From positions 2,609,035 through 2,673,034 of the forward strand of contig NZ_CP156660.1 of assembly GCF_039851975.1 (NCBI RefSeq): a stretch of 64,000 bases of DNA, given 5' to 3'. This DNA comes from Desulfoscipio sp. XC116. GTDB lineage: Bacteria > Bacillota > Desulfotomaculia > Desulfotomaculales > Desulfallaceae. Shown here in pieces: positions 1 to 64,000 of this stretch. A program made the position numbers and the translations under genes. A model generated the notes under the pieces. That model saw only the letters and a program-made list of their open reading frames with translations. It was not told the origin of the DNA and did no database searches. Numbering within the stretch: the first letter of the stretch is position 1; the number at the start of each line of letters is the position of its first letter.

Positions 1-374
<374 letters not shown>

Positions 375-466
375 TTAGTTTGTAGAGGCCCCTGTTTATT
401 ACATCAACGCCTCATACCATATTATATACATTTAAGCCCGTCTTAAATAACCGGTCTATTCCATAA

Positions 467-997
467 TTATAATATATCATTATTGCAATCGGCTATATTA
501 AGTTCCAGCTTTAGCCCGGCCCGCCGAACGCTTTCCTTTATACGGCCGGGGTGGGCGTTGGGCACAGCGTTAAAGCTAATCTGCCATACATGGTTTCCTT
601 CATTGCCGGTTATGCCTATGGTTACTTTACGATGAGCAATTTCAGGCGGAGCCAGGTAATCTATAATATTGTTAAAAATATCCTCCAACCGGGCTGCCAG
701 CTGATCACCGGGCTCCGTGCAGCCAATTAAATTAGTTTGCACATCAAATACAAATTCTATTTGATGGCTTGCCGCCCGATTGTGAGCCCAAAGCAAAACC
801 GCAGCCACTTCAGGAACGGCAAGATGTACAATCTTACTCAAATCTACAATTTCACGGACCACGTTGCGTATGTATTCCCGAGCCTCGGCCTCCCTGTTTA
901 ATTGCAGCAGTCCGGAAATAATTTGCAGGTGATTTAGAAAATCATGCCTTTGCACGGATAGTAACTCCAGCATCTTTGCAGTATCCAAGTAAAACAT
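467..997 (-). CDS. Spo0B-like sporulation phosphotransferase / sensor-kinase-like protein
   Basis: 176 residues. The N-terminal helical hairpin carries an H-box, HDFLNHLQIISGLLQL, with the candidate phospho-accepting His at residue 18; this matches the alpha-helical domain of Spo0B, which relays phosphate from Spo0F to Spo0A. The remaining 110 residues would correspond to the degenerate ATPase-like half of Spo0B; I see no intact N, G1 or G2 ATP-binding boxes, so autokinase activity is unlikely. The ATG at 995-997 follows a purine-rich GGGGAGAGG. It sits between rpmA and obg, the same place as spo0B in Bacillus, which supports the call more than sequence similarity alone. In clostridial lineages without a full phosphorelay the partner is unclear. 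Confidence 0.75.
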   Translation of the reverse strand: MFYLDTAKMLELLSVQRHDFLNHLQIISGLLQLNREAEAREYIRNVVREIVDLSKIVHLAVPEVAAVLLWAHNRAASHQIEFVFDVQTNLIGCTEPGDQLAARLEDIFNNIIDYLAPPEIAHRKVTIGITGNEGNHVWQISFNAVPNAHPGRIKESVRRAGLKLELNIADCNNDIL

Positions 998-1490
998 CTC
1001 CTCTCCCCACTCCGGTCGATAATCGGCGGATTACATAAAGCAGTTATACGAATGGCATTGCATGAATAACCATTCTCAATGCGGTTTCCGATTTATGGAC
1101 CGGGAACGCTGCAAGACCATTTCGGTTATTTGCCAATTATGATTTGCAAGTAAATGTCAACACAATCTTGCTCAATATCTAACTTATCAATAACATACCT
1201 AGCATTATATCATAAAATACTTTTTTTTCGCACTAAATTATGGGAATATATTCGATAACAAGGTTAAGTTTTCTCCCGGAATATAAATTTTGTCCCCCAC
1301 GGTTTAGTAACTCGTTCAGCTAAAGTTGAACATCGGGGCTTCAAATGAGGATTCTACCCCAACTGAAGCACAAAATAAGGACTCCCACTTCTAGAAGTGG
1401 GAGTCCTGGAATTTAATAAGCAGATACTATTTATACGAGATGCATTAGTATGATTAAAGAGATGATTTAGTTCAACTTAGTTTGCTCCAA
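998..1490. other. Intergenic stretch with structured repeat
   Basis: No gene was found. The left part would hold the promoter of the Spo0B-like gene: on the minus strand TTGACA occurs near 1155-1160, but the -10 is poor. The right part (1309-1407) carries a structured repeat described separately. The stretch separates rpmA from the Spo0B-like gene more widely than in related operons, so the latter is probably transcribed on its own. Confidence 0.5.
1309..1407 (+). repeat. Dispersed structured repeat ending in a perfect 30-bp palindrome
   Basis: The segment begins AACTCGTTCAGCTAAA and ends with a perfect palindrome at 1378-1407 (arm AGGACTCCCACTTCT followed directly by its reverse complement). 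In between, GGGG and CTTCA can pair with the later CCCC and TGAAG in an interleaved, pseudoknot-like way. The first 45 bases match 17677-17721 at about 37 positions, and its first 16 bases recur exactly (inverted) at 15846-15861. The layout resembles the structured right end left by IS200/IS605-type elements, but no transposase frame is present, so that origin is inference. The palindrome could also act as a bidirectional terminator, although no T-run follows. Confidence 0.55.
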
Positions 1491-1760
1491 CTATACGGCT
1501 GCTTCCTCAGTTTCTTTGATATCAACTACTTTTTTATCTTTACCCCTGGTCTGGAAGGATACAATTCCGTCCACCTTGGCAAACAAGGTATCGTCTCCAC
1601 CGCGCCCTACATTTTGACCGGGATGTATGCGAGTGCCCCGCTGGCGCACCAAAATGCTGCCCGCGGTAACGAATTGACCATCCCCCCGCTTAACACCAAG
1701 CATCTTGGGATTGGAATCGCGACCGTTACGTGAACTACCTACACCTTTCTTATGTGCCAA
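1491..1760 (-). CDS. rpmA: 50S ribosomal protein L27
   Basis: L27 sits near the peptidyl-transferase centre of the large subunit and its N-terminal tail reaches the P-site tRNA. The 89-residue product starts [16 protein letters not shown] and continues with [13 protein letters not shown] and [15 protein letters not shown], all typical. The start is a TTG (1758-1760) with GGAGGTG seven bases upstream at 1769-1775, and the rplU stop is at 1779-1781, so no N-terminal extension is possible. Many Firmicutes make L27 with a short cleavable leader that the protease Prp removes; here that leader is absent. Co-transcribed with rplU 18 bp upstream. Confidence 0.97.
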
Positions 1761-1778
1761 CTCAATTCACCTCCGTGG

Positions 1779-2090
1779 TTAGGCTTGTATTGTTTCCACC
1801 ACAACCCTGGTAAAGGGCTGACGGTGGCCTTTTTTACGCCGGTAATTTTTCTTGGGCTTATATTTAAAAACGATTATTTTCTTATCCTTGCCATGCTTTT
1901 CTACTTTCAATACTACCTTGGCACCCTCCAGCACGGGAGTGCCCACCCGCAGCTGTCCGTCTTTTTCCACCGCCAGCACTTTATCAACTTCATAAGTTTG
2001 TCCGGCTTCCGCGGGTAGTTTCTCAATGAACAGGGTATCTCCTTCGCTAACACGGTACTGCTTACCGCCTGTTTCAATAATGGCGTACAT
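1779..2090 (-). CDS. rplU: 50S ribosomal protein L21
   Basis: 103 residues, full length for L21, which binds 23S rRNA and contacts L20. It begins [18 protein letters not shown] and has the C-terminal basic segment [17 protein letters not shown] that marks the family. First gene of the rplU-rpmA operon, with a strong promoter and a leader of about 150 nt upstream. The prp/ysxB gene usually found between L21 and L27 in Firmicutes is missing; only 18 bp separate the two coding regions. Confidence 0.97.
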
Positions 2091-2247
2091 ACTTTTCCCC
2101 CTTGATTTCAGGACTCGCCGGAAGCGGGTAAGGTTTTAGCCTTGAAGCAAACAAATCGGAATAATTTGCTCCGCAGTTTTAAATAAGGCATTCGGCCTGT
2201 TTCTAAACCCTTTCCGTGCGGTATTTATCAATAGCCTACAATAAAGT
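2091..2247 (-). promoter_or_regulatory. rplU 5' leader, candidate L21 leader element
   Basis: The stretch between the predicted transcription start (about 2240) and rplU is about 150 nt, long for a ribosomal protein mRNA, and contains pairing segments such as GGCCGAATGCC. Firmicutes often have an L21 leader RNA at this place that allows feedback by L21. I could not check the covariance model, so the call rests on position and length. Confidence 0.45.
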
Positions 2248-2275
2248 ATTTTACCACATTGACACCTTTTGTCAA
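2248..2275 (-). promoter_or_regulatory. SigA-type promoter of rplU-rpmA
   Basis: On the minus strand TTGACA (2270-2275), a 16-base spacer and TAAAAT (2248-2253). The -35 overlaps a small inverted repeat TTGACA/TGTCAA. Nothing else stands out between here and the end of the DedA gene at 2479. Confidence 0.7.
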
Positions 2276-2478
2276 GTCAAGTTTTGCTTATCCAAAAGAG
2301 AATCAATAATATCCTCTAGGGTTTTTATAATATATTATTGTATTTTAAAGGGTTGATGAACGAGTCAAACATCTGATACAAAAATATATTTCACCTGAAT
2401 TAACGGTGAAATTTCCGGTTTTAACCGAACAAATGGCAGCCAGTACCCCGGCGTAAGGCACACTCTTTATGGATTGGT

Positions 2479-3090
2479 CTATCTCTTTCTTCTATTGTTA
2501 ATAAAGAACCAGATAATACCACAGATTATAGCTATAATAATTGCATAGCTAACGGGCCGGAAATAGGGTTCTACGGATTGCCAATTCTGACCGAGTTTCA
2601 GTCCCATATAAGTCAGCGCAATATTCCAGGGTATACAGCCAATCAAGGTAAAAATAAGGAATTTTACAAAATCCATCCGGGCAATACCCGCCGGTAAAGA
2701 GATAAATGTCCGGATTACCGGCAAAATGCGTCCAAAGAATACCGCCCATTCACCATATCTGGAGAACCAGCGATCTGCTTGATCCAAGTGATGATGGTTA
2801 AACAGGATGTACTTGCCGTATTTTTCAAGGAAAGGACGACCGCCATTTGCGCCGACCCAAAAGGCGAGCACTGATCCCACCACATTGCCCAAAACACCGG
2901 CCCAGACAACGCCCCAGAAATTCAACGTACCTTGGGCAGTCAAAAAACCGCCGAAAAGCATAATCACTTCGCTGGGTAAAGGGATGCAAGCGCTTTCCAG
3001 GACCATGCCAATAAAAACACCCCAGTGACCTAGTGTATCGATCAAACCCGTAGCAAAGGAAGTAAGCAACTCAATTAATTGATGCAACAA
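2479..3090 (-). CDS. DedA family membrane protein
   Basis: 203 residues, the usual DedA size. The family (SNARE-associated/VTT domain) moves lipids such as undecaprenyl phosphate or phosphatidylethanolamine across the cytoplasmic membrane. Seen here: the re-entrant motif ESACIPLPSEVIM near residue 32, the conserved FFGRILPVIRTFISLPAG near residue 118 with its two arginines, and hydrophobic helices near 17-50, 60-80, 140-160 and 180-197. The protein ends in a basic tail NNRRKR. It stands alone on the minus strand with intergenic DNA on both sides. Which lipid it handles cannot be read from the sequence. Confidence 0.9.
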   Translation of the reverse strand: MLHQLIELLTSFATGLIDTLGHWGVFIGMVLESACIPLPSEVIMLFGGFLTAQGTLNFWGVVWAGVLGNVVGSVLAFWVGANGGRPFLEKYGKYILFNHHHLDQADRWFSRYGEWAVFFGRILPVIRTFISLPAGIARMDFVKFLIFTLIGCIPWNIALTYMGLKLGQNWQSVEPYFRPVSYAIIIAIICGIIWFFINNRRKR

Positions 3091-3360
3091 TTAGCACACC
3101 TCAACTTTTTTGCCAGTCTTAACATTATATGCTCAACTCCAATCTTTTAAAAATTAATAGGGAAGGTCTGATGCATTAATTAGAAATTGCATTTAGCCAT
3201 ATTTTATATTATTACAAGCTGGCAGAAAAGCATTTTGTTCCTTTTTAACTTTTCGTTTATCTTTATACTGCGCCAGCACCGGGTATAAAGCCGGTACGAT
3301 AATTAATGCAAGCATTCATATTTCTTGCGAAGATATTTCCGGGAATTTTGTTTATAAACT

Positions 3361-3711
3361 CTAAAGCCGTTGGATCAAATAAACGTAAGCAGGCATTTTA
3401 TTTTGTTCCTGTATTTTATTGATTAAAGGCAGTAATTCACGTTTTTTGGGGCTGTCTTTTAAGGGCGAAAGGTAGATCATCCCTTTGCCACGGAAGTCAA
3501 CACCGGTGTCGCGAAGTAATGTTTTCAGGGATTGATAATGTTCATCAGATAGTCCTTTCCCGATCAGAAAATTGGCAGTTACTTCAATATTTTTATAGGT
3601 GGCGTTAATATCAAGCATTTTCCTGAAAGCTTCGCCGACAGATGATTCATCCAACGGCTTGCCAATATACGCCAGAGTCGGCGTATCAATCCGGGCGGAA
3701 TTCCAATCCAT
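3361..3711 (-). pseudogene. C-terminal relic of a radical SAM protein
   Basis: The 116-codon frame starts at an ATG right behind an in-frame TAA and lacks any CxxxCxxC cluster or SAM-binding segment. It reads like the last quarter of a radical SAM enzyme: GKPLDESSVGEAFRKMLDIN, then IEVTANFLIGKGLSDEHY, and an ending AYVYLIQRL. No Shine-Dalgarno of note precedes the ATG. I therefore take it as the surviving 3' end of a longer gene whose front half is gone. The enzyme class is inferred from these tail motifs only. Confidence 0.5.
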
Positions 3712-4365
3712 GGATTAGGCCGCAATTTGGATTGACACTGGACAATTTTGTTGACATAGGAACAAAAAATGGTATATTGCCTTTGTTCCCACGGTAACAA
3801 AAAAAGAGGGCGCTATTGTATGAACCCATTGGATGAAATCCTGCGGATTTTCCCGCATGGTCAGTTCCACGCCGGTATCCGACGATGAGTATTTAAAGGC
3901 ATTGTCCGGCAGGATGAAGACAAGCTGGCTTAAATAGTCGGCGCTGGATTAGTTGGCCCGGCTGGTTCCTAACTACAGATTACTATCTACTAAAGCAAGA
4001 AGGCTGTCATAAACTGGAATAAATCCTGCCTAGACGGCTACTTTTTCAATACTTAGTTGGGTTACGCATTGCCCTTTCTATCGTTGTGTTTTTTTACTTT
4101 TTTATTTGCCATAATGTGACATCTACACCTACGTCTAGGCGTAAGATCAAAAGCAAATGAATATTACGATTCGAAAAGAGCCATTATTCCGATAGTGATT
4201 GACCGGCAAGATGAGTCATCCTTCCGGGTAGTGATCTCCACGTAAATAACAAACATCAGAATGTAGAATAGGATTTATAAGAATTTAGTGTAAGTCTGAT
4301 TTATGGGCTTAAAAGATACTTCAAAATATGAGTATTTAGAGAAGTTAATTTAATCTGAGACGCTC
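3712..4365. other. Decayed intergenic region
   Basis: No intact gene. It holds a promoter-like site at 3751-3778 on the plus strand, a 22-codon plus frame from 3820 (MNPLDEILRIFPHG...), and near 4157 a short plus frame MNITIRKEPLFR that resembles the start of a GNAT acetyltransferase but stops after 12 codons. Several short stretches look protein-like in shifting frames, as expected for genes in decay. Confidence 0.4.
3751..3800 (+). promoter_or_regulatory. Promoter with operator-like dyad, no gene behind it
   Basis: TTGACA (3751-3756), a 16-base spacer and TATATT (3773-3778) make a good SigA promoter. GGAACAAA at 3759-3766 and TTTGTTCC at 3782-3789 form an exact dyad around the -10, and GTAACAAA at 3793-3800 is a near repeat of the first arm. 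This is how a repressor site often lies. The only frame behind it has 22 codons. Confidence 0.5.
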
Positions 4366-5262
4366 CTATGGTAAAAGAAATGTATTAATTTCTTTGTTGA
4401 TTAACTCTGGCTGTTCAATGTTAATTACATGCCCAGTATCTTTAATAATTTTATAGTTTAAGGTATTAACCTTTAATATTTTTATAACTGAAGGATGGTA
4501 TATCTGTTTATCAGAATCTCCAATTAAAAATAAAGCTTTTTCTCGGAATATATTCATGGCTACGTTATCAAAATATGTCTCCTTCTGTACCACGACAATG
4601 CTATATTTCAATATGCAAAAAAAGTGCTTTGCAAACTCTTCTTGTAAAAATAAGGGTACGGCACTGTTTGGAGCGGTATATTTTCGAAGTATATCTATTG
4701 CATTTTCTTCAGAAAAAGTGAAAATTTCGGGAAATAAAACTTTAACGGTTCTGAATACTAATAAATAGAATAATAAAGAACCCTTAATACCTTTTACATA
4801 AGGATAGTTTGCCATACAGACAACTTTGTTCACCCTGCCCGGATTTTTTGCTGTATAAGCTAATGTTAAATAACCACCGTATGATACTCCAGCTATGTTT
4901 GTTGTTTTAATATCTAAAGTATCTAATATTTTATTAACCCATATACTTATATTAAATTCTTTTGGAAATCTCTCATTAGGTTCACTTTTTCCCGCTCCGC
5001 CGAAATAATCTACTGCTACTACATAATAATGTTTTACGAATTCCCGCATGTTTGGAAACCAACTCATTACTGAGTTATCACCAGAACTATGAAAAAGTAA
5101 CAGTGGGGGATTAGCCTGATTTCCAGATACAATTACATGAGTTTTCCCATAATCTGTTTCGATATCCAGTTCTTCTTTATCAACTCCCCATAATTCTAGT
5201 AACTTTTCATAGGACTCATAAATTAATTGTTTTCCCTCAGGACTCTTGAATCTTTTTACCAT
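4366..5262 (-). CDS. Alpha/beta hydrolase
   Basis: About 298 residues with the alpha/beta-hydrolase fold. The nucleophile elbow is GVSYGG, the acid is probably the first Asp of GDSDKQ, and the base is the His of DTGHVIN close to the C-terminus, so the catalytic triad is complete. LLLFHSSGDN early on is the usual oxyanion-hole region. Start: an ATG at 5269-5271 directly abuts GAGGGG, while the ATG at 5260-5262 has nine bases of spacing, so I chose the latter. It lies 138 bp behind the TetR gene on the same strand and is likely controlled by it. A+T-rich with AT-ending codons, unlike the housekeeping genes nearby, which suggests acquisition. The substrate is unknown. Confidence 0.85.
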   Translation of the reverse strand: MVKRFKSPEGKQLIYESYEKLLELWGVDKEELDIETDYGKTHVIVSGNQANPPLLLFHSSGDNSVMSWFPNMREFVKHYYVVAVDYFGGAGKSEPNERFPKEFNISIWVNKILDTLDIKTTNIAGVSYGGYLTLAYTAKNPGRVNKVVCMANYPYVKGIKGSLLFYLLVFRTVKVLFPEIFTFSEENAIDILRKYTAPNSAVPLFLQEEFAKHFFCILKYSIVVVQKETYFDNVAMNIFREKALFLIGDSDKQIYHPSVIKILKVNTLNYKIIKDTGHVINIEQPELINKEINTFLLP

Positions 5263-5400
5263 CCAAATCATCCCCTCTTTTAATACCTTTTATTATTTTC
5301 CTCCCACATTTTATTTAATTATTCTTTTGCTCATTTTTAAAGAGTATGGTTTTAAAATTCTTCTAAAGAATAAACTGTCCCCCTCCATTCGACACCGCCC

Positions 5401-6009
5401 TTAAGTTGTGTTTTCGTTTCGGATACTTATACCTTTTAAAAAACAGTTTGTTGCCTTACGACATAAGGTTTTTAACGCCTCCTTATCATTAAACTGGTAA
5501 CTACCTACTAATCCCATGTGGTAGCCCAATATGATTAGGGCTAATTCCTTAGGATTTTCATTTTTAAACTCATCCCCGTCAATTCCTTCTAACAGGATTT
5601 TTTCAAAGTTTTCAATTATCCTGTTATAAAGTGCAACCATCCTTTTTCCGAACTCTGAGTACACTCCTACCCTGTTAATAAATTCTTCTCCTGCTTTATT
5701 CAGCGAACGATCAATATTGTTGTCTACATAGAAATCAGCAAAAGCATAAAGTTTTTCGGTCGCTGTTTTGTATTGGGCGGATATTTCTTCCCACTGCTCC
5801 CTCCATTCAGCAAAGGCTTGTTCCCCTATATAAACAAATAGGTCTTCTTTGCTTTTAAAATGGTAGTAGATGTTTCCTATGCTTCGCCCTGTAGTGGCAC
5901 AAATATCAGCCATTGAGGTAGCAGCATACCCCCTCTGGGAAAATAAGATTTTAGCTTTGGAAGCGATATCTTTCTTAGTCTGCTCTCCTTCATATCTGCG
6001 CTTATTCAC
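5401..6009 (-). CDS. TetR/AcrR family transcriptional regulator
   Basis: About 202 residues from the chosen start. The N-terminal helix-turn-helix reads ILFSQRGYAATSMADICA, followed by GRSIGNIYYHFKSKEDL, which is the TetR DNA-binding pattern; the rest is the variable ligand domain. The longest frame begins at 6102, but GGAGGGTG at 6015-6022 lies five bases before a GTG at 6007-6009, giving a product starting MNKRRYEGEQTKKDIASKA, and this is the better start. It precedes the alpha/beta hydrolase on the same strand. TetR repressors commonly control themselves and a neighbour, so the hydrolase is the likely target; the ligand is unknown. Confidence 0.88.
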   Translation of the reverse strand: MNKRRYEGEQTKKDIASKAKILFSQRGYAATSMADICATTGRSIGNIYYHFKSKEDLFVYIGEQAFAEWREQWEEISAQYKTATEKLYAFADFYVDNNIDRSLNKAGEEFINRVGVYSEFGKRMVALYNRIIENFEKILLEGIDGDEFKNENPKELALIILGYHMGLVGSYQFNDKEALKTLCRKATNCFLKGISIRNENTT

Positions 6010-6751
6010 AATTACACCCTCCATTAGACTGAACGCTTGCTCTATTGTATTGTATAAAAATCCTCCAGTTTTTACAAGAAGTGTTTTATCTAACTCTTTC
6101 AATAAATTTTCTGTGCTTAGTTAAATCCTAGCTAATTGGGCTTGAGTCTATTAAGGAACACTTTGAAAAACAACGCGCAGGCGCACATCCTGGCCAGCCA
6201 CACAATTTCAATCGCTGAAATAGCGACTGATGCGCCAACTCCCATAGGCTCTCCCATGTCGGGAATATTTACCGTGTTGGGAATAACCGTCATTCCCGCA
6301 GGAGAAAATTCGGCTGTTCTTTCCGCAAATATACGTTTTACCGTATCTATTCCCGTATAAAAGATAAAACGAGAGGGAACGGAAAACGGGATGAGCAAAC
6401 GACAAAGAACAACGCCCTACAAGGCAAGGAATGTCTTTTTGGGCAGCTTATGCAGGGCAAGGGCGCGGATTGGGCAAGGTAGCTGCATGTCTTTGATTTT
6501 AACCGCGGCCCCGCCGAAAGGCTGGTGAATAAATGATGATTATTTATCTTTAAATGTAAGAATTATGGCAAAAAAGTGGTGAAATTTCACCTATTTTTCA
6601 GAAAAGGAACCAAAAAACTTCATTTTTTATTAGTATACTTACTTTATCCCAATAAGAAAAGAGTATGCAATTAAATACGGAGATAACTGGATACGGAATT
6701 CTAGATATAATATCAGGTAGTTATGTAATTGCAGCTTTAGGGAGGGATACC
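6010..6751. other. Intergenic region with a protein-like relic
   Basis: The stretch lies between the outward-facing TetR and response-regulator genes and would contain both promoters. The minus frame 6132-6398 is listed separately. From 6520 to 6751 the DNA is A+T-rich and leads into the response regulator; I see no convincing -35/-10 pair. Confidence 0.4.
6132..6398 (-). pseudogene. Unrecognised protein fragment, probably a relic
   Basis: The minus frame of 89 codons has protein-like composition (PAGMTVIPNTVNIPDMGEP, then MGVGASVAISAIEIVWLARM and a basic end FLNRLKPN). It starts only at TTG codons without a Shine-Dalgarno, shortly behind an in-frame TAG at 6417-6419. I do not recognise the family. 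The Gly/Pro-rich motif followed by a hydrophobic helix looks like the conserved C-terminal part of a larger protein. It may be the tail of a gene whose front was lost. Confidence 0.3.
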
Positions 6752-7417
6752 GTGGAAAGTATATTACTCATTGAAGACGATATTGCTGTTGCAAGATATC
6801 TGGAGTTGGAGTTGAAGCATGAGGGATATGAACTTGTGATGGAAAACGACGGTAAAAGGGGCTTGGAAAGAGCGTTAAACGAAGAATTTGACCTTATCCT
6901 TTTAGATATAATGCTTCCAAACATGAGCGGCATGGAAGTACTCCGTAGACTTCGTCAGGATAAAGAGACACCCGTCATATTACTTACTGCGAAGGGGGAA
7001 GTGTCCGACAAAGTGGCTGGATTGGACAGTGGTGCAAATGATTATATTACAAAGCCATTTTTCATTGAGGAACTACTTGCCCGTATGAGGGTTGTGTTCA
7101 GGAAGAAGGAAGTGCACAACGACCTTCGGTGGGGAGAACTTGTCATTGACCCTGATGCCCGCCAGGTAACGGTTAATGACCAAGAAATCGCCTTTACCAA
7201 GAAAGAATATGACCTGCTCTATTATTTAATGGTAAATAAAAATGTTGTGTTATCTCGTGAAAAGATTATAGAACAAATATGGGGTTATGAGTTTTACGGC
7301 GACACAAATATAGTGGATGTATTTATAAAAAATATACGCCGAAAACTTGAATATGTCATGGAAATAAGATTAATACATACTGTTAGGGGGGTGGGCTATG
7401 TCATTAAAGATAACTAA
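6752..7417 (+). CDS. OmpR/PhoB-type response regulator
   Basis: 221 residues from the chosen start. Receiver domain 1-115 with D9, D10 (acidic pocket), phospho-acceptor D52 in LILLDIMLPN, T78 and K100 (ITKPF); winged-helix DNA-binding domain from about 125, with FTKKEYDLLYYLM and the C-terminal HTVRGVGYVI. The longest frame starts at 6665, but GGGAGGG lies five bases before a GTG at 6752-6754, giving MESILLIEDDIAVARY, which matches the normal receiver start. The kinase gene overlaps its 3' end by 20 bp, so they form one two-component system. The output is unknown, though the acyltransferase behind the kinase is a natural candidate. Confidence 0.93.
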   Translation: MESILLIEDDIAVARYLELELKHEGYELVMENDGKRGLERALNEEFDLILLDIMLPNMSGMEVLRRLRQDKETPVILLTAKGEVSDKVAGLDSGANDYITKPFFIEELLARMRVVFRKKEVHNDLRWGELVIDPDARQVTVNDQEIAFTKKEYDLLYYLMVNKNVVLSREKIIEQIWGYEFYGDTNIVDVFIKNIRRKLEYVMEIRLIHTVRGVGYVIKDN

Positions 7418-8786
7418 TCCATGGCATTGGCTAAATAAACGTTATAAATTTTCGATTGTATTTAAATCTACCTTAATAAATTTGGCGTTGTTTACCATAT
7501 TGTTTACTCTAATCGGTTTTGGTCTTGTTTTTATATTTTCAAAAGTTATGTTTGCGGGAGCGTCGTTGGTTTTAGAAGATCACGAAAGAGTAGTTAGGGA
7601 TATGTTATCTCATGGCGAAAAGGGCAGATTGCAAATGTATGCTGACAATACAAATATTTCCATATCAGTGATTAAGGCAACAGAACGCATGTATAATTCG
7701 GAAGTGTCAAATAAAATTGACGATCTTATTATTACAAGTAAATTTTATGCCGCAGTGAATGGACAGGAGTACCTGATTACCATTAAAAAGTCACTTGACC
7801 AAGAGTGGCATTCAGTAAGGTTTATTGTGTTCGTACTATTGTTTGTATTTATTATATTTGGGGTATTTGTGTTAAGTATCAGTGGGCTAACGACTGGAAA
7901 CTTAGTGCGTCCTATTCGGAAGATGGTCAAGACCATTCGAGCAGGAGATCTCAACATCAGACTGGATGTCACTACTTCTCATGATGAATTGCGTGATTTA
8001 GCGGAAACATTTAATGCTTTGATGGATAAGATTGGGGATACTTACCGCCGGCAAGACCGTTTTGTTTCCGATGCTTCCCATGAACTTCGCACGCCGCTTC
8101 TTGTTATTCAAGGCTATGCCGATTTGCTGGAGCGCTGGGGAAAGAAGGATAGGGCTGTTCAGCAGGAAGCAATAGACTCCATTAAAAAGGAAGCTTCTTA
8201 TATGAACAAGCTAGTTGAGCGGCTCTTGTTCCTGGCAAGAGCCGCTCAGAATCGGCAAAAGCTCCAGTTGACAACTTTTGATTTGTTTGAGTTATTGGAT
8301 GAAATTATCAAGGATGCTATCGTTATGAATACAGGACATACATTTTCTCTTCAACATAAGCAGCAGATTTTCTTGCGAGGGGACGCTTCGCTGATCAAGC
8401 AAGTTATCAGAATTGTATTGGACAACAGTATTAAATATACCCCGTCCCCGGGTGAAATCAAAATCCAATGTGATATGGTCGATGAAAACGCAGTTATCAT
8501 AGTGGAAGATAACGGAGTAGGAATATTAAAAAAAGATCTTCCACGCATATTTGAACGGTTTTACAAGGCGGATAAAGCTCGTAGCCGTACTACAGGCGGC
8601 ACCGGATTAGGTTTATCCATTGCGCAGTTGATTGTGCATGAACATGGAGGAACTATAACCGCTCAAAGCTTGGGTAAAGGTACCATAGTTACAATAAAGC
8701 TACCAATGGACGCAAAAAAACAAAAAATATTTAAGCAAGAACAGTTTGATAACAAAGGAGCAGCTTTAAATGAAGACAGATCATGA
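7398..8786 (+). CDS. Sensor histidine kinase (HAMP/HisKA/HATPase)
   Basis: 462 residues. Two membrane helices near 20-50 and 142-162 frame an external domain of only about 85 residues. HAMP follows (170-215), then HisKA with the phospho-accepting H228 in DASHELRTPL, then the ATPase domain with N343 (LDNSIKYTP), DNGVG at 371-375 and GGTGLGL at 400-406, so all catalytic boxes are present. The ATG at 7398 is within the 3' end of the regulator and is preceded by GGGGGTGG. It ends 17 bases inside the next gene. The small sensor domain suggests sensing at or in the membrane, for example envelope stress; that is inference. Confidence 0.93.
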   Translation: MSLKITNPWHWLNKRYKFSIVFKSTLINLALFTILFTLIGFGLVFIFSKVMFAGASLVLEDHERVVRDMLSHGEKGRLQMYADNTNISISVIKATERMYNSEVSNKIDDLIITSKFYAAVNGQEYLITIKKSLDQEWHSVRFIVFVLLFVFIIFGVFVLSISGLTTGNLVRPIRKMVKTIRAGDLNIRLDVTTSHDELRDLAETFNALMDKIGDTYRRQDRFVSDASHELRTPLLVIQGYADLLERWGKKDRAVQQEAIDSIKKEASYMNKLVERLLFLARAAQNRQKLQLTTFDLFELLDEIIKDAIVMNTGHTFSLQHKQQIFLRGDASLIKQVIRIVLDNSIKYTPSPGEIKIQCDMVDENAVIIVEDNGVGILKKDLPRIFERFYKADKARSRTTGGTGLGLSIAQLIVHEHGGTITAQSLGKGTIVTIKLPMDAKKQKIFKQEQFDNKGAALNEDRS

Positions 8787-9891
8787 AATATCAGTAAAAC
8801 CTATAGCAAAAAAATCACGTCTTGTGTTTCTTGATAATCTAAAGGTTGCTTTAATCTTGCTGGTTGTTGCCCATCATGCGGGCCAGGCCTATGGACCCGA
8901 GAACGATTGGCCCATTCTAAGCATTGCAAAATCTGCAATTTTAGGCCCGTTTTTTGATGTTAATGGAGCCTTTTTTATGGGTTTATTCTTCTTAATATCT
9001 GCTTATTTTTTACCGCCATCAATAGATCGAAAAGGGGTCGGGACTTTTTTAAAGAGCAGATTGTTGCGCTTGGGAGTTCCCTTCATTGTTATAGTGATTA
9101 TTATTTTTGGACCAATAACCTATTTTGTTGATGGCATAGATATGCCATTCTGGACATATATGATTTTATTTTATATAGGTCAAGGCGATTTTGAAGTTGG
9201 ACATCTTTGGTTTATAGCATTACTCCTGTTTTTTTTCGTTTGTTATGCAATTGTCCGATTAATTGCTTCCACACCTATAATTAAAGGAAAAGTTATAACA
9301 ACTCCGCCGGGGTACATATCACTGGTTATTTTTTCAATAGCATTGATAATTGCCAACTATATCATTCGCATTTGGTTTCCGGTTGGGGAGTGGGTTAAAA
9401 TTCTTCCTTTTATGCCGGTAGAAGTAGGCCGTTGTCCACAATATGTTGGTTTTTTTATTGTTGGAGTATTTGCTTATCGTTACAATTGGCTAAATACTTT
9501 TTCAACCAAAACCGGTTTGGTTTGGCTCGCTATCGGTATTTTAGCAGGAGCAATGCATTATATAGATTCATTAATAGGGCTATTCCCACTATCGTTGGAT
9601 TTTTGGACCGTGTTGGAAGGCTTCATTGGCGTTGGGTTAGTCACTGGTTCATTAGTTATAAGTCGAGAATATTGGAATAAACGTGGAAAATTGATGACAT
9701 TTATGGCTGATAATGCTTTTACAGTTTATCTAATCCACATTTTTATTATTTATCTATTGCAAGGAATTATGGAAGCAATATCCATGGGGCCTTTTAATAA
9801 ATTTATGGTCGTTTCGATCATGGGGATAATTTTAAGCTTCGTACTGAGCCATTTTATTCGAAAAATCCCATTTGCGAAGAAATTTCTCTAA
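8770..9891 (+). CDS. Acyltransferase-3 family membrane protein
   Basis: 373 residues with about ten hydrophobic helices. It begins RLVFLDNLKVALILLVVAHH near residue 17, the acyltransferase-3 opening in which a conserved His lies at the end of helix 1, and has FLISAYFLPPSI and FLKSRLLRLGVPF, also typical. Members O-acylate sugars or lipids of the envelope (OafA, OpgC and similar). The ATG has AAAGGAG eight bases upstream and overlaps the kinase gene by 17 bp, so regulator, kinase and acyltransferase form one transcript. A role in envelope modification under control of this two-component system is inferred from the overlap. The acceptor is not known. Confidence 0.88.
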   Translation: MKTDHEISVKPIAKKSRLVFLDNLKVALILLVVAHHAGQAYGPENDWPILSIAKSAILGPFFDVNGAFFMGLFFLISAYFLPPSIDRKGVGTFLKSRLLRLGVPFIVIVIIIFGPITYFVDGIDMPFWTYMILFYIGQGDFEVGHLWFIALLLFFFVCYAIVRLIASTPIIKGKVITTPPGYISLVIFSIALIIANYIIRIWFPVGEWVKILPFMPVEVGRCPQYVGFFIVGVFAYRYNWLNTFSTKTGLVWLAIGILAGAMHYIDSLIGLFPLSLDFWTVLEGFIGVGLVTGSLVISREYWNKRGKLMTFMADNAFTVYLIHIFIIYLLQGIMEAISMGPFNKFMVVSIMGIILSFVLSHFIRKIPFAKKFL

Positions 9892-10018
9892 AATTCTCAA
9901 TCCTTATGCTTTTAGTATTATAAAAAAACAAATCCGCATTTCAAGCTACTAAATTAAATACCAATGTGTAGAATAACATTGAAAGCCTGTAAAAATTTAG
10001 ATCAAGGAGGGGTGTAGA

Positions 10019-10192
10019 ATGGCGACTTCATCATTTAATAAAGATTTTACCTTAGATAGCAAAAAAGCTGTGCAGTCATTTGAAAGAATTGTTTCTACTC
10101 CCGCCGGAAGTGTGAAAATAGATAGAAGCTTGACTTCACCTGCTAGAGCTGTTCGAGGTGAGAAAAAATTAAAACAAATGTTATCTCGCTAA
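10019..10192 (+). CDS. Small protein of unknown family, antitoxin-like
   Basis: 57 residues, begins MATSSFNKDFTLDSKKAVQS and ends with a basic KKLKQMLSR. The ATG at 10019-10021 follows GGAGGGG with good spacing, so translation is likely. The composition (short, charged, helical, basic tail) resembles antitoxins that precede a toxin gene in Firmicutes, but I cannot name the family. Behind it I find only short frames (12 and 22 codons) and then a terminator, so any partner has been lost. Function unknown. Confidence 0.6.
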   Translation: MATSSFNKDFTLDSKKAVQSFERIVSTPAGSVKIDRSLTSPARAVRGEKKLKQMLSR

Positions 10193-10324
10193 AGAAACTA
10201 ATAGAAATGAGTGATGAGCAGAAAGCTCTGGGACTCACTTATTAAAATTCTTCGGAAAGATGAATTGATTAAAAGAATATAATATCTAAAGGACAGTCAT
10301 CACTTCAACGGCTTTTGTTATTTT

Positions 10325-10349
10325 AACCACTCTATGCGGTGGTTTTTTT
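10325..10349 (+). terminator. Rho-independent terminator
   Basis: AACCAC (10325-10330) pairs with GTGGTT (10339-10344) over an eight-base loop and is followed by a run of T to 10349. It closes the transcript of the small protein upstream. Confidence 0.7.
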
Positions 10350-10469
10350 GTATACAGGTTGCAAAAAGTGTATTAATACTCCTTGTCTCCCTTGTCTCCA
10401 TATTTGACCGGAGCTTACATTCTGTATATGCTATGTATAAACGTATCAAACTAAAGGCAGGGATTGGTC

Positions 10470-10702
10470 ATGCAATATCATATTCAGAAGTGGGGCAATA
10501 GCTTGGGAATACGAATTCCCAAAAGCCTGGCTCAGAAAGCGGGACTGGCCGACGGCACACCTGCTGAGATTATATTGGGGACGACGCTATTATTACCCGG
10601 CCCAGGAGCTATAGTCTGGAAACACTACTGTCCGGCATCACTCCCGAAAACCTGCACCGGGAGATAGAAACCGGAAGACCTGCCGGCCGTGAAGTATGGT
10701 AA
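10470..10702 (+). pseudogene. MazE/AbrB-type antitoxin, frameshifted
   Basis: The frame starts MQYHIQKWGNSLGIRIPKSL at the ATG 10470-10472, the swapped-hairpin DNA-binding domain of MazE antitoxins, and runs to about EII. It then leaves the family pattern. In the neighbouring frame the expected continuation is intact: GDDAIITRPRSYSLETLLSG, then HREIETGRPAGREVW and a TAA at 10700-10702. The shift lies near 10575-10580 around a run of four G. A promoter TTGACC (10404-10409), 17-base spacer, TATGCT (10427-10432) precedes it. No mazF toxin follows; the next gene is unrelated. Either the gene is dead or one base is missing from the assembly. Confidence 0.75.
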
Positions 10703-10737
10703 CGCCAGGAAATCACACCCGGAAAGGATAAATTTAA

Positions 10738-11172
10738 ATGCACTTTGAGAAGTCCACAAATATGTGGATTAAACAACTGTTGAAAAGCCTGGATGAGCAT
10801 GTCGACGAATCCACCCGCCAAAAAATTATGGCCTGTTGCGGTGAAACGTGCCCATTTACCCACCTCCCGGACGACAAACTCAAAGAAATAAAAAGAAACT
10901 CACCGAGTGAAGAGGCATTTCTTGAAAGCCTTTGCATACAATGGCGGCTCCAAAAAGAAAACGGAGAGTATTTCGTCGTTTTTGATCAATGTTATTGCCC
11001 GCTGGTCAATAAGGATATGCAGAATGTTTCTCAAACATTATGCTATTGCACACTCGGCAACCTTAAACGAAAATTTGCCATTGGACTGGACCGCCAGGTT
11101 GAAGTGCGCATGATAAAATCCATTTTAACCGGAGACAATGAGTGTCGTTTTCATATTCAATTAAAAATATAA
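10738..11172 (+). CDS. Cys-rich conserved protein (DUF6144-like)
   Basis: 144 residues, cytoplasmic, no signal peptide. It has a Cys pair ACCGETC near residue 33, CYCPLV near 81 and LCYCTLG near 101, and ends with a strand-rich RQVEVRMIKSILTGDNECRF. The six or more conserved cysteines and the C-terminal half recall V4R-like small-molecule or metal-binding domains; I think of DUF6144, with limited certainty. The ATG follows GGAAAGGA by nine bases. It stands alone between the broken mazE and a strong terminator. The cysteines suggest bound metal or a redox role, but no reaction is assigned. Confidence 0.6.
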   Translation: MHFEKSTNMWIKQLLKSLDEHVDESTRQKIMACCGETCPFTHLPDDKLKEIKRNSPSEEAFLESLCIQWRLQKENGEYFVVFDQCYCPLVNKDMQNVSQTLCYCTLGNLKRKFAIGLDRQVEVRMIKSILTGDNECRFHIQLKI

Positions 11173-11213
11173 TCAATGATATAATTTAAAACCTGCCAAG
11201 AGAATATAGGGAT

Positions 11214-11250
11214 AACAGGGGCGGTTGTGCAGCCGCCCCTGTTTCCTTTT
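11214..11250 (+). terminator. Rho-independent terminator
   Basis: AACAGGGGCGG (11214-11224) pairs with CCGCCCCTGTT (11233-11243), eight-base loop, then TTCCTTTT-like T-rich DNA. It ends the Cys-rich gene. A second hairpin at about 11274-11303 (GCCGGC/GCCGGC with GCTTC/GAAGC) lies before the end of the convergent rng and may serve that gene. Confidence 0.75.
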
Positions 11251-11334
11251 CCGTACAGGCATGGTCCATTTGCCGGCTGCTTCTACGGAAGCGGCCGGCA
11301 GATAATCATTTGCCATGCAAGGTCAAGGCGGGTC

Positions 11335-13029
11335 TCACCCTTTGATTAATTTAGCCCGGGCGTAAGTACGAAATACTTTGTTTATCTCCACAGCCACCGT
11401 CTCGCCCACCATCGCCCCGCCCCCCTCAATGTCCAGTACAAACCCGTTAATCCGGGCAATACCGTCGTTAATGTTGCTCACGTGGGGTTCTTCCACCCGT
11501 ACCTCCAGCACCTGCCCCGACTTAACAGGCAGATTGTTAGCCTGAATGTCGGCCTGGTCATATATGGGACGCACAGTAACCGATTCAATATGCTGCTCGG
11601 CAGAGCCCCTGATGTAAAGGTTTTTACCTGTGCGAGACTCCAGGTCCCGCAAGTTGGCACCCCCGCTGCCGATAAGCCGGGCCGCTACCAGCGGATTGGC
11701 TTCCACCAAAATAGTATCCGCTCCGGTTTGCCTGGCCATTTGATAGATTTGCTGCTTAATATTGATACCCACTGTTTCCTCGGATAACACTTTGCCCCGC
11801 CCCTCGCAATAAGGGCATGACTTTTGCAGCACTTCGGCTAAACTGGGTCGCACCTTTTTCCGGGTCATTTCCACCAAACCCAGCTGAGTGATCCCCAGTA
11901 TATTAGTTTTTGTTTTATCTTTATGAATTTCTTCCTCAAGCACATCAAGCACCTGCCGCCGGTGCTCCTCCCGGTTCATATCAATGAAATCCACTATAAT
12001 AATGCCGCCGATATTGCGCAGACGGAGCTGGCGAGCTATTTCCACCGCGGCGTCCAGGTTGGTTTTCAGCACCGTATCCTCCAGGTTGGTACTGCCCACG
12101 TATTTGCCTGTGTTTACATCTACCGCGGTAAGCGCCTCGGCCTGATCAAGCACAATATAGCCGCCGCACTTGAGCCAAACCGTACGTTTAAGAGCCTTGT
12201 CCATTTCTATATCCAAATTATTTTCTTCGAAAATGTTGGCTTTTTCATCCAGAAAGACCTTGACCTTTAAGCGAGGTCCCACTATATCCAACAGATCCAA
12301 TATTTTTTCATACTCATAACGCGAGTCGATAGTCAGCCGATCAACATCCTCAGTAAAAATATCCCTTAAAATACGCTGTACCAGTTCCAGGTCCCGGTGC
12401 AGCAAATTGGGTACCGGCCCATGATTGGAGCGGTTAACGATTTTACGCCACAAACTGGCTAACATGCTGACATCCAGGCACAGCTCTTCCTCTAAAACCC
12501 CTTCGGCCACAGTGCGGACAATTACCCCCATACCATCGGGCTTGATACGCGCCGCCATTTCCCGCAGGCGATCCCTTTCCTTATCGTCCTCAATACGCCT
12601 GGATATACCGATATAATCAACGGTAGGCATCAGTACCAGGTAGCGCCCGGGCAGTGTTACATGAGTAGTTACCCGGGCCCCTTTGGTTCCGATAGGTTCC
12701 TTGACAATCTGCACTATTACTTCCTGGCCCTGCTTTAAAATATCACATATATTAGTACCTAACGCTGAATTGCCCTGGCCCTGCCCGGTGTCCGGGGTGC
12801 GAGCCGGAATAGCATCCTCCACATATAAAAAGGCATTCTTTTCTAACCCAATATCCACAAATGACGCCTGCATGCCCGGCAGTACATTTTCCACCTGGCC
12901 TTTAAATATATTGCCCACCAAACGCTGGTTGGGGGAACGCTCAATGTACATTTCCACCAACACCTTGTTTTCCAGCACGGCCACCCTGGTTTCCTCTTCG
13001 CCTACATTAATAATTATTTCTTTAAACAT
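11335..13029 (-). CDS. rng: Ribonuclease G/E family endoribonuclease
   Basis: 564 residues. RNase G/E cleaves single-stranded RNA near 5' ends, in rRNA maturation and mRNA decay. The N-terminal S1 domain (about 36-120) has RLVGNIFKGQVENVLPGMQA; the DNase I-like catalytic part carries TAVDVNTGKYVG and GGIIIVDFIDM, whose aspartates bind the catalytic Mg2+; the zinc-link CPYCEGRG follows near 405. Unlike E. coli RNase G it has a C-terminal TRAM-like domain (GQVLEVRVEEPH ... VGETVAVEI). ATG at 13027-13029. It is followed upstream by the two radical SAM-associated genes on the same strand, a standard set in this lineage. Confidence 0.93.
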   Translation of the reverse strand: MFKEIIINVGEEETRVAVLENKVLVEMYIERSPNQRLVGNIFKGQVENVLPGMQASFVDIGLEKNAFLYVEDAIPARTPDTGQGQGNSALGTNICDILKQGQEVIVQIVKEPIGTKGARVTTHVTLPGRYLVLMPTVDYIGISRRIEDDKERDRLREMAARIKPDGMGVIVRTVAEGVLEEELCLDVSMLASLWRKIVNRSNHGPVPNLLHRDLELVQRILRDIFTEDVDRLTIDSRYEYEKILDLLDIVGPRLKVKVFLDEKANIFEENNLDIEMDKALKRTVWLKCGGYIVLDQAEALTAVDVNTGKYVGSTNLEDTVLKTNLDAAVEIARQLRLRNIGGIIIVDFIDMNREEHRRQVLDVLEEEIHKDKTKTNILGITQLGLVEMTRKKVRPSLAEVLQKSCPYCEGRGKVLSEETVGINIKQQIYQMARQTGADTILVEANPLVAARLIGSGGANLRDLESRTGKNLYIRGSAEQHIESVTVRPIYDQADIQANNLPVKSGQVLEVRVEEPHVSNINDGIARINGFVLDIEGGGAMVGETVAVEINKVFRTYARAKLIKG

Positions 13030-13117
13030 TTATTTTTCCACCAACTTTTCATTCTGTAAGGCCGCAACACTGCTCATAAACCGCATTTTAATTGCGGAGA
13101 GATTTTCCCTTAAAATA

Positions 13118-13783
13118 TTAGAATAGCCCTGATCTTATTATTTGCAAATCCGCTTTGTCTATTGACATACCCGTGTATCGAAAAAAAGCATCTACCGCTT
13201 CTTCAGGACGTACATTCATTGTGCTGCCTGTTTTCAAATCCAGCTGTATAGTTAAACCGTTCACCTGGGAAAGAACATTCAGCTTTAATATACCGGGACG
13301 AATATCGCGTACTTTCTCCTTATCGTCCTTACCTTTGCGGGTAACCTGTATCTTCTCTTGAGATAAAAAATGCCGCACGGCTTCCGCGGGCAGCGGCCCG
13401 GGCAGATCGTCCTCGTCAAGGTGCACTATGTAACCGGCCCCGGTTAAGACAGCCATGGGAGACGGGGCATTATCGGGAACATCAGCCACTTCCAACACCA
13501 CCAACCCCGGCGGCAGGGCTCCATTCAAACGTTCGGCCAGCACTTGATGATCTACGGGTTCCTTCATTTCCACCTCCAGCACTTCGGCCAGCCCTTCAAC
13601 ACCCACGGGCAGCGGTGCGGCAAAACTAAATCGGGGATGCGGGTTAAATCCCTCGGAAAACGCTATAGGCAGACCGGCCCGGCGAAAAGCCCGCTCCAGT
13701 GCGCGTATCAGATCCAAATGCGAAATGTAGCAGGCCGACCCCCTTTTACTGTATTGTATCCGGTATCGGAACAACGGTTTCAC
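13118..13783 (-). CDS. TIGR03936 family radical SAM-associated protein (DUF2344)
   Basis: 221 residues. It begins FRYRIQYSKRGSACYISHLD and has GLPIAFSEGFNPHPRFSFA, the conserved opening of DUF2344. The domain is found as a separate protein next to, or fused to, TIGR03960 radical SAM proteins, which is the case here: its start overlaps the end of that gene by 38 bp. The GTG at 13781-13783 abuts a G-run; the TTG at 13772-13774 has eight bases of spacing from it and may be the real start, removing three residues. Function is unproven; a role in tRNA or rRNA modification has been suggested by context with rng. Confidence 0.88.
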   Translation of the reverse strand: MKPLFRYRIQYSKRGSACYISHLDLIRALERAFRRAGLPIAFSEGFNPHPRFSFAAPLPVGVEGLAEVLEVEMKEPVDHQVLAERLNGALPPGLVVLEVADVPDNAPSPMAVLTGAGYIVHLDEDDLPGPLPAEAVRHFLSQEKIQVTRKGKDDKEKVRDIRPGILKLNVLSQVNGLTIQLDLKTGSTMNVRPEEAVDAFFRYTGMSIDKADLQIIRSGLF

Positions 13784-15626
13784 CCCCCGCCAGGTACGGT
13801 TTTACCTCCAGAGTGGCACACAGGCCGCACCCCGGACATTGTCCACCGCGACAATCGGGAGTAATAGCTCCCTCCAAAGAGCGACGGTGTTCACGTACTA
13901 AATATTTTTTGCTCACTCCGGCGCCAATATGGTCCCAGGGCAGCACGTCATCATATTGGTACCGGCGGTAAGCATAACCCTCGGGATCAATTCCCGTGCT
14001 TTCAAAAGCCTTTAACCATTTGCCTAAATCAAAAAATTCGGACCACCCGTCAAACCGGGCGCCGTTACGCCAGGCCGCCTCAATGGCACCGGCCAGGCGT
14101 CGATCGCCGCGGGACAGCACAGCCTCCAAAAAACTACTCCGGGTGTCGTGCCATTTAAAAACGAGTCCCCGGCTGCGTAAAAGATCGCGCAGCAATAACT
14201 GCTTGCGTTTTAACTCAGCCATGGAATTCTGGGGTTCCCATTGAAACGCGGTATGCGACTTGGGCACAAATGACGATACGCTAACGGTTACTTTAAGACG
14301 CCCTTTAACTCTAACCAGCATGCGCCCTTTATCCAGCACCCGCCGGGCCAAATTGGCAATTCCCCGTATATCGTCATCGGTTTCCGTGGGCAGACCGATC
14401 ATAAAATAAAGTTTTATCGACTGCCAGCCCGCGGAGAAAGCCGCTCCAACCGCATCCATCAGATTATCCTCGGTTACCCCTTTATTAATCACATCCCGCA
14501 GGCGCTGGGTACCGGCTTCGGGGGCAAAGGTCAGACTGGAACGGCGTACTTTTTGCACTTCCTTGGCCAGGTCCACCGAAAAAGCATCCACCCGCAATGA
14601 TGGTAAAGATACATTAACTCCCGCAGGCCCGTGCCTCTTAATAAGCTCACTGATCAGCGATGACACCCGGGAATAATCCGAAGTGCTCAGCGAGGTCAGC
14701 GATATCTCCCCCCAGCCGGTGGAGCCGAGCAGCTCACCGGCATGGCGCAGCAATGTTTCCGGTTCCTTTTCCCGCACCGGGCGGTATATCACACCGGCCT
14801 GACAAAAACGGCAGCCCCGGGTACAGCCCCGCTGTACCTCCAGCATAGCCCGGTCATGCACCGTTTCTATAGCCGGCACCACCATGCGGGTGGGGAAAAA
14901 GGCTGCATCCATATCCGTAACCACCCTTTTATGCACCAGAGCGGGCACCCCCTCGCTACCGGAAGTCAGGGCTTTTATTGTCCTATCGTCATTATACTCC
15001 ACCCGGTACAGCACTGGCACGTAAATTCCGTCGAATCCGGCCAGCCGCAATAATAAATCTTCCCATCCCTCGCTGCTTCGCCTGGAGGCAAGATAAGCAT
15101 CCAATAAATCATTTAGCGCATCTTCTCCCTCACCGATAACAAAGACATCAATAAAATCCGCCATAGGCTCGGGATTAAAGGAACAAGGACCGCCGGCCAC
15201 CACCAGGGGATAGTTCCCCCCCTTGCGATCGGCAGACCGTAAAGGAATGCCGGCCAGATCCAGCATATTAAGTATATTCGTAAAGCTTAATTCGTACTGC
15301 AGAGTAAAGCCAATAATATCAAAATCCCGCAACGGTCTGCGGGATTCCAGGCTGGTGAGCGGCAGGCCCGTTTTGCGTAGTTGTTCCTCCATATCAGGCC
15401 AGGGCGCAAACACCCTCTCCAGTAAAGCATCCTCACGGTCGTTGACCATACCGTATAAAATCTGCAATCCAAGGTGGCTCATGCCCACCTCGTACACGTC
15501 AGGAAAGGCAAACGCCATTTTAACGCACATACTATGCCAATCCTTACGCACCATGTTCCATTCGCCACCGGAGTACCGACCGGGCTTTTGCACCCGTCGT
15601 AATATCTTTTCCAGCTGTTTCTCCAT
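13746..15626 (-). CDS. TIGR03960 family B12-binding-type radical SAM protein
   Basis: 626 residues. An N-terminal region resembling a cobalamin-binding fold (about 30-190) is followed by the radical SAM core with CTRGCRFCQAG near residue 268, the CxxxCxxC cluster that binds [4Fe-4S] and SAM. GEISLTSLSTSDYSRV and SLTFAPEAGTQRLRDV are typical core segments. A C-terminal Cys-rich end, DCRGGQCPGCGLC, may bind a second cluster. ATG at 15624-15626 with GGAGGA upstream. It is the first gene of the unit with the DUF2344 protein and rng. The substrate is not known. Confidence 0.92.
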   Translation of the reverse strand: MEKQLEKILRRVQKPGRYSGGEWNMVRKDWHSMCVKMAFAFPDVYEVGMSHLGLQILYGMVNDREDALLERVFAPWPDMEEQLRKTGLPLTSLESRRPLRDFDIIGFTLQYELSFTNILNMLDLAGIPLRSADRKGGNYPLVVAGGPCSFNPEPMADFIDVFVIGEGEDALNDLLDAYLASRRSSEGWEDLLLRLAGFDGIYVPVLYRVEYNDDRTIKALTSGSEGVPALVHKRVVTDMDAAFFPTRMVVPAIETVHDRAMLEVQRGCTRGCRFCQAGVIYRPVREKEPETLLRHAGELLGSTGWGEISLTSLSTSDYSRVSSLISELIKRHGPAGVNVSLPSLRVDAFSVDLAKEVQKVRRSSLTFAPEAGTQRLRDVINKGVTEDNLMDAVGAAFSAGWQSIKLYFMIGLPTETDDDIRGIANLARRVLDKGRMLVRVKGRLKVTVSVSSFVPKSHTAFQWEPQNSMAELKRKQLLLRDLLRSRGLVFKWHDTRSSFLEAVLSRGDRRLAGAIEAAWRNGARFDGWSEFFDLGKWLKAFESTGIDPEGYAYRRYQYDDVLPWDHIGAGVSKKYLVREHRRSLEGAITPDCRGGQCPGCGLCATLEVKPYLAGGETVVPIPDTIQ

Positions 15627-15845
15627 ATGATAACAATCCTCCAGGTTAATTTAACGTGCTGTCGAAAATCAATGAGAATATATACCAGCAAATACTATTA
15701 TTAAATATATCATAAATACCATCTCAAATACCATCCAATTGAGATTACCTAACGGCAAGCGGAACATTCACTCGACATGTTGGAAGCGGCATACTTTTTA
15801 TTTTACCCATATCAAGCTAAATTCTATATTATTTTATTAAATTTA

Positions 15846-15861
15846 TTTAGCTGAACGAGTT
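15846..15861 (-). repeat. 16-base exact copy of the dispersed repeat start
   Basis: Read on the minus strand, AACTCGTTCAGCTAAA is identical to the first 16 bases of the repeat at 1309. It abuts the stop codon of the SpoIVFB-like gene. The rest of the repeat is not present here, so this may be a short remnant. Confidence 0.4.
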
Positions 15862-16736
15862 TACTTTTCGACCAATTCACCTACCGGAACATCGGCACCC
15901 CGCCGCAGCAGTATATCAATAATGTTGGTCTCAGTAACAACACCCATATACTGCCAACGCTTGTCCAGCACCGTCACCAGGTGATAACGCCGGGGCAGAA
16001 AAGGCTGGATCAATTGTCCGAGGGGGACGTTCTCGGCAGCCACCAGTTGTTTTACCGGAAGCACTCCTTCGCGGAGCAGTTCCCGCTGTTTACGCATTAA
16101 AAGCTGCATGAACAGGTAAGGTGCCGCACTGCGCTCCCGGGTGGCGGCGTAAAAAAGGAAAAACGCCGTAATCGGAATATCCAGCCCACAGGCCCCCCAC
16201 CATATTCCCAGCACACCTAGAAATGCGATAAACACGCCCAGAATTTGCCCCAGCAAAGCGGCCCGGTAAGTAGCCGGAGTAATACCAATCCGTGCGGCCA
16301 GATAAGAGCGATATACCCGACCGCCATCCAGCGGTAAAGCAGGCAGCAGGTTAAAGGCAGCCATTAACAAGTTGCACTGCAAAAAAAACGGACCCAGGTC
16401 AGCATGCCAGAGCCCATAATTTTTCAGTGCCACGCCTAAAGCGAACATTACCAGATTACTTGCGGGACCGGCCAGAGCGGTATAGGTTTCCCGTATCGGA
16501 TCCACCTGTAATTCAGTGCCCGCCCTGGCCACCCCGCCAAAGGGCAGCAGTTCCACTTCATTTACGGGTATATCCAGATGACGGGCCATTAGAGCATGTG
16601 CCATTTCATGTACCAATACCACACCAAAGGCCACTAGACCCCGACCCAGCACCCCGGCCACAAAAAACAAGATCAGCAGGGCCAAAAAAAAGGGGTTTAA
16701 ATAAATATCCACCCCCAATATTCGTCCCAGTCGCAT
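15861..16736 (-). CDS. spoIVFB: Site-2 protease family protein, SpoIVFB-like
   Basis: Intramembrane zinc metalloprotease of family M50B; SpoIVFB releases pro-SigmaK in the mother cell. About 291 residues. The zinc motif HEMAH lies near residue 43-47 in a membrane helix, and NLLPALPLDGG near 129-139 supplies the third ligand (Asp). Six hydrophobic segments are followed by a C-terminal CBS-like domain (about 220-290: RYHLVTVLDKRWQYMGVV), which in SpoIVFB senses ATP. A TTG at 16743-16745 is possible, but GGGGG lies nine bases before the ATG at 16734-16736. Directly behind the SpoIVFA-like gene, 15 bp apart, so the pair is conserved. Confidence 0.88.
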   Translation of the reverse strand: MRLGRILGVDIYLNPFFLALLILFFVAGVLGRGLVAFGVVLVHEMAHALMARHLDIPVNEVELLPFGGVARAGTELQVDPIRETYTALAGPASNLVMFALGVALKNYGLWHADLGPFFLQCNLLMAAFNLLPALPLDGGRVYRSYLAARIGITPATYRAALLGQILGVFIAFLGVLGIWWGACGLDIPITAFFLFYAATRERSAAPYLFMQLLMRKQRELLREGVLPVKQLVAAENVPLGQLIQPFLPRRYHLVTVLDKRWQYMGVVTETNIIDILLRRGADVPVGELVEK

Positions 16737-16751
16737 ATCAGGCAACCCCCA

Positions 16752-17531
16752 TTATTCCCCGTTTATGAGCAAGCGAGACAACGGATCAACCAGCTTTCCG
16801 TTTTCACGCAATTCAAAATGCAGCCCACCGCCCGGTACGTCACCGTTTTCACCAATTGCGGCAATTTCCTGCCCCGCTTCTACCTTTTGCCCTTCCGCCA
16901 CAATTACTTCGGCAACGCAGCCATACAGTGTATGCGTACCTTTACCATGCTTGATTAATATATATTGCCCCAGCTCTTTATCTTCGCCAATCCTTTCCAC
17001 CTGTCCGGCCAGGACCGCGAAGACACTTGTACCCGGTGACGCGCTTATATCAATACCGGGGTGGTATCTTTCCATGTTATCCACCGTTGACTGTGTCCAC
17101 CCAAATTGTTCCACCACTTTACCGGAAACCGGCAAAGTAAGCTCTTCAGCCAAAAGTCCTTCACCCAACACGGGCTCGGTGTCTATGCCCGTGCCCGGGC
17201 CGTGAATTACCGGGTTGTCCCAGTTAACCAGTTGGGCAGCCAGTTGGATAGATTTGTCCAACACCGGCCTGTAATCCCACTGGGCCGTCAGTAAATGCTT
17301 TAAATTCTCCCGCGCTTGCTCACCCGCGGGATGTGGATAGTAGCGCACTATCATAAGCACAGCTAAGATAACTAATACGGCGGTTATTCTGAAAGAACCG
17401 CTCCGCCTGTTTGGGCGCTTGTATGAAGACAGCGCCGGACGCCTGCCTTTTACGGACTGGTAATAATCGGTCCATTCATCAAACCCGCTTTTTTTGCGCC
17501 CGCCCAGGCGAGATAACCCGTCCCACTTCAA
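16752..17531 (-). CDS. spoIVFA: SpoIVFA-like M23/LytM-domain membrane protein
   Basis: 259 residues: basic cytoplasmic N-terminus, one membrane helix (about 48-66), a linker, and a LytM domain (about 130-255). SpoIVFA holds the SpoIVFB protease inactive until a forespore signal arrives. In the LytM domain HPGID keeps the His and Asp of the zinc site, but the usual HxH before FE reads GGLHFE, so one His is missing; this fits a regulatory rather than a hydrolytic role. The start is a TTG (17529-17531) with AGGGGGG seven bases upstream. It precedes the SpoIVFB-like gene by 15 bp. Confidence 0.85.
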   Translation of the reverse strand: MKWDGLSRLGGRKKSGFDEWTDYYQSVKGRRPALSSYKRPNRRSGSFRITAVLVILAVLMIVRYYPHPAGEQARENLKHLLTAQWDYRPVLDKSIQLAAQLVNWDNPVIHGPGTGIDTEPVLGEGLLAEELTLPVSGKVVEQFGWTQSTVDNMERYHPGIDISASPGTSVFAVLAGQVERIGEDKELGQYILIKHGKGTHTLYGCVAEVIVAEGQKVEAGQEIAAIGENGDVPGGGLHFELRENGKLVDPLSRLLINGE

Positions 17532-17676
17532 AGTCTTACCCCCCTAACTATCCACCGCCGGATTAATACCGGCTAGTTTACCATATGTATATTTGCAGGG
17601 GGGGACAAATATGACAAGCTTATACCCGGTACAGTGTAAAATTAACCCGGTCATACAGCATCACATATATCGAGTG

Positions 17677-17721
17677 AACTCGTGCGGCTAAAACTGAACA
17701 TCGGAGCTTCGGATGGGGATT
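17677..17721 (+). repeat. Diverged copy of the dispersed structured repeat
   Basis: AACTCGTGCGGCTAAA and the following GAACATCGG, GCTTC and GGATT align with 1309-1353 at about 37 of 45 positions. The downstream palindrome of the first copy is not preserved here. Confidence 0.5.
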
Positions 17722-17784
17722 GAGGCGTCGCTCACTGCTCTAAGAAAATAGTTTCGCGACACTCCCTTTTGAAATTTGATCAAT

Positions 17785-17822
17785 AAAAAGACAGGCTGCC
17801 TACTAAATTAAAGCAGCCTGTC
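17785..17822 (-). terminator. Rho-independent terminator of rodA
   Basis: On the minus strand GACAGGCTGC (17813-17822) pairs with GCAGCCTGTC (17790-17799) over a 13-base loop and is followed by five T (17785-17789). It lies 20 bp behind the rodA stop. Confidence 0.85.
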
Positions 17823-17841
17823 CGGATTAACCCGCACGTTA

Positions 17842-19035
17842 CTAAAAAATATTTTTTTGTCGGCGCATGTAGATATTCAATAACACTCCGATAGCAATCA
17901 TATTAGTAACAATACTGGTACCTCCGTAACTGAACAATGGCAGCGGCAGACCGGTAACAGGCATTATGGCAACAGCCATACCCACATTAACTAAAATTTG
18001 AAATGTTATCATACTTACTATGCCTACCGCCATCAGCGTACCGAACATGTCCTTGGCTTCAGCGGCAATCCGCACTCCCCGGTACAAAAAAACACCAAAC
18101 AGCACCAAAAGCAGTGCAGCACCCAGAAAACCGGTTTCCTCCGCCAGCACTGAAAAAATAAAATCAGTATGCCTGATGGGTAAAAATTCCAGAAAGCTCT
18201 GGGTCCCCCGCAGTAATCCTTTACCCCAAAAGCCGCTGGAACCAATAGCAATTTGGGACTGGATAACATGATACCCCGCCCCTTGTATATCGGACCAGGG
18301 ATCAAGAAAAATAATCAGCCGCTTAAGCTGGTATTCATGCAAAGGGATCCAGGTGCCAAACTTGAGATGTGACCAGACCAGCCCCACCACCCCGGCCAAA
18401 CCGGCACCGAATATACCTGAAACCATAAGGGGTTTCGAGCTGGCTATAAACAACATACCAAACAATATGGCGATAAAAACCAGTGATGTACCCAGGTCGG
18501 GCTGCATTAAAATAAGCAGCAAGGGTACTCCCACAAAAATAAAGCCCGGCAGCAACTCCTTTATCGTGCGCAGCTGCTCCTCCCTTCTAGCCAAAAAATC
18601 CGCCAGAGTGATAATAATAATAATCTTGGCAGGTTCGGAAGGCTGAAAAGCAAAAGGACCGATATCAATCCAGCGCTGCGCGCCCATGGCGGTATGTCCC
18701 AATGCCAGTACCAACCCCAGCAGCAGCAAATTTATAATATAAAAGTGTTTGGTATAGCGACGCCAATCTTCATAAGGTATATATATAGCAACCGCGGCAG
18801 CCGCGATACCAAGCAATATACAAATAAATTGCTTAATCACGTACTCCTTTTTCATCCACAGCAGACGTTGGAGAATATTGGCCTCCTGAAGCTTATCCAT
18901 ATCCAGGCCAAGGCGCATCCACCAGCCGTAATCGGTACTGGCACTGCCGATCATCACCAGGCTGAACAATAATATAGCTCCGGTTACCCCTACCAGAGTA
19001 TAGTCCAGATTTTTATAAAAACGTTTTCTAGCCAT
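17842..19035 (-). CDS. rodA: Rod shape-determining protein RodA (SEDS glycosyltransferase)
   Basis: 397 residues, about ten membrane helices. RodA polymerises lipid II into glycan strands for the lateral wall together with PBP2. Family motifs are GAQRWIDIGPFAFQPSEPAK near residue 117, the loop containing the catalytic Asp region, and LPLPLFSYGGTSIVTN near 365. The gene lies downstream of minE, within the same block as mrdA and mreBCD, which favours RodA over FtsW or SpoVE. ATG at 19033-19035 with GGCGGTG upstream. The gene is followed by its own terminator. Confidence 0.93.
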   Translation of the reverse strand: MARKRFYKNLDYTLVGVTGAILLFSLVMIGSASTDYGWWMRLGLDMDKLQEANILQRLLWMKKEYVIKQFICILLGIAAAAVAIYIPYEDWRRYTKHFYIINLLLLGLVLALGHTAMGAQRWIDIGPFAFQPSEPAKIIIIITLADFLARREEQLRTIKELLPGFIFVGVPLLLILMQPDLGTSLVFIAILFGMLFIASSKPLMVSGIFGAGLAGVVGLVWSHLKFGTWIPLHEYQLKRLIIFLDPWSDIQGAGYHVIQSQIAIGSSGFWGKGLLRGTQSFLEFLPIRHTDFIFSVLAEETGFLGAALLLVLFGVFLYRGVRIAAEAKDMFGTLMAVGIVSMITFQILVNVGMAVAIMPVTGLPLPLFSYGGTSIVTNMIAIGVLLNIYMRRQKNIF

Positions 19036-19230
19036 CAGATATTCACCGCCTTGCTTTAAAACACTACGGGTTTAATTATATAACAGGCGATGGCATAAAA
19101 AAAGCCGGTAATATAAAGTTACCGGACCAAAGTATAATCGTAAAATCCCTCAGCTAAAAAAAGAAACATCTCCATAATTCGCAGTCATCAAACGCCGGAA
19201 CAATTAACCGATAGAGGACATACCGTACAT

Positions 19231-19512
19231 TTAAGCGGTTTCAGTCTGCACGGTTCTCTTCATTTTCTTCACCGGTATATTAGCCACAAGCGCCACCTGA
19301 TTTTCGTTGCTGTCCAGCGATACTTCCAGCGCATGCTCATCAATCTCCATATAATTAGAAATTACTTGAATCAGCTCGGATTTCAATGTTTGTAATAGTT
19401 CCGGTGAAACGCCGGCACGATCGTGTACAAGTACCAAACGCAATCTCTCTTTAGCCACAGCTCTGCTGGAATGGTTCTCACGGCCGAAAATTCGGTTAAT
19501 AAACTCCAGCAT
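19231..19512 (-). CDS. minE: Cell division topological specificity factor MinE
   Basis: 93 residues, normal MinE length. MinE stimulates the ATPase of membrane-bound MinD and drives pole-to-pole oscillation. The anti-MinCD segment and dimer domain are seen in AVAKERLRLVLVHDRAGVSP and ELIQVISNYMEID. ATG follows a G-rich ribosome site. It comes 21 bp behind minD. The presence of MinE rather than DivIVA-only control is usual in Clostridia but not in Bacillus subtilis. Confidence 0.95.
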   Translation of the reverse strand: MLEFINRIFGRENHSSRAVAKERLRLVLVHDRAGVSPELLQTLKSELIQVISNYMEIDEHALEVSLDSNENQVALVANIPVKKMKRTVQTETA

Positions 19513-19533
19513 TGCGCTTCCCCCCCTTTCCTA

Positions 19534-20328
19534 TTACTTAAGACCAATTAGCCGCCTTAGCTTACTCATAAAACTACCACCCTCATCCAGGTCCATCATC
19601 GGCACATCTTCGCCCTTAATCCGACGCACAATATTGCGATAGGCCTGCCCGGACTTGGATGAATTATTCATTACTACCATTTCACCACGATTGGTGCTTA
19701 CAACCACCAACTCATCCTCCGGCACCACTCCAATTAAATCCACGGCCAGTATTTCGATAATATCGTCGATACTCATCATATCTCCGTGCTTGACCATTTG
19801 GTAGCGCAGCCGGTTGACCACCAGTTTAGGCTCCCGCAGGTCCTCCTTTTCCAGCAAACCAATAATGCGATCGGCATCCCGTACCGCTGAAACCTCGGGG
19901 GTGGTAACCACTATGGCCTGGTTGGCGCCGGCTATAGCATTGCGAAAACCTTGTTCAATACCGGCAGGACAATCAACAATAACATACTCAAAATCTTCTT
20001 TGATTTCTTCACAAAGAGCTCGCATTTGATCGGGATTAACCGCTGTTTTATCCTTGGTTTGCGCGGCGGGTAATAAAAACAGATTTTCAAAACGTTTATC
20101 TTTAATTAATGCTTTCCGGAAAGAACAATTACCGCCGGTAACATCCACCAGGTCATAAACAATGCGGTTTTCAAGACCCATAACCACATCCAGGTTGCGC
20201 AGTCCAATGTCGGCATCAATCAGACACACCTTGTTGCCCAAAGAAGCCAAACCAGCACCTAAATTAGCACTGGTGGTAGTTTTACCTACCCCTCCCTTGC
20301 CTGAAGTAATGACTATTACTTCTCCCAT
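19534..20328 (-). CDS. minD: Septum site-determining ATPase MinD
   Basis: 264 residues. Deviant Walker A GKGGVGKTT at 10-18, switch region YVIVDCPAGIEQGF, and a C-terminal amphipathic helix MSKLRRLIGL that anchors the ATP-bound dimer in the membrane. MinD recruits MinC to the poles and is released by MinE. The ATG follows GGAGGAAA. It is transcribed with minC in front and minE behind. Confidence 0.96.
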   Translation of the reverse strand: MGEVIVITSGKGGVGKTTTSANLGAGLASLGNKVCLIDADIGLRNLDVVMGLENRIVYDLVDVTGGNCSFRKALIKDKRFENLFLLPAAQTKDKTAVNPDQMRALCEEIKEDFEYVIVDCPAGIEQGFRNAIAGANQAIVVTTPEVSAVRDADRIIGLLEKEDLREPKLVVNRLRYQMVKHGDMMSIDDIIEILAVDLIGVVPEDELVVVSTNRGEMVVMNNSSKSGQAYRNIVRRIKGEDVPMMDLDEGGSFMSKLRRLIGLK

Positions 20329-20372
20329 AAAAGTTATTTCCTCCCTTTTGTGCTTTTAACAGTAAGTTGACT

Positions 20373-20798
20373 TCATGCCTGACGTTCCGTGGTGGTTAAG
20401 AAAGCCTCAATTACCACAGTACCGTCTTTAATTCTGGCAATCTCAGGTACAATGGGGCCGGCATCTTCCTCATCCGGTGCCCGAGTAATATGGCCCGCTA
20501 TCCGTAACTGAGTTGGCCGCATACGAAAAGCATAAACAGCGGCCTTCTCATTGCCATCGGCACCTGCGTGCACCACTCCGCGTAAATATCCCATCACCAC
20601 CACATTGCCGGTAGCCACCACTTCCCCGCCGGGATTAATATCACCAACAATTACCACATTGCCATCATAATATATCGATTGGCCGGAACGCAGGGTGCGT
20701 TGGACCAGAACTGTGTTGTCGTCCATCATCTCGTCGGGCTTTTCCCCTCCTTTACCAGGGAATTGCACCAAATTCCCGCCAGTCCAATCCGGAGCCAC
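20373..20798 (-). CDS. minC: Septum site-determining protein MinC, C-terminal domain only
   Basis: About 141 residues; typical MinC has some 210-230. The beta-helical C-terminal domain that dimerises and binds MinD is complete: RTLRSGQSIYYDGNVVIVGD, NPGGEVVATGNVVVMGYLRG, and the A-H-A-G-type turn VVHAGADGN. The N-terminal domain, which acts on FtsZ in E. coli, is absent. A longer frame opens at 20882, but GGGAGGAG lies seven bases before a GTG at 20796-20798, giving MAPDWTGGNLVQF, and the extra 28 residues do not look like the N-domain. No trace of it is seen upstream. Same transcript as minD and minE. Confidence 0.88.
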   Translation of the reverse strand: MAPDWTGGNLVQFPGKGGEKPDEMMDDNTVLVQRTLRSGQSIYYDGNVVIVGDINPGGEVVATGNVVVMGYLRGVVHAGADGNEKAAVYAFRMRPTQLRIAGHITRAPDEEDAGPIVPEIARIKDGTVVIEAFLTTTERQA

Positions 20799-21273
20799 GA
20801 CTTTACTCCTCCCCGCAAAACCAGTTTTTTTCGGCATTAAAAGAAATTGATAACAGTTATTACTTCTACACCGCACAACCAAATCCTGCTAAAAAAATAA
20901 AAACCATTTTTTACACCATTTATATTTTGGAACTATTTTTATAAAAACCTGCCTCTGAAAATCCACGGGCTCGTCCCGGAGGAGGTCACCTGACATCTGC
21001 ATCCGGAGCGTAAAAAAACGCTCCCCACCGCTTCATTAATAAGCGGTGGAAAGAGCGCGCTTAATCTAAAACACCTCTTGTATCTATTTCGCGATGGAAC
21101 AGGTGTTTTAGCAATAACTTTTAGTATATTTTACACCTTATATCCATCTTTTGCACAACTGCTTCAACCTCCCCCGGATGTCGGCGCCGACCGGAAAACA
21201 CCAGACGCCGTCCGGGATGACTGCGACGCGGACCGGGACTGTGTCATTCGGGCGCTCCCGCAGGCAGTGTCGC
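20799..21273. other. Intergenic region between mrdA and minC
   Basis: No gene. It contains tandem hairpins at 21005-21049 behind mrdA and an A+T-rich stretch (20885-20945) where a minC promoter would lie. No remnant of a MinC N-domain was seen on the minus strand. Confidence 0.45.
21005..21049 (-). terminator. Tandem hairpins with T-run, likely terminator
   Basis: On the minus strand CCACCGCTT pairs with AAGCGGTGG (21025-21049), then GGAGCG, seven T and CGCTCC (21005-21024) make a second hairpin with the T-run in its loop. This probably ends the mreBCD-mrdA transcript and gives minCDE separate expression. Confidence 0.5.
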
Positions 21274-24108
21274 TTAAGCCGGCGGCGGCTGTTCAGTCCC
21301 GTCCGGCGGCGGTTGTTGCTCAGTCCCGTTCGGTGACGGCTGCTGCTCAGTCTCGTCCGGCGCTGTCTGAGACTGTGTCGGTTCGGATGCTTCCTCAGGT
21401 GGTGTTGTTCCGGCCGGCGGCCGCTGCTCAGTCTCATCCGGCGGCGACTGCTGTGCCGGCGGGGCGGACACCACCGGTGGCACCTGAGTAGTGGGCTGAG
21501 AAGCAGGCTGAGAAGAAGTTGTGTGTACCGGTCGAGTTGGTGTTTCCGCCGGAGCATCTTGTACACTGTCCTGCCGAATCCGGGTTTGCTCATTCTCTTT
21601 TGCCGCTTGCTTCTTGGGGGACTTCTGTTCCCAGCCCGGCCAGTTTAAAGACGGCAGCGCATCCCAACCTTCCGGCAGATCCCCGCTGCCGGACAAATCC
21701 CGGTCGGAAGCATAAGTGTCCGCCGCAACACTGCCTGCTGTTTGCCCCTCTTCATCTTGGGACGCATTCGGCTTGGGATCGGCAAAATAAGCATCCAATA
21801 TCTGGCGGACAATGGGCCCGGCATAGCCACTGCCGGAATCGCCGTACTCCAGCACCACAGCCACGGCTATTTCGGGCTTTTCATACGGCGCATAAGACAC
21901 GAACAAAGCATGATTGCCCACTTTATTGCCACCTGCATCCGTCACCTCCGCAGTACCGGTTTTAGCCGCCACCGATTGCTTAAACCCTGCAAAAACCGCC
22001 GATCCGGTACCGTTGGGTGGCGTTGCCACCATATGCATGCCTTCCCGAAGAATTTGCAAATTGTCATGGTCAACGTTTACTTTGCTATTAACCTCAGGCT
22101 TAAATTCCTTAATTACTTGGCCGTCCGGTCCGACAATTTTATCCACCAAATAAGGCTTGTACAATGTGCCGTTATTGGCTATAGCCGCCACGTAATTAGC
22201 CAGCTGCAGTATTGTATAGGTATTACCCCCCTGCCCGATGGACATGTTGACGGTTTCATACTGCTGCCATTTCAGCTCCCATTCGTGTTTTTCTAGTTGT
22301 TTATCCAGTTCCTCATCTCTTTGTTTTTGCAATTGCTGTTTGCGGGTTTCGTCTGCGGCTTTTTCAATCTGTTCGTTCAGTTTGCGTACTTGCGCGAAAT
22401 CATCATTACCCGCAATCAACATACTCTTAACCAATTCATATTTCCACTCGGGAGTGGGTACCTGGCCGCTTATTTCACCCGGCAGCTTTATGCCGGTTTT
22501 TTCACCCAGCCCGAATTCACGCGCCATCTTAGCAATGGCGTCAACCCCGGCCATGCGCCCGTATGTGTAAAAATAAGTGTCACAGGACACCTCCAGCGCT
22601 TTGCGCAGGTCCACCGTACCATGACCGCCCGGCTTCCAGTCTTTGAAAATACCCTGGCCCAGCCGGTAATAACCGGGATCGGGCATTTTATAAGTGGGAT
22701 CCACGATTTTATTCTCCAGTATGGCCGCCGCCGTAACCATCTTAAAAGTTGATCCGGGCGGATAAATGGCCGACATAGTACGATTAAGCAGCGCACCGGA
22801 ATCCTGCAATTGCTGCCACTGAGCACCGGATAACCCGCCGGTGAATACACCCGGATTATATGAGGGATAACTGGCCATTGCCCGAATAGCCCCGGTGCGC
22901 ACATCTATAACCACCGCCGCGGCGGCTTTGGCCTTGCTATGCCCGGCATTTTGGACACGAGCGACCCCGTCCGCCAGTGCCTTCTCCGCAGCCGTCTGCA
23001 AATTAAGGTCAACCGTCAGCACCAGGTCGTCGCCCGGTACGGGCTGTTTTAAGCCCAAATCCCGCACCGGCCGGCCGCCGGCATCCACTTCCATCTGCCT
23101 GGCGCCGTGTTCACCGCGCAGGTACGACTCATATACTAATTCCAGCCCGTTTTGCCCATACAGATCGTTCATAAAGTAACCCTTGTCTTTATTCTCTTCG
23201 TACTGATCCTCCTTGATATTTTGCACATAGCCCAGCGCGTGAGCCAATAAATTTTCGTGTGGATAGGCACGCACGGGTTGGATATCCACCACCACCCCGG
23301 GCATTTCCATTTGCCTTTCCCGCAATGTCACCACTGTTTTAGAGGATATTCCCTCGGCCACCAATACAGGTTCGTATGGCCTGTACCATTTTTTCTCCCT
23401 GATGATTGCGCGCACGCCCGATTCTACCTCATAGACGGTTTTTCCCTCAAAGATATCTTCTTTATGCAGCATGGATACCAGTTCACTCAAAACATCGGTT
23501 TTCTTTTCCAGCCTGACCCCAAAGGATTGCAGGTTCTGCTGACGCAGCGCATCTACAGTGGAAGGATTATAAACCACGGCAATTTCTACCGGCGTACCCT
23601 CTTCTATCTTTATTTTATCGCTGCCGACCCGTTCTTTTATAATATCCTCAATAGCATTTTTTTTGGCCGTATAGGTAGCTTTATCATCCCCCCGGCTAAC
23701 TTCCTTGTTAAACTGCTCCGGCGTCTTACCGCTAATCTGTTGAAAATACTGCACTGATTCCTCATCCCCGGCCAGTAGCCAAGAAAGGGTATCGGCCATG
23801 CGTACCGTCTCCGGGCCAATACGGTCCAGGTACAAGTGGTAGGTGGTTCCCTCCAAACTCAAATCATTTATCGATACCGTATAAATAGGCTTGTTGGTAA
23901 CAATTTTTTCCCCGTTACGATCGAAAATTTCGCCCCGCGGCGCAAAAACCGGCACCAAGCGAATATAGTTATTGCGCGCCAGGGTGCGAAATTCCTCGGT
24001 CTGCACCAACTGCATAAAAGACAGCTTGGCCAGTAATATCAACAGGACCAAAAATGAAGCGCCCATTAAGTATTTCATTTTATATTCAACTAGTTTTTTT
24101 CTTTGCAT
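21274..24108 (-). CDS. mrdA: Penicillin-binding protein 2 (transpeptidase) with long tail
   Basis: 944 residues; PBP2 is usually 600-700. One membrane helix near 13-33, a dimerisation/pedestal domain to about 340, then the transpeptidase: active Ser453 in PPGSTFKMV, SCD at 508-510, KTGTA at 716-720. It cross-links peptidoglycan of the lateral wall with RodA. Two extras: a charged helical insertion at about 565-612 (rich in Lys, Glu, Gln) between the SCD and KTG boxes, and a tail of about 164 residues after 780 made of Pro, Gln, Thr and Glu with repeats of the type PPDGTEQQ. The tail would lie outside the membrane. It follows mreD by about 20 bp. Confidence 0.94.
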   Translation of the reverse strand: MQRKKLVEYKMKYLMGASFLVLLILLAKLSFMQLVQTEEFRTLARNNYIRLVPVFAPRGEIFDRNGEKIVTNKPIYTVSINDLSLEGTTYHLYLDRIGPETVRMADTLSWLLAGDEESVQYFQQISGKTPEQFNKEVSRGDDKATYTAKKNAIEDIIKERVGSDKIKIEEGTPVEIAVVYNPSTVDALRQQNLQSFGVRLEKKTDVLSELVSMLHKEDIFEGKTVYEVESGVRAIIREKKWYRPYEPVLVAEGISSKTVVTLRERQMEMPGVVVDIQPVRAYPHENLLAHALGYVQNIKEDQYEENKDKGYFMNDLYGQNGLELVYESYLRGEHGARQMEVDAGGRPVRDLGLKQPVPGDDLVLTVDLNLQTAAEKALADGVARVQNAGHSKAKAAAAVVIDVRTGAIRAMASYPSYNPGVFTGGLSGAQWQQLQDSGALLNRTMSAIYPPGSTFKMVTAAAILENKIVDPTYKMPDPGYYRLGQGIFKDWKPGGHGTVDLRKALEVSCDTYFYTYGRMAGVDAIAKMAREFGLGEKTGIKLPGEISGQVPTPEWKYELVKSMLIAGNDDFAQVRKLNEQIEKAADETRKQQLQKQRDEELDKQLEKHEWELKWQQYETVNMSIGQGGNTYTILQLANYVAAIANNGTLYKPYLVDKIVGPDGQVIKEFKPEVNSKVNVDHDNLQILREGMHMVATPPNGTGSAVFAGFKQSVAAKTGTAEVTDAGGNKVGNHALFVSYAPYEKPEIAVAVVLEYGDSGSGYAGPIVRQILDAYFADPKPNASQDEEGQTAGSVAADTYASDRDLSGSGDLPEGWDALPSLNWPGWEQKSPKKQAAKENEQTRIRQDSVQDAPAETPTRPVHTTSSQPASQPTTQVPPVVSAPPAQQSPPDETEQRPPAGTTPPEEASEPTQSQTAPDETEQQPSPNGTEQQPPPDGTEQPPPA

Positions 24109-24128
24109 AGCGCTGCCCCTTCCGAAAA

Positions 24129-24650
24129 TTATCGAGGATTGAAATACTCACCGCTGCCGGGCGAACCGTTTTGACTAAAACGATAATAATAACCATAAAC
24201 AACCAGCACCACTAACGCATTATAAAAAGCCGCAGGCATAATAATTTGCACCAGTGCCGTTAATACGGGTACCGGTACATCAATCAACAACAGCAACGAA
24301 TAAAAAACCAGCTGAGACCCCAGTGTGCAAACCCAGGTTAATCCGGCGGCAATCACGCGGTTATCCCTGTAGAGGCGTCCTTCCCCCAATCCGGCCAGAT
24401 AGCCGGCCGCCATTTTAGTTAAAGCATTTAAACCAAAATATCCCCCGCAAACCAAATCCTGCACTATACCCGCCAAAAAACCCAAAAAAGCCCCCTCCCG
24501 GGTACCCCGGAGGAAGCCGTTAAGAATAACCAGTATAAGTACAAGATCGGGTTTAATCCCGTAAACAACAACATAATTAAGCGCTGTGGTTTGGAGAATT
24601 AATAACACTACTACCAACAGCAGAAAATACAGCGATTGCAATATATTCAC
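24129..24650 (-). CDS. mreD: Rod shape-determining protein MreD
   Basis: 173 residues with five or six hydrophobic helices (about 7-30, 34-52, 55-75, 100-125, 132-165). MreD is an integral part of the elongation complex, linking MreC, RodA and PBP2. The sequence is poorly conserved in general; FLAGIVQDLVCGGYFGLNAL matches the most constant segment. It lies between mreC and mrdA on the same strand with short spacers, which settles the call. Confidence 0.92.
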   Translation of the reverse strand: MNILQSLYFLLLVVVLLILQTTALNYVVVYGIKPDLVLILVILNGFLRGTREGAFLGFLAGIVQDLVCGGYFGLNALTKMAAGYLAGLGEGRLYRDNRVIAAGLTWVCTLGSQLVFYSLLLLIDVPVPVLTALVQIIMPAAFYNALVVLVVYGYYYRFSQNGSPGSGEYFNPR

Positions 24651-24659
24651 CTCCGGGAA

Positions 24660-25511
24660 CTACCGGGCCTGGCCGGGATTGCTCGAAGTTATCACCAGAA
24701 CCTCCTCCAGCCTGTTAAAATCCACAAAAGGCTCCAGCACCGCCATTTTAAACAAGCCCGACTCTTCCCTGCGAGTTTCCTGCACGGAACCCACCGGAAT
24801 GCCCTTGGGAAAAACACTGCCAAATCCGGATGTAACTATTAGGTTTCCCTTTTTAGGCGCCAGATCGGACGGTATATGCATCATATTTATAACGCCACGT
24901 CCTCCGGCCACTCCCTCGACAATACCGGGAGCCCGGTTTTCTTGTACCAAACATCCCACTCCGCTGCGGGGATCGGTAATAAGCAACACCTCGGCGGTAC
25001 TGTCGGAAACACTTGCTACCCGGCCGACCAGCCCGGCCGGGGTAACCACCGCCATGTCCTGTCGAATACCGTCGGCAGAACCCTTATTAATGATTACACT
25101 GCCAAACCAATTATCGGCTGTACGTCCAACTATTACAGCGGACTCCATGGTCAGCTGGTTCGCCAAATTAGTCTTAAACTCCAGCTGCTCTTTGAGACGG
25201 GTATTCTCCGCCTGTAGCTCATTGTGCCGGGACAGCTTTCCCTTCAGCTCAACAAGTTGTTGTTCAAGCTGCCGGTTATGTTGAGAGACTTTGTACAAAC
25301 GCGCCGGAAAGGCCACTAAATCACTGATTTTATGCCCCGACAACATTACCACCCGCTGCACCGGTGACAAGGCATCCCGAATTGTGGACTCAAAGGGGGT
25401 TAATTCATCCGTGTTACCTGCCGAGTAATGCAGACCCACCAGTATTATAACTATCAATACACCCATTAAAACCAGGCTTTTTCCAGCTGATAGACGGGAC
25501 ACATGACACAC
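24660..25511 (-). CDS. mreC: Rod shape-determining protein MreC
   Basis: 283 residues. A single membrane helix near 12-30, a coiled coil at about 65-115 (QHNRQLEQQLVELKGKLS), then two beta-barrel domains with DNWFGSVIINKGSADGI and GLVGRVASVSDSTAEVLLI, both typical. MreC forms extracellular filaments that position PBP2. Lies between mreB and mreD. Confidence 0.94.
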   Translation of the reverse strand: MCHVSRLSAGKSLVLMGVLIVIILVGLHYSAGNTDELTPFESTIRDALSPVQRVVMLSGHKISDLVAFPARLYKVSQHNRQLEQQLVELKGKLSRHNELQAENTRLKEQLEFKTNLANQLTMESAVIVGRTADNWFGSVIINKGSADGIRQDMAVVTPAGLVGRVASVSDSTAEVLLITDPRSGVGCLVQENRAPGIVEGVAGGRGVINMMHIPSDLAPKKGNLIVTSGFGSVFPKGIPVGSVQETRREESGLFKMAVLEPFVDFNRLEEVLVITSSNPGQAR

Positions 25512-25562
25512 ACCTTATAATCATATTATAGTCCATTTCATGTTTTATCAAAAAAGGATTAA

Positions 25563-26594
25563 TTAAGCCAGTTTTTTGGGCTGGATAATTACTTTGCGTA
25601 AAATGTGAATATTTTCCAACACCCGCCCGGTACCGTAGGCCACCGCCAGCAGCGGGTCATCCGCCAGATGCACGGGCATACCGGTCTGTTCGCTAACCAG
25701 GCGGTCCAGACCGCGCAACAGAGAACCGCCGCCGGCCATTACTATCCCACGGTCCATGATATCCGCCGCCAGCTCAGGCGGAGTCAGCTCCAGAGTGCTC
25801 TTGATAGCGTCTAAAATACTGGAAACAGGTTCAGACAGGGCTTTATAAATTTCTTCCGAAGTTATTTCAATAGTCTTGGGCAACCCGCTGACCAAATCCC
25901 GCCCTCGCACCTCATAGGTTTCCACTGTGTCAATGGGATAAGCGGTGCCGATTTCAATTTTAATTTCTTCAGAAGTGCGCTCTCCAATCATTAAATTATA
26001 GGTTTTTTTGACATGCTGAATGATGGACTCATCCATTTCATCACCGGCTTTACGTACCGAACGACTGGTAACAATACCTCCCAGAGAGATAACCGCCACC
26101 TCGGTGGTACCTCCGCCGATATCCACTATCATATTGCCCGTAGGCTCATGCACAGGCAGTCCCGCCCCAATTGAGGCCGCCATGGGTTCTTCAATTAAGT
26201 AAGCTTCCCGGGCGCCGGCCTGCAATGCGGCCTCCCGCACCGCCCGCTCTTCCACTGCGGTAACTCCGGAGGGTACGGAAACCACTACCCGGGGTCTGAT
26301 CAAGAAAGTGCGGCCGCGCAACGATTTATTGATAAAATATTTTATCATACTCTGGGTAACGTCAAAATCGGCAATTACACCGTCTTTCATAGGACGAATA
26401 GCTATAATATTACCAGGTGTGCGACCGATCATCTGCTTGGCTTCCTCACCTACCGCCAGCACATGACCATTATCACGCTGTATGGCCACCACCGATGGTT
26501 CACGAAGAACAATCCCTTTGCCTTTAACATAAACCAGGGAATTTGCTGTCCCCAGGTCAATACCCATGTCTTTGGAAAAAATGCCTAACCGCAT
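25563..26594 (-). CDS. mreB: Actin-like cell-shape protein MreB
   Basis: 343 residues, full length. Actin-fold nucleotide-binding motifs are [17 protein letters not shown], the phosphate-2 loop [17 protein letters not shown], and the adenosine site [15 protein letters not shown]. MreB filaments on the inner membrane face orient lateral wall synthesis, consistent with a rod-shaped cell. First gene of mreB-mreC-mreD-mrdA. AGAGAGGGG precedes the ATG. Confidence 0.96.
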
Positions 26595-26624
26595 TTATAC
26601 AGGCCCCTCTCTATCGCGATTGTT

Positions 26625-27320
26625 TCATATTAGGCCCTTGGCCTTAAAACTAGTAAACTTATTATCCCCAATTACCAGGTGATCTAAGACTTCAATACCG
26701 ATAATATTGCCCGCTTCAATTAAACGCCTGGTTACTTCTATATCCTGCCGGCTGGGTGTTGGATCACCGCTGGGATGATTATGCACCAATATCACCCCGG
26801 CCGCGCTGCGCCGAATAGCCGCTTTAAAAAGCTCACGCGGGTGGATGGCTGAGGAATTCAATGTCCCGACGGAAATCGTTTCCCGAGCCAGCACCTGGTT
26901 CTTAGTGTTAAGCAATAATGCACAAAAGTGCTCTCTGTCCAAATGGCGCATTTCTTCCATCACCAGTGCGGCAGCGTTTTCAGGCGATTTTATACAAGGT
27001 CTGTCCCAGGTGGTTGCCATGGCCACCCGCCGGCCCAGCTCCAGCGCGGCCCTGATCTGAGCCACTTTGGCCGGACCCACACCTTTAAAAGCGCTTAGTT
27101 CCTCGGCTGAGGCATCTAACAGCTGTTTAATACCGCCAAAATGCCCCAGCAGCGCCGCAGCCAGTTCCACCGCGCTGGCGGCGGCATGGCCGGTACGCAG
27201 CATGATAGCCATTAACTCAATGTCGGACAATGCCTCCGGCCCTTCTTGCGACAACCTCTCCCTGGGCCGTGAGGCCAGGGGCATGTCCTTTATTGAAACA
27301 CGGTAAACCGGAGATCCCAA
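26625..27320 (-). CDS. radC: RadC family JAB-domain protein
   Basis: 231 residues. N-terminal helix-hairpin-helix (AFKGVGPAKVAQIRAALELG) and a C-terminal JAB/MPN metalloprotease-like domain with HNHPSGDPTPSRQD, the metal ligands His, His and Asp. The family was once linked to DNA repair, a link since doubted. The start is a TTG (27318-27320) behind GGAGGTAGG. Located between maf and mreB, its normal place in Firmicutes. Confidence 0.93.
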   Translation of the reverse strand: MGSPVYRVSIKDMPLASRPRERLSQEGPEALSDIELMAIMLRTGHAAASAVELAAALLGHFGGIKQLLDASAEELSAFKGVGPAKVAQIRAALELGRRVAMATTWDRPCIKSPENAAALVMEEMRHLDREHFCALLLNTKNQVLARETISVGTLNSSAIHPRELFKAAIRRSAAGVILVHNHPSGDPTPSRQDIEVTRRLIEAGNIIGIEVLDHLVIGDNKFTSFKAKGLI

Positions 27321-27326
27321 TAAAAC

Positions 27327-27914
27327 CTACCTCCAGTATTCGGATACATCAACGCCTAATTCCTTCAACATCCGAGCCAGCTTAAATAATGGTAATCCCA
27401 CCACGTTGGAATAACAGCCCCGGACGCCGGCAACAAAAACCGCAGCCAGTCCTTGCACACCATATGCTCCCGCTTTATCAAAAGGTTCTTTGGTAGCAAC
27501 GTACCGCGCTATTTCACCGCGCGATACTTCACGCATCTGTACCTCGGTGCGCTCGAAGTCCGACAAGAGGCGGCCGCCAGGCAATTCCATCACCGTAATA
27601 CCGGTGAACACCTCGTGCACGACCCCCTGCAAACGCTCCAATACGGCATGCGCCGCCGTTTCATCGGCCGGTTTTCCCAGTACCTTGCCATCCAGCACCA
27701 CCACCGTGTCGGCAGCAATAATTATTCCCTCCGCCAGTTTATGGGCCGCAGCGTCAGCTTTGCGCCGGGACAGCGCCACCACCTGTTCGATAGGTGTAAG
27801 GCCCGGCGGCAGGCTTTCATCAACTTCCATATTTATTACGGTGTGGGACAAACCAATTTGTTCGAGTAATTCCCGCCGTCTCGGCGATGACGAAGCAAGA
27901 TAAATGGTGGGCAA
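27327..27914 (-). CDS. maf: Maf family nucleoside triphosphate pyrophosphatase
   Basis: 195 residues. Maf proteins hydrolyse non-canonical or certain standard NTPs to NMP and pyrophosphate and are linked to division arrest. Signature SSSPRRRELLEQIG at the N-terminus, IIAADTVVVLDGKVLGKPAD and YGVQGLAAVFV are all seen. Start TTG at 27912-27914 behind GGGAGGA, six bases of spacing. Six bp upstream of radC, so co-transcribed. Confidence 0.95.
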   Translation of the reverse strand: MPTIYLASSSPRRRELLEQIGLSHTVINMEVDESLPPGLTPIEQVVALSRRKADAAAHKLAEGIIIAADTVVVLDGKVLGKPADETAAHAVLERLQGVVHEVFTGITVMELPGGRLLSDFERTEVQMREVSRGEIARYVATKEPFDKAGAYGVQGLAAVFVAGVRGCYSNVVGLPLFKLARMLKELGVDVSEYWR

Positions 27915-28019
27915 TCCAAATCCTCCCGAAAAGCAAATACAATATAATTATTCGGACTACTACTATATTTTGACTGCAATTTATCACCTGCCATGCCAGA
28001 TGAATAAGCAGCGTCAGTA

Positions 28020-28280
28020 CTATATTTTTCGATAGGCAATATATCCCAATACCAGCCCCAGGACGGTAACCAGGCCGATATTTAAAGTAAATCCCAGTGT
28101 TATTTGCATAAAATGCAAATCCAACGTGGTTGGCTGCAAACCCACTTTACTGGTATTTGCCAAAATTGGCAATACCTTGGCAAGGCTGCTGGAAATAGCG
28201 CTGCCGACCAGTCCACCGGCCAGCAACAACAAAAATAATATCCAGAAATTATTGCCCCCTCGATAAGTTCTCGCCATCAT
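28020..28280 (-). CDS. DUF4321 domain membrane protein
   Basis: 86 residues with two hydrophobic helices (about 12-32 and 60-82) separated by a loop. It opens with RTYRGGNNFWILFLLLLAG and has GLVTVLGLVLGYIAYRKI at the end, the pattern of DUF4321, a family of short membrane proteins found next to maf in Clostridia. Function unknown. It lies about 105 bp before maf on the same strand. Confidence 0.85.
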   Translation of the reverse strand: MMARTYRGGNNFWILFLLLLAGGLVGSAISSSLAKVLPILANTSKVGLQPTTLDLHFMQITLGFTLNIGLVTVLGLVLGYIAYRKI

Positions 28281-28523
28281 ATCACCTCAAATACACACTC
28301 TCAAATACAATGTTACTTCTTCAATACCATTCTATCATACATATAACAATTATATATAATGATCAATTTAAATTTTTAGCAACCATTATCTTGAACTTTT
28401 ACCAGCGCTCGACCAGTTAAGATAACCGGATCTATTCAGCGCCAATCCAGATGATGCCAATTAAAAATCATGTGTCCATGGTGCTTTTTTCCATTAAAAT
28501 TCTACCGTGAAATACATAATTCG

Positions 28524-29834
28524 TCAATGATTTTTAAGCAAACCAAGCGCTATTTCCCTGGCCTCGGCCACCATGTATAAAGAACCGGTTACCAGCACCA
28601 AATCATTTTTTTGGGCCCGCTTGATACCGGTAAGCACCGCATCGGCAATGCTCTCCACCGTGTCTACCTCAGATACATACCGGCGCGCCTCATCGGCCAT
28701 CTGCATCCAATCACCGGCCCGAGGACTGTTGGGCTTAGTAATTATTACATACCTGGCTCGCGGAGCCAGCTTGGCCACTACACGGGCCCGTTCCTTATCG
28801 CCCAGCATACCCAGCACCATAATTATCTCCCGGTCCGGAAAATATTCATCAAGTGCCAGGCGCAAGCTGCCGGCGCCGTCATAATTATGCGCACCGTCAA
28901 TAAGCACCGGCGGTTTATCACCGATCAATTCCAGTCGTGCCGGCCAAACCGTTTTGCTTAATCCTTCCTGCAGCGCATTTTTCGCAATATATATACCAAG
29001 GTCGTCCAACACCTCCAGCGCCGCAAGAGCGGTAGCGGCATTGACTACCTGATGCCGGCCGATTAAGGGAAGCCATAGTTTTGCATAACTTACTTTCAGG
29101 CCCCGGTAACTAAAATATTGCCCTTTTAAGGAATGCTCGCCGTATGTCCAGGTAACATCCTGTCCCACCCGGACCAAACGGCAGTTTTTTTCGCGGCAGG
29201 TTTCCCGGATAATAGCCAGTACATCGGAGTTTTCCGAAGCGGTAATTACCGGTACACCCTTTTTAATTATGCCCGCTTTAACCCGGGCTATATCCGATAC
29301 AGTATTGCCGAGGTAATCCATGTGATCCATGGCAACATTGGTAATAATAGATAGCAATGGATGTACTACATTAGTGGAATCTATCGCACCGCCCAGTCCC
29401 ACCTCCAGCACCAGGTAATCAACTGCCTCCTCATAAAAGTAACAAAAAGCCAGAGCTGTGCTGACCTCAAATTCCGTAGGGTGCTCAAAACCTTCCCTCA
29501 CCATGGCTTCCAAATGCGGTCGCAGCCTGGTAATTAAATTGGCCACCCGGTTAGGCTCAATTTCCATTCCATTGATCCGGTAACGCTCGGTGTAGCAATG
29601 CAAATGAGGTGATGTAAAGGTACCTACCCGGTAACCCGCACTTTGCAGAACACCGGCCAACATTGCCGCAGTGGAGCCCTTGCCGTTGGTGCCGCCCACA
29701 TGAATTACTTTGATCAACCGGTGAGGATCACCCAAACGACGCAGTAATTCGGTAATGCGGCCCAGACCGAAGTTCATACCAAACTTGGTCAGGTTTTGTA
29801 AATATATCATAGCCTCTTCGTATAACAATGTCAT
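28524..29834 (-). CDS. folC: Folylpolyglutamate synthase / dihydrofolate synthase
   Basis: About 436 residues. FolC adds glutamate to folates (and to dihydropteroate). Mur-ligase fold: P-loop HVGGTNGKGST near 48, VLEVGLGGAIDSTNV near 146, the C-terminal domain begins PPVLIDGAHNYDGAGS near 312. The longest start is a GTG, but the ATG at 29832-29834 has GGAG four bases before it. In relatives it sits directly behind valS; here about 6.5 kb of other genes intervene. Confidence 0.94.
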   Translation of the reverse strand: MTLLYEEAMIYLQNLTKFGMNFGLGRITELLRRLGDPHRLIKVIHVGGTNGKGSTAAMLAGVLQSAGYRVGTFTSPHLHCYTERYRINGMEIEPNRVANLITRLRPHLEAMVREGFEHPTEFEVSTALAFCYFYEEAVDYLVLEVGLGGAIDSTNVVHPLLSIITNVAMDHMDYLGNTVSDIARVKAGIIKKGVPVITASENSDVLAIIRETCREKNCRLVRVGQDVTWTYGEHSLKGQYFSYRGLKVSYAKLWLPLIGRHQVVNAATALAALEVLDDLGIYIAKNALQEGLSKTVWPARLELIGDKPPVLIDGAHNYDGAGSLRLALDEYFPDREIIMVLGMLGDKERARVVAKLAPRARYVIITKPNSPRAGDWMQMADEARRYVSEVDTVESIADAVLTGIKRAQKNDLVLVTGSLYMVAEAREIALGLLKNH

Positions 29835-29999
29835 CACACTCCGGATGAAATATAAAAAACTTCGACAGCAAAAACTTTTCTCCTATATTATTAAAACACA
29901 AAATAAAAAAAAAGCTACTTGGCAGGTAATTTAGAATATTCTGTTGTATTTATATTAATATTTTACCAAATATTAAACACCGGGAGGTGGCAGTTCGCA

Positions 30000-31139
30000 A
30001 TGAAAACTTTTCGTGCGCAAATGACCTTATTGTCCTTTATTACCGGATTATTTACTCTTGGCGCCGCTTATTGCGGTTGGCGGTATGCCCAAGGCAATGC
30101 CGCGGGGCTATTGAGCGGTGGCTTAGCGGGATTGCTGGTGGCCGCGTCGGTATGCTTCCTTTTATTCACGACACTGCACCGGAACTTGATGAACGTTCTG
30201 CTGAATACCGAAAAGGCTATTAAGGGAGATCTAACGGGACGTATTGAAGACAAGAATTATGGATGGGGTGAGCTAAACCTACTTATTAATAATATACGCA
30301 GGATAATTAAAGGAGTACATAAATGGTTTGCCCTGGTTAGAGACACCAGCGTCACCTTGGACCGGGCGGCCGGGCAAATTACCGCCGGCACTGAACAGGT
30401 CAGCTCCGGCAGCCAAGACCAGGCCGGACAGGTAACCAGTTTACTGCAATCCATTGAGAGGTTTACCGGGCAGGCTGAAGATAGTGCCAGGCAAGCAGGT
30501 GAAACCGCCGAAGCCGCTCATAGCACAGTTGAGATCACCGAAACGGGCAGTGCGGCCATACAAGAGGCACTAACAGGAATGAACATCTTGGAACAAAAGT
30601 TTCAACACCTTAGTCACAGTTCCAATCGCATCGAGCAGTTCCTGGAAGTAATTCAAAGCATCGCGTCCCAAACTAACCTGCTGGCGCTTAACGCGGCCAT
30701 TGAAGCGGCCCGGGCAGGTGAGCACGGCCGGGGTTTTGCCGTTGTTGCCGAAGAAGTGCGCAGCCTGGCCGAGGATTCCAGCCAAGCTACCAAAGAGGTC
30801 TCTCAAATTGTTAATGAAATATCAACGGCTGTAGCAGATACGGTAAATGCTGTTAAAACCAGTCTAACCCGCACTAAAGAGGCGGGGGAAATTTTTGGCG
30901 ATATCAGCAAGACTATGCGCAACACCAGCACACTGGTGAAAAAGATAGCCCAAGGAGCGCGAGAGCAGGCCGATTCCACCGCCGGTATGCTGGGCAGCGC
31001 CCAAGCCATCGCCGCAGTGGCCGAGGAAGCAGCCGCCAGTGCACAGCAAACAGCCGCTATTGCCCAAGAGCTGACCAGCACTGCGGACAAATTAAAAGAA
31101 GTGGCTAAAATATGGAAATTCAATAATCAAAAAGACTGA
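30000..31139 (+). CDS. Methyl-accepting chemotaxis protein without sensor domain
   Basis: 379 residues from the chosen ATG (30000-30002), which has GGGAGGTGG nine bases upstream; a longer frame from 29919 lacks this. Two membrane helices at about 8-25 and 30-52 are joined by only a few residues, so there is no external ligand domain. A HAMP-like stretch follows, then a long coiled-coil signalling domain with the CheA/CheW contact tip [20 protein letters not shown] and [19 protein letters not shown]. It would therefore sense something in the membrane or cytoplasm. Alone on the plus strand, divergent from folC. Confidence 0.92.
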
Positions 31140-31224
31140 TTTTTACATGGGAATCCGTACCCCCAAGTTGCAACCCGGTTATAAAAACAGGTATGTGTTG
31201 GAATAATATTATTTAACCAATTAA

Positions 31225-31254
31225 TTGACAAACCTATACCTGCACAAATATAAT
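31225..31254 (+). promoter_or_regulatory. Promoter of feoA-feoB
   Basis: TTGACA (31225-31230), 18-base spacer, TATAAT (31249-31254). Both boxes are consensus. The start of transcription would fall within the Fur-like site just downstream. Confidence 0.75.
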
Positions 31255-31260
31255 GAATCC

Positions 31261-31281
31261 GAAAATCATTATCATTATTTG
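31261..31281 (+). promoter_or_regulatory. Fur-box-like operator upstream of feoA
   Basis: The segment contains AATCATTATCATTATTT, close to the Fur consensus GATAATGATTATCATTATC, directly behind the -10. A second partial site, TGATAATTGTTTTC, lies at about 31316. Position and the iron-uptake genes downstream argue for iron-dependent repression. Confidence 0.6.
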
Positions 31282-31364
31282 TATGGAAATTATTTATTAT
31301 TCATTTAATGACCATGATAATTGTTTTCCCTAAATTATAACAAACTGCTTGGAGGTGCTGGAGT

Positions 31365-31583
31365 ATGACTTTGGACCGGGTTAAACGGGGTCAACACGTT
31401 AAAATTATCAATATTCCGGACGAGAATATTCGGGCTCAGGCTATTCGTTTTGGCATTGCCGAGGGTGCTGTTGTGCTTTGTGAGGAGGTATTACCTGCCG
31501 GTCCCATTGTACTGAGAAAAAACAGGCAGGAAATTGCCATTGGGCGTGGACTGGCCAATAGAATCACCATAACTTTGAATTAA
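31365..31583 (+). CDS. feoA: Ferrous iron transport protein A
   Basis: 72 residues, SH3-like fold. It begins MTLDRVKRGQHVKIINIPDE and has GIAEGAVVLCEEVLPAGPIV. FeoA is a small cytoplasmic partner of FeoB. Good ribosome site GGAGG upstream. First gene of feoA-feoB-zinc ribbon. Confidence 0.93.
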   Translation: MTLDRVKRGQHVKIINIPDENIRAQAIRFGIAEGAVVLCEEVLPAGPIVLRKNRQEIAIGRGLANRITITLN

Positions 31584-31674
31584 TAAATCCAATACCCGTA
31601 AATAATTTAAAATATTTGTTATAGGATACCGCGATATATTACGAAGCTTTAATTGATGCTGAGGTGGTGATTGC

Positions 31675-33642
31675 ATGGCCCACTGCCATGATGCGGGTAT
31701 CAAAATAAATGTACCCGAAAACGCTAAAAAAATTGTTTTAGCGGGTAACCCCAATGCCGGTAAATCAGTTTTTTTCAACTATTTAACCGGGTTGTATGTC
31801 GATGTCTCCAATTACCCGGGCACCACTTTGGAAATATCCCACGGTCGCCTGGGAAGTGATGTCGTTATCGACACCCCCGGGGTGTACGGAATTTCTTCCT
31901 TCAACGACGAGGAACGTATTGCCAGAGATATCATTTTATCAGCCGACCTGGTAATTAATGTGGTTAACGCCGTGCATCTGGAAAGGGATTTATTTTTAAC
32001 CCGGCAAATTATTGATACCGGTGTACCGGTGCTCATGGCCTTAAATATGGTTGACGAAGCCCAAAAGCAAGGACTTGATATTGATACCGATTTACTGGCG
32101 GACTTACTGGGGGTACCGGTAATTCCCACAGTAGCAATCAAAAAACAGGGCCTCGCTCAGGTAAAAGCCGCCCTGGGCTCGACTGTCAAGGGCCATATTG
32201 ACGGAGAACTGCAGCAAAAGCTGACCCGTCTGGCCGACCGGGTGGGCAGCCAGGGAGAAGCACTGTTGGTACTGGAAGGAGACACGGTGATTGCGGCACG
32301 CCACGGTGTGGAACCGGGAAAGGAACGGGAAGAGATTTACCTTAAGCGCCGGGACCAGGTAAATGATATCGTAGGCCGCGTGGTTAGCGAGAACTCCCGT
32401 GGTGTCGGGCTCGGTGTCACCCTAGGACGCTGGATGATCAAGCCGGTCACCGGCATTCCCATTTTGGTCGTCGCCCTGTGGGCTATGTATCATATTATCG
32501 GAGTATTCATAGCAGGTACGGTGGTGGGGGTCACCGAGGAAACTATTTTTATAGGCATGTACGAACCGGTAGTGCGCAGTTTCGTGGGACATTTTATAGC
32601 GCAAGACAGTAACCTGGGTATTATATTAACCGGCGAATTCGGTATACTGACCATGACGGTAACTTACGTGCTGGGCCTGTTAATGCCGCTGGTGGTCGGA
32701 TTCTACTTTTTCCTGTCCCTGTTTGAAGACTCGGGTTATCTCCCTCGCATCGCCACACTGGTGGACCGGATACTCACCGGCATTGGCTTGAATGGCCGGG
32801 CTGTGATACCGTTAATACTGGGGTTCGGCTGTGTCACCATGGCCAGTATCACCACTCGTCTGCTGGGATCCGAAAGAGAAAGAAGAATTGCCATTTTTCT
32901 GCTGGGGCTGACCATTCCCTGCTCGGCACAATTAGGCGTAATTGCCGGGCTGCTGGCCGGGTTCGGCCCCGAGTATATGGCGCTGTACGCGCTGGTAATT
33001 CTAACCGTATTAGTAACCACAGGCACGGTTTTAAATGCTTTGCTGCCGGGCAAGTCTGCGGATTTGTTAATTGACCTGCCCCCACTGCGTTTGCCCAGGA
33101 TAAATAACGTGCTGAGCAAAACCGGGATTAAATCCTACGCTTTCTTAAAAGAAGCCGCGCCATTATTCGCTCTGGGCGCGCTTATTATCAGCACACTGGA
33201 AATCACCGGCGCTTTAGTCATGCTGCAAAAAGCGCTGGCACCGCTAACAGTAGGCTGGTTAAAACTGCCGCCGGAAACGGCTACCGCCTTTATTATGGGC
33301 ATCGTGCGCCGTGATTTCGGAGCCGCCGGTCTCACCGACATGGCACTCACACCCATGGCAACGGTAATTTCACTAATCACCATTACTTTATTTGTACCCT
33401 GCATCGCTTCCATACTGGTTATCTTTAAAGAGCGGGGCCGCCGGGAGGCCGCCTTAATGTGGGCGGGTACATGGGTGATTGCCTTTACCGTGGGCGGCCT
33501 GGTGGCACAATTGCCGGGCGTTCTGGGCAGCAGCAATGACATCACAAGCATTCCCCTGGTTATCGCCGCTTTTATTGCCGCAACGCTGGTTATAATGATG
33601 TCATGTCGGCTGATCCAAAAAACAAAACAGGGACAGATTTAA
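31675..33642 (+). CDS. feoB: Ferrous iron transporter FeoB
   Basis: 655 residues. N-terminal G domain with G1 GNPNAGKS (24-31), G3 DTPG (66-69) and G4 NMVD (124-127), followed by the helical GDI-like segment and a membrane domain with two Gate motifs (LPLVVGFYFFLSLFEDSGYL, GFGCVTMASITTRLLGSERE; and later FIMGIVRRDFGAAGL). It moves Fe2+ inward, as expected for an anaerobe. ATG at 31675 follows GAGGTGG. Length is typical. Likely iron-regulated through the site upstream of feoA. Confidence 0.95.
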   Translation: MAHCHDAGIKINVPENAKKIVLAGNPNAGKSVFFNYLTGLYVDVSNYPGTTLEISHGRLGSDVVIDTPGVYGISSFNDEERIARDIILSADLVINVVNAVHLERDLFLTRQIIDTGVPVLMALNMVDEAQKQGLDIDTDLLADLLGVPVIPTVAIKKQGLAQVKAALGSTVKGHIDGELQQKLTRLADRVGSQGEALLVLEGDTVIAARHGVEPGKEREEIYLKRRDQVNDIVGRVVSENSRGVGLGVTLGRWMIKPVTGIPILVVALWAMYHIIGVFIAGTVVGVTEETIFIGMYEPVVRSFVGHFIAQDSNLGIILTGEFGILTMTVTYVLGLLMPLVVGFYFFLSLFEDSGYLPRIATLVDRILTGIGLNGRAVIPLILGFGCVTMASITTRLLGSERERRIAIFLLGLTIPCSAQLGVIAGLLAGFGPEYMALYALVILTVLVTTGTVLNALLPGKSADLLIDLPPLRLPRINNVLSKTGIKSYAFLKEAAPLFALGALIISTLEITGALVMLQKALAPLTVGWLKLPPETATAFIMGIVRRDFGAAGLTDMALTPMATVISLITITLFVPCIASILVIFKERGRREAALMWAGTWVIAFTVGGLVAQLPGVLGSSNDITSIPLVIAAFIAATLVIMMSCRLIQKTKQGQI

Positions 33643-33692
33643 CGCAACACAAACATTTAATCATAAAATTTGCATGACCGGGAGTGTCTACA

Positions 33693-33872
33693 ATGCAAGA
33701 ACAAATGCAATTTATTGTCTGCAGCCGGTGCGGTTATCGATTTAACCCACAAGATACTTTACGCTGCCCGCGCTGCTACAAGCCTGTTATCAGACCCGGC
33801 AGTTGCTCCGGCTCGTGCGGTAAATGTATCAGTGCCGGGGCATGTGAAAGACGCAAAGGTAAGTCGGCCTGA
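33693..33872 (+). CDS. Small zinc-ribbon protein downstream of feoB
   Basis: 59 residues. CSRCGYRFNPQDTLRCPRCY gives two CxxC knuckles of a zinc ribbon, then a tail with four more cysteines (SCSGSCGKCISAGAC). GGGAG lies eight bases before the ATG at 33693; a GTG nine bases earlier is less likely. It lies 50 bp behind feoB and is probably the third gene of the operon. It is not the FeoB-associated Cys-rich membrane protein, since it lacks a membrane helix. Role unknown; metal handling is a guess from context. Confidence 0.75.
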   Translation: MQEQMQFIVCSRCGYRFNPQDTLRCPRCYKPVIRPGSCSGSCGKCISAGACERRKGKSA

Positions 33873-33882
33873 CTCTAAAACA

Positions 33883-33922
33883 CTATTAAGCGAGCCTGCC
33901 ACATAGCCGGCTCGCTTAATAG
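33883..33922. terminator. Bidirectional hairpin between convergent units
   Basis: CTATTAAGCGAGCC (33883-33896) pairs perfectly with GGCTCGCTTAATAG (33909-33922). It lies between the feo operon and the convergent PIN toxin gene. On the minus side a T-rich GTGTTTTAG follows; on the plus side no T-run. Confidence 0.65.
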
Positions 33923-34049
33923 TCTTGCCACCCTAACAATTCGCTTTACACCTATGTAGAAATGTACGAAAAAATCACGATCATCCTTATTATTCATAAA
34001 GGTTTTCTTATAACAATGTTGAATTTGCCGTTTTTCAAGGAAGTGTAAA

Positions 34050-34418
34050 TCACGAGTTTAAGAAGCTATTCAACTTTTTGTCGAAAGTATATACCTCATG
34101 TTTTCCCAACTTGTGGTAGGCATATAGCAATGTGTCTACAAAATCCAAATTCCTTTCCGCATAAACCCTTAATGATTCACCAACTATGCCAATGTCACTA
34201 ACCTCTAAATTTCCATATTCAAAAAGCTCCAATAACGCACTGCTTATATTTTTTCTTTCTACTTTATAAACTTTTTCCAGAACATAGACAATTTCCGCTA
34301 TGACTTCATTCGGAAGAAAAACCACGTTGTTTTCAAGTATTTCGGCAGCCTTTTCCGATAAATCATCCGAATCATTTAGTAAATATCTTAAAACGACATT
34401 GGCATCAACTATCTTCAT
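34050..34418 (-). CDS. PIN-domain toxin (VapC-like ribonuclease)
   Basis: 122 residues from the start MKIVDANVVLRYLL. PIN nucleases use a cluster of acidic residues to bind Mg2+; here D5, E42, D92/D95 and D113 (TFDKKL) are in place, so it should be active. The frame extends upstream to 34451, but the ATG at 34416-34418 overlaps the antitoxin stop by 14 bp, the usual coupling. VapC toxins cut tRNA or rRNA; the target cannot be told. Confidence 0.88.
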   Translation of the reverse strand: MKIVDANVVLRYLLNDSDDLSEKAAEILENNVVFLPNEVIAEIVYVLEKVYKVERKNISSALLELFEYGNLEVSDIGIVGESLRVYAERNLDFVDTLLYAYHKLGKHEVYTFDKKLNSFLNS

Positions 34419-34653
34419 ACTTATCCACCGCAGCCCTCGCCCACACACCACTTTCTAAAGCCTGAAGCTCCTTGTTTTTATATCTTTCTAAAAGCCCCCT
34501 GGCTTTTTTGGTTTTTTGACCTATACTGGCTTCAACATGCTCATTCTCATACGGGGAAATTAGAATCTCAACTTTCCTGTTCTTCAGGTTTTCAGGTATA
34601 TCAATTATACTTGCTAATATATTACTATTTACGATCTTTCTAACAAAATTCAA
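34405..34653 (-). CDS. VapB-like antitoxin
   Basis: 82 residues. The N-terminal half, MNFVRKIVNSNILASIIDIP followed by ENLKNRKVEILI, resembles the DNA-binding part of DUF2281/AbrB-like antitoxins; the C-terminal part is charged and would wrap the toxin. It precedes and overlaps the PIN gene, the classic antitoxin-toxin order. The pair probably represses its own promoter. GGAGTGAG lies before the ATG. Confidence 0.75.
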   Translation of the reverse strand: MNFVRKIVNSNILASIIDIPENLKNRKVEILISPYENEHVEASIGQKTKKARGLLERYKNKELQALESGVWARAAVDKYEDS

Positions 34654-35096
34654 CAGAACTCACTCCTTTCATTAGAAATAAGGGGAAAATGAAGTTGTGG
34701 CCATAATAGCTCCTCTTTCTATATAGCCATCTTATCTTTATTATATCTTGTGACTAAATATTATACTATAAGAACATCCCCCCGGAAGAATTTTTTTACA
34801 AATTCTTCAAAGCGCTTTTACCTCTTGCTTGAACCCGTACCTCATCAGGTATTCCACCAAATCCGCTTCCATGACTTCCCGTTGGGTAATGTTCTTCTCC
34901 TTGCTAAATTATTTCTTGGAGCTCCTGGCAGAAGTAGTCAACAATTATATCCCGATTCTTTTATAGTCTTTTACTAATTCCGTAGCCAGTCTTTCCTTCT
35001 TTATAAGCTGTATCTTATGGGATTGTGTTATTCATTCGCATTTTCGCTGTATCTGTGCTATTATATAGCGGGTACGAAAAAGGAGGTCTTCCTTTT
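34654..35096. other. Intergenic region with gene remnants
   Basis: It separates the divergent PIN pair and the ATPase gene. On the minus strand a short protein-like stretch, KNITQREVMEADLVEYLMRY (about 34820-34900), is broken by stops on both sides. The promoter of the ATPase gene is probably TATTAT near 35059 with a weak -35. Confidence 0.35.
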
Positions 35097-36311
35097 ATGA
35101 TCAATCGAGAATTATATATGGGCCGCATCCGCCCCTTTATCGGCGGCGAGCTGATAAAAGTTTTAACCGGCATCCGCCGCAGCGGAAAGTCCGTTATGTT
35201 GGATTTGATAAAAAGAGAGCTTGTCGCCTCCGGAGTAAGCGAAAACCAGTTTATTTCCATCAATTTTGAAAATCTAAGCAATGCCCATCTTTGCTCTGCT
35301 AATGCACTGCATAAGGAAATCAAGAGCCGCGTTTCCACAATCACAGAAAAAGCATATCTATTTTTTGATGAGATTCAAGAGGTCGATGATTGGGAAAAAT
35401 GCATTAACTCTTTCCGTGTGGAGTTTGACTGCGATATCTATATCACGGGCTCAAATGCCAAGCTGCTTTCTGGAGAGTTGGCCACATATCTTGCAGGGAG
35501 ATATGTAGAGTTTGTAATTTACCCATTTTCCTTTGAAGAATTTTCAAGACTATACCAAACGGTTTTCCCCAATACTGATCAAAGGGAGATCTTCACCCAC
35601 TATTTGACAGACGGCGGGATGCCGTATTTGAGCAACTTACGTTATGCAGAGGAGCCTAGCCGTCAGTATTTGCAAGACATTTACAATTCCGTCGTCCTTA
35701 AGGATATTGTAAAGCGCAACAATATTCGGGATGTTGATTTGCTGGAGCATATCATCGCATATATTACAGCGAATGTGGGAACGACTTTCTCGGCTACGGC
35801 AATTTCAAAATATCTCAAGAGTGAGAGACGTACCGTGGCTCCGGAAACAATCCTGAACTACATCAAGGCTTGCGAGGATGCTTTTCTGTTTTACCGTGTC
35901 CGCAGGCGGGATTTACAGGGAAAGAAGATTCTCACCGTCAATGACAAATACTATATCGCCGATCATGGTATCAGAGAGGCTGTTTTTGGCGGCAACATGA
36001 AGGATATCAATCTCATTTTTGAAAACATTGTATTTTTGGAACTTCTGCGACGGGGATATAAAGTTACAGTCGGAAAAGCAGGAGAGAAAGAGATTGATTT
36101 TATTGCCGAAAAACAAAATCAAAAACTCTATGTTCAGGTAGCTTACCTGCTTGCTTCCGAAGAGACCATCCGGCGTGAATTTGGGGCATACGGTAATATC
36201 AGAGATAACTTTCCCAAGTATGTGGTATCGTATGATGAGTTTGATATGAGCCGGGACGGCATGAAGCACCGGAACATCCGTGAATTTTTACTGACTGATG
36301 ATTGGAGCTGA
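35097..36311 (+). CDS. ATP-binding protein, AAA_14/DUF4143 family
   Basis: 404 residues from the ATG at 35097-35099, which has AAGGAGGT nine bases upstream. N-terminal AAA-like ATPase with Walker A GIRRSGKS (25-32) and Walker B AYLFFDEIQEV, and a C-terminal DUF4143 domain, which has a nuclease-like look (EKEIDFIAEKQNQKLYVQV with D/E...D...QV). Such proteins are common, scattered and highly variable in gut and soil Firmicutes; no function is proven. Alone on the plus strand, downstream of gene remnants, likely horizontally acquired. Confidence 0.88.
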   Translation: MINRELYMGRIRPFIGGELIKVLTGIRRSGKSVMLDLIKRELVASGVSENQFISINFENLSNAHLCSANALHKEIKSRVSTITEKAYLFFDEIQEVDDWEKCINSFRVEFDCDIYITGSNAKLLSGELATYLAGRYVEFVIYPFSFEEFSRLYQTVFPNTDQREIFTHYLTDGGMPYLSNLRYAEEPSRQYLQDIYNSVVLKDIVKRNNIRDVDLLEHIIAYITANVGTTFSATAISKYLKSERRTVAPETILNYIKACEDAFLFYRVRRRDLQGKKILTVNDKYYIADHGIREAVFGGNMKDINLIFENIVFLELLRRGYKVTVGKAGEKEIDFIAEKQNQKLYVQVAYLLASEETIRREFGAYGNIRDNFPKYVVSYDEFDMSRDGMKHRNIREFLLTDDWS

Positions 36312-36375
36312 GCCTAATCAACCGCTCAAGCCTGTCTTCACGCATATCCAGCGCTTCAGTAACCCAATTGTATAA

Positions 36376-39033
36376 TTACCTTCCCCCGAACATAGCCAGA
36401 CGTTCTTTAATGGCGCCCAACTTGGAGGAAAGCTCGGCCTCTTTGCCGCGTTCCTTTTCCACCACCTCGGCGGGCGCTTTATTCAGGAAACCGGGATTAT
36501 TGAGCTTGCCCCGCACCCGGGCCAAATCTTTCTCTAAAGCCTGCCTGTCTTTGTTTAGCCGGGCCAATTCTTTGTCCACGTCAATTAATCCCCTCAAGGG
36601 CACAAATATTTGAATATCCCGGGCCACAGCGGTAGCGGCTTGTTCGGGTTTATCGGACAACTCGGCCAGTACCTCGGCGTGGCAGTTGGCCAGCCCTTCC
36701 ACATAGGCCAGGTTACCCGCCAACACCTCACGCAGCGCGGGGACAGAGGTAACGATAAGCGCCTCGGCCCGTCTGCCCGGCGGCACATTCATTTCACTGC
36801 GAATTTGTCTTATACCACGAATTGCCTCCATAATTATCTCCATGCGTTCCTCGCCCGGTCCGTCCACAAGTTCCCGCCTATACTCGGGCCACGAGGCCCG
36901 CATAACTGTGGTACCGCGGTGCGGCAAGCGCTGCCAGATCTCCTCGGTAATAAAGGGCATAAACGGGTGCAGCAGTTCCAGCGCCCCACGCAGTACAACG
37001 GTCAGCACATGCTGGGCCACCTCCCGGTCGGCGGCGCCGGTTTTACCGTAAAGGCGCGGCTTAACCAGTTCAATGTACCAGTCGCACAATTCATTCCAGG
37101 TAAATTCATACAGTACCCGGGCGGCCTCGCCCAGTTCATATTTCTCCAGAAATTCAGTGCATTCCCGTATCGCCCGCTGGTAACGGCTTATAATCCAGCA
37201 ATCGGCCAGTGTATAATTCTCCCGGCCGGGTGTTTTTTCGGGTGCGTAATCCTGCAAATTCATCAGGGCAAACCGGGAAGCGTTCCAGATCTTATTGGCA
37301 AAATTTCGGGCCCCATCCAAGCGTTCAAAATGGAAGCGCAGGTCGTTGCCCGGGGTATTGCCCGTCACCAGCATAAACCGCAGACTGTCCGCTCCGTGGC
37401 TTTCAATAACCTCGATGGGATCCACGCCGTTGCCCAGCGACTTGCTCATCTTGCGGCCCAGAGCGTCCAGCACCAGCCCGTGAATGAATACTTCCCTAAA
37501 GGGCACATCATCCATAAACTCCAGCCCGCTGAAAATCATCCGGGCCACCCAGAAAAAGATAATGTCCCGGCCTGTCACCAACACCGAAGTGGGATAATAG
37601 TATGCCAGATCCACCGTCTTATGGGGCCAGCCCAAGGTGGAGAAAGGCCACAGCGCCGAACTGAACCAGGTATCCAGTACATCGGGATCCTGCTCCAAGT
37701 TGGCCGAACCGCACCGGCATTTGGCCGGGCGGGTCTTACTCACTATTACTTCGTCACAATCACGGCAGTAATAAACCGGTATGCGATGTCCCCACCATAA
37801 TTGACGGCTGATGCACCAATCCCGGATGTTCTCCATCCAGTTCAGGTATACTTTAGTAAAACGTTCGGGAATGAATTTTAAACGACCGTCTTGGGCCGCG
37901 TTAATGGCGGGTTCGGCCAGCGGTTTCATACGTACAAACCATTGTTTGGAAAGCATGGGCTCAATAACCGATGAACAGCGGTAGCAGTGCCCCACAGCGT
38001 GGGACAAATCCTCAATCTTGACCAACAGCCCTTTGGCCTGCAAATCCTTGACAATACGTTTGCGACATTCCCAGCGGTCCTGACCTTGATACCGGGCCCC
38101 GGCATCTTTAGTCATCCGTGCTTCCCGGTCAATGACCCGCACCGATGGCAGATCGTGCCTCTTGCCTACTTCAAAGTCGTTGGGGTCGTGGGCCGGGGTG
38201 ATTTTAACCGCGCCAGTACCGAATTCGGGCTCTACATACTCGTCGGCAATAACAGGAATTTCTTTTTCCACCAGGGGCAAAACTACGGTTTTGCCGATTA
38301 AATGCCTGTAGCGATCATCCTCGGGGTGCACCGCCACCGCCGTATCACCCAGCATGGTTTCAGGCCGGGTGGTGGCTACGGTGATAAATTCACCCGGACT
38401 GCCTTGAACCGGATATTTAATGTAATAAAGTTGGCCGGGCTTGTCCCGGTGTTCCACCTCAATATCGCTGATGGTGGTCTGACAATGGGGACACCAGTTG
38501 GTTATATAATAATCCCGATAGATCAGGCCCCGCTCGTAAAGGCGCACAAACACTTCCTGCACGGCTTCGGAACAGCCCTCATCCATGGTAAATCGCTCCC
38601 GGTCCCAGTCGCAGGAGGAGCCCAGGCGGCGCAGCTGGTGAGTGATGCGTCCCCCGTACTGCTCTTTCCAGGCCCAGACCCGCTCCAGGAATTTTTCCCG
38701 GCCCAGCTCATATTTATCGGTGCCTTCCTTGCGCAGTTGTTCTTCCACCTTGGCCTGGGTGGCAATACCGGCGTGGTCGGTGCCGGGCAGCCATAGAGCA
38801 TTGTAACCCTGCATGCGGCGCCAGCGGGTAAGAATATCCTGCAAGGTATTATCAAGGGCATGTCCCATATGCAGCTGCCCGGTTACGTTGGGCGGCGGCA
38901 TAACTATACAGTAGGGCTCTTTTTCAGGGTCAGCGGCGGAACGAAAATACTTGTTCTCCTCCCAGTACTTATACCACTTGTCCTCCACGGCACGAGGATC
39001 ATAAGTGGTAGGCATGTCAAACTGTTTAGCCAT
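36376..39033 (-). CDS. valS: Valyl-tRNA synthetase
   Basis: 885 residues, class I synthetase. HMGH at 55-58 (PPPNVTGQLHMGHAL) is the HIGH motif and KMSKS at 528-532 the second; a long editing domain (about 190-350) and tRNA-anticodon domain follow. The C-terminal coiled coil (LARLNKDRQALEKDLARVRG) is typical of ValRS. A T-box leader lies upstream, so expression responds to uncharged tRNA-Val. In relatives valS is followed by folC; here the two are split by an accessory block. Confidence 0.97.
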   Translation of the reverse strand: MAKQFDMPTTYDPRAVEDKWYKYWEENKYFRSAADPEKEPYCIVMPPPNVTGQLHMGHALDNTLQDILTRWRRMQGYNALWLPGTDHAGIATQAKVEEQLRKEGTDKYELGREKFLERVWAWKEQYGGRITHQLRRLGSSCDWDRERFTMDEGCSEAVQEVFVRLYERGLIYRDYYITNWCPHCQTTISDIEVEHRDKPGQLYYIKYPVQGSPGEFITVATTRPETMLGDTAVAVHPEDDRYRHLIGKTVVLPLVEKEIPVIADEYVEPEFGTGAVKITPAHDPNDFEVGKRHDLPSVRVIDREARMTKDAGARYQGQDRWECRKRIVKDLQAKGLLVKIEDLSHAVGHCYRCSSVIEPMLSKQWFVRMKPLAEPAINAAQDGRLKFIPERFTKVYLNWMENIRDWCISRQLWWGHRIPVYYCRDCDEVIVSKTRPAKCRCGSANLEQDPDVLDTWFSSALWPFSTLGWPHKTVDLAYYYPTSVLVTGRDIIFFWVARMIFSGLEFMDDVPFREVFIHGLVLDALGRKMSKSLGNGVDPIEVIESHGADSLRFMLVTGNTPGNDLRFHFERLDGARNFANKIWNASRFALMNLQDYAPEKTPGRENYTLADCWIISRYQRAIRECTEFLEKYELGEAARVLYEFTWNELCDWYIELVKPRLYGKTGAADREVAQHVLTVVLRGALELLHPFMPFITEEIWQRLPHRGTTVMRASWPEYRRELVDGPGEERMEIIMEAIRGIRQIRSEMNVPPGRRAEALIVTSVPALREVLAGNLAYVEGLANCHAEVLAELSDKPEQAATAVARDIQIFVPLRGLIDVDKELARLNKDRQALEKDLARVRGKLNNPGFLNKAPAEVVEKERGKEAELSSKLGAIKERLAMFGGR

Positions 39034-39071
39034 GGTAAAGATACCTCCATTATGCTATTTTTATCAATAAT

Positions 39072-39357
39072 AAAAACCCTTTTCGTTTAAGGGCGAAAAG
39101 GGTTCCGCGGTACCACCTTAATTCCGGCGGGCAATCAGTAACATCCCGAACACGGCTCTTGATCAGCTGTAACGGGCTGAACCCGGCACGGTCTAATAGA
39201 TTATTCACCAGGGCTTAACGCACCCGCGAAAAATAACGTTCGAACCGGCGGCTCCGGGGCGACAACAACCGCCACGATCAGGATACCTCACAGCCCCGGG
39301 TATACCCTCTCTGAGATCGCCATGGCGGCTAAACTCCCCTTCAATGCCTGATTTGCT
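39072..39357 (-). promoter_or_regulatory. T-box riboswitch leader of valS
   Basis: The minus strand contains the T-box sequence TGGTACCGCGGAACC (39101-39115), which binds the tRNA acceptor end, directly before a terminator: AACCCTTTTCG pairs with CGAAAAGGGTT (39076-39104) and is followed by T-rich DNA. Upstream stem I pairs CCGCCA/TGGCGG and CGATC/GATCG around 39240-39330. On its 3' side GGTATCC offers a GTA valine codon as a possible specifier, not certain. Uncharged tRNA-Val would favour the antiterminator. Confidence 0.9.
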
Positions 39358-39363
39358 CTTCTT

Positions 39364-39392
39364 ATATTAATTTTTTTACTTGATTTTGTCAA
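39364..39392 (-). promoter_or_regulatory. SigA promoter of valS
   Basis: On the minus strand TTGACA (39387-39392), 17-base spacer, TAATAT (39364-39369). Placed right before the T-box leader. Confidence 0.75.
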
Positions 39393-39398
39393 CCACGG

Positions 39399-39881
39399 CT
39401 AAACAGGAAAGCGCTTCCGATGTAAGCGATCTCGCGAACGGCTTATGTGCGAGTTGCGCCATGCAGCGGGTATATTCACACCGACAACACCGCCGGCTGT
39501 GGACAGTGTTACCACCACCAGACCCTGGGCAAGCCAAAGCGACAAAACCGACAGCCCGGGACTCCATAATGCCGAGAGCAGCATTACAGCCAGGTAATAA
39601 ATAAACCCCACCACCATACCGTGCAGCCAACCCAGGTTCCCGGACGTTCTGCCGCCAACCGCCCCGCCCACCAGTGCGCCCAGCCAAATAGCCGCCATGA
39701 CAAAAGCGTTAAAATGATAGACTTCCCGCGCCGTCATAAAAACCCAGAGCAGCAGGCCCACGCATATAAATGCCGCGCTTGCAAGCGCCCAGACAATCCC
39801 CGACCAAAGCGCTCCCAATTTTAATAAACCGGCCTGTCCCTCCCTGCGGGACCAACTAACAAACGTTATACCCTTAAACAC
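39399..39881 (-). CDS. TIGR04086 family membrane protein
   Basis: 160 residues with four hydrophobic helices (about 22-48, 57-77, 83-103 and 108-135). The AIWLGALVGGAVGGRTSGNLGW core with its Gly-rich helix pattern, then WLHGMVVGFIYY, matches TIGR04086, found in spore-forming Firmicutes. Starts at GTG (39879-39881) with GGAGGT seven bases upstream; ends in a basic tail. Function unknown. Same strand as valS but with valS's own promoter in between. Confidence 0.8.
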   Translation of the reverse strand: MFKGITFVSWSRREGQAGLLKLGALWSGIVWALASAAFICVGLLLWVFMTAREVYHFNAFVMAAIWLGALVGGAVGGRTSGNLGWLHGMVVGFIYYLAVMLLSALWSPGLSVLSLWLAQGLVVVTLSTAGGVVGVNIPAAWRNSHISRSRDRLHRKRFPV

Positions 39882-40022
39882 ATAATCTACCTCCGGAAAA
39901 AATTTACTATATTGTATGCGGCAAAGATATTTCTATGCCTGCCGGGCTACTTTTCAGTCATTAATTCGCTATAAATACATAGCTTTAAAATATAATGAAA
40001 CTTGTCTTAGGGGTGGTCTAAT

Positions 40023-41084
40023 TTGTTTAAGCAAAGAAATATTTTAGCGTTGGCAATTGTATTGATCATCTTGACAGGCGGTGGAATCTTTTATATGTTT
40101 AGTGTTTATAACAAAAATGGAAAAGATGTAGTTACTCTAAGGATATGGGAAAATGAAAGAACTATGCTTCACCTGCCACTGTATGCAGCCATAAAAGAAG
40201 GTTACTTTACCGAGCAGGGCATCATGGTTCAACTGGTGAACCATTCCGGCACAACAGCCAAGAATCCGTATGCAGATGACTTGGCCGATATAATACTCAC
40301 CGACCCGGTGGATTGCTTATACCATAAATCTGTAAATCCCGCCGCCCCGCAAATTATAGCTGCTCTGGCTCACCGCGACGGCACCTTTATACTGGCCAGG
40401 GAAAAAGAAACGTTTTCCTGGGCGGGTCTAAAGGATAAAAACACTATTTGCTACCCGCCTGAAACCGGACCCGGCCTGGTTATGGAGAAAATAATAAGAG
40501 ATGCCGGCATGATACCCATGCGCGATCTATGCCTGTATAACCGTATCCCCGGTGAATTGCGTCTGGGAGTTTTCAAATCCGGCAGCGGCTCATATGTACA
40601 GCTTACCGGTGCCGAAGCCATTATAGCCGAGGAAACAGGCGCCGGGTTTATCGTCGCTCGACCGGGCGAGGCAGTGGTTTTCCCCTCCGTATTATGTGCG
40701 GTTAAAACAAAAACACTCAACACACATGCCGACGCGATACAGAGTTTTGTAAACGGTATATATAAAGCTCAATTATGGATGCAGCACGAGCCTGGAATTG
40801 CAGCCGGGACAGCTGAGGTTTACTTGGATGACCTGGATAAAAAAACCAGGGGTAAAATACTCCGGGAGTATTCAACAATGAAAATGTGGCCCCCACTGCC
40901 CCAGATTGAAGAAAAAACCTTTAATGACATAAAACAGCTCATGGAAACCACCGGGCAACTGGCTATGCCCGTAACTTTTGCAAGTTCCGTAGATAACTCC
41001 TTTGCCCGCCGGGCAGCCGACACAATTAAATACATTCCCAAGGAGGAGCGGGAGAAAAGCTGGTTTAGAAAGATAATTGACTAG
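40023..41084 (+). CDS. SsuA/THI5-like substrate-binding protein, membrane anchored
   Basis: 353 residues. One N-terminal helix (about 7-27) without a lipobox Cys, so an uncleaved anchor or signal. The rest is a type-2 periplasmic-binding fold of the NMT1/THI5 type: LHLPLYAAIKEGYFTEQGI, VQLVNHSG, ADIILTDPVD. Relatives bind nitrate, sulfonates or pyrimidines for ABC import; the permease and ATPase are not near. Start TTG (40023-40025) behind AGGGGTGG. It may also serve as a sensor. Lies between TIGR04086 and sspH. Confidence 0.82.
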   Translation: MFKQRNILALAIVLIILTGGGIFYMFSVYNKNGKDVVTLRIWENERTMLHLPLYAAIKEGYFTEQGIMVQLVNHSGTTAKNPYADDLADIILTDPVDCLYHKSVNPAAPQIIAALAHRDGTFILAREKETFSWAGLKDKNTICYPPETGPGLVMEKIIRDAGMIPMRDLCLYNRIPGELRLGVFKSGSGSYVQLTGAEAIIAEETGAGFIVARPGEAVVFPSVLCAVKTKTLNTHADAIQSFVNGIYKAQLWMQHEPGIAAGTAEVYLDDLDKKTRGKILREYSTMKMWPPLPQIEEKTFNDIKQLMETTGQLAMPVTFASSVDNSFARRAADTIKYIPKEEREKSWFRKIID

Positions 41085-41194
41085 CACCCGCTGTTACAAC
41101 TAATCTAACTTGGCCATAATAGTAATAATATTTATCAATAATACCGAAATAGCAATGGTAACAATGATTATTAAAAAAGGAGCGGTGAATTGGC

Positions 41195-41374
41195 ATGAAT
41201 GTTACAAGAGCCATGCAGATATTCAATTCTGGAAAAAATCATCAAGTTTTATTAAACGGTTCCCCGATTTGGATCGAAAGTCTGAGCGCCGACAAGCAAA
41301 CAGCCATAGTCAGACCGCTGGAAGACGATGGGAGCATCAAAGAAGTGTCTGTTACTGAACTTGTGGAAAGCTAA
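41195..41374 (+). CDS. sspH: Small acid-soluble spore protein, SspH type
   Basis: 59 residues: MNVTRAMQIFNSGKNHQV, then LLNGSPIWIESLSADKQTA and KEVSVTELVES. This is the pattern of the H-type SASP (xVxRAxQI near the start, NGxPVWIE in the middle, VSEL near the end), a minor protein of the spore core that is made in the forespore under SigG. AAGGAG lies upstream of the ATG. It is further proof of sporulation in this organism. Confidence 0.85.
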   Translation: MNVTRAMQIFNSGKNHQVLLNGSPIWIESLSADKQTAIVRPLEDDGSIKEVSVTELVES

Positions 41375-41380
41375 AATAAC

Positions 41381-41430
41381 AAGGGGCTGTTGTATTACGA
41401 ACTATTTAGCCCGCTATGCAACAGCCCCTT
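41381..41430. terminator. Bidirectional terminator between sspH and engB
   Basis: AAGGGGCTGTTG (41381-41392) pairs with CAACAGCCCCTT (41419-41430). On the minus side TTATTTT follows, as for an engB terminator; on the plus side it closes sspH. Confidence 0.75.
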
Positions 41431-41442
41431 GCTATAATCGGC

Positions 41443-42045
41443 TTAATTATTCGGGTTATTTTCCTCCGTCCAGCTTTCGACAATGCCTAAAATATCTTCC
41501 TTACCCTGACCGGTAACGGCGGAAAACAGTATCAGGTGGTCCTCCTCAGCCAACTGCAGGGTTTTGCGTACCACGGCAAGATTTTGCCCGGCCCGCCCCC
41601 GGCTGAGTTTATCAGCCTTGGTAGCCACAACTGTGACGGGTATACTGTAGGCTTTTAGCCAATGGTACATCTGCCGGTCATCCGCAGTCGGATTATGCCG
41701 CACGTCCACTAATAATATCACGCCGCGCAACTGCTTCCGAGCGGCCAGATAACCCTCAATCATTTTGCCCCACTGAGCTTTCACCCGGACCGGCACTTTG
41801 GCAAAGCCATAGCCCGGCAGATCAACTAAATGAAGTTTATCGTTAATAATAAAAAAATTAATCAGCTGGGTCCTTCCCGGCGTGTTACTAGTGCGGGCCA
41901 GCCGCTTGCGATTTACCAGAGTATTAAAAAGGCTTGATTTTCCCACATTGGAACGTCCGACCAGAGCCACCTCGGGAAGACTCCCGGCCGGACATTTATC
42001 CATTCTTACAGCACTAGTCACAAATTCAGCTGAAGTTATTTTCAT
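41443..42045 (-). CDS. ysxC: Ribosome biogenesis GTP-binding protein YsxC/EngB
   Basis: 200 residues from the ATG at 42043-42045 ([19 protein letters not shown]); a longer frame begins at 42081. TRAFAC GTPase with G1 [10 protein letters not shown]3 DLPGYG, G4 TKADK, needed for 50S assembly. The start overlaps the 3' end of lon by 20 bp. In Bacillus the order lonA-ysxC is the same. Confidence 0.94.
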
Positions 42046-44452
42046 TGGGCAGCTCGGCTCCTCCCTCGGTCTCCATAACATTTCCGTATGGTACCTGAGG
42101 TGGTGATTCTATCTGCTCCGTTTCGGGTGAAAACTCGTTTTCACGCAGCGCGATACTAAGCACTTCATCCATATGGTCTACAGGTATTAATTCCAGTTGT
42201 TTTTTGATATTATTGGGTATTTCCTCAATATCTTTACGATTATCCATCGGCAGCAGCACTATTTTAATGCCGGCGCGATGCGCGGCCAATACTTTTTCCT
42301 TAAGCCCGCCTATGGGAAGTACCCGCCCCCGCAGCGTGATTTCCCCGGTCATAGCCACATCATGACACACCTGGCGACCGGTCAGCGCCGAGGCCAGTGC
42401 TACCGCCATGGTAATACCGGCCGAAGGACCGTCCTTGGGAATGGCGCCCTCGGGAACATGCACGTGAATATCGTATTTGTCAAATGTCTCTTCTTTAATA
42501 CCCAGTTCCGCAGCCCGGCTGCGCACATAGCTGTAGCTGGCCTGGGCCGACTCTTTCATTACGTCGCCAAGTTTACCGGTTAAAGTTAACTTTCCTTTAC
42601 CTTTATAAGTGGTTATTTCAATAGCCAACGTATCTCCGCCCACCTCGGTCCAGGCCAGCCCGGTGGCTACGCCCACCTGGTCTTCCTGCTCAGCGACACC
42701 GTAACGGTATTTGGGTCTGCCCAGAAACTGTTCCAGATTCTGCACTGTTACCTTCACTTTGTCGCTCTTACCGGATACAATCTGCTTGGCTGTCTTGCGG
42801 CATAGTGAGGCGATATTGCGCTCCAGGCCGCGTACGCCGCTTTCCCGGGTATATTCACGGATAACCCGCCTGATGGTATTTTCGGAAATCTGCACCGTTT
42901 CATTATTTAATCCATGCTCTTTAATTTGCTTGGCCAGCAAATGACGCATGGCAATTTGCACTTTTTCTTCCTCAGTATAACCCGATAGATTAATGATCTC
43001 CATCCGGTCCAACAGCGGCCGGGGAATATTATGCTGAATATTGGCCGTGGTAATAAACATAACATTGCTCAGGTCATAGGGAGCTTCAATGTAGTGGTCG
43101 CTAAAGCTGTTGTTTTGTTCAGGATCCAGCACTTCCAGCAGTGCCGACGACGGATCGCCGCGAAAATCCATGCTCATTTTATCAATCTCATCCAGTAAAA
43201 AAACGGGGTTCTTAGAACCTGCGGTCTTCATGCCCTGGACAATCCGTCCCGGCATCGCGCCAACATAAGTACGGCGATGTCCCCGGATCTCGGCTTCATC
43301 GCGCACGCCACCAAGTGAAATGCGCACGAATTTGCGTTCCAGAGCACGAGCGATAGAGCGGCCCAGCGATGTCTTACCCACACCGGGCGGTCCCACAAAA
43401 CAAATGATGGGCCCCTTCATTTTTTTAGCCAGCTTGCGTATGGCCAGGTATTCCAAAATACGCTCTTTAACTACTTTTAACCCGTAGTGATCTTCATCCA
43501 GCACCTTCTCGGCCATGTTAATATCCAAGCGATCTCTGGTACTTTTTGACCAGGGCAAAGCTAAAAGCCAATCCAGGTAATTACGCACCACTGCGGCCTC
43601 AGCGGCCATGGGAGGCATTTTCTCCAGACGCTCCACTTCTTTGAGTGCTTTCTCCTCCACTTCCTTGGGCAGCTTGGACTTGGCAATTTTTTCTCTCAGC
43701 TCTTCGCCCTCGGCCACACGGTCATCTTTTTCACCCAATTCCCGTTGAATAGCCTTAATCTGTTCCCGCAGGTAGTACTCCTTCTGGGTTTTTTCCATTT
43801 GCTTGCGCACCCGGACGTTGATCTTACGCTCCATTTCTACAATTTCCAGTTCCCGGGCTACAATGGCGCACAGATTATCCAAACGTTTTACTATATCAAT
43901 AGCTTCCAGAACAGATTGTTTATCCTCAATACGCAGCGTTAGATGCGAGGCTACTATATCGGCCAGCCGTCCCGGATCATCAATATTAACTACCGTAACT
44001 ACGGTTTCCGGCGGTATTTTTTTACTCAGCTTAACATATTGCTCAAATTGAGTAACCAGATTACGCATCAGTGCCTCTACCTGGGAACTTTTATTAAATT
44101 CCTCGGCATACTGGTCTACCTCAACGCTGAAAAATGGATCTTTGTTCACGTATTTATTAATCTTAGCCCTGGCAATTCCCTCAACAAGAACCCTGATAGT
44201 GCCGCCAGGCAGTTTCAACAACTGCTTAACCTCGGCTACCGTACCAACGTTATAGATATCCTTTTCCACGGGGTCATCCGTCTGGGCCTCTTTTTGGGTG
44301 GCCAGAAAAATGGCTCTTTCCTTAACCATAGCTTCTTCTATAGCTTGAACCGATTTTTCCCTGCCCACATCCAAATGAATAACCATATAGGGAAAAACCA
44401 GTATTCCTCTTAATGGTAACAGAGGTAACACACGTTTTTCTATAGGATTCAT
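42026..44452 (-). CDS. lon: ATP-dependent protease Lon (LonA)
   Basis: 808 residues from the ATG at 44450-44452 ([20 protein letters not shown]), which has AGGAGGAGGTG five bases upstream; the frame extends further to 44551. N-terminal LON domain to about 210, coiled coil, AAA+ with Walker [10 protein letters not shown] and Walker [10 protein letters not shown], and the peptidase domain with [11 protein letters not shown], whose Ser pairs with a Lys some 40 residues later (LKEKVLAA). Soluble quality-control protease. Between lonB and engB. Confidence 0.97.
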
Positions 44453-44711
44453 GGAGCACCTCCTCCTTCGATGTTGTTCCATCTCATTAACATATGCATG
44501 GACAGATCCACTGTTTATTGTAACATACCACAATGGACGTCGCCATAGCAATAAGTGCCATGGCGCTGGAAAACTGCGTATGAGGGCAAGGATCTGAATT
44601 TTATCGTAAAAAATTGCTATTTTTAACTTTAGATAACTTTCTCTTCCCCAAATATATATTCATACATCGGCGCCCTAAGTTTGCCGGCATGATCACGTAA
44701 GTTTAACCGGC

Positions 44712-46442
44712 TTACTGGTACCCCCCCGTTATTGTCGCTCCGGCGGCAGGCACAAAATTAGCGCTGCCCAACGCTTCCCTTTGCTGTCCGTTGACGACTA
44801 ATTTCTTCTCAAGTGTATACGGCAAAAGCGAGCCCTTTATTACCTCTTCCAACGTTTCCACAGGCAGCACTTCCAGGCCCGTCATATCCCGAAACATCTC
44901 CTGATAATTATCTGCCGGAACATATACCTTTTTCACACCGGCATGCCGGGCTGCCTCTACTTTAGCCACCACACCGCCCACGGGCATCACATACCCACGA
45001 ATAGACACCTCACCTGTCATAGCCACAGTATTACTCACAGGCATCCCGGTAATGGCTGAATATACAGCGGTGGCTACGGCCACTCCGGCCGATGGGCCAT
45101 CCACCGGCGCCCCTCCGGGGAAATTCACATGCAGATCGTAATCGCGTGGGTCCACACTCATAGTACGTCTGAGAACAGTAAGCACATTTTCCACCGCTCC
45201 CCGGGCCATACTTTTGCGCCGGATGGTCTTACCCCGGCCGCCCAACTCTTCTTCTTCCACTATGCCGGTAACCACCACTTTACCCTGCCCCGTGAGTGCC
45301 GGTATTGCGCCTACCTCGATTTCAAGCAGCATGCCCATATTAGGACCGTACACAGCTAAACCATTGACCAAACCAACCTGCGGTTTGGCCGGCACTTTTT
45401 TTTCCGGACGGGGGGCATACTGACCACTGTTAACCACCCATTCCACATCCGAAGGCTCTATTCCTTTACGCTCCTCGGTAATAGCAATGCCCGCAGCCAA
45501 CTGGATAATATTGACCGCTTCCCGGCCACTGGTGGCATATTTTTTAATAATATCAAGGCCTTGCGCCGACATTGTAAAACCGATTTTCTCCAGGGCGTTA
45601 ATAGCAATGACGCCTATCTCATCCGGCATCAACTGTCTGAAGAAGATTTCCAGACAACGCGACCGAATGGCCGGCGGAATGCTGTCAGGTGTGCGGGTAG
45701 TAGCACCCACCATCCTAAAATCAGCGGGCAGACCATTTTGGAATATATCATGAATGTGCCCGGGAATGTTGGCATCTTCGGAGCTATAATAGGCGCTTTC
45801 CAAGAGCACCTTGCGATCCTCCATTACTTTAAGTAATTTATTCATTTGAATGGGATGCAGTTCCCCTATTTCATCAATAAACAGCATACCGCCGTGCGCC
45901 TTGGTAACCGCTCCCGGCTTGGGCTGCGGAATGCCCGCCATACCCATGGGCCCGGCGCCCTGGTAAATGGGATCATGCACCGAACCGATCAGCGGATCGG
46001 CTATGCCGCGCTCATCAAAGCGAGCCGTTGTGGCGTCCACTTCAATAAAACGAGCATTATTTTTAAATGGGGAAGCAGGGTTTTTCTTAGCCTCCTCCAG
46101 CACCAATCTGGCCGCGGCTGTTTTACCAACACCGGGCGGCCCATAAACAATCACATGCTGAGGATTGGGCCCGCATAATGCCGCTTTGAGCGATTTCAGT
46201 CCTTCGGACTGGCCAACTATCTCATCGAATCTACCCGGCCTGGTTTTCTCAGCTAAAGGCTCAGAAAGGGATATCTGACGCAGGCTCTGCAATTTTTCCA
46301 TCTCTTTGCGGGATTCCCTTTCCACCGCCGATCTATTACCCTGCTGCGTTTTAAGTAAATTCCAAAAATACAATCCGATAATTACAGCAAAAAACACCTG
46401 GATAAATGTAATAAAGCCGGCTACACCACTGGACAATTCCAT
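44712..46442 (-). CDS. lonB: ATP-dependent protease LonB
   Basis: 576 residues, shorter than LonA. An N-terminal membrane helix (about 8-28) replaces the LON substrate domain. AAA+ module with Walker [10 protein letters not shown] and FIDEIGELH, and a Ser-Lys peptidase with DGPSAGVAVATAV followed by KVEAARHAG. In Bacillus LonB is made in the forespore under SigF. It precedes lonA directly as in Bacillus. The protease is complete. Confidence 0.95.
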   Translation of the reverse strand: MELSSGVAGFITFIQVFFAVIIGLYFWNLLKTQQGNRSAVERESRKEMEKLQSLRQISLSEPLAEKTRPGRFDEIVGQSEGLKSLKAALCGPNPQHVIVYGPPGVGKTAAARLVLEEAKKNPASPFKNNARFIEVDATTARFDERGIADPLIGSVHDPIYQGAGPMGMAGIPQPKPGAVTKAHGGMLFIDEIGELHPIQMNKLLKVMEDRKVLLESAYYSSEDANIPGHIHDIFQNGLPADFRMVGATTRTPDSIPPAIRSRCLEIFFRQLMPDEIGVIAINALEKIGFTMSAQGLDIIKKYATSGREAVNIIQLAAGIAITEERKGIEPSDVEWVVNSGQYAPRPEKKVPAKPQVGLVNGLAVYGPNMGMLLEIEVGAIPALTGQGKVVVTGIVEEEELGGRGKTIRRKSMARGAVENVLTVLRRTMSVDPRDYDLHVNFPGGAPVDGPSAGVAVATAVYSAITGMPVSNTVAMTGEVSIRGYVMPVGGVVAKVEAARHAGVKKVYVPADNYQEMFRDMTGLEVLPVETLEEVIKGSLLPYTLEKKLVVNGQQREALGSANFVPAAGATITGGYQ

Positions 46443-46715
46443 AATCGCGACCTCCTCTTGCCGAAACTATATTCCGTAAAACCGGTATGTTAACGAGTAT
46501 TATTAACAATATTATATTATTGCTAACTTTTACATATTTTATCCAAACCCTTATATTGTCATTTCTTCATTAACCATTAGAAAAAAGAGGAAGGGAAATT
46601 AGAGGCTGCCACTGAGATATCGCTTGGTTGGGCTGCCCGCGGAGGACAGCGATAATATGCACTGGAGGCGGCATTTTTGCAGCTTTAAAAGGATGATTAT
46701 TCAGGCATAAAAAAA

Positions 46716-46738
46716 GCCACCTTAAGGTGGCTTTTTTT
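46716..46738. terminator. Rho-independent terminator of clpX
   Basis: GCCACC TTAA GGTGGC (46716-46731) is flanked by seven A and seven T, so it can act on both strands. It abuts and partly overlaps the clpX stop. The remaining 46443-46710 shows no gene. Confidence 0.85.
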
Positions 46739-47987
46739 ATGCGGATTCTTCTTTTTTCTTTTTACGCTCCATGGAAATAACAATGGGTTTTTCTTTATTT
46801 AGTATGGTATCCTTAGTAATTACGCATTTGGCGATATCCTGCCGGGAAGGAACATCATACATAATTTCCAGCATAATATCTTCCAATATGGAACGCAGAC
46901 CCCGGGCACCGGTTTTTCGCCGCAACGCCTCCTGGGCAATTGTTTTCAAGGCATCGTTCTGAAACTCCAGGCCGACTCCATCCAGATCCAGAAGCTTTTC
47001 ATATTGTTTAACCAGCGCATTACGCGGCTCGGTTAAAATACGTACCAGCGCGTTTTCGTCCAGCGCGTCCAAAGTGACTATAATAGGCAAGCGCCCCACA
47101 AACTCGGGTATCAACCCATAACGCAACAAGTCTTCAGGCAATATATGAGACAGTATTTCGCCAATGCGCATTTCCTGCTTGGGCTTGATTTCGGCGCCAA
47201 ATCCCATCACCTTTTTACCGGTGCGGTTCTGGATAATTTTTTCAATGCCGTCAAATGCGCCGCCACAGATAAATAATATATTAGTGGTGTCCAGCTGAAT
47301 AAATTCCTGGTGCGGGTGCTTGCGGCCGCCCTGCGGCGGCACACTGGCCACGGTACCCTCCAGAATCTTCAGCAATGCCTGCTGTACACCTTCCCCGGAA
47401 ACATCCCGGGTAATGGAAGGATTTTCAGACTTACGGGCAATTTTATCAATTTCATCAATGTAGACAATGCCCCGCTCGGCTTTTTCCACATCATAATCAG
47501 CCGCCTGAATCAACTTCAGCAAAATATTTTCCACATCTTCGCCCACATAACCGGCTTCGGTAAGCGAAGTAGCATCAGCAATGGCAAAAGGCACGTTTAG
47601 TAATCTGGCCAGCGTCTGGGCCAACAGGGTTTTCCCGCTGCCGGTGGGGCCCAACATAACAATGTTGCTCTTTTGCAATTCCACATCATCTATTTTGCCG
47701 CCCAGGTTGATTCTTTTGTAATGGTTGTATACAGCCACAGCCAGCGATTTCTTAGCGCTCTCCTGCCCAATGACATACTGGTCCAAGATATCCTTTATTT
47801 CTTTTGGCTTGGGAATATCCCCGAGTTCCAGACCAATATCTTCGCTTAATTCTTCCTCAATAATCTCATTGCACAGTTCGATGCACTCATCACAGATATA
47901 AACGCCCGGCCCGGCCACGAGTTTTTTTACTTGATCCTGGAGCTTACCGCAAAAGGAGCATTTTAGCTGACCTTTTTCATTAAACAT
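46737..47987 (-). CDS. clpX: ClpX, ATPase subunit of ClpXP
   Basis: 416 residues. N-terminal zinc-binding domain [14 protein letters not shown] and [11 protein letters not shown]+ with Walker A GPTGSGKT and Walker [11 protein letters not shown], and the ClpP-contact loop of the IGF type reads VMGFGAE here. ClpX unfolds tagged proteins and feeds ClpP. It lies 13 bp behind clpP. Confidence 0.97.
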
Positions 47988-48000
47988 AATTCCACCTCTT

Positions 48001-48594
48001 TTAGCTTTGCTTAGCCCTCACAAACACCTTGTCTATGAGACCGTACTCTTTTGCATCTTCAGCCGACATAAAGAAGTCGCGTTCCGTATCCCGGGCTACC
48101 TTATCCTTGGGCTGGCCGGTATGCTTGGCCAGCAAATCATTTATAATATCTTTCGTGCGCAATATTTCCCTGACATGAATATCTATATCCGTTGCCTGAC
48201 CCTGTACGCCCCCCAGCGGCTGGTGAATCATAATCTGTGCGTAGGGTAGTGCAAAGCGCTTACCGGGCGCACCGGCCGCCAGCAGAAACGAACCCATACT
48301 GGCCGCCTGGCCAAGGCAAATAGTGGATACATCGGGCTTAACGTACTGCATGGTGTCATAAATAGCCATGCCGGACGTTATCACACCACCAGGCGAGTTA
48401 ATGTAAATATTAATATCTTTTTCCGGGTCCTCCGCTTCCAAAAACAACAACTGAGCTATAACCAGGTTGGATACATTATCATCAATGGGTCCGCCGATAA
48501 ATACAATCCGGTCTTTTAAAAGTCTGGAATAGATATCGTAAGATCTTTCGCCCCGGTTGGTCTGTTCAACTACAATGGGAACAAGGTACGACAA
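48001..48594 (-). CDS. clpP: ClpP protease subunit
   Basis: 197 residues. Catalytic triad S99 (GQAASMGSF), H124 (IMIHQPLGG) and D173 ([12 protein letters not shown]), all present. It forms the tetradecameric chamber with ClpX. Starts with ATG behind AGGAGGAG. Between tig and clpX. Confidence 0.97.
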
Positions 48595-48667
48595 TGCGGA
48601 TCTCCTCCTATTATTATACGGTATTGTTTACAACCATACCACTAGAAATAACCCTTGTGCCAATAAC

Positions 48668-49984
48668 TTATTCTTCAGCGGGCGGGTTTGTGTCCTCCAC
48701 CAGCACAGCTTGCTCGGCAATGAAATCAATGGCTTTTTGTTGCTGTAAACCATCCCGGATAAAATCAATTTGATTCTGTCCTTCAAGTATTTTACGCAAA
48801 ACCTTGGGATCCTGCTGGTAATTTTCAGCCATTGTGGCAATCTCTTTTTCCAAATCTTCCTCGCCAATCTCAATAGCTTCCTGCTTGGAAATAGCATCCA
48901 GCACCAAGGTTGTCTTAACACCTCTTTTAGCATCATCACGAAAACTTTTTTTCATATCGTCAACAGTGGAATCTGTGTATTTCAGATAATTTTCCATGGT
49001 CAGACCCTGAGACATTAAGCGTCTTTCCATGTTTACCACCATTTCGTCAACCCGTGTATCGACCATTTCCTCCGGAATATCAACTGCCGCGTTTTCCACG
49101 GCCTTTTGTACCGCATCACCCTTAATCTGCTGCCGGGCTTTATTCTCAGCGGCTTCTTTTAACTTATTCAACAAGTCGGCTCTTAATTCCTCCAGGGTAT
49201 CAAATTCGCTGACATCCTTGGCAAACTCATCATCCAAGGCGGCAACTTCTTTGCGCTTGATGCCCTTTATAGTAACGGTAAACACAGCTTCCTGCCCTTT
49301 GAGATCTTCATTTGGATAGTCTTCCGGGAAGGTTACGGTAATATCCCTTGTCTCACCGACAGCAACCCCGATAAGCTGATCTTCAAAACCGGGCACAAAA
49401 GTGCCGGAGCCAATCTCCAAAGAGTAGTCCGTTCCCTGGCCGCCTTCAAATTCAACTCCGTCCCTGCGGCCGACAAAGTCGATCAGAGCAATATCACCGC
49501 CGGCTACGGCACCCTCTTCCAGGTTGATTAATTGAGCATGCCTTTCCTGCAATTTGACAATTTCTTTGTCCACATCCTGCTCAGTGACCTCCACCTCGGG
49601 CTTGGTTACTTCAAGACTGCTGTACTGGCCCAGTGTAACCTCGGGCTTTACGCGTACGGTAGCTTTAAATTTTACAGTCTTACCTTCTTCCACCTGCTCA
49701 ACTTCAAGCTGAGGCTGTGCTACCGGTTCCACGCCGGTTTCATTTACAGCCTGCATGTAGGCATCGGGAATAACGTATTCCACGGCTTCATTATATAGGG
49801 CGGCTTTACCGACATAATTTTCAAATACCACCCGCGGTGTCTTTCCTTTGCGAAATCCAGGTACATGCACATCTTTGACCAGTTTGCGATATGCCTGATC
49901 AAGCGCTCTGGCCAACTGTTCAGCATCAACCTCTACATCAAGCACTACTGTATTGTTCTCCAGCTTTTCCGCGGTCGCTTTCAT
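48668..49984 (-). CDS. tig: Trigger factor (ribosome-bound chaperone)
   Basis: 438 residues from the ATG at 49982-49984 (MKATAEKLENNTVVLD), which has GGGGGAG five bases upstream; the frame opens earlier at 50026. N-terminal ribosome-binding domain with the signature PGFRKGKTPRVV, FKBP-type prolyl isomerase domain (about 150-240, VGRRDGVEFEGG), and C-terminal arms. First gene of tig-clpP-clpX. Confidence 0.97.
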   Translation of the reverse strand: MKATAEKLENNTVVLDVEVDAEQLARALDQAYRKLVKDVHVPGFRKGKTPRVVFENYVGKAALYNEAVEYVIPDAYMQAVNETGVEPVAQPQLEVEQVEEGKTVKFKATVRVKPEVTLGQYSSLEVTKPEVEVTEQDVDKEIVKLQERHAQLINLEEGAVAGGDIALIDFVGRRDGVEFEGGQGTDYSLEIGSGTFVPGFEDQLIGVAVGETRDITVTFPEDYPNEDLKGQEAVFTVTIKGIKRKEVAALDDEFAKDVSEFDTLEELRADLLNKLKEAAENKARQQIKGDAVQKAVENAAVDIPEEMVDTRVDEMVVNMERRLMSQGLTMENYLKYTDSTVDDMKKSFRDDAKRGVKTTLVLDAISKQEAIEIGEEDLEKEIATMAENYQQDPKVLRKILEGQNQIDFIRDGLQQQKAIDFIAEQAVLVEDTNPPAEE

Positions 49985-50552
49985 TAATGCTCCCCCTTTT
50001 AGGTTGTCATATGTAATGTTTTCCATAGCACAGTATTATTTTATCCAAAACCAGTGCAATTACAAATAGAATTCTACCGCCATGTAATAATTTCCTTCAG
50101 CGGTATTGGCAATATAATAACATTTACAAATAAATAGCCGGTTTTACAACCCGGCAATCGTTGTTTAAGGTTACATTTTAGCATGATTAAAGCAAAATAA
50201 CAAGGTGATATGTATTAAAATTCCACGGCGTATTCATGAGCACATACACGCCCGCATTTTTCAAAAAAGGTAAATCTAAGAAAGTGAGCACAGCACCAAA
50301 CCGTCCGTTTTTCCTTGCTCTGATCAGCGATCAGGTTTCTTTCCACTTCTTCCGTCAATGTTGAAGACATAAGGAAACCAACTGTCCCATAGCGAAAACA
50401 GCCAGTCAATCCTTATGCCTTGACGGTTGATCCGGATATCAAAAACTTAGTTTGCCTGAAATTCAAATTTATCGGCAGATCCCGGTATGCGGGGCTGTTG
50501 CCGTCACAATCCGTCTCTTGGGTCTTGCCTTTGGAATGGATGTGTGTTCCCC
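49985..50552. other. Intergenic region before tig and behind livF
   Basis: It holds the tig promoter at 50175-50203. The rest, 50210-50552, has short unconvincing frames on both strands; I see no gene or clear terminator for livF. Confidence 0.5.
50175..50203 (-). promoter_or_regulatory. Promoter of tig-clpP-clpX
   Basis: On the minus strand TTGTTA (50198-50203), 17-base spacer, TAAAAT (50175-50180). It lies about 190 bp before the tig start. Confidence 0.55.
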
Positions 50553-51257
50553 TTATATACCCAGGTACGCCTCTTTTATGTGTTCGTTGTTTAAGAGCTC
50601 CTGGCCGCCGCCCTCCAGAGACACTTTGCCGTTCTCAAGCACATAGGCCCGGTGGCACATGTTTAAGGTCTGCACCACATTCTGCTCAACCTGCAGCACG
50701 GTGACACCCGCGCCGTTAATGTCCTTGATGTTTTCAAAAATTTGCTTTACCAGTACCGGCGCCAGACCCAGAGAAGGTTCGTCCAGAATCAGCAGTTTGG
50801 GCAGCGCCATTAAACCCCTGCCCAGGGCCAGCATCTGCTGCTGACCGCCGCTCATGGTGCAGGCTTCGTCATTTTGCTTTTCCTCCAGGATGGGGAAATA
50901 TTCAAACACCCTTTTCATGGTCTCCTTCCGCTTGGCCCTGGCCTCGGAAAACAGCGATCCCATCTCCAAGTTCTCCCGCACGGTCATTTCGGGAAAAAGC
51001 CGCCTGCCTTCAGGCACATGAATGATACCCAGTTCCGCGATTTTATATCCGGGCAGACGGGTTATGTCCTTTCCCATAAACTCAATGCTGCCTCGACCAA
51101 CCTTGAGCAGGCCGGAAATGGCGTTTAGCATGGTGGTTTTACCAGCCCCGTTGGCACCCAGGACGGCCACAAATTCCCCCTCTTGCACCTCAAAGGAAAC
51201 ATCCCACAACACCTGCAGGTCTTTATAAGATACGTTGATATTCTTTACCTTAAGCAT
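50553..51257 (-). CDS. livF: Branched-chain amino-acid ABC transporter, ATPase LivF
   Basis: 234 residues from the second ATG (51255-51257), which has GGGAG six bases upstream; another ATG at 51263 abuts it. Walker A GANGAGKTT, signature MSGGQQQMLALGRGL, Walker B LLILDEPSLGLAP. Its start overlaps livG by 8 bp. One of the two ATPases of the HAAT family importer. Confidence 0.95.
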   Translation of the reverse strand: MLKVKNINVSYKDLQVLWDVSFEVQEGEFVAVLGANGAGKTTMLNAISGLLKVGRGSIEFMGKDITRLPGYKIAELGIIHVPEGRRLFPEMTVRENLEMGSLFSEARAKRKETMKRVFEYFPILEEKQNDEACTMSGGQQQMLALGRGLMALPKLLILDEPSLGLAPVLVKQIFENIKDINGAGVTVLQVEQNVVQTLNMCHRAYVLENGKVSLEGGGQELLNNEHIKEAYLGI

Positions 51258-51969
51258 AAGCATCTCCCAAATATGCTTTTATTACCTCAGGAGTGTTTGC
51301 TACTTCCCGGGGTTTTCCCATGGCTATTTCGCTGCCGAAGTTGATGGCCAAAATCCGATCGGAAATGCCCATCATTACTTTCATGATGTGTTCAATGATG
51401 ATAATAGTGACACCGGTGTCACGAATACGCCGGATCAGGTCTATAGCCTCTTCGGACTCGCGTGGATTAAGCCCGGCACAGGTTTCGTCCAGCAGCAGCA
51501 ATTCCGGACCCGTAGCCATAGCTCTGGCAATTTCCAGCCTCTTGCGCAGTGGAATGGGCAAACCTTTAGCCTCGCGATGGGCGTAGGCGCCCAGGTTGCA
51601 AAAATCGACAATCTCCTCGGCCTTGTATCTGGCCTTGCCAATGCTGCCGGTGCGCAAAAAGGCACCGGCCATAATGTTTTCAAGGACGGTCATGCGTCTT
51701 AGAGGTTTAACCACCTGAAAAGTTCTCCCTATCCCTATTTTACAGATCTTATGCGCGGGCAGCGTGTCGATCCTTTGCTCCTTAAAATAAATTTCGCCCG
51801 AAGTAAGTGGGAAAAAACGGCTGATGAGATTGAAAACGGTTGTTTTCCCGGATCCATTGGGACCGATAATGCCTAAAATTTCTCCCTGCTCCACGGTAAA
51901 ACTCAAACTTGAGACCGCTGTCAGACCGCTGAATTGTTTGGTGATACTTCTTGCTTCAAGGAGACTCAT
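51250..51969 (-). CDS. livG: Branched-chain amino-acid ABC transporter, ATPase LivG
   Basis: 239 residues. Walker A GPNGSGKTT, Walker B LLLLDETCAGLNP with the catalytic Glu, but the signature before it reads LPIPLRKRLEIARAM rather than LSxGQ; this variant is known in one subgroup of HAAT ATPases. Partner of LivF. Directly behind livM (no gap). Confidence 0.94.
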   Translation of the reverse strand: MSLLEARSITKQFSGLTAVSSLSFTVEQGEILGIIGPNGSGKTTVFNLISRFFPLTSGEIYFKEQRIDTLPAHKICKIGIGRTFQVVKPLRRMTVLENIMAGAFLRTGSIGKARYKAEEIVDFCNLGAYAHREAKGLPIPLRKRLEIARAMATGPELLLLDETCAGLNPRESEEAIDLIRRIRDTGVTIIIIEHIMKVMMGISDRILAINFGSEIAMGKPREVANTPEVIKAYLGDAYA

Positions 51970-52923
51970 CTACACACCCCCGGATACGCTGGTTTTTTTG
52001 CGCCGCGTGAAACGTTTCAATAAATCCAGCTCACCTGCAATGCCATTGGGCAGGAACAGAATGATAACACATACCAGAATACCAAAAACAAGCACATTGG
52101 CCGAACCCAGGGTGGTGCGGAACAGCTCTCCCAGAAAGATGTAAATGGCCGCTCCGATGGTGGGGCCCCAGGTGGTGGCAACACCTCCCAGCATGACCAC
52201 CAGGATTACCATGACCGAAACGTTGGTCAGGTTGAACACGATGTTCGGGTCGATAAAAGCGACGTAATTCATATAGAAAGCCCCTGCCAATCCAGTGAAA
52301 AAAGCGCTCGGCAGCAGCGCCAGATTTTTATACATGGTGGCGGGTATGCCCAGGGAAATGGCAGCGTCCTGATCCTCCCTTATGGACACCAGATAGTAAC
52401 CGATCTTTGAGTGCACGATGAGGTAGGTTACCAGCAGGGTGAGGGCCAGCATGCCCAGCCCGGTGTAATAATAAAACATTTTACCGGTGATGGCGGGCAT
52501 AATCAAAATACCCTTGGCGCCATTGGAAAAGTTGGTGATATTTAAAAAAACCAGCCTGAAGATTTCACCCAGCGCCAGCATGGCCAGGGCAAAATAAGGT
52601 CCTCTCAGTCGGAAGCAGATCATCCCGATAGGCAGGGCGATCAGTGCGGCCACCACCGGGCCCAGGAGTATGCCCCACCAGGGGGAGAGGCTGTAATGCA
52701 AGGTTAACAGTCCGGCGGAATAGGCACCCAATCCAAAAAAAGCGGCGTGGCCAAAGGAGACTTGCCCCGCGTATCCGCCCAAAAGGTTCCATGCCGTGCC
52801 AATGGTAGCCCAAATCAGAATCAAAATCAATATGTGCAGATGATAGGGGGCTGTAATAAACACCGGCAGCAGGACTGCCAGCAACAGAAAAACAATGGCC
52901 ATTAAAGACTTTTTATTCAACAT
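51970..52923 (-). CDS. livM: Branched-chain amino-acid ABC transporter, permease LivM
   Basis: 317 residues with about nine membrane helices. The GGYAGQVSFGHAAFFGLGAY segment near 50 is the family mark, and GGVATTWGPTIGAAIYIFLG near 255 the cytoplasmic coupling region. It pairs with LivH. Seven bp behind livH. Confidence 0.95.
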   Translation of the reverse strand: MLNKKSLMAIVFLLLAVLLPVFITAPYHLHILILILIWATIGTAWNLLGGYAGQVSFGHAAFFGLGAYSAGLLTLHYSLSPWWGILLGPVVAALIALPIGMICFRLRGPYFALAMLALGEIFRLVFLNITNFSNGAKGILIMPAITGKMFYYYTGLGMLALTLLVTYLIVHSKIGYYLVSIREDQDAAISLGIPATMYKNLALLPSAFFTGLAGAFYMNYVAFIDPNIVFNLTNVSVMVILVVMLGGVATTWGPTIGAAIYIFLGELFRTTLGSANVLVFGILVCVIILFLPNGIAGELDLLKRFTRRKKTSVSGGV

Positions 52924-52930
52924 ATTTTTC

Positions 52931-53803
52931 TCACCTCTTCACCAGACTCCTGAAACCACCGGGCATGAACAAAAGCACAAGTATAAATATGACCAATCCT
53001 ACGACATCTTTATAACCCATGGATATATAAGTGGCGCCCAGTGATTCCGAAAGCCCCAGGATCAATCCGCCCACGGCGGCGCCCATGGTACTGCCCATAC
53101 CGCCCAGAATGGTGATGATAAAGGATTTGGCGGTGAACAAATGTCCGACATCGGGAAAAAGATAAAACAGCGGCAGCAGCAGCGAACCGCCGACTGCGGC
53201 CAAGGCGGAGCCTATGCCGAATGTGATCATGGTGATTTTTGAGGCATTTACGCCCATATATACAGCGGCGTCCCGGTCCTGAGCAGTGGCTCTGATGGAT
53301 TTGCCCAAATCGGTCTTTGTTAAAAAAAGGTGCAGCAGAAAAGTGAAAAGCATGGCGATAAAAAAGCCGATCAACAAAGGCACGCTAATGGACATGCCCC
53401 CCCAAAAGACCGTGTCGGAGGAATAGCTTGTGGTAACAGAACGGTAATCGGACTTAAAGAGCAGCCTGGCCGTCTCGGTTAACACCAGCATAATGCCCAC
53501 CGTGAGCAGCACCTGGTTTTCCGGCAAGATGGAATCCACTTCAACCAACCGGTTAATCATGTATTTTTGAATCAGGCAGCCCAGGAAGAACAGGGCCGGC
53601 ATGGCGATAAACATGCCGACATAAGGATCTATGCCGAAATTTTTAGAACAAATGTATGTTACGTACATTCCCACCATCACCAGGGCGCCATGAGCCAGGT
53701 TGATGATTTTCATTACACCCATGATCAAAGTCATACCGATGGCGATTAAGGCGTACATTCCCCCCAGCAGTATGCCGCAAATAATTGTCTGTCCTAACAA
53801 CAT
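52931..53803 (-). CDS. livH: Branched-chain amino-acid ABC transporter, permease LivH
   Basis: 290 residues from the ATG at 53801-53803; a TTG at 53825 lies before the AGGGGG ribosome site and is not used. Eight helices, with GGMYALIAIGMTLIMGVM, then INLAHGALVMVGMYV, and GGMGSTMGAAVGGLILGLSE near the end. Partner of LivM. Confidence 0.95.
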   Translation of the reverse strand: MLLGQTIICGILLGGMYALIAIGMTLIMGVMKIINLAHGALVMVGMYVTYICSKNFGIDPYVGMFIAMPALFFLGCLIQKYMINRLVEVDSILPENQVLLTVGIMLVLTETARLLFKSDYRSVTTSYSSDTVFWGGMSISVPLLIGFFIAMLFTFLLHLFLTKTDLGKSIRATAQDRDAAVYMGVNASKITMITFGIGSALAAVGGSLLLPLFYLFPDVGHLFTAKSFIITILGGMGSTMGAAVGGLILGLSESLGATYISMGYKDVVGLVIFILVLLFMPGGFRSLVKR

Positions 53804-53912
53804 TTTATATGTACCCCCTAATTTCAAGCAAAAAATTCTTTCTTTTTAGCCGTGCAAACGGAAGGAGCTTGCGCTCCCTCCGTTCTGCATATGATGCTTT
53901 GGTCAGCATTCA

Positions 53913-55142
53913 TTACCTCTCTGTCCACTGGGGGACGGGGTAGACATAGTCGGCGGATTTTACTTCCTCGGGCCAGATAACTTCCAGTTCCCCTTTTTGC
54001 CACTGCACCACATAGGTGTTGGGCTTGTTCTGGTTGGTGTAGCCTGCCCAGTCTTCAAACTTGATGGGGCCCATGATGGTGTCTATATCAGTTTCCTTCA
54101 GCGCCTGCCGGATCCCCTCGGCGTTCATTTCCGCGGCCCTGCCCAGTGCGTCGGCAATGACGTACATAGTGGCGTAAGCCTGGGCGCCGTGATAATCAGG
54201 CTCCTTGTCGTATTTCTCCTTGTAGTTTTTGAAGTAATCGCCTGCGCCCGGCCAGGTTACGCTGGGCACCCACAGGGTTGTGGAAGCCACGTAGTCCGAA
54301 GCCGCCCCGGCGTTTTCGTAGAATTCGGGCATGGTATAACCGGCACCGTTGCCCACAAAAAGCTTGGTATTGAAATTAAGCTCTTTCATCTGCTTTACAA
54401 TCATGGAAGCGTCCATGACGTATGAGGTGGCGAAAATCATATCCGGGTTGCTGCTCCTCATATTGGCCAGCATGGGCTTGAAGTCGATGGCGCCGTGCTC
54501 GTAAGGCTGGTCAAACACAACATTGATGCCTCTCTTTTGACATTCATCCCTGAAACCTTTAGCTGAGGATGTGCCAAAATCAGTGTTTTCAAAGATGATG
54601 GCCACCTTTTGCGGCTTGATAACCTTCTCCATCATTTCCCAGAAAGCAATGGTGTATTTGCTGGCGGGCGCCGCGGCTCCCCTGAAAACATAACTCCATC
54701 CCTGCTGGGTAATGGTGTCGGAAGAACCGGTGACAATGAGGAACGGTGTGTTCATGGACTGGGCCGAACCGGCTATTACGTTGGTGCAGGCGCTGCTGTA
54801 GCCGCCGCTGAGCATATGCACCTTATCCTGGTTGACCAGCTTTTCGGTGGCGGATTTGGCCACATCCTGCTTGCCCTGGTCGTCCTCGTACAGAAGCTTA
54901 ATCTCTTTACCGCCCACAGTGGTTTTCCCGGCGGCTTTCAATTCTTCATAGGCCATTTCAAAAGAATTCTTTTCCATTTCGCCAAACATAGCCTCACTAC
55001 CAGTTAAAGGCAATATAACGCCGACTTTAACCACATCTTCGCCGCCGCCACCGCTACCGCTGCCGCCGCAACCGCCGGCAAGCAATCCCACCAACGTGAC
55101 AGCCAACACTACAGCTAAGATTTGCCACCTGTTCTTTTTCAC
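53913..55142 (-). CDS. livK: ABC transporter substrate-binding lipoprotein, LivK-like
   Basis: 409 residues. Lipoprotein signal with lipobox LAGGC at about 22-26, a Gly/Ser linker, and a type-1 periplasmic-binding fold (Peripla_BP_6): VGVILPLTGSEAMFGEMEKN, GGYSSACTNVIAGSAQ. Family members bind Leu/Ile/Val, but also amides, urea or aromatic acids; the exact substrate is open. It is the first gene of livK-H-M-G-F. A 16-bp palindrome lies 18 bp before the ATG. Confidence 0.93.
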   Translation of the reverse strand: MKKNRWQILAVVLAVTLVGLLAGGCGGSGSGGGGEDVVKVGVILPLTGSEAMFGEMEKNSFEMAYEELKAAGKTTVGGKEIKLLYEDDQGKQDVAKSATEKLVNQDKVHMLSGGYSSACTNVIAGSAQSMNTPFLIVTGSSDTITQQGWSYVFRGAAAPASKYTIAFWEMMEKVIKPQKVAIIFENTDFGTSSAKGFRDECQKRGINVVFDQPYEHGAIDFKPMLANMRSSNPDMIFATSYVMDASMIVKQMKELNFNTKLFVGNGAGYTMPEFYENAGAASDYVASTTLWVPSVTWPGAGDYFKNYKEKYDKEPDYHGAQAYATMYVIADALGRAAEMNAEGIRQALKETDIDTIMGPIKFEDWAGYTNQNKPNTYVVQWQKGELEVIWPEEVKSADYVYPVPQWTER

Positions 55143-55160
55143 TTGAATCCCCCTTGTACA

Positions 55161-55176
55161 AATTAGTTGACTAATT
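55161..55176. promoter_or_regulatory. Perfect 16-bp palindrome before livK, operator candidate
   Basis: AATTAGTTGACTAATT is its own reverse complement. It lies 18-34 bp upstream of the livK start, where a repressor would block transcription or initiation. Palindromes of this size are typical of TetR-type operators. No regulator gene is adjacent. Confidence 0.5.
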
Positions 55177-55835
55177 GTCCATGCATAGCTATGTAACCCC
55201 GCTAAGTGCCCGTTACTTTTCCCTGTGAAGACCCGTTATCCTTGTCCAGTAAATAGAGAAAGATTATGACCAATAATTTTTAGATTAATCTGATACCTTA
55301 AGCCACCTCCTGTTCAGATTTTTTTACAATTGGTGTAGTGGACTCTATTTGTTAATCAGCCTTTTTAGCGGCTTGCCGGGCCCATTCCGTTCTTTTCGGG
55401 CAGGGTTCAATAGTATTATTATAACATATTGAGAATGAAGTTTGACTATAAGTTATCGAAATTTTCCATGTGTTTTGAATACATCTGAAAATCGCTGGTT
55501 TATCCCGCCCCCCTGTTTCATCAAGGCGAACGAGCTGTAATAAAAGCCGATGTATGGAAAACAGTGCCGTATGCGATGCTAATGGCAGCGGTTAAATATT
55601 GACGTTGCTTTTGAAATATGCAATAATTTTCAATAGTATAATAGAAAGATATCCCATTATTGAAACTGAGGGGAGGGACTGATTATTCGGCAATAAAACG
55701 CGTTGTGGCATAGTCTACACACGCCGGTTGATAATGAGGTATTATTTCCACTTAAATCGCTAAAAATAATCTTTATAAATTAATTTTCACCTATCATACT
55801 TGAGTGCCATAATATGATAAAGGAGGCAATATACA
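55177..55835. other. Intergenic region between livK and the biotinyl protein
   Basis: About 650 bp separating two divergent genes. A possible promoter TTGACG (55599-55604), 17-base spacer, AATAAT (55622-55627) faces the biotinyl gene, about 200 bp before it. I saw no other feature. Confidence 0.4.
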
Positions 55836-56048
55836 ATGGCCAATGTACTTTCTCCAATGGTTGGAAAGTTGGTTTCCGTTGATGTTAAGGTGGGCGACCG
55901 GGTTAAGGCTAACGATGCGGTAGCCACTATCGAAGCAATGAAAATGATGGTTAAAATTTATGCCCCTTCCGACGGTACCGTACAAGAAATCAAAGTAACA
56001 GCCGGCGACGTAGTTAACACTGATACAGTAATAATGACTCTGGAGTAA
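55836..56048 (+). CDS. Free-standing biotinyl/lipoyl-domain protein
   Basis: 70 residues, consisting of one biotinyl domain only. It has the biotinylation motif EAMKM (Lys is the target) in the middle and Pro/Gly turns flanking it (VLSPMVGKLVSVDVKVGDRV, APSDGTVQEI). In carboxylases such as methylmalonyl-CoA decarboxylase or transcarboxylase such a domain is a separate subunit or a C-terminal part. Here no carboxylase is adjacent. AAAGGAGG lies before the ATG. Partner enzyme unknown. Confidence 0.88.
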   Translation: MANVLSPMVGKLVSVDVKVGDRVKANDAVATIEAMKMMVKIYAPSDGTVQEIKVTAGDVVNTDTVIMTLE

Positions 56049-56607
56049 GACAAGCTAACCTGTAAAGCAACTGATACATACCGGGGACTGTTCACATATG
56101 TACACTTACCATACACTACCCCGCAGTATCCGTAAGGTAACGGGCGCCGTGCATTGCGGCGCCCGTTCAGATTTTAAACCACAGCCTCTACTTTTCTAAT
56201 ATATAATAACAATAAATTATATAACGTACACGACCAAGAGATCCTGGGCTATACATGCCAATAGACCGGTCAACTTCACTACTATTTACACACCGTTCCC
56301 CAACTGTACACAATGAATACAATGTTAGAAATTACCTTTAGAAGTATTGTTCCAGCAAAATAACTGATAAATCAACTTTTCACTGCAATTCAGAACATTA
56401 GCAAAGAATAACGATACCTGGCACATTTTTTGCGATTATAATTATTTTGACATCATAGTTTAAATTGCATATTTCCATCTTTGACACTTGATAGAACTAA
56501 AAATCCTGCAATGCCCTGATATTAGGGGTTTTTCAAAATTTTTTACTTAACTTATTAGTCAATTGATTTTTTCTTGACAATCGGAAATGGCGCTCCAGCA
56601 TCGGAGT
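56049..56607. other. Intergenic region behind the biotinyl gene and the ABC operon
   Basis: It contains the terminator at 56140-56166 and then A+T-rich DNA up to the end of the second ABC gene. No gene was found. Confidence 0.5.
56140..56172 (+). terminator. Rho-independent terminator of the biotinyl gene
   Basis: ACGGGCGCCG (56140-56149) pairs with CGGCGCCCGT (56157-56166) over a seven-base loop, followed by TCAGATTTT. Confidence 0.7.
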
Positions 56608-58353
56608 TTATAGACTCCATCCAATTGCTTTTTTTCTTGCATAAATAAATTCAGAATAGATTCCTTCCTCATTCATCAACTTTTCATGTTTTCCTTGTTG
56701 TACAATATGTCCTCCGCTTAATACAAAGATATTATCAGCGTTTTGCACGGTTGAAAGGTGATGGGCAATCATAATAACCGTCTTATGTTTTGTAAGCTCC
56801 TCAATCGCCAGCTGCAATTGTTTTTCATTTTCAGGATCGACACTTGAAGTTGCCTCATCAAGAATAATAATGGGAGCATCTTTTAAAATTGCTCTGGCGA
56901 TGGATATACGCTGCTTTTCACCGCCTGACAGACTGCAGCCTCCTTCTCCGATCAACGTATTGTATCCGTCCGGTAAATTAGATATAAATTCATGACAGCA
57001 TGCTTTTTCGGAAGCTTTCACGACTTCGTCCATTGTCGCCTTCGGGCGCCCGAATTTAATATTGTTTATAATTGTCTCTTGAAATAAATATACATTTTGA
57101 AATACCATGCTGATATTTTTAAATAAGCTTTCGCAGGTATAAGCTTTGACATTATAACCTCCAAGCATTACTTCACCCTCGTTTACATCCCAGAACCTAG
57201 CGATCAAATTGCAAATTGTACTTTTTCCTCCGCCGGACGGCCCTACAATGGCCGCCGTTGTATTTTGAGGGATAGTAAGGCTTATATTGTCAAGAATCTT
57301 TCTTGAATCATAGGAAAATGATACGTTTTTAAATTCTATTTTATAATCTTCAGGTTTAATATCCGTCCCGTTTTCATCCATAAGTGGTGTCTGTTCCACG
57401 GTTTTAACCTTATCCATGCTACTATCCAGCACCCGCAATAAGGAGGAAGTGCTTCCGGCGGCTTCGATTTGGGAAAATATAACAAAACTTGAAACGATAA
57501 TCATCAGTGTATTCAATAATGAAAATTCACCGCCGCTAAATAAATAACAGGCCATCATCAGCATGCCACAGCCTGCTACTTTAAAAACATATAGATAAAG
57601 AGCAATTAATTTTATAAAAGCTTTCTCTAATCCAATATTGCGCCTGCGGCTTTCCTCAATAGCATCATCGACTGAACGATTGGATTTTTCCCCAAGGCCG
57701 AAAGCTTTTACGACCGCTATCCCTTGAATATATTCCAAAACTGCGGTCACAAGCCTGCTTTGAGCTTCCTGCCTCTTTGGTGAAACAGCAATGCTTTTTT
57801 TCTGTAAAACGGAGTTTACAAGTAAACCCGTAATGATTGCGAAAATAGAGATAAGCCCAATACGCCAGTCAAAAAAGCTGATCACAATGGCAATTACAAT
57901 AGCATGAACAACGCCGACTACAATATTGTTCAGAATATGACCCGCTTGAGTTTCAATATCTCCGATTGTCGTTGTTACCGCAGATGCAATTTCGCCAAGG
58001 CGGTTTGAGTTAAAATATCCCATTGGCATTCTTTTAAGTCTGTCGCCAATTTCAATCCTTTTATCCGCACACATATTAAAACAAGCAACCTGGGCTTTAC
58101 TGTTGGCAATGGACCCGAATATGATTTTTCCTACTACTCCAACGAGCAGAATCAAAAATGCACCGATGACTGTTTCTATTGTAATTTGGCTTCCGTTTCT
58201 TTTTACAAGAACAATACTATTTAAGCTATATACAATCCCCAAAACAGGAATAACCTCACAAATGGTCAAGATAACACTATAAACAAAGGATTGTATTATG
58301 GCACTCTTGTTTCTGCCTGAAAACTCCAGCAACCTTTTTATCGTCTTAATCAT
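56608..58353 (-). CDS. ABC transporter, fused permease-ATPase (second half-transporter)
   Basis: 581 residues. Six-helix exporter-type membrane domain (about 1-310), then an ATPase with Walker A GPSGGGKST, signature LSGGEKQRISIARAI, Walker B IIILDEATSSVDPE. It overlaps the first half-transporter by 8 bp, so the two form a heterodimer. The type resembles YbtP/YbtQ and IrtA/IrtB, which import ferric siderophores despite the exporter fold; that reading rests on the neighbours (AraC, NikA-like protein). Confidence 0.88.
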   Translation of the reverse strand: MIKTIKRLLEFSGRNKSAIIQSFVYSVILTICEVIPVLGIVYSLNSIVLVKRNGSQITIETVIGAFLILLVGVVGKIIFGSIANSKAQVACFNMCADKRIEIGDRLKRMPMGYFNSNRLGEIASAVTTTIGDIETQAGHILNNIVVGVVHAIVIAIVISFFDWRIGLISIFAIITGLLVNSVLQKKSIAVSPKRQEAQSRLVTAVLEYIQGIAVVKAFGLGEKSNRSVDDAIEESRRRNIGLEKAFIKLIALYLYVFKVAGCGMLMMACYLFSGGEFSLLNTLMIIVSSFVIFSQIEAAGSTSSLLRVLDSSMDKVKTVEQTPLMDENGTDIKPEDYKIEFKNVSFSYDSRKILDNISLTIPQNTTAAIVGPSGGGKSTICNLIARFWDVNEGEVMLGGYNVKAYTCESLFKNISMVFQNVYLFQETIINNIKFGRPKATMDEVVKASEKACCHEFISNLPDGYNTLIGEGGCSLSGGEKQRISIARAILKDAPIIILDEATSSVDPENEKQLQLAIEELTKHKTVIMIAHHLSTVQNADNIFVLSGGHIVQQGKHEKLMNEEGIYSEFIYARKKAIGWSL

Positions 58354-60115
58354 CGTTTTTCCCTCCTGCCTCCTTCATGTCCATATCCTTAGTCCTGACA
58401 TGAGCTTCCCACATATCCTGGTATATTTCGCATCTTGTTAACAATTCGTTATGGGTTCCCTGGGCGGCTATTTCACCTTGATTCATTACGATAATATTAT
58501 CCGCCGACATTATTGTTGAAAGCCTGTGGGCAATGACTATCAGTGTTTTTCCTTTGACGAGCTTGGATATGGATTCTTGTATTATCGCTTCATTTTCCGG
58601 ATCGGTATAAGCCGTGGCTTCGTCCAATACAATAACCGGGCTGTTTTTAATAATTGCTCTGGCAATTGAAATGCGTTGTTTCTCGCCGCCCGAAAAATGA
58701 TTACCGGCTTCACCGGCCAAGGTATCATATCCATGTTCCAGAGACATAATAAAATCGTGACAGCTGGCTTTCTTGGCAGCTTCTATTATTTCTTCATCTG
58801 TTGCATCTTTTTTACCAACACGAATATTTTCTCTTACTGACATATTGAATAAAAAACAATCCTGCGACACATAAGAAATGATATTGCTTATGTGGTCTAA
58901 CGGCAGTTTCTTCACATCGATATTTCCTAACGTTATTTGTCCGCTTTTTGCTTCCCAAAAGCTTGCTATTAACTTGGCAATGGTGGATTTTCCCGAACCG
59001 GAAGGACCTACGATTGCGGTTATTCCCTTCGGGACAGTTTCAAAGGATATGCTATGCAAAATTTCCGTGTCATTATAGCCGAAAGAAACATCTTCAAATT
59101 TTATTTTATAACTCTTTAACTCTTTATAATCCGAAGGACGGTTAAGTTCATCGGCATCAAGTATTTCACCTATTTTTCCAATAATGGTGCTCAGGGAAGC
59201 AATCCCGTCAGTAAGATTCATCGCCTGAATCAGTGGACCTACGAGACCGAATGATAATATAAGGCAGGAAATAAGTGTTTCCAGTGTCAAAGTCCCGTCC
59301 ATATAAAAGTAAAGCCCGGAAGGAAGGACAAAAAGCAAAGTAGCGGGCATCGTATACATAACTGCCGAATACAGCAATAGAGTATTTTTAAAGAATAGAG
59401 TAACTGCCGAACAATTATTGTTTACATCATTCGTGTATTTCTCATAAGAACGTGCGGATTGATTGAATGCCTTAATGGTTTCAATGCCGTTAATGTATTC
59501 TACAACGGTTGCATTCATTGCATTTTCGGCTTCAACACGTTTCTGATAATAATAAACGTATTTGTTCATCAGCAGCTTATATAAAAATAACCCGATTGGT
59601 ATGGTGACCAGAGAAATAAGAGCGATACGCCAATCCAGATAGAATAAATATGTAAATATACATACGGGAACCAATAAATTCGAGGTCATCTCAGGTATGA
59701 TATGGGCAAGGGGCTGTTCCATTTTTTCCACCGTATCGACAAGGGTTGTTTTCAATTCTCCGGAGGGAGTTTCCAGTACATAGCCCAATGGTAATTTTGG
59801 AAGCTTTTTTACCAATTCACCCCGAATGTTTTTTAAAATTGTATATGTTGCTTCATGGGATAAAGTAGTGGATATTGCGTGAAAGATTACTTTCCCGGTA
59901 TATCCCCCCAATGCCAGAAGAACGCTCAAGACGAGTTCCTTAAAAGTATAGTTTTTACTTATAATCTTTACTGTAATGCTTGCAGCGACGAAATAGGGGA
60001 GCATACCGCAACCGACACCCAATACCGCAATGGTGACTGACAATATCATTTTTGTTCTGCATTGTGAAGCAAATAGCAATAACCTTCCAAAAGCACTCTC
60101 TTTCTTATCTTCCAT
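58346..60115 (-). CDS. ABC transporter, fused permease-ATPase (first half-transporter)
   Basis: 589 residues. Membrane domain about 1-330, then Walker A GPSGSGKST, signature FSGGEKQRISIARAI, Walker B VIVLDEATAYTDPE. Both half-transporters keep a catalytic Glu, so both ATP sites may be active. ATG with AAAGGAG six bases upstream, 130 bp behind the AraC gene. Reading as metallophore transport is inference from context; a multidrug or peptide exporter is the alternative. Confidence 0.88.
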   Translation of the reverse strand: MEDKKESAFGRLLLFASQCRTKMILSVTIAVLGVGCGMLPYFVAASITVKIISKNYTFKELVLSVLLALGGYTGKVIFHAISTTLSHEATYTILKNIRGELVKKLPKLPLGYVLETPSGELKTTLVDTVEKMEQPLAHIIPEMTSNLLVPVCIFTYLFYLDWRIALISLVTIPIGLFLYKLLMNKYVYYYQKRVEAENAMNATVVEYINGIETIKAFNQSARSYEKYTNDVNNNCSAVTLFFKNTLLLYSAVMYTMPATLLFVLPSGLYFYMDGTLTLETLISCLILSFGLVGPLIQAMNLTDGIASLSTIIGKIGEILDADELNRPSDYKELKSYKIKFEDVSFGYNDTEILHSISFETVPKGITAIVGPSGSGKSTIAKLIASFWEAKSGQITLGNIDVKKLPLDHISNIISYVSQDCFLFNMSVRENIRVGKKDATDEEIIEAAKKASCHDFIMSLEHGYDTLAGEAGNHFSGGEKQRISIARAIIKNSPVIVLDEATAYTDPENEAIIQESISKLVKGKTLIVIAHRLSTIMSADNIIVMNQGEIAAQGTHNELLTRCEIYQDMWEAHVRTKDMDMKEAGGKNDD

Positions 60116-60244
60116 TTTGATCTCCTTTGAGAATAATTTTTTAGTCTGATATAAAAATAGGATATAATCATTACCGTTAGATGTTTCTAACCTTCCTGAA
60201 TTATATCCTACAAGCGGTTATTTATCTGCTCCAATAACTCCTTT

Positions 60245-61234
60245 TCACTCCAAAGCCGCAGAAGAATTGTTCTTTCTGTAGCAAATCGGAGTAACGCCCA
60301 CAATATCTGAAAAGGCTTTGGAAAATTTGCTGGCATTCTGATAACCGACTGTAATTGCAATCTCTGTCACGCTATTGTTTGTACTGCGAAGCATATCCGC
60401 CGCTTTTTTAATTCTGAATTCCTTAATAAAGGCATAGTAGGTCTTCCCGTATATCTCCTTGAAACACTCTGAAAATGCCCTGGAACTGATATGATGTTTT
60501 TCTGCAACTTCTTTGATTGTCAAATGCTCCTCCATATTTTCCGTTACTTCTTTTTTTATTTGCTTAACTTTATCGGTCAAATGTCGTTCAAAATACTTTT
60601 CTTTTGATTCCATTGCTTCCATGTCATCATCGATCAGAAGAATAACAAGCTCCGCAAATTTCAGCACTGTTTTTTCTTTCCAAAACGTATCATTCAATAT
60701 AATCATTTTACTCATGATTTCCTTTATCTTATATCTGTTGGACAGCAACATAAATTTACCGCATTGCTTCATTTTTTGAATCAGCACGCTGCTTGTAATT
60801 TGGGTATCCATAAATATTGTTTTAAGAAATCCGTCTAACTTTGTTTCTGTGGTAACAATGGAAATCCCCTCATAGTTTCCTAAAGGAAAGATATGTTTAT
60901 GATGTTTGTCGCCTAAAAGTGCAGCTATAAAATCACCTGAACCTATATAAAATACCTTATGATTTTTATAGTCCATTTCGCATCTCCCGGAAATACAATA
61001 ATTCATCCGAATAAATCCGGTTTCTTCCATAGGAAACACCTCGGGAGTTTGCAGCGTTAAATCATGATAGATAATCCATATGCCGTCAAATATTTCGGAT
61101 TGAACAGTCTTTCCGCGTATATAATGCTTGTCATAATGAAAAACCGCTCTGTTATCAACTTGCTCGACTTTTTCCACCAAGCTGCGGAAAGAAAATTGAT
61201 GATCTGCATCTGCCGAAGATAATTTTTTATTCAT
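60245..61234 (-). CDS. AraC family transcriptional regulator
   Basis: 329 residues. The C-terminal 100 residues hold two helix-turn-helix motifs (LTIKEVAEKHHISSRAFSEC and VTEIAITVGYQNASKFSKAF), the AraC signature. The N-terminal domain (about 1-220) is of the cupin-like sensor type as in YbtA-like regulators. It lies within the transport operon and most likely activates it in response to the transported ligand. Confidence 0.9.
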   Translation of the reverse strand: MNKKLSSADADHQFSFRSLVEKVEQVDNRAVFHYDKHYIRGKTVQSEIFDGIWIIYHDLTLQTPEVFPMEETGFIRMNYCISGRCEMDYKNHKVFYIGSGDFIAALLGDKHHKHIFPLGNYEGISIVTTETKLDGFLKTIFMDTQITSSVLIQKMKQCGKFMLLSNRYKIKEIMSKMIILNDTFWKEKTVLKFAELVILLIDDDMEAMESKEKYFERHLTDKVKQIKKEVTENMEEHLTIKEVAEKHHISSRAFSECFKEIYGKTYYAFIKEFRIKKAADMLRSTNNSVTEIAITVGYQNASKFSKAFSDIVGVTPICYRKNNSSAALE

Positions 61235-61272
61235 TTCATCAACTCTTTTATATTTTTTCTGGTGAAACTGAA

Positions 61273-61300
61273 GGAGGCTGAGGGTAAAGTCTCAGCCTCC
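61273..61300 (-). terminator. Hairpin between lipoprotein and AraC genes
   Basis: GGAGGCTGAG (61273-61282) pairs with CTCAGCCTCC (61291-61300) over an eight-base loop. On the minus strand it lies behind the lipoprotein stop and is followed by a modest T content. It may lower read-through into the AraC and ABC genes so that the binding protein is made in excess. Confidence 0.5.
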
Positions 61301-61309
61301 ATTCTCAGC

Positions 61310-62914
61310 TTATTGTACTGGCTTGATATTATCAATTTCAAACATGACTGGCGTATCGGTAAAAGTATAATCCTTAATTTTGTTTGTATTAAACAATATC
61401 AAGTCTTTGGCATAGTATAGCGGCAGTTCGAGTACATTGTCATTGCTGAAATTAAGAATCCTGCCAAATAATTCATTCACTTTTGCTTGATCATCAATAA
61501 CCATGGTTTCTTGGATGTCCGCTAGGAATTTGTCGCTTCCCTCAATGGCCTTTAACGATGGAGTATGCGGTGAAGAATTGATCATTTTGGGGAAGTTTAT
61601 CTGTGGTTCCGTGTTTTCTTCGGTTGCCCAGATGATCAGTCCGTAATTGCCGGCCACACCTTCCTGCCACCAGGTCATCATATCCTGGCCTTCAGTCTGA
61701 GCATCAATTCCGATTTCCCTAAGCTGACTTTTTATGGTAGTCGCCAGCATTTTATTCATGACTTCGCCGGAGTCATAGGTTAACTTAAAAGAAAGTGGCT
61801 TGCCGTCCTTTTCACGCAGTCCGGCGCTTGCGTTCATTTTCCAGCCCGCACTGTCAAGCAGCTGTTCCGCTTTTCCTTTGTCGTAAGTACGGATAGTGTT
61901 AAGCTTTACATCTGAAAGGAAATTGCCATCAGGGAAAAGGTCCGGAGCAGGGTTCTGATTACCGTGAAACAATCCGTCGCAAATAGCCTGCTTATCAATA
62001 CCGTAGGCGATGGCTTCACGAACTGATTTGTCTGAAAGTATCGGATTGGCCGCATTCAAGACAAGGCTGACAGTTTTTGTGTCAACGGGGGAAACGACAC
62101 CTTTAATACCGTCGAAGGATGCCGCCTGCTTGTAATCGTCCCAGGAAATGAGTGTACTGCCATAAATCATGTCGATTTCACCTTTTTGCAAGGCAAGCAG
62201 GCGAGCGGAAGCTTCCGGAATATACTTTACGATTATTTCATCGTAATATGGCTCATCTCCCCAGTAGTTTTCATTCTTTATAAAATTGACGTACTCCCCG
62301 TCTTTAACTTCACTGTAAATATAAGGACCTGTTCCTACAACCCCCTTCATGGTTTGAAAATTGTCTTCTTCAATAACCTTGGGCGAAACGCAAACCATTA
62401 TTTCGCGAAAGGTGAAGTCATTCAGATAACCGAAATATGGGGTGTCATAATGGAAGGTAACGGTATAATCGTCTACAACCTCAATTTCCTTGATATTGAC
62501 TACACCCGGCCAGGCCCGGAAATTAGGAGTTTTACTCTTGAAAACAAAATTGTCTTTCACTGCTTGGGCGTTGAATTTCCCGCCATCGTGAAAGGTTACA
62601 TTGTCTCTCAGTGTAAAAGTCAGGTCGCGGCCGTCTTGGGAAAAATTCCAGCTCTTTGCAAGCCACGGTTTAACCTCGCCGTCCTCGTAATTTACCAGCC
62701 CTTCATAGCAAAGTCTTGTCGCCGAAAGGTTTTGAGCATCCATATTGAGAGGGTAAAGCGTAGTCAGCTCCGCACCGACCGCTAAGGTAAGTGTTTTTTT
62801 CTCCTTTTCGCCTGAAGTTTTGCCGGAAGTATTGTCGCAGCCTGCAAATACAGTGCAGAGAAGCATCAGGCAGGTGCAAACAGCCAGCAGTTTTGATAAA
62901 AATTTGCTTTTCAT
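61310..62914 (-). CDS. NikA/peptide-type substrate-binding lipoprotein
   Basis: 534 residues. Lipoprotein signal with lipobox TVFAGC at about 21-26, then a type-2 SBP_bac_5 fold: LTLAVGAELTTLYPLNMDAQ, LAKSWNFSQDGRDLTFTLRD, FHDGGKFNAQAVKDNF, YGIDKQAICDGLFHGNQNPA. Among this family (dipeptide, nickel, opine-metal) it is closest in feel to NikA/CntA proteins, which bind nickel or metal-metallophore complexes. Two matching ATPases lie upstream; the permeases should be beyond the right edge. Confidence 0.88.
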   Translation of the reverse strand: MKSKFLSKLLAVCTCLMLLCTVFAGCDNTSGKTSGEKEKKTLTLAVGAELTTLYPLNMDAQNLSATRLCYEGLVNYEDGEVKPWLAKSWNFSQDGRDLTFTLRDNVTFHDGGKFNAQAVKDNFVFKSKTPNFRAWPGVVNIKEIEVVDDYTVTFHYDTPYFGYLNDFTFREIMVCVSPKVIEEDNFQTMKGVVGTGPYIYSEVKDGEYVNFIKNENYWGDEPYYDEIIVKYIPEASARLLALQKGEIDMIYGSTLISWDDYKQAASFDGIKGVVSPVDTKTVSLVLNAANPILSDKSVREAIAYGIDKQAICDGLFHGNQNPAPDLFPDGNFLSDVKLNTIRTYDKGKAEQLLDSAGWKMNASAGLREKDGKPLSFKLTYDSGEVMNKMLATTIKSQLREIGIDAQTEGQDMMTWWQEGVAGNYGLIIWATEENTEPQINFPKMINSSPHTPSLKAIEGSDKFLADIQETMVIDDQAKVNELFGRILNFSNDNVLELPLYYAKDLILFNTNKIKDYTFTDTPVMFEIDNIKPVQ

Positions 62915-62952
62915 TTCTTTTAGCTCCTTTCATAAAATTGGAATTGCATTTT

Positions 62953-63654
62953 TTATTGTTTAACGCCCTCACGGGCAATTTTTCCGTTTTTCATAACAAG
63001 GACCTTATCGGACAGCCTATAGGCGCCGGTTTTATGATGCGTGATAAAAAGGCATCCGAATTGGTGCTCTTTATGATAGGCTTCAAGCAGGTCCAAAACT
63101 GAACTTTGAGAGATTAAATCAAGCCCGCTCAATACCTCGTCAAGCACAAGATATTTGGGGTGCACGGATAAGGCGCGAAGCAGCGATAGCCTTTGCTGTT
63201 CCCCGCCTGAAAGTTGTTTTGTCGGTACTTTCAAAAGCTTTTCATTCATTCCTACAAGCGATATAAGCTCAAAAATACGTTTTTGCCTTTCGGATCTGCT
63301 TAGGTCGGTTAAGTTGACAAGGGCTTCTTCAACATTGTGATATACCGAAAGCTTTGGATTCAGCGTTCCGCGGGTATCTTGAAACACAGCCTGTATTTTA
63401 CTGCGAAACTGGCGATATTCAGAAGGCTTTAATTCCGGAACGCTGCGGCCATCCAAGACAACTTTGCCGGAATCGGGTTCTTCAATTCCTAAAACGATTC
63501 TTGCAAGCGTGCTTTTTCCTGTTCCTGAGTCGCCGGTTACGGATATAAATTCGCCGGGCGATATTTTAAAATTTATATCAGACAGCACGCTGAACATCAC
63601 ACCCTTATGATCAGAATATTTTTTATTCAAGCGTTCAATTTGTATTCCGTCCAT
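62953..63654 (-). CDS. ABC transporter ATPase, OppF/NikE-like
   Basis: 233 residues. Walker A GDSGTGKST, Q-loop, signature LSGGEQQRLSLLRAL, Walker B YLVLDEVLSGLDLI (Glu present). It lacks the C-terminal oligopeptide-specific extension of longer OppF proteins. AAAGGAG lies six bases before the ATG. It overlaps the preceding ATPase by 28 bp and is followed 39 bp later by the binding protein. Confidence 0.9.
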   Translation of the reverse strand: MDGIQIERLNKKYSDHKGVMFSVLSDINFKISPGEFISVTGDSGTGKSTLARIVLGIEEPDSGKVVLDGRSVPELKPSEYRQFRSKIQAVFQDTRGTLNPKLSVYHNVEEALVNLTDLSRSERQKRIFELISLVGMNEKLLKVPTKQLSGGEQQRLSLLRALSVHPKYLVLDEVLSGLDLISQSSVLDLLEAYHKEHQFGCLFITHHKTGAYRLSDKVLVMKNGKIAREGVKQ

Positions 63655-64000
63655 ATGAAACTCCTTTCCTCCATTTTTTTATGGGCTGCCGCAAATGCGC
63701 TTGTCCACTTCTGTTCCGGTGCTGAAAGCAGCTTTTCTGTCGTTCCTGTTTCAGTTATTTTGCCATGCTCCATAACAAACACGTTTTCACATAGTACACT
63801 TAAAGCTTCAACATCATGCGAAATGAAAAGAATGCCCGTCTCTTTTTTCTGCTTTTTCAAAATCCGTGTCAATATTTCCCGGTTATCCTCATCCAGCGCA
63901 CTTGTAGGTTCATCTGCAAGAATATATTTAGGTCGGAGGGCAAGCATCAGAGCCACGGCGATACGCTGCAACATACCTCCCGATAGTTGTCCGGGATAAC
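63627..64000 (-). CDS. ABC transporter ATPase, OppD/NikD-like, C-terminal part (cut by right edge)
   Basis: Only the C-terminal 124 codons or so are in the window; the frame is open to the edge. It contains YPGQLSGGMLQRIAVALMLA (ABC signature), Walker B YILADEPTSALDED and the H-loop LFISHDVEALS. The N-terminal Walker A lies outside. First of the visible genes of the right-hand operon. Pairs with the OppF/NikE-like ATPase. Confidence 0.9.
   Translation of the reverse strand, partial: YPGQLSGGMLQRIAVALMLALRPKYILADEPTSALDEDNREILTRILKKQKKETGILFISHDVEALSVLCENVFVMEHGKITETGTTEKLLSAPEQKWTSAFAAAHKKMEERSFIWTEYKLNA

Follow-up and report, generated by a model that had tools for sequence, protein, structure and literature searches.

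The min operon in the window, the whole 64-kb stretch of DNA analysed here, raises the question of where the N-terminal part of MinC has gone. In E. coli and B. subtilis MinC is the product of one gene and joins an N-terminal domain (MinC_N) to a beta-helix C-terminal domain (MinC_C). The minC gene of the window likewise adjoins minD and encodes a beta-helix C-domain with the RSGQ motif. Unlike in those two species, two minC genes are present here, a C-domain-only (C-only) gene in the operon and a full-length gene elsewhere. According to the available text of PMC6803595, MinC-N of E. coli antagonises FtsZ assembly, and MinC-C on its own needs MinD, binds the C-terminal peptide of FtsZ and displaces FtsA from the ring. 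The features described below are listed in Table 1.

Table 1. Features of the minC locus in the window, and the second minC gene of the same genome.
Feature	Position	Strand	Remarks
minE	19231..19512	-	PF03776, 92.3 bits
minD	19534..20328	-	sole match in genome above TIGR01968 cut-off
minC, C-domain-only	20373..20798	-	141 aa, GTG start at 20798
Shine-Dalgarno GGGGAGGAG	20806..20814	-	7 nt ahead of minC GTG
sigma-H-like promoter of minC	20863..20889	-	GCAGGATTT-N11-GTAGAAG, one mismatch, in -10
intrinsic-terminator-like hairpin, mrdA-minC gap	21021..21053	-	13 pairs, T run; consensus match only
mrdA (PBP2-type), upstream of minC	21274..24108	-	name from the first-pass annotation
full-length minC paralogue	G000:C1:1,516,806-1,517,489		227 aa, ∼1.1 Mb from window gene

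In a profile search the window MinC matched PF03775 (MinC_C) at 118.3 bits with a complete beta-helix, and its TIGR01222 score of 105.4 bits was above the cut-off of 95.25. Neither of the two MinC_N models, PF05209 and PF22642, matched it. Judged by these profiles the gene is a C-domain MinC homologue and not a complete MinC, as the first-pass annotation had described it with the same coordinates, strand and frame. The beta-helix covers residues ∼29–133 and the RSGQ MinD-binding motif residues 37–40. In the AlphaFold model pLDDT was >90 in blocks between residues 31 and 100, and residues 1–25 were predicted to be disordered (pLDDT <50). The top Foldseek matches were chains D (E 1.0e-11) and C (E 6.1e-11) of 4v02, and nine chains from MinC of Aquifex, Thermotoga, Pseudomonas and E. 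coli were matched at E ≤0.001. The closest solved structure is the MinC C-domain-MinD complex of A. aeolicus, PDB 4V02 (phmmer E 1.9e-20), whose solved MinC chain comprises the C-domain only, 128 aa. A. aeolicus is without MinE according to the text available from PMC5548801, whereas minE is present in the window.

The start of minC was assigned to the GTG because GGGGAGGAG is located seven bases ahead of it. A ribosome site had earlier been placed at 20800–20812, close to the Shine-Dalgarno sequence, which actually lies at 20814–20806. The start position was kept across 7 aligned genomes of the genus, with GTG or TTG as the codon. The disordered N-terminal tail of the C-only MinC contains NLVxFPG in 15 rows of the own family, that of the window (20714–20798) included and L023 having NLVRLPG, and SLVKFPG is found in its place in two rows from another family; these could possibly be a short binding motif. 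The rows concerned besides the window are L015, L019, L021, L023, L026, L030, L032, L033, L034, L122, L128, L129, L134, L138, L140 and L141. A G-x-ERQG-like C-terminal tail is present in many C-only proteins of the order (20373–20390 in the window), with E in 37/54, R in 40/54 and Q in 31/54 at columns 138–140.

The gene order in the window is minC-minD-minE, and minC is linked to minD. Among the C-only loci of the order, minD was found in 54/54 and minE in 53/54. A terminator-like hairpin lies in the gap between mrdA and minC; 4 such sites were found in the 2.4 kb scanned versus 2.0 expected. No MinC_N was found between mrdA and minC. For the order, an N-domain HMM was built from 57 full-length copies and used to scan the upstream DNA of C-only loci, ∼1.5 kb in most. 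It gave 0 matches in all frames at 54 loci, so that the earlier claim of no N-domain remnant upstream holds in any frame for the window and 53 other loci; the profile has limited sensitivity, as it missed L202 with its weak PF05209 match (17.5 bits), and absence calls depend partly on draft genomes. On full-length loci the same HMM scored 115.9–166.0 bits in 57/58, and in the 58th, L078, it matched in the adjacent frame. The stop-to-stop frame before the C-domain was shorter than 70 residues in 53/54 C-only loci, which is too few for an N-domain, and the exception, L020, has a long open frame without a Pfam N-domain match. In the phylum seven C-only copies have a leader of ≥70 residues, and 0/7 matched MinC_N at E ≤1.

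An error of sequencing or assembly that left a gap or frameshift in the mrdA-minC interval could in principle hide an N-domain, and the first-pass annotation had named this as the case that would overturn its reading. Draft genomes do contain such cases: L155 (G140) lies right at the end of a contig, another G140 contig carrying a MinC_N match, and in L078 the N and C parts stand in two frames. In 54/54 loci of the order, which represent different genomes, the architecture was identical and no frame contained an N-domain. This conserved C-only form led us to reject an artefact at the window minC as a very poor explanation, to which we give almost no weight. The full-length MinC of L078 belongs to G015, a draft of ∼630 contigs, and its split over two frames reflects either an error in the sequence or a disrupted gene; L078 was kept out of the N-domain counts and G015 out of the 51-genome identity comparison.

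The window's genome (4.26 Mb, completeness listed 100) encodes two MinC_C proteins, and the second is the full-length paralogue in Table 1, which matched PF05209 at 53.2 bits, PF22642 at 37.1 bits and MinC_C at 93.7 bits. It has the same two domains as MinC of E. coli and B. subtilis, and also the lysine of FtsZ antagonism. By these matches the cell does possess an N-domain, encoded by a second MinC gene. The interpretation of the first-pass annotation was thus partly supported. Its proposal that the N-domain function is supplied elsewhere stood at the sequence level, although the supplier is a complete second MinC and not a separate MinC_N protein: the sole MinC_N match in the genome (E ≤0.001, either model) is the full-length paralogue. 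Its other proposal, that the C-domain alone inhibits division, failed for the window's genome and may hold in a few others (G216, G178). The suggested comparison group, Peptococcaceae, was roughly appropriate: the closest relatives with names that were found are Desulfoscipio, of Desulfallaceae, and Sporotomaculum. The paralogue scored 94.3 bits with TIGR01222, just under the cut-off, so annotation may mislead, as the C-only protein passes for minC and the complete MinC does not. No second MinD for the paralogue was found in the window's genome, where the MinD profile gave one match over the cut-off and 14 weaker matches, presumably to other ParA-type ATPases. One DivIVA is present in this genome.

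The order sample comprised 60 genomes, 16 from the own family and 44 from 17 other families. A C-only MinC was found in 57/60, a copy with MinC_N in 59/60 and both in 56/60. The genomes with no C-only match were G014 (86% complete), G040 (96%) and G057 (92%), and the one with no full-length copy was G054 (93% complete; sub-threshold N matches only). The C-only places numbered 57, and 54 of them were examined (all except those of G030, G033 and G041). MinC_C was detected in 112/113 genomes of the class. The phylum sample comprised 109 genomes, 106 of them outside the order, and MinC_C and MinC_N positions were paired by eye. Promoter and residue counts for the phylum rest on the 90 loci examined in detail, not on every genome. 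L155, at its contig end, was used neither in the 94-row MinD tree nor for promoter counts and mean identities, but was kept among the 29 phylum C-only residue rows. These rows also include L202, later relabelled full-length on its PF05209 match and left out of the N-versus-C identity means. L179, a truncated frame, was likewise excluded when promoters were counted and identities averaged.

Among the 106 non-order genomes there were 25 split pairs, the full-length copy of one, G162, being judged from the positions of the MinC_C and MinC_N matches. In 53 genomes a single copy had an in-frame MinC_N (six of these below the curated cut-off), and in six (G120, G166, G204, G129, G167, G205) a single copy had a frame of ≥200 residues and no MinC_N at E ≤0.001, so that the N-domain was detected in 53/61 single-copy MinCs. 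A short C-only MinC alone was found in G178 and G216, and two full-length copies in G127, G172 and G140, the operon copy of the last inferred from a MinC_N match on a separate contig. MinC was absent from 17/106. An off-operon full-length copy was present in 25/27 genomes with an operon C-only copy versus 1/62 others, which is an association among related genomes and not a count of independent events. On these counts the two-gene split is recurrent across the order and in other Bacillota. C-only MinC apparently stood alone in G216, G178, G085 and G068, listed as 92–99% complete, which indicates that a full-length copy is not indispensable and that the C-domain may suffice there; in G069 (85% complete) N matches were sub-threshold only. 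In G216 (L185) and G178 (L186), each with a listed completeness of 99%, the operon MinC is C-only and MinC_N gave no match at E ≤0.1, which makes them natural test cases for sufficiency of the C-domain. G127 (L168/L181) and G172 (L170/L182), of one family, both contain a pair of min loci, and every one of these loci includes a full-length minC, minD and a minE-like gene.

The two copies differ in the residues that they keep. In the C-only copies of the order R37, G39, Q40, N55, R73, Q97, R99, R106 and E119 were kept in 54/54, and the serine of RSGQ in 53/54. The off-operon full-length copies of the order kept R37 and G39 in 58/58 and Q40 in 52/58, with N55 in 12/58, R73 in 17/58, Q97 in 16/58 and E119 in 10/58; R106 and P108 were also lost in most rows, and the beta-helix glycines were kept. 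Off-operon copies outside the order were intermediate (R73 14/25, E119 24/25). The order off-operon copies have H47 in 42/58, H55 in 45/58 and C72 in 48/58 (L004:9307–9990 (-)), where operon copies mostly have N47, N55 and L72. Metal binding by this H/C pattern was considered, and no claim is made for it. The changes that the full-length C-domain has undergone (N55 to H, L72 to C, loss of R73) would also be compatible with weakened MinD binding or with another partner. In the N-domain of E. coli MinC, G10 and F42 matter, and K9, G10 and F42 were invariant in 50/50 aligned full-length rows. Replacement of K9 (E. coli) or K12 (B. subtilis) strongly weakens FtsZ inhibition by MinC, as described in the accessible part of PMC11938149.

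Sequence conservation is distributed in the same two genes as follows. Across the 51 genomes with both copies, mean pairwise identity was 0.689 for the C-only C-domain, close to the 0.757 of MinD (50 genomes), and 0.407 and 0.471 for the C- and N-domains of the full-length copy. In operon full-length MinC of the phylum the C-domain was the better conserved (0.509 vs 0.255 for N), N being higher in 0.6% of pairs. In contrast to this ordinary MinC, the pattern is reversed in the off-operon full-length copy of the order, with 0.406 for C vs 0.467 for N and N higher in 80.8% of pairs. In the phylum, full-length copies outside the operon were in between (C 0.460 vs N 0.394); as they keep more of the C-domain and N was the higher in just 21.0% of pairs, the reversal belongs to the order.

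Expression of minCD in B. subtilis is under sigma-H. Upstream regions were scored for RNAGGAWWW-N11/12-RNNGAAT with ≤1 mismatch, taking N11/12 as the presumed spacing between the boxes, and stretches elsewhere in the same loci were used as backgrounds. The sigma-H boxes are given as RNAGGAWWW and RNNGAATWW in the available text of PMC8510167. A site with ≤1 mismatch was found in 52/54 C-only upstream regions of the order, that of the window included (background 2/305), and in 46/58 off-operon full-length ones (background 10/340). Perfect sites were present in 27/54 C-only regions, not including the window minC, and in 22/58 off-operon regions of the order. For the phylum the counts were 25/37 for operon full-length copies (background 2/210), 16/26 for C-only (5/150) and 19/25 for off-operon copies (5/140), the last two weaker than the order results. 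The window as a whole has 11 such sites on both strands, the minC site among them. The paralogue in the window's genome has a perfect sigma-H-like site that begins 61 bases ahead of its TTG start. A simple scan for sigma-70 promoter-like sites was negative on the minC strand. Both minC genes appear to be switched on from a sigma-H-type promoter, although a match to the consensus is no proof of sigma-H.

The 53 rows from the order clustered together in the MinD tree (SH-aLRT 96). Quick MinD trees needed 5 state changes with 118 rows or 8 with 94 rows, and a single origin for 57 C-only rows was not rejected (AU p 0.529). Having considered repeated, independent losses of the N-domain, we do not claim them, as one origin is compatible with this test. 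The off-operon full-length copies grouped together at modest supports, L160 (G140) and, weakly, L166 falling outside. A tree of the C-domain was set aside, its alignment columns being too few for the number of rows. Minus minD and minE, which were seen in 0/58 off-operon full-length loci of the order within the flank examined, these loci have a neighbourhood of their own: a Nudix gene is beside minC in 55/58, and on the other side a glgA-like gene is found in 30 loci and a galT-like gene in 21, the three names being our reading of the sequences without a family search. The Nudix gene was also found in 4/25 phylum off-operon loci, for which flanks were shorter; all operon loci lacked it. Most simply, an old duplication occurred once, after which the operon copy lost its N-domain and the C-domain of the other copy diverged.

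From domain content, gene context, co-occurrence, residue retention and loss, and promoter motifs we infer how the two proteins may act, and an ancient two-MinC system with divided labour is probable. The operon copy would have lost its N-domain and specialised as the partner of MinD. The C-only MinC would dimerise through the beta-helix, bind MinD through RSGQ and probably engage the FtsZ C-terminal peptide, as MinC-C of E. coli does. The full-length copy would carry the FtsZ-depolymerising N-domain, and the RSGQ that it retains would let the same MinD recruit it, whether as a homodimer on the same MinD surface or paired with the C-only protein in a heterodimer. As a sigma-H-like promoter is predicted for both genes, the two proteins would be made together. 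The pair seems to fit the two-pronged model outlined in the available text of PMC11938149, C-domain docking followed by N-domain action, with the prongs placed on two genes.

It is unlikely, in our judgement, that the two proteins serve separate pathways, in which C-only MinC with MinDE would be a sufficient inhibitor of vegetative division and the full-length protein a specialised effector without MinD, e.g. in sporulation. The C-only protein would then compete for the FtsZ tail, block lateral association and possibly form MinCD copolymers. The genomes G216 and G178, 99% complete with C-only alone, would agree with this, and so would overproduced E. coli MinC-C, which with MinD blocks division and binds the FtsZ tail (PMC6803595, in the part available). 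The C-domain of the order full-length copies has also lost most operon-type invariants, and no minD is present in the examined flank. However, these copies keep RSGQ (R and G throughout, Q in most), which argues for continued MinD binding, and the predicted promoter type is common to both genes. We regard as more doubtful still that C-only MinC is a tuner which occupies MinD, heterodimerises with the full-length protein and lowers the amount of N-domain on MinD as a natural dominant-negative. RSGQ and the beta-helix glycines are kept in both copies, and MinC C-domains dimerise in the solved structures described in the accessible text of PMC6771821; yet C-only MinC is the better conserved, operon-encoded member, and it persists where the full-length copy was not found and so needs a function of its own.

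Returning to the system with divided labour, its C-only member has the domain content of the engineered E. coli MinC-C that was studied with MinD (PMC6803595, as far as its text is available). That protein is a laboratory truncation, whereas the form in the window is native, order-wide and equipped with a short disordered tail. No description of paired C-only and full-length MinC was found by literature searches confined to open-access papers. We suggest only tentatively, and as an unlikely extension, that MinC is heteromeric in part of Bacillota, C-only MinC forming a MinD-bound scaffold into which the full-length protein is inserted at a sigma-H-set ratio, so that the N-domain dose is adjustable. 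If so, the N-domain on MinD would be tunable, e.g. at the switch from mid-cell to polar division at sporulation.

Arguments over the shares of the N-domain (FtsZ depolymerisation) and of the MinD-bound C-domain (FtsZ-tail binding, MinCD copolymers) have drawn chiefly on engineered truncations and mutants. In the present case the two activities seem to be divided between two genes, an arrangement maintained throughout the order, some genomes apparently having the C-part only. This natural sorting would make the question of the two MinC domains testable by deletion of natural genes.
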